10,774 nucleotides of DNA, from positions 1 to 10,774 of the forward strand of contig DAOVWW010000018.1 of the NCBI GenBank assembly GCA_030636465.1, given 5' to 3'. Origin of the DNA: Gammaproteobacteria bacterium (GTDB taxonomy: Bacteria; Pseudomonadota; Gammaproteobacteria; BMS3Bbin11). Each line of letters starts with the position of its first letter. Position 1 is the first letter of the stretch. The translations under genes and the position numbers were made by a program. Under the pieces are notes generated by a model. The model worked only from the letters and a program-made list of their open reading frames with translations. It ran no database searches and was not told the origin of the DNA. Positions 1-10,774 of this stretch are shown in pieces.

Positions 1-106
1 CTGCGTTAAGAATCTTCGCAATAGCTAGCTATTACGTGCGATCCTTGCCTTGACATGAACAATTCTGAATGCAATCTGAAATAACCAGACTTAATAGAGG
101 TGCCCT
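1..106 (-). mobile_element. Palindromic MITE-like element, copy A (cut by window edge)
   Basis: Read on the minus strand, this matches the first part of copy C (10036-10195). By hand comparison of 1-108 with 10034-10141, flanking TA included, 104 of 108 positions are identical. The terminus AGGGCACCTCTATTAA (rc of 91-106) is followed outward by TA at 107-108. The central palindrome AATAGCTAGCTATT lies at 20-33, and the rest of the element is outside the window. No ORF is present. The element abuts dppF, whose TAA stop uses the flanking TA plus the first base of the element. A MITE-like identity is inferred from the inverted ends and TA flank; no transposase is visible. Confidence 0.85.
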
Positions 107-1062
107 TATGCTTTTAGGCATGCCACGGAACGTTGACCCAAATTAATCATGGGTGGAATTATTTCATGACAGCGTTTATCTGCTATTGAGCATCGTGCCA
201 GGTATACACAGGCAGAATCCAACACAGCCTCATCCCGACTGATCAAGCCCACATCAGTCGAAACTAACTCTTTGTCAATTAATACCGGATTACTTAATTC
301 CTGATCCGGGACACTCTGCATCAGTTTTTGTGTGTAGGGGTGTAACGGCGTTTCTAGCACCTGCTTAGCGGGACCGAATTCCATCACTCTGCCGGCAAAT
401 AATACCAGCACGGTATCTGCTATCAGTTTAACGACACTGATATCGTGGCTAATGAATAGCCAGGACATACCCATATCTTCCCGCAAATCCAGAATCAAAT
501 TGAGGATTTGACCCTGTATAGACACATCGAGAGCGGAGACCGCTTCGTCTGCTACTATCACCTGTGGATTGACGATTATAGCCCTGGCAATCGCTACGCG
601 CTGACGCTGGCCACCAGATAGCATATGGGGGTATAACTGGGCCTGAGATTTACTCAGACCCACTCGTTGCAGGCAGTCATAGATCACATCACTCTGTTTT
701 AAAGCAGATACATCAGTTAAATTTCTCAGAGGCTCCTGCAGCTGCTGGAACACACGTTTACGTGGGTTTAATGAAGCAGCCGGGTTCTGGAAAATCATCC
801 TGGTACGTTTTTGCAGATCAGGAATAGCAGCGTATGATTTACCCTGCAGGAATATTCCACCTTGTTCCGGCTGTTCCAGGTTTACCAGCTGCCGGGCCAG
901 CGTTGACTTACCTGAACCTGACTCACCGACAACCGCTAGTATTTGCCCTGATTCCAGCACAAAACTAATATCGCTGAGGATCTGTACAGTGCTGCTACCG
1001 AAAACCCCGCTCTTCAGCGGATAAGACTTTGAAATCTTTTTTATTTCAAGCAATGCTGGCAT
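106..1062 (-). CDS. dppF: Dipeptide ABC transporter ATP-binding protein DppF
   Basis: One of the two cytoplasmic ATPases that power dipeptide import through DppBC. The protein has 318 residues. Visible motifs are Walker A GESGSGKST (residues 46-54), Q-loop Gln92, signature LSGGQ (148-152), Walker B ending ADEAVSALD (171-179) and H-loop His206. The oligopeptide-transporter C-terminal extension includes HPYT (241-244). Cysteines at 286, 291 (CVYLARC spacing: Cys285-Cys291), 298 and 315 resemble the cysteine cluster seen in the tails of this ATPase family. The ATG overlaps the dppD stop by one base (TAATG), indicating translational coupling, and no clear Shine-Dalgarno is seen. The TAA stop is formed by the TA next to mobile element copy A plus that element's first base, so the original C-terminus may have been slightly different. 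Family assignment is firm; DppF versus OppF rests on operon context. Confidence 0.93.
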   Translation of the reverse strand: MPALLEIKKISKSYPLKSGVFGSSTVQILSDISFVLESGQILAVVGESGSGKSTLARQLVNLEQPEQGGIFLQGKSYAAIPDLQKRTRMIFQNPAASLNPRKRVFQQLQEPLRNLTDVSALKQSDVIYDCLQRVGLSKSQAQLYPHMLSGGQRQRVAIARAIIVNPQVIVADEAVSALDVSIQGQILNLILDLREDMGMSWLFISHDISVVKLIADTVLVLFAGRVMEFGPAKQVLETPLHPYTQKLMQSVPDQELSNPVLIDKELVSTDVGLISRDEAVLDSACVYLARCSIADKRCHEIIPPMINLGQRSVACLKA

Positions 1063-2087
1063 TAAGTCGACTCGACAGGTGATGCCGCCACATTACGTAA
1101 CGGATAAAAACAACGCACAGAAGAACTGGACGCATCTGTCTTTATTAATTCAGGGTGTTCCCTGTTGCAATGACGTTTTGCATAGTTGCAGCGATTATAA
1201 AAACGGCATCCAATCAATACCTCCCCGGCTTTTGGTGGTGCCCCCTTAATACTGTAAAGCCGTTCATCCCCATACTTGTGTGAGGCCGGCAAACTTCTCA
1301 ACAAGGCCTCCGTATAGGGGTGCTGAGGCTGTTGAAATAGATCTGTAACCAGGCAACTCTCAACTACCTGTCCGGCATACATTACAACCACCCTGTGCGC
1401 AATATCCGGGATGATGGCTAAATCATGCGTGATAAAAACCATGCCCATATTATTTTTATGTTGCAGCTTTTGTAATAAATTAAGTATTTGTGCCTGTACC
1501 GTAACATCCAGTGCCGTCGTTGGTTCATCTGCAATCAACAATGAGGGGTTACATGCGATTGCCATGGCAATCATGACACGCTGGTTCATGCCACCGGACA
1601 ATTGATGTGGCCACGATTTCAGACAGCTGTCAGGATCACTAATACCAACCTCGGCTAACAGGGCAAGCGCCTTATCATGGCGGGCTGAACGGTTCAAATC
1701 ATCATGCAGTTTCAGAACTACTGTTATCTGGTTTTCTATTGTGAATGAAGGATTGAGACTGACAGCAGGCTCCTGAAAAATCATTGATAAGTCTTTACCC
1801 AGATATTTCCTTCGTTTTCGAACGGGCAGCGCTAACAGGTCTTCTCCATTAAAGCTGATCGTGCCGGTGCGAATAACTCCAGGTTTCCTGATTAAACCCA
1901 TAATCGCTAATGAGGTCACACTTTTACCTGATCCTGACTCTCCTACGATAGCAACAGTCTCGCCAGACTGGACATTCAAATCAACAGATTCAATTGCTGT
2001 AACAGTTCTGCCGCGTATCTGAAAATCAACGCTGAGATTTTCTACATTAAGGAGCCTCTGCTTAAGTAAACCGGGATGGTTGTTCAT
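1062..2087 (-). CDS. dppD: Dipeptide ABC transporter ATP-binding protein DppD
   Basis: The second ATPase of the dipeptide importer, expected to pair with DppF at the inner face of the DppBC channel. It has 341 residues. Motifs are Walker A GESGSGKSV (49-57), Q-loop Gln105, a signature with Met at its last position, LSGGM (163-167), Walker B LLIADEPTTALD (183-194) and H-loop His221. The C-terminal oligopeptide-transporter domain has HPYTEALL (256-263) and a four-cysteine cluster (Cys294, 300, 307, 326). Similar clusters bind an iron-sulfur cluster in some members of this family; binding here is inferred. The start lies five bases after the dppC stop and the stop overlaps the dppF ATG, so this is mid-operon. 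An LSGGM signature is common for this subunit and is not a defect. Confidence 0.94.
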   Translation of the reverse strand: MNNHPGLLKQRLLNVENLSVDFQIRGRTVTAIESVDLNVQSGETVAIVGESGSGKSVTSLAIMGLIRKPGVIRTGTISFNGEDLLALPVRKRRKYLGKDLSMIFQEPAVSLNPSFTIENQITVVLKLHDDLNRSARHDKALALLAEVGISDPDSCLKSWPHQLSGGMNQRVMIAMAIACNPSLLIADEPTTALDVTVQAQILNLLQKLQHKNNMGMVFITHDLAIIPDIAHRVVVMYAGQVVESCLVTDLFQQPQHPYTEALLRSLPASHKYGDERLYSIKGAPPKAGEVLIGCRFYNRCNYAKRHCNREHPELIKTDASSSSVRCFYPLRNVAASPVEST

Positions 2088-2092
2088 GATTT

Positions 2093-2926
2093 CTATGTGC
2101 TGCTCTCTATTCTTGGATCCAGGGCATCACGTAAACCATCACCTAACAAATTACTGGCAAGTACAGTGATTAAAATAGCCAACCCCGGTAAGGTCACGGT
2201 CCAGGGAGCAAGTTCTATAAACTCACGGGATGTCGATAGCAAAGTGCCCCATTCAGGTGTCGGTGGCTGAGCGCCCAGGCCAAGAAACCCCAGTGCCGCT
2301 ATATCCAGTATGGCGTTGGAAAAAGATAGCGTGGACTGGACTATTAACGGTGAAGAAATATTTGGCAGCAGCGTTTGAAAGAATAGCCTACTGCCTTTAC
2401 TGCCATCCAGTTGTGAGGCCAGCACATAATCCTTGTTCAGTTCTGTTATCACCGCTGCCCGGGTAATGCGTACAAAATGTGGTAACAGAACAATGCTGAC
2501 TGCAATGGCAGCATTAATCAAACTGGCACCGAGTATCGCTACAATAACAATGGCCAGGAGTATGGCTGGAATCGCCAGCATGATGTCCATCAGACGTAAA
2601 ATTACAGTCTCGATGATGCCACGCTTCATACCTGCCACAGCACCAATAAGCACACCAGAAAAAAGAGCGATGACGACGATTGCCAAACCAAGGAACAATG
2701 AATAGCGGGCACCATAGATCAGGCGGGAGAGCATATCCCTGCCCAGGTCATCAGTTCCCAGGATAAAATCAGCATGGCTGCCTTCGACCCAGAATGGGGG
2801 TGAAAGTAATACGCTAGTATACTGTTCATTGGGGTCATGAGACACAATAAAGGGTGCCAGGACGGCACAGATAATCATCGTAATCAGCAGTAGCAGTGCT
2901 GCAATAGCAACACGGTTTGAGCGCAA
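2093..2926 (-). CDS. dppC: Dipeptide ABC transporter permease DppC
   Basis: Inner-membrane permease that pairs with DppB. From the TTG at 2926 it encodes 277 residues: a first membrane segment at about 6-28, a periplasmic loop containing LGTDDLGRDMLSRL, and the BPD_transp_1 core. The C-terminal half carries the family sequences GFLGLGAQPPTPEWG and GDGLRDALDP. The TTG is a doubtful start because it has no good ribosome-binding site. The same frame continues upstream for 23 codons (2927-2995) and encodes SPWQEAWLK just before the TTG, which corresponds to the pre-helix segment of E. coli DppC. That extension has no ordinary start codon before a TGA at 3002-3004. See the separate entry. All membrane segments remain intact, so the protein may still work. 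Confidence 0.9.
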   Translation of the reverse strand: MRSNRVAIAALLLLITMIICAVLAPFIVSHDPNEQYTSVLLSPPFWVEGSHADFILGTDDLGRDMLSRLIYGARYSLFLGLAIVVIALFSGVLIGAVAGMKRGIIETVILRLMDIMLAIPAILLAIVIVAILGASLINAAIAVSIVLLPHFVRITRAAVITELNKDYVLASQLDGSKGSRLFFQTLLPNISSPLIVQSTLSFSNAILDIAALGFLGLGAQPPTPEWGTLLSTSREFIELAPWTVTLPGLAILITVLASNLLGDGLRDALDPRIESST

Positions 2927-3005
2927 CTTTAGCCAGGCTTCCTGCCAGGGGCTAAGCTCATAAAGTTCACGGGAAGTAATTATTTCTTGTTCCTCTATTC
3001 GTCAC
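2927..3005 (-). other. Probable true 5' end of dppC with a frame break
   Basis: The dppC frame is open from 2995 down to the TTG at 2926 and encodes EEQEIITSRELYELSPWQEA, then WLK. This resembles the cytoplasmic N-terminus of DppC proteins but contains no ATG, GTG or TTG. A GTG at 3005-3003 overlaps the dppB TAG (TAGTG) in the way coupled operon genes do and reads Met-Thr-Asn. It is joined to the dppC frame only if the single A at 2996 is skipped; in its own frame it stops after 12 codons. A one-base insertion, natural or a sequencing error, is the simplest explanation. A rare ATA or ATT start after the GAGG at 2995-2992 is the alternative. Confidence 0.55.
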
Positions 3006-4009
3006 TACTGACGCAAACGGGGGTTAACCAGCACATAAAGCATGTCCACCAGCACATTGACCAGAATAACCAGTCCGGCAATTAACAGGACACCACCCTG
3101 TACAACGGGATAGTCACGGCGATAGACAGCTTCCAGTAGCCATTTACCAATCCCCGGCCAGGAAAAAATGGTTTCCGTCAGTATTGCACCGGTCATCAGT
3201 ATGCTTGTTTGCAGGCCTATTACAGTAATCACAGGAATCAGGGCATTTCTCAGGGCATGCTTGAAAATGACCGAAAACTCAGACACACCTTTGGCCCTGG
3301 CAGTACGTATATAATCCTGCCTCAACACTTCCAGCATAGAAGAACGTGTCATGCGGGTGATGACCGCAAGGGGAATAGTCGCAAGCACAATGGCAGGCAG
3401 GATGAGATGATGCAGGGCATCAACAAAAGCACCCCGGTCATTCGCAATCAGGGTATCAATCAGCATAAAACCGGTGACGGCTTCTATATCGTAAAGAAAA
3501 TTTAATCTGCCTGCCACGGGTAACCAGCCCAGGTTAACAGAGAATAATAATATTAATAACAATGCCCACCAGAAGATTGGCATCGAATAACCAATCAGGG
3601 AAATGGTAGTAATACTATGATCGATTATAGTATTTCGTTTAACCGCCGCCATTACGCCCGCAGGAATAGCGATCAGGACTGCCAGCAGCATGGCGATCAA
3701 GGATAGCTCCAGAGTTGCAGGAAACAAGCTTGTAAACTCTTCCAGCACCGGAGTCTGTGTGACTACTGACAGACCCAGGTTGCCGTGTAATACCTGCCAT
3801 AGATAATCGATAAACTGAATAAATAAAGGCCGGTCATAACCAAGCTGCTGTTGCAGCTCTGCATACCTCTCAGCAGAGACGCCATGTTCACCTGCTATTA
3901 AAAGGATCGGATCGCCCGGTGCCAGGCGTATCAAAAAAAAAGTTAGCGCAACGATGCCAATAAAAGTCGGGATGACCAGCAGTAATCGACGAAATAATAT
4001 TTGTAGCAT
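3005..4009 (-). CDS. dppB: Dipeptide ABC transporter permease DppB
   Basis: Inner-membrane permease forming the dipeptide channel with DppC. It has 334 residues, close to the E. coli length. The N-terminus is MLQILFRRLLLVIPTFIGIV, the first membrane helix, followed by APGDP. The middle carries GYSMPIFWW and a MILIDT-like segment (FMLIDT). The C-terminal half has MTRSSMLEVLRQDYIRTARA, which includes the conserved cytoplasmic loop that docks the ATPases, then ALRNALIPV and TETIFSWPGIGKWL. The C-terminus ends NPRLRQ. It starts 17 bases after the dppA stop with no clear Shine-Dalgarno, so coupling to dppA is likely. The stop overlaps a candidate GTG start for dppC. Similarity to E. coli DppB runs end to end, which supports the gene name. 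Confidence 0.95.
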   Translation of the reverse strand: MLQILFRRLLLVIPTFIGIVALTFFLIRLAPGDPILLIAGEHGVSAERYAELQQQLGYDRPLFIQFIDYLWQVLHGNLGLSVVTQTPVLEEFTSLFPATLELSLIAMLLAVLIAIPAGVMAAVKRNTIIDHSITTISLIGYSMPIFWWALLLILLFSVNLGWLPVAGRLNFLYDIEAVTGFMLIDTLIANDRGAFVDALHHLILPAIVLATIPLAVITRMTRSSMLEVLRQDYIRTARAKGVSEFSVIFKHALRNALIPVITVIGLQTSILMTGAILTETIFSWPGIGKWLLEAVYRRDYPVVQGGVLLIAGLVILVNVLVDMLYVLVNPRLRQ

Positions 4010-4026
4010 GGGTTTTTTGCAATGAG

Positions 4027-5634
4027 CTACTTAAGGGCACCCTTAAGGCTAACTCCGGAAAAATAAATTCCGCCAAGGGGATCTATTTTGAGCCCCTGCA
4101 CTTTACTTAAATAGGGCTGAAAACGCACTGAATGCGCAATAGTCAGCCAGGGCGCATCCTGCTTGAAAATAAGCTCGGCACGCTTATACAGCTTTTTTCT
4201 TTTTTGCATGTCAGACTCAATACGTGCCAGTGATATCAGGCTGTTGAATTGTTCATTACACCAGAACGATCGATTATTGCCTGTCTCAGCTGCTGCACAA
4301 CTTAACAAAGGGGTGAAGAAATTATCAGGATCACCATTGTCGCCCGTCCAGCCCAACAGTATCGTTTGATGTTCGCCTTCGCGGGACTTCTTTAAATAGG
4401 TACCCCATTCATAGGTGACAATATTAGCCTTTATGCCGACCTTGTGTAGATCCTGCTGTATCAAAGTCGCCATTTTCCTGGCGTTGGGATTGTAAGGCCG
4501 CTGTACAGGCATAGCCCATATGTCTATTTCTAAATCGTCAGCTATACCAGTACTCGCCAATATTTTCTTTGCACGATCAGGATTGTAGACATAATCATTA
4601 TCAGGCCCCTTCCAGTCCCAGATCGTAGGAGGAATGACTGATGAGGCAATGGTACCAGTGCCCTTATAAATAACGTCCAGAATCGCCTGGCGATTGATCG
4701 CATAGTTCATTGCCTGTCTTACCAGCAGGTTATCAAAGGGAGCTTTGCGAGTGTTAAATGCCCAGTATGCTGTATTCAATCCCGCTTGTTCAGCTACTTT
4801 TATGCTGGGATTCTTCTTCATTGATTTTATATCTGAGGGTAATGGGTATGCCATTACATGACATTCGCCTGCACGTAAGCGAGCATAACGTACCGAGGGG
4901 TCGACAGTAATAGCAAACACCAGCTTGTCGAGCTCTTCCATACCCTTCCAGTAAGAAGGATGTGCCTGGTAGCGTATAAATGCATCTTTTTCATATTTCA
5001 CAAACATGAAAGGGCCGGTACCAACTGGTTTCAAATCGAGCTTTTCAGGCGTACCCGCTATCATCATTGCATCAGCATATTGCTTTGATAAAATTGAAGA
5101 GAAATCCATTGCCAGGTTGGACAGGAATGTACTGTCAGGATTATTCAGTACAATCTTTACGAGATTATCATCCAGCTTGATCACATCCTTGATCAGCTTA
5201 TTAAAGCCCATATCATTAAAGTACTTGTAAACACCCCCAGATACTGTGTACCAGGGACTTGATGTATCACGTTGGCGATTGAAGCTGAAAAGCACATCCT
5301 CAGCATTAAAAAATCTGCCCGGTGTGAAATATTTTGTGCTGTGGAAACTGACGTTCGGGCGTAAGACGAAGGTATATTCCAGGCCATCCTTACTGACCTC
5401 CCAACGTAGCGCCAGGCCCGGTACAATTTCAGTTGTACCCGGTTTAAATTCAAGCAGTCTGTTATATAACTGTCTTGAAGAAGCATCAAAGGTGGTGCCG
5501 GAGGTACTTAACTGGGGATTGAATGTTTCCGGACTGCCTTCGGAACAATAGACCAGTGTGCTGGCCATCGCAAACTGCATACTCCACAACATAGAACTGA
5601 GTACGACAACTGTTGTGAGAATTTTATAAAACAT
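4027..5634 (-). CDS. dppA: Periplasmic dipeptide-binding protein DppA
   Basis: Solute-binding protein (SBP_bac_5 family) that captures dipeptides in the periplasm and delivers them to DppBC; in E. coli it also serves dipeptide chemotaxis and haem uptake. It has 535 residues with a signal peptide of about 24 residues ending MQFAMA. The mature start STLVYCSEGSPETFNPQ is close to E. coli DppA. Other near-identical stretches are MDFSSILSKQYADAMM, AGTPEKLDL, WAMPVQRPYNPNAR and LGWTGDNGDPDNFF. The ATG at 5634 has AGGA nine bases upstream. It is the first gene of the operon, as in enterics. The last few residues (GALK) run slightly past the E. coli end, and their codons overlap 11 bases matching a mobile-element terminus plus its flanking bases. 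Confidence 0.96.
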   Translation of the reverse strand: MFYKILTTVVVLSSMLWSMQFAMASTLVYCSEGSPETFNPQLSTSGTTFDASSRQLYNRLLEFKPGTTEIVPGLALRWEVSKDGLEYTFVLRPNVSFHSTKYFTPGRFFNAEDVLFSFNRQRDTSSPWYTVSGGVYKYFNDMGFNKLIKDVIKLDDNLVKIVLNNPDSTFLSNLAMDFSSILSKQYADAMMIAGTPEKLDLKPVGTGPFMFVKYEKDAFIRYQAHPSYWKGMEELDKLVFAITVDPSVRYARLRAGECHVMAYPLPSDIKSMKKNPSIKVAEQAGLNTAYWAFNTRKAPFDNLLVRQAMNYAINRQAILDVIYKGTGTIASSVIPPTIWDWKGPDNDYVYNPDRAKKILASTGIADDLEIDIWAMPVQRPYNPNARKMATLIQQDLHKVGIKANIVTYEWGTYLKKSREGEHQTILLGWTGDNGDPDNFFTPLLSCAAAETGNNRSFWCNEQFNSLISLARIESDMQKRKKLYKRAELIFKQDAPWLTIAHSVRFQPYLSKVQGLKIDPLGGIYFSGVSLKGALK

Positions 5635-5810
5635 TGGCTATGATCCTGAGCAATAACAATAAATAGAGATGCCCTGAAGTTTAAAACAGACTTTGATTGA
5701 TAAATAGCATTACTGAAGGAGAAAAGAAAATTAAGATTGTTGAATAAAAGAAAGCCCAGTAAAATAAGCGGCCCTATACTGAATAAGCAAACAATAGTTA
5801 CCCACTGGCA
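5635..5810. other. dppA leader / intergenic region
   Basis: This 176-base stretch separates dppA from a doubtful plus-strand ORF. It holds the dppA ribosome-binding site (AGGA, minus strand, 5647-5644) and should hold the operon promoter, but I cannot pick a convincing -35/-10 pair. TAAATAGAGATGCCCT at 5660-5675 matches the mobile-element terminus TTAATAGAGGTGCCCT at 14 of 16 positions and may be an element remnant. On the plus strand a short TTG-initiated frame of about two dozen codons ends in an ATGA overlap with the ORF at 5811. No small RNA or riboswitch is evident. Confidence 0.5.
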
Positions 5811-6017
5811 ATGAAATTTCTTGAACTCTACAGTATTCCCGGCGAAGGCTTAATTGCTGCATTTGAAGAGATGGGTGATACTTTGTTGTTTGATAAGCAA
5901 GGGCTGCAGTCTCGGATTATTTCATTAAAACATCAGGGTAGAGATAGCTCTCAGGAAGAACTTGGGCTTTCACGAATGTCATCAATAAGTCAGCAGCACC
6001 ACGAAACTATTTTTTAG
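5811..6017 (+). CDS. Hypothetical 68-residue protein (doubtful)
   Basis: I do not recognise this protein. It would be a soluble, mixed-charge polypeptide beginning MKFLELYSIPGEGLIAAF, with no signal peptide, membrane segment or cysteine pair, and a Ser/Gln/His-rich tail. No Shine-Dalgarno precedes the ATG. TATACT at 5774-5779 could be a -10 element, but no matching -35 is seen. Its ATG overlaps the stop of a short upstream frame (ATGA). The amino-acid composition of the first 25 residues looks protein-like, so it may be a real small gene or a fragment of a decayed one. It stands alone between the dpp operon and queD, convergent with queD. Confidence 0.3.
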   Translation: MKFLELYSIPGEGLIAAFEEMGDTLLFDKQGLQSRIISLKHQGRDSSQEELGLSRMSSISQQHHETIF

Positions 6018-6067
6018 AACCTCAATATTTCAGATCTTTTATTTGCACTCTATTAGAGGCTGCCTCG

Positions 6068-6427
6068 TCAGTCCGGACCTTTATAAATACAGCCAGCAGT
6101 ACAAGTTTCCCTTACAATCACAGCAGATAGCAAGGGCAGATCAGGTTTCACACGCTGCCATATCCACATCGCAAGATTTTCACTGGTCGGGTTTCCCAGG
6201 CCATCAACCTCATTTAAATAATGGTGATCAAGCTGATCATATATTGGCTTGAAAACACTTTTTATTTCACCAAAATCCTGTACCCAGCCATATTCTTCAT
6301 CAACTTCTCCACTAACACGCAGTTCCACCTGGAATGAATGGCCATGTAGCCTGGAGCACTTATGCTCAGGTGGTAGATTGGTCAGCCGGTGAGCGGCTTC
6401 AATGCTAAATTTTTTGTATATTTCCAT
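6068..6427 (-). CDS. queD: 6-carboxy-5,6,7,8-tetrahydropterin synthase QueD
   Basis: Converts 7,8-dihydroneopterin triphosphate to 6-carboxytetrahydropterin, the second committed step toward preQ0 and queuosine in tRNA; it is a cytosolic zinc enzyme. From the ATG at 6427 it has 119 residues, near the E. coli length. Zinc ligands are His13 (EAAHRL), His28 and His30 (RLHGHSF). Catalytic residues by family are Cys24 (HKCSRLHGH), His68/69 (LDHHYLN) and Glu107 (ETCTAGCIY). NPTSENLA at 79-86 is also conserved. I prefer 6427 over the ATG six codons upstream because GAGG lies five bases before it and the protein then aligns with E. coli QueD. It is divergent from the HIT-family gene. No other que gene is in the window. 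Confidence 0.95.
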
Positions 6428-6485
6428 GCTTGCCTCAAAAAACAAAACCCTAAATCAACTATGCAAGTATATCATGTGAGCGCTT

Positions 6486-6512
6486 ATACCCCTGTACTTC
6501 TCATAAGGGTAT
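6486..6512. repeat. Inverted repeat between divergent queD and HIT-family gene
   Basis: ATACCCCT at 6486-6493 and AAGGGTAT at 6505-6512 form an inverted repeat with seven of eight positions complementary around an 11-base spacer. It sits in the 141-base region between two divergent starts, where an operator or a bidirectional promoter element would be expected. There is no T-run, so it is not a standard terminator. No regulator is encoded nearby. Function is unknown. Confidence 0.4.
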
Positions 6513-6568
6513 GACACAATATGGCTTCAAACTAAGCCCTGCTAAACAAAAAAGATACAATACACATC

Positions 6569-7612
6569 ATGGACTTACCCGAAATATTTGCATCACCTGA
6601 ATCACTGCGGGCGGCATTTGAGAATGGACTGGATCGTCTGCTTGATGATGAAGCACCTGGACCCTTCATCCTGGTACTGGCAAATTCTCTTTTTGATGAG
6701 AAAATATTCAATAAATTCAAGCACCGTCTGGCTGAGAAGTTTGACCAGGTTAAGCAGGACTACTCCATTCGACTTGGTCAGGGCAAGCAGCTAACGGGTG
6801 CTGCTGACGACATCCTGGTATTATTGAAACTGATTGCAATGGGGTTTGAAAGCCTGAGTACTACAGAATATCGCCAGACTGAAAACTGGGCACTTCAGTT
6901 CAACCAATTGCGTTCATTGCGACCGAAGCGAATGTCCGGTGAAACCATCTCCAGCTTGTTACAGGATTTTGACGAAATGGCATTCCACTTCAATAAATCT
7001 TTTCTGGACAAGGAAGTATTCTGGTCAGGCGACATCGCAGGCACCCGGTTGAAACTGCTTTACAATAAATTCCCATTTGCAACTTTGCATGGCCTGCTCG
7101 TTCCAGAACCTGAGAAAAACCATCCACAGTTTCTTAAACCAGATATGCATAATTACATCCGTTCTTTGTGCAGGCAGCTGGGTGAAAATATTGCGAACAT
7201 AGGTCTTGCCTATAATGCCTATGGCGCTGGAGCATCGATCAATCATTTGCACTTCCAGACGTTTTGTATGCAATATCCTTTGCCGCTACTGCATGACCAT
7301 TGGCGGCATAATGGCGGCAGCACACCCTACCCTGTCTCATGCAAGGTATTTGAAAATAACGATCGTTCCTGGGCATACATAAATAATCTTCATCAAAACA
7401 ATATCGCTTACAACATCATTTATTTGCCTGAAATAATTATTATTCTGCCAAGACAGTTTCAGGGTAACTACAACATCCCTGACTGGACTGAAAATTTTGC
7501 CTGGAATGAACTCTGCGGTGGTATAACCACATTTAACCAGGATGACTTTCATGGGCTTGAGGATGAAATTATAACTAGCGCCCTGTCTGCTCTGAACCTT
7601 TCAAACTTCTGA
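6569..7612 (+). CDS. HIT-superfamily phosphorylase/nucleotidyltransferase-like protein
   Basis: A 347-residue protein with no signal peptide. The second half looks like the histidine-triad superfamily in its GalT / Ap4A-phosphorylase branch. LLYNKFPFATLHGLLVPEPE (164-181 region) resembles the nucleotide-binding strand of those enzymes, and NHLHFQ at 225-230 gives the H-x-H-x-Q active-site motif, where the second histidine would carry the nucleotidyl intermediate. A further His-rich stretch (LHDHWRH, 241-247) follows. The first 150 residues are helical and unfamiliar. By family it would transfer or phosphorolyse a nucleotide-linked substrate; the substrate cannot be told from sequence. There is no Shine-Dalgarno before the ATG, and TACAAT lies only seven bases upstream, so a leaderless transcript is possible. 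No functional partner is adjacent. Confidence 0.75.
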   Translation: MDLPEIFASPESLRAAFENGLDRLLDDEAPGPFILVLANSLFDEKIFNKFKHRLAEKFDQVKQDYSIRLGQGKQLTGAADDILVLLKLIAMGFESLSTTEYRQTENWALQFNQLRSLRPKRMSGETISSLLQDFDEMAFHFNKSFLDKEVFWSGDIAGTRLKLLYNKFPFATLHGLLVPEPEKNHPQFLKPDMHNYIRSLCRQLGENIANIGLAYNAYGAGASINHLHFQTFCMQYPLPLLHDHWRHNGGSTPYPVSCKVFENNDRSWAYINNLHQNNIAYNIIYLPEIIIILPRQFQGNYNIPDWTENFAWNELCGGITTFNQDDFHGLEDEIITSALSALNLSNF

Positions 7613-7616
7613 AAGG
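7597..7616 (+). terminator. Weak hairpin at the end of the HIT-family gene
   Basis: CCTTTC (7597-7602) pairs perfectly with GAAAGG (7611-7616) around an eight-base loop and overlaps the gene's TGA. There is no following T-run, so intrinsic termination would be inefficient; it may only protect the RNA end. Confidence 0.2.
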
Positions 7617-7627
7617 CTAATTGCGAT

Positions 7628-7657
7628 TTGCTTTACACTCTGAATAATAAATATACT
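7628..7657 (+). promoter_or_regulatory. Candidate sigma-70 promoter for the DUF4124-type gene
   Basis: TTGCTT at 7628-7633 and TATACT at 7652-7657 are separated by 18 bases and lie 47 bases before the ATG at 7704. The -10 is a five-of-six match and the -35 is poor. The placement suits a separate transcript starting after the HIT-family gene. Confidence 0.4.
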
Positions 7658-7703
7658 TAGCGAACAGAATTAGCTCATACCACTATCCAAGGAGGGATCT
7701 GGA

Positions 7704-8141
7704 ATGAAATTACTGATACTTGCTGTGTTACTGCTTAGCTGTACATCAGGGTTTTCTGCCACCATACAAAAATGGACCGATGATTCAGGGCAAATACATT
7801 ATGGTGACAGCCCTCCCGACGTAAGCAGCCAAAGAATAGAACAGTTATCTTTTGAAAACAGTTTTGACCCGGAGGCCTATGAGCAAGCATTAATCCGACA
7901 AGCTAGCCTGGAAGCTGAGGTAAAAAGGATAGAAGCCCGCGAAAAAGCTGATCACAAAAAAGCTGAAAAAATTCTGGATGACTATTTCAAGGATCTGGAT
8001 AGAAAAGCTAGCAACAGCAAACGGAAAAAGGCTGCAAAAAGAAAATCCCGTCAGGTTGAACGGAGTCGCTCATCAATAAAGCTTAAACGAACTAAAAATA
8101 CCGCAAAGAGCGAAGAGGGTCAGCCATCATTCCGCCGGTAG
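7704..8141 (+). CDS. Exported DUF4124-type protein
   Basis: A 145-residue secreted protein of unknown function. Residues 1-19 form a signal peptide (MKLLILAVLLLSC, then SGFSA), probably cleaved after Ala19. The LLSC at 10-13 could instead be a weak lipobox, making it a lipoprotein. Residues 20-38 (IQKWTDDSGQIHYGDSPP) are the typical DUF4124 start, with Trp24, the Gly-Gln-Ile-His-Tyr strand and Asp35-Ser-Pro-Pro. Residues 50-85 are charged and helical, probably coiled coil. From about 88 onward the chain is rich in Lys, Arg and Ser and likely disordered, which could bind nucleic acid or cell-wall polymers; that is inference. The start is secure: GGAGG lies eight bases before the ATG. Such proteins are common in gammaproteobacteria and lack an assigned role. 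Confidence 0.85.
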   Translation: MKLLILAVLLLSCTSGFSATIQKWTDDSGQIHYGDSPPDVSSQRIEQLSFENSFDPEAYEQALIRQASLEAEVKRIEAREKADHKKAEKILDDYFKDLDRKASNSKRKKAAKRKSRQVERSRSSIKLKRTKNTAKSEEGQPSFRR

Positions 8142-8163
8142 TAAAACCTGTTTACGGAATGCC

Positions 8164-8326
8164 AGGGAACCTCTGATTAATTCTGAGCGAAGTAGATTGC
8201 GATATAAAATATACAGATTTGAGGCGGAAAGTACACGTAATAGCTAGCTATTGCGAAGATTTTCAACGAAAAAGCTGGATGTTTTAGGCGAAAGATACTA
8301 GTTCATGAATCGATCAGAGGTTCCCT
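8164..8326 (+). mobile_element. Palindromic MITE-like element, copy B (divergent subfamily)
   Basis: A 163-base element with perfect 14-base terminal inverted repeats, AGGGAACCTCTGAT at 8164-8177 and its complement at 8313-8326. The centre is the palindrome AATAGCTAGCTATT at 8239-8252, within a base of the midpoint. The 28 bases at 8234-8261 are identical to those at 10104-10131 (copy C) and, reversed, 11-38 (copy A). The arms and tips differ from A and C (AGGGAACC instead of AGGGCACC). No TA flanks are visible, so the insertion is older or its exact ends differ. It lies between convergent genes and forms the 3' end of the minus-strand CxxC gene. It has no ORF of its own and could act as a two-way hairpin terminator. 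Confidence 0.85.
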
Positions 8327-8614
8327 GCTTGCCTCTTTTCTGCGCCGTTTTTTATTTCGTAGATAGCCTGTTCCTCTTAGAGTTTTCTTGCCAGAAGATG
8401 GAGTCTGCTGGTTCACTTCAGCAACAGCTATACTTTCTTCTGCAGCACATGCCTGGCAAATCTGCCGGTCATACACAACAGAAGTTTGGTTCGATCTTCT
8501 GGTCGCGACCAGCGTGTATTTTCTGCCATTGCATACCTTGCAAACTGTATTATCTACATCGTACGAAGGTCGCCGGCTATTACTACTATCGACAGCCCCT
8601 GAATGATCACCCAT
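8303..8614 (-). CDS. Small CxxC/CxxC (zinc-ribbon-like) hypothetical protein
   Basis: I do not recognise a named family. The 103-residue protein has two CxxC pairs, CKVC (25-28) and CQAC (53-56), spaced as in a small zinc ribbon, and a basic tail with KKRRRKEASR near the end, suggesting nucleic-acid contact (inference). The ATG at 8614 is preceded by GGAG with an eight-base spacer. The frame is open further upstream, but there it runs through the tRNA gene, so a longer protein is not credible. The last seven codons (REPLIDS) and the TGA lie inside element copy B, so the original C-terminus has been replaced. It follows tRNA-Thr on the same strand, with a probable terminator between them. Confidence 0.6.
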   Translation of the reverse strand: MGDHSGAVDSSNSRRPSYDVDNTVCKVCNGRKYTLVATRRSNQTSVVYDRQICQACAAEESIAVAEVNQQTPSSGKKTLRGTGYLRNKKRRRKEASREPLIDS

Positions 8615-8685
8615 CCCAGTTTCTCCAGAAGTGTTATTAATTTCTTTCCGGGAACTAGTATGAGTTAAATATGGAATAATTAATT

Positions 8686-8709
8686 GACAAGACACGCCAT
8701 ACTCTTGTC
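8686..8709 (-). terminator. Hairpin downstream of tRNA-Thr
   Basis: On the minus strand GACAAGA and TCTTGTC form a perfect seven-pair stem with a ten-base loop, starting 25 bases after the tRNA 3' end. It is followed by AATTAATTATT, which is AT-rich but not a pure T-run, so it is a plausible though imperfect intrinsic terminator. Confidence 0.4.
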
Positions 8710-8733
8710 CTGATAATAAATAATTACGGTAAA

Positions 8734-8809
8734 TGGTGCCGGAGAGTGGGATCGAACCACCGGCCTGCGCATTACGAATGCGCTGCTCTGCCAACTGAGC
8801 TACTCCGGC
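8734..8809 (-). tRNA. tRNA-Thr (anticodon CGT)
   Basis: A 76-base cloverleaf with encoded CCA. The acceptor stem pairs GCCGGAG with CTCCGGC, followed by discriminator A and CCA. The D-arm has GCTCAGTTGGCAGAGC. The anticodon stem GCGCA/TGCGC encloses the loop TTCGTAA, giving anticodon CGT, which reads ACG codons. The T-arm contains GGTTCGATCC. It closely resembles the E. coli tRNA-Thr(CGT) gene. The gene lies downstream of thiO on the same strand. Confidence 0.97.
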
Positions 8810-8854
8810 CTGTACGACTATCAACAGATCAACTGGGTATTGTGAGGGTGAGGG

Positions 8855-8883
8855 ACTTTACTGGATTTAATAATTGAAAACAA
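8855..8883 (-). promoter_or_regulatory. Candidate promoter for tRNA-Thr
   Basis: On the minus strand TTGTTT (8883-8878) and TAAAGT (8860-8855) are spaced by 17 bases, about 45 bases before the tRNA 5' end, in the gap after thiO. Both hexamers are only moderate matches. Confidence 0.35.
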
Positions 8884-8900
8884 ACATTTCAAAACTGCTA

Positions 8901-10031
8901 TTACAGAATGCTATATGGAGATTCTGTGTTGATTTTTGACTTATTTGCTAAGGGGTTTTTTACAAGATCAGCGGCTAATCGTGCTGAACCCAATCCCAGG
9001 ATCACGCCATTCCTAAAATGCCCGGAACAGATAATCAGGTTATCAAATTCTGGATGCCTGTCGATAGTAGGCACCCCGTGTTTCGAACCCGGCCTCAGGC
9101 CAGCCCATTGTTTAATTACCGGTGCATGTTCCAGACAAGGCACCATATTAACCGCTGCTCGCCACAGATCCTGGTATGCTGAATCGGTAACTTCTTTGTT
9201 AAACCCCACATATTCCAACGTACTGCCGGCAAGGACATGGCCATCTTTTCTAGGGATGAGATATTTGCGATTATTCAATATTATTCTGCGCAATCTGCCC
9301 GGTTCTGTTTTAAACAGGATCATCTGCCCCCGCACAGGTTCAATATCAAGAGATATGCCCGTTCCTTCCAGTAAAGTAGCAGACCAGGCTCCTGCAGCCA
9401 GTAAGTAGTTTTCTGCAGATTTGGTTCCGATGCTAGTTTCAACACTGACAACCTTTCCTGCTGAAGTATTAAATTTTTCTACACTGGCATGAGGAATTAT
9501 TTTCACTCCTTTTAGGATCAGATCCTTGATAAGAGATTTCATCATGCACGGATTACGTACCTGCCCTATCGTCGGGAACCAGAATGCATTAAGAAAATTC
9601 TCAGATAACTCCGGTTCAATCCTGCTTATGTCCTTACTGCCAATTCGAGAAAAAAAACTGGCTTTCTTATTATGTGAAACTTTTCGGCTAAAATCTCTGG
9701 CCCATCTACTTGCCTGTTCATACTCATCAGTATCTAGAATCAGATGTCCTGAACGTACATATTCCGGATTTACTCCGGTAGCCTTATATAGATCCGCGGC
9801 AACCTTTGGGTATTCTTTATGGCCAATAACAGACAACGCTGTAACCGCATCAGGGTAGCGCCATGGATAAAGCGGCATCAGGATACCGCCGCCAGCCCAG
9901 GATGATTCCAGACCTGCACCATTGTTTCGTTCAAGTACGGTTACAGACCGCCCGGCATGTATCAGCTCTCGTGCCGTCAACAATCCAATGATGCCGCCAC
10001 CTATAATTATTGTATCGGATTTAGCAGTCAT
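8901..10031 (-). CDS. thiO: FAD-dependent glycine/D-amino-acid oxidase ThiO
   Basis: Oxidises glycine to iminoglycine (dehydroglycine), the two-carbon unit used to build the thiazole ring of thiamine; cytosolic flavoprotein of the DAO family. From the ATG at 10031 it has 376 residues. The FAD-binding fold shows GGGIIG (11-16) and Glu34 at the end of the second strand (VLER). SSWAGGGIL (43-51) followed by PLYPWRYPDA is characteristic of ThiO rather than other DAO members. The C-terminus has LRPGSKHGVPTID and GHFRNGVILGLGSARLAADL. An in-frame ATG at 10073 lies inside element copy C and has no ribosome-binding site. The 10031 start places GAGGTG at the correct distance, but that GAGGTG belongs to the element. 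No other thiamine gene is in view. Confidence 0.9.
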   Translation of the reverse strand: MTAKSDTIIIGGGIIGLLTARELIHAGRSVTVLERNNGAGLESSWAGGGILMPLYPWRYPDAVTALSVIGHKEYPKVAADLYKATGVNPEYVRSGHLILDTDEYEQASRWARDFSRKVSHNKKASFFSRIGSKDISRIEPELSENFLNAFWFPTIGQVRNPCMMKSLIKDLILKGVKIIPHASVEKFNTSAGKVVSVETSIGTKSAENYLLAAGAWSATLLEGTGISLDIEPVRGQMILFKTEPGRLRRIILNNRKYLIPRKDGHVLAGSTLEYVGFNKEVTDSAYQDLWRAAVNMVPCLEHAPVIKQWAGLRPGSKHGVPTIDRHPEFDNLIICSGHFRNGVILGLGSARLAADLVKNPLANKSKINTESPYSIL

Positions 10032-10035
10032 TTTA

Positions 10036-10195
10036 AGGGCACCTCTATTAAGTCTGGATATTTCAGATTGCATTCAGAATTGTTCATACCAAGGCAAGGG
10101 TCGCACGTAATAGCTAGCTATTGCGAAGATTCTTAACGCAGAGATGGACGATTTTGGATGCGAGATGAATGTTCATGATTTAATAGAGGTGCCCT
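10036..10195 (+). mobile_element. Palindromic MITE-like element, copy C (complete)
   Basis: A complete 160-base element. The terminal inverted repeats AGGGCACCTCTATTAA (10036-10051) and its complement (10180-10195) are perfect, and TA flanks both ends (10034-10035, 10196-10197), as expected for an IS630/Tc1-type TA target duplication. The midpoint, 10115.5, is exactly the centre of the palindrome AATAGCTAGCTATT (10109-10122). Comparing the arms by hand without gaps, about 52 of 80 positions are complementary, and more if G-U pairs are allowed, so the transcript could fold into one long hairpin. It has no transposase or credible ORF. It lies between ispH and thiO and carries the thiO ribosome-binding site. 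Confidence 0.92.
10040..10045 (-). promoter_or_regulatory. Shine-Dalgarno of thiO, carried by element copy C
   Basis: GAGGTG on the minus strand is a six-base match to the anti-Shine-Dalgarno and ends eight bases before the thiO ATG at 10031. It lies within the terminal inverted repeat of copy C, which ends at 10036, so the ribosome-binding site is contributed by the insertion. Confidence 0.65.
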
Positions 10196-10208
10196 TAGCA
10201 CTCGTTAA

Positions 10209-10774
10209 TTAACGCAATGCCTTTGGCAGTGCAAACGTAACATTTTCTTCAGGGCCGGTTAAATCACTGACCGTTGATTCCACCAGGCCTTTGCATCTTT
10301 CGATAACACCTTCTACCAGCACTTCGGGTGCCGATGCGCCTGCAGTTATACCCAAAGCTTTTACATTTTCTAGCCATTCAGGGTTTATTTCACTGGCATT
10401 ATCTATCAGGTAAGCCCGTACGCCTTTCTTCTCTGCCAGTTCTCTCAGGCGGTTGGAATTTGAACTATTAGTGGAACCCACGACGAAAACCATAGCACAG
10501 TGTTCTGCTAGCCTTTTAACTGCATCCTGGCGGTTCTGAGTGGCATAACAAATGTCATCTTTGCGTGGCCCCTGTATGTGTGGATAGCGCTGTTTCAGGG
10601 CCGCAATCACATTGGCAGTATCATCAATAGATAGAGTAGTTTGCGTAACATAGGCCAGCTTTTTCACATCACCCAGATCAAGTTTTCATAAATCTACAGG
10701 TGTTTAAACAAGATGAATGCCTGTAGATATCTGACCGATAGTACCCTCTACTTCAGGGTGGCCAGCATGACCAA
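10209..10774 (-). pseudogene. ispH: ispH (4-hydroxy-3-methylbut-2-enyl diphosphate reductase), interrupted, 5' end beyond window
   Basis: IspH is the iron-sulfur enzyme of the last step of the MEP isoprenoid pathway. The minus-strand frame reads GHAGHPEVEGTIGQ at the window edge and runs in one frame to PKALR at the end. It includes [24 protein letters not shown] (the third cluster cysteine), [11 protein letters not shown] and TAGASAPE. Two in-frame stops interrupt it: TAA at 10706-10704, where relatives have Glu (LVE), and TGA at 10688-10686, where E. coli has Trp (VWKL). Translation restarting at the GTG 10667 would give 152 residues lacking two of the three cluster cysteines. The rest looks unmutated, so inactivation is recent, or the stops are sequence errors. 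The gene is normally essential unless a second copy exists. Confidence 0.8.

Follow-up and report, generated by a model that had tools for sequence, protein, structure and literature searches.

A widespread gammaproteobacterial family of IS5-type MITEs with a strand-specific predicted fold

The window analysed here, a stretch of 10,774 nt from a draft gammaproteobacterial genome, carries three copies of a palindromic repeat, termed A, B and C. Copy C (10037..10194, 158 bp) lies in the gap between thiO and ispH, and its strand with the stronger predicted hairpin is the plus strand. It is preceded by TTAA (10033..10036) and followed by TTAG (10195..10198), a target repeat with one mismatch. Copy B (8166..8324, plus strand, 159 bp) is flanked by CCAG and CTGC and is without target repeat. 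Copy A (1..105, minus strand) is cut by the contig end, and its visible target copy at 106-109 reads ATAA on the minus strand. The ispH match (10209-10774) is confined to profile positions 145-266 of 267. Its ORF opens at 10667, with the contig extending further, which may reflect a contig-end error or a real break. A tRNA-Thr (CGT) gene is found on the minus strand at 8734-8809, ~400 bp from copy B.

The first-pass annotation of the window had placed all three copies correctly. It had also reported a 14-bp palindrome at the centre of each of the three copies and no internal ORF, and both observations are borne out. The palindrome, AATAGCTAGCTATT, is located at 20..33 in copy A, 8239..8252 in copy B and 10109..10122 in copy C, whose symmetry axis at 10115.5 was also placed correctly. 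No ORF of at least 80 aa was found inside any copy; ORFs do run into the copy edges. The same annotation had given the copies inverted ends; the leading A or AG of the ends it described is part of the duplicated target, and the elements measure 158 or 159 bp. According to the target analysis described below, the terminus of subfamily A, to which copies A and C belong, is GGGCACCTCT at copy C (10037-10194), and that of subfamily B is GGAACCTCTG at copy B (8166-8324). The likeness of the three copies is beyond chance. In BLAST searches of the own genome with copy C, copy A is 96% identical over 106 nt (E 1.3e-44), and copy B, representing the second subfamily, 77% identical over 93 nt (8234-8326; E 1.5e-10).

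Copy C returns 41 BLAST matches in its own draft genome (1.87 Mb, 342 contigs, 72% complete), counting split and reverse-strand matches, and a covariance model (E<=1e-10) detects 31 elements there. With the same model and threshold, we found 110 elements in G002, 40 in G004, 17 in G003, 51 in G006, 2 in G001, 3 in G005 and 2 in G007. G001-G006 belong to the same genus, G007 to the same family only. Going by loci with identical positions and scores, G003, G006 and G004 are probably the public MAGs CSMAG_729, CSMAG_2624 and M_MetaBat.99, respectively. Thus, the large genomic population suspected from the window alone exists, with 31 elements in the own draft and 2-110 in seven relatives. Subfamilies A (GGGCACCTCTATTAA ends) and B (GGAACCTCTGATTAA ends) can be aligned across their entire length and are of common ancestry. 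In a class-wide survey, model matches (E<=1e-5) occur in 100 of 369 genomes and 75 of 271 genera, with the best match below 1e-20 in 36 of these 100 genomes (counted from the table), bearing in mind that class-wide E-values are rough and weak matches may be generic hairpins. Exact B ends are present in 22/369 class genomes and 17/271 genera. Moreover, 97 stretches of named genomes match the core pattern, and all 80 titles listed for these are gammaproteobacterial or proteobacterial MAGs; core conservation among them is biased, since the loci were retrieved by the core itself. A search for end pairs in the genus recovered 28 elements in four of the seven genomes, all of which have a recognisable core, judged by eye in 80 letters of each.

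Searches gave no sign of spread on plasmids or phages: the plasmid collection contains nothing that matches copy C, copy B has no match in plasmids or phages, and the core pattern matches 0 viral contigs. No described Rfam RNA family is matched by the elements at gathering score; the best weak match is MIR2630 on the minus strand, whose 27.9 bits fall far below the gathering score of 144, and a tRNA is the sole match in the window. No description of the family was found in the literature searched. The elements share with MITEs that they are short, non-coding and multi-copy and have terminal inverted repeats.

We then analysed the insertion targets. From 320 matches, 244 are full length with flanks and 201 remain after duplicate removal (109 A, 92 B). 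Element starts were set at GGG (A) or GGA (B), this boundary being the best among several offsets. Identical 4-bp flanks are found in 49/109 A copies (2000 shuffles: mean 11.7, maximum 21) and 52/92 B copies (mean 11.2, maximum 22). Where the left flank is not a palindrome (57 A and 64 B copies), direct repeats are more frequent than inverted ones, 18:3 in A and 34:0 in B. A perfect repeat is absent in 60/109 A and 40/92 B copies, including window copies B and C. The A targets (TTAA 20, TTTA 9, TATA 7, others 13) are looser than the B targets (TTAG 17, TTAA 16, CTAA 9, CTAG 2, others 8), which are mostly YTAR; 44 of the 52 B duplications are TTAG, TTAA, CTAA or CTAG, as in MITEPsy1.

The initial description had instead proposed TA flanks and kinship with IS630/Tc1-type MITEs such as Correia elements, which are IS630-type with TA duplication. 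At copy C the flanks TTAA and TTAG form an imperfect 4-bp repeat, and the flanks of copy B, CCAG and CTGC, are not TA. At the boundaries first proposed, equal 2-bp flanks are seen in 63/109 A copies (24 expected), yet they are TA in only 33 of the 63, and 0/92 B copies have equal 2-bp flanks. A preferred 4-bp target of which only 2 bp are duplicated would give a similar picture, so the outer target bases were tested alone, using only copies whose middle two bases are equal (A 63, B 60) and 5000 shuffles within the same middle. In A, the two outer bases are equal 57 and 52 times of 63 (shuffle means 45.9 and 42.5; maxima 53 and 51), and in B 59 and 53 times of 60 (means 35.0 and 28.1; maxima 47 and 45). 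Thus, the next base out on each side agrees to a degree never equalled in 5000 shuffles of either subfamily, which argues against a TA duplication. The duplicated target is 4 bp.

Empty sites, by which the mobility of the family was to be checked, are found in relatives, two of them with a single 4-bp target copy. L007 in the own genome has TATA on both sides, and its empty counterpart L247 a single TATA; L017, also in the own genome, has CATG, and its empty counterpart L144 a single CATG. L253 versus L146 and L247 versus L007 are similar filled/empty pairs that are not letter-perfect. Among the matches listed, L002, L016, L226, L235 and L258 have element-free orthologues with diverged junctions, L016, L235 and L258 all aligning to the same region of L063. 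The thiO-ispH gap of the window is element-free in four of six congeners: the spacing of the thiO and ispH matches is ~30, 30, 57 and 31 nt in G001, G002, G005 and G006, compared with about 185-220 nt between the same points in the window, with junctions too diverged to reveal a single target copy. In G004 the ispH side alone was recognised, and G003 has no thiO-ispH match among the matches listed. Further copies genome-wide and empty sites in relatives both exist, the opposite of what had been named as evidence against a mobile family. Finally, at L216 in G002 a B element has inserted into the CTAG at the centre of an A element and has CTAG at either side, and L213 is a second such case, one base off; by comparison, the CTAG within the central palindrome of copy C may serve as a target for B. 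Duplicated targets and empty sites are features of MITEs, too.

In two congeners, the ends of the elements are shared with transposase-bearing elements, one A-type insertion sequence in G002 and one B-type in G005. The latter (L150:143-1313) is 1171 bp long, its first 19 nt are identical to the end of copy B, and its flanks, CTAA and TTAA, differ by one base. The former (L151:1320-2573; 1254 bp) has A-type ends, of which 16/17 and 16/18 nt are like those of copy C, and is flanked by ATAA at either end. The open frame of this insertion sequence (1465-2694, minus) overruns the element end, and the family match starts inside. Both transposase ORFs exceed the cut-off of 140 for NCBIfam NF033581 (IS5 family), with 354.8 bits for L150 and 242.2 bits for L151, both contain DDE_Tnp_1 and DUF772, and they are 30% identical over 297 aligned columns. 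Thus, the putative partner transposases are of the IS5 family, as in IS5-family MITEs. The two insertion sequences may already have names in ISfinder. Relatives of both, with similar ends, are present in other genera. Relatives of the L150 transposase (E<=1e-40) occur in 27/274 class genomes. We fetched 30 of these loci, the best per genome plus three more, and 19 have an end pair at insertion-sequence distance, allowing <=4 mismatches per 15-nt end and without shuffle control; 9 of the 19 have equal YTAR flanks (L286, L289, L291, L294, L298, L300, L301, L312, L313). Relatives of the L151 transposase are found in 5/274 genomes, including G002 itself, with A-like ends at L325, L326 and L327 and ATTA on both sides of L327.

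These results also bear on the proposed kinship with IS630/Tc1. TA is the commonest target middle (33/63 A and 52/60 B copies with equal middles), as MITEs of that type with a TA duplication would predict. However, the duplications are 4 bp, the same ends are carried by IS5 transposases, and the sole DDE_3 (IS630-type) gene in the seven genus genomes has no matching end pair. A Correia-like IS630/Tc1 MITE is therefore rejected as very improbable. The likeness to Correia elements is that of a short palindromic multi-copy MITE, whereas the 4-bp targets and IS5 ends set the present family apart. IS701 MITEs have the target YTAR; no PF13546 (DDE_5) match was found in the seven genus genomes, and an IS701 MITE was rejected on this ground. 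REP or REPIN elements with a RAYT transposase are considered unlikely because of the 4-bp duplications and IS5 ends.

What the window had suggested, a non-coding palindromic mobile family of many copies, thus holds, with insertion sequences of matching ends in relatives: the repeats belong to a genuine IS5-type MITE family with a wide distribution among Gammaproteobacteria. The own draft contains no transposase with matching ends, and its sole DDE_Tnp_1 gene is IS1182-type; for this reason we infer mobilisation by L150/L151-type transposases from the congeners. Most likely the elements are moved by IS5-type transposases, as demonstrated for the parallel case of MITEPsy1. Of the MITEPsy1/ISPsy2 pair of Pseudomonas syringae, MITEPsy1 is described as an IS5-family MITE of 100 nt with short terminal repeats and six copies in strain 1448A, which inserts after CTAG or YTAA, duplicating those 4 nt, and whose transposition was trapped (PMC3189936). 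By that description, the present family resembles it in its short terminal repeats, duplicated 4-nt target and IS5 affiliation; it differs in its length of 158-159 nt, its up to 110 copies per genome, its presence in many genera and its conserved interior fold. The elements would be non-autonomous MITEs moved in trans by IS5-family DDE transposases that recognise their ~15-20-bp ends; the 158/159-bp element would insert into a 4-bp AT-centred target, which would then be duplicated. Subfamily A corresponds to an insertion sequence whose ends are GGGCACCTCTATT and whose targets are mostly A/T, and subfamily B to one with GGAACCTCTGATTAA ends and YTAR targets. One transposase type may serve several MITE families, since exact B ends are also found on L281-L284, which have no recognisable core. 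G305, the genome of L281, also has covariance-model matches.

The predicted fold of the elements differs between strands. For copy C it is -84.6 kcal/mol (z -12.5) on the plus strand and -45.3 (z -4.8) on the complement, with 0/200 shuffles folding as well, and for copy B -64.6 kcal/mol (z -9.3) and -43.5 (z -5.1), respectively. The plus strand is more stable in 102/104 A and 87/87 B copies, which share ancestry, so that the fold tests on A and B are not independent. Its hairpin covaries and contains G.U pairs and purine mismatches at positions where C.A and pyrimidine mismatches are found in the other strand. In the alignment of this strand from 46 diverse sequences (44 of 45 representatives, L269 being left out, plus the two window copies), two-sided changes that preserve pairing are seen at least once for 46 of 53 predicted pairs. 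The consensus mismatches comprise 6 G.T and 3 C.A in A and 8 G.T and 2 C.A in B, and all others are purine-purine (7/7 and 10/10). This strand asymmetry has P 0.007 (A) and 0.0005 (B) in 2000 random strand-form flips of the mismatches. Of 22 elements fetched by B ends, 18 have a recognisable core, and their strand gap is 10-35 kcal/mol, compared with 1-10 in the four without (L281-L284). Judged by eye, the strong strand has the same homologous orientation across the 18 cored elements. Their summed G.T : C.A ratio is 105:41, with G.T in excess in 15/18, equal in L278 and fewer in L268 and L269.

Compared with their two nearest neighbours, the copies show 250 changes from Watson-Crick to G.T and 142 to C.A. 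This suggested RNA selection on resident copies, a reading weakened by the balance of rare changes (<=4 copies, strongly paired columns), which are 54:66 in A and 23:23 in B (G.T : C.A). It is replaced by a narrower claim on variants that spread. Alleles in 1-6 copies are 71 G.T and 76 C.A, those in >6 copies 28 and 4 (Fisher p=5.2e-5). The same asymmetry is seen in A (p 0.0099) and B (p 0.0024) separately and for interior pairs alone (25:3 spread, 43:47 rare; p 6.6e-5). Pooled, it is stable at all five thresholds from 3 to 10; A alone gives p 0.065 at 10. Moreover, tree parsimony assigns G.T and C.A gains of 81:29 to internal and 222:144 to terminal branches (p=0.013). That hosts weaken the hairpin in their own mRNA was rejected, since other mismatches should then spread like G.T, yet common alleles are 12/192 for other mismatches and 28/99 for G.T (4/80 for C.A). 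The data point to selection on the predicted fold of the plus strand in lineages that spread, probably as RNA.

An alternative to the fold part only, not to IS5 mobility, is that these are ordinary IS5-driven MITEs with a functionless asymmetry, in which a founder had a G.T excess by chance and template switching keeps the arms alike. Two-sided Watson-Crick changes exceed expectation even when rare (A singletons 7 versus 0.22 expected), as strand-symmetric arm copying would produce. Consistent with it are also the balanced rare one-sided changes (A 54:66, B 23:23) and the consensus counts, which are small when taken alone (A 6:3, B 8:2). Against it stand the 28:4 among spread variants, for which the rare 71:76 is the mutation-bias control, the 81:29 gains on internal branches and the purine-purine nature of all remaining consensus mismatches (7/7 and 10/10). 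We give this alternative a real but less than even chance. In the selective reading, one strand of the variants that spread has remained able to form a single long predicted hairpin, which contains G.U pairs and internal loops of the purine-purine type. That the fold works at the RNA level, for instance by providing a double-stranded segment that is processed, is less certain, though somewhat more likely than not. A stronger form, a mobile RNA hairpin that is moved by IS5, depends for its spread on the one-strand fold and is selected as DNA at its ends and as RNA in its interior, can be put forward only tentatively. The explanation as a whole, IS5-driven MITEs whose spread variants kept one strand's long predicted hairpin, is very probable; the strand-specific fold is its surprising and still uncertain part.

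The gene context was surveyed for 96 A and 81 B of the 201 copies by a rough longest-ORF method, leaving out 9 copies without an ORF on one side and 15 with short flanks. Relative to both flanking ORFs, the strong strand of A is antisense in 56 and sense in 16 cases (p=2.4e-6), a bias of the same direction in five genomes (antisense:sense 12:1 in G000, 18:5 in G002, 3:1 in G003, 8:3 in G004 and 9:4 in G006). Such a bias could be expected of host-serving regulatory hairpins, kept for tuning the expression of adjacent genes by terminating transcription, offering sites for RNA processing or stabilising mRNA. However, B shows no bias (25 antisense, 19 sense), relatives lack the element at orthologous sites, between 2 and 110 copies per genome are found across the family, and no terminator-like site was found at copy C, where one promoter-like match at the edge (minus strand) is near chance. 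The A bias is explained equally well by the loss of harmful insertions, those placing the strong hairpin in a message, which is its simplest reading. A host-serving role is thus improbable.

The interior of a MITE is generally regarded as filler that separates the ends to which the transposase binds. In the present family, the interior and its fold persist across genera, and a parasite of this kind would not usually be expected to keep an RNA-like one-strand fold as it spreads. Provided that the fold does play a part in spread, these elements offer a way to test for selection of bacterial MITEs at the RNA level. Transcripts of Correia elements (CREE) of Neisseria are reported to fold into hairpins, and RNase III to cut Correia-holding transcripts (PMC10969869). 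The pneumococcal BOX, RUP and SPRITE are small interspersed repeats, too; RNA structures are predicted for them, and resident insertion sequences probably move them. The ends of RUP, in distinction from the present family, are like those of IS630-Spn1, and flanking-gene orientation was examined (PMC3049150). In the sections of that study on these repeats we found no strand-specific fold test of the kind done here. TIMEs, like the present elements, are described as non-autonomous elements for which stable RNA hairpins are predicted and whose interior has conserved stretches; they differ in their Tn3-type ends, 5-6-bp duplications and usually single copy (PMC4133298).

The window contig starts inside copy A, and contigs of named MAGs start or end inside an element at L038, L052, L064, L068 and L091. 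Since these contigs terminate within elements, assemblies seem to break at the repeats, which would explain part of the contig breaks in genomes of uncultured Gammaproteobacteria. Subfamily A also has a long form with ~48 nt extra near its centre (L018:420-630, L019:415-627, L020:390-601, L025:1-186, L061:2095-2304), which adds small hairpins to the folds of L018, L019 and L061. Some B copies carry another short insert (L041:2668-2875, L048:7533-7716, L070:6176-6383), seemingly doubled in L041 and L070. Very short derivatives that kept both ends and lost the centre are found in L027 around 426-475 and at L106:7167-7235. Finally, L212:538-697 looks like a recombinant at the common core, its left half being of type B and its right half of type A.
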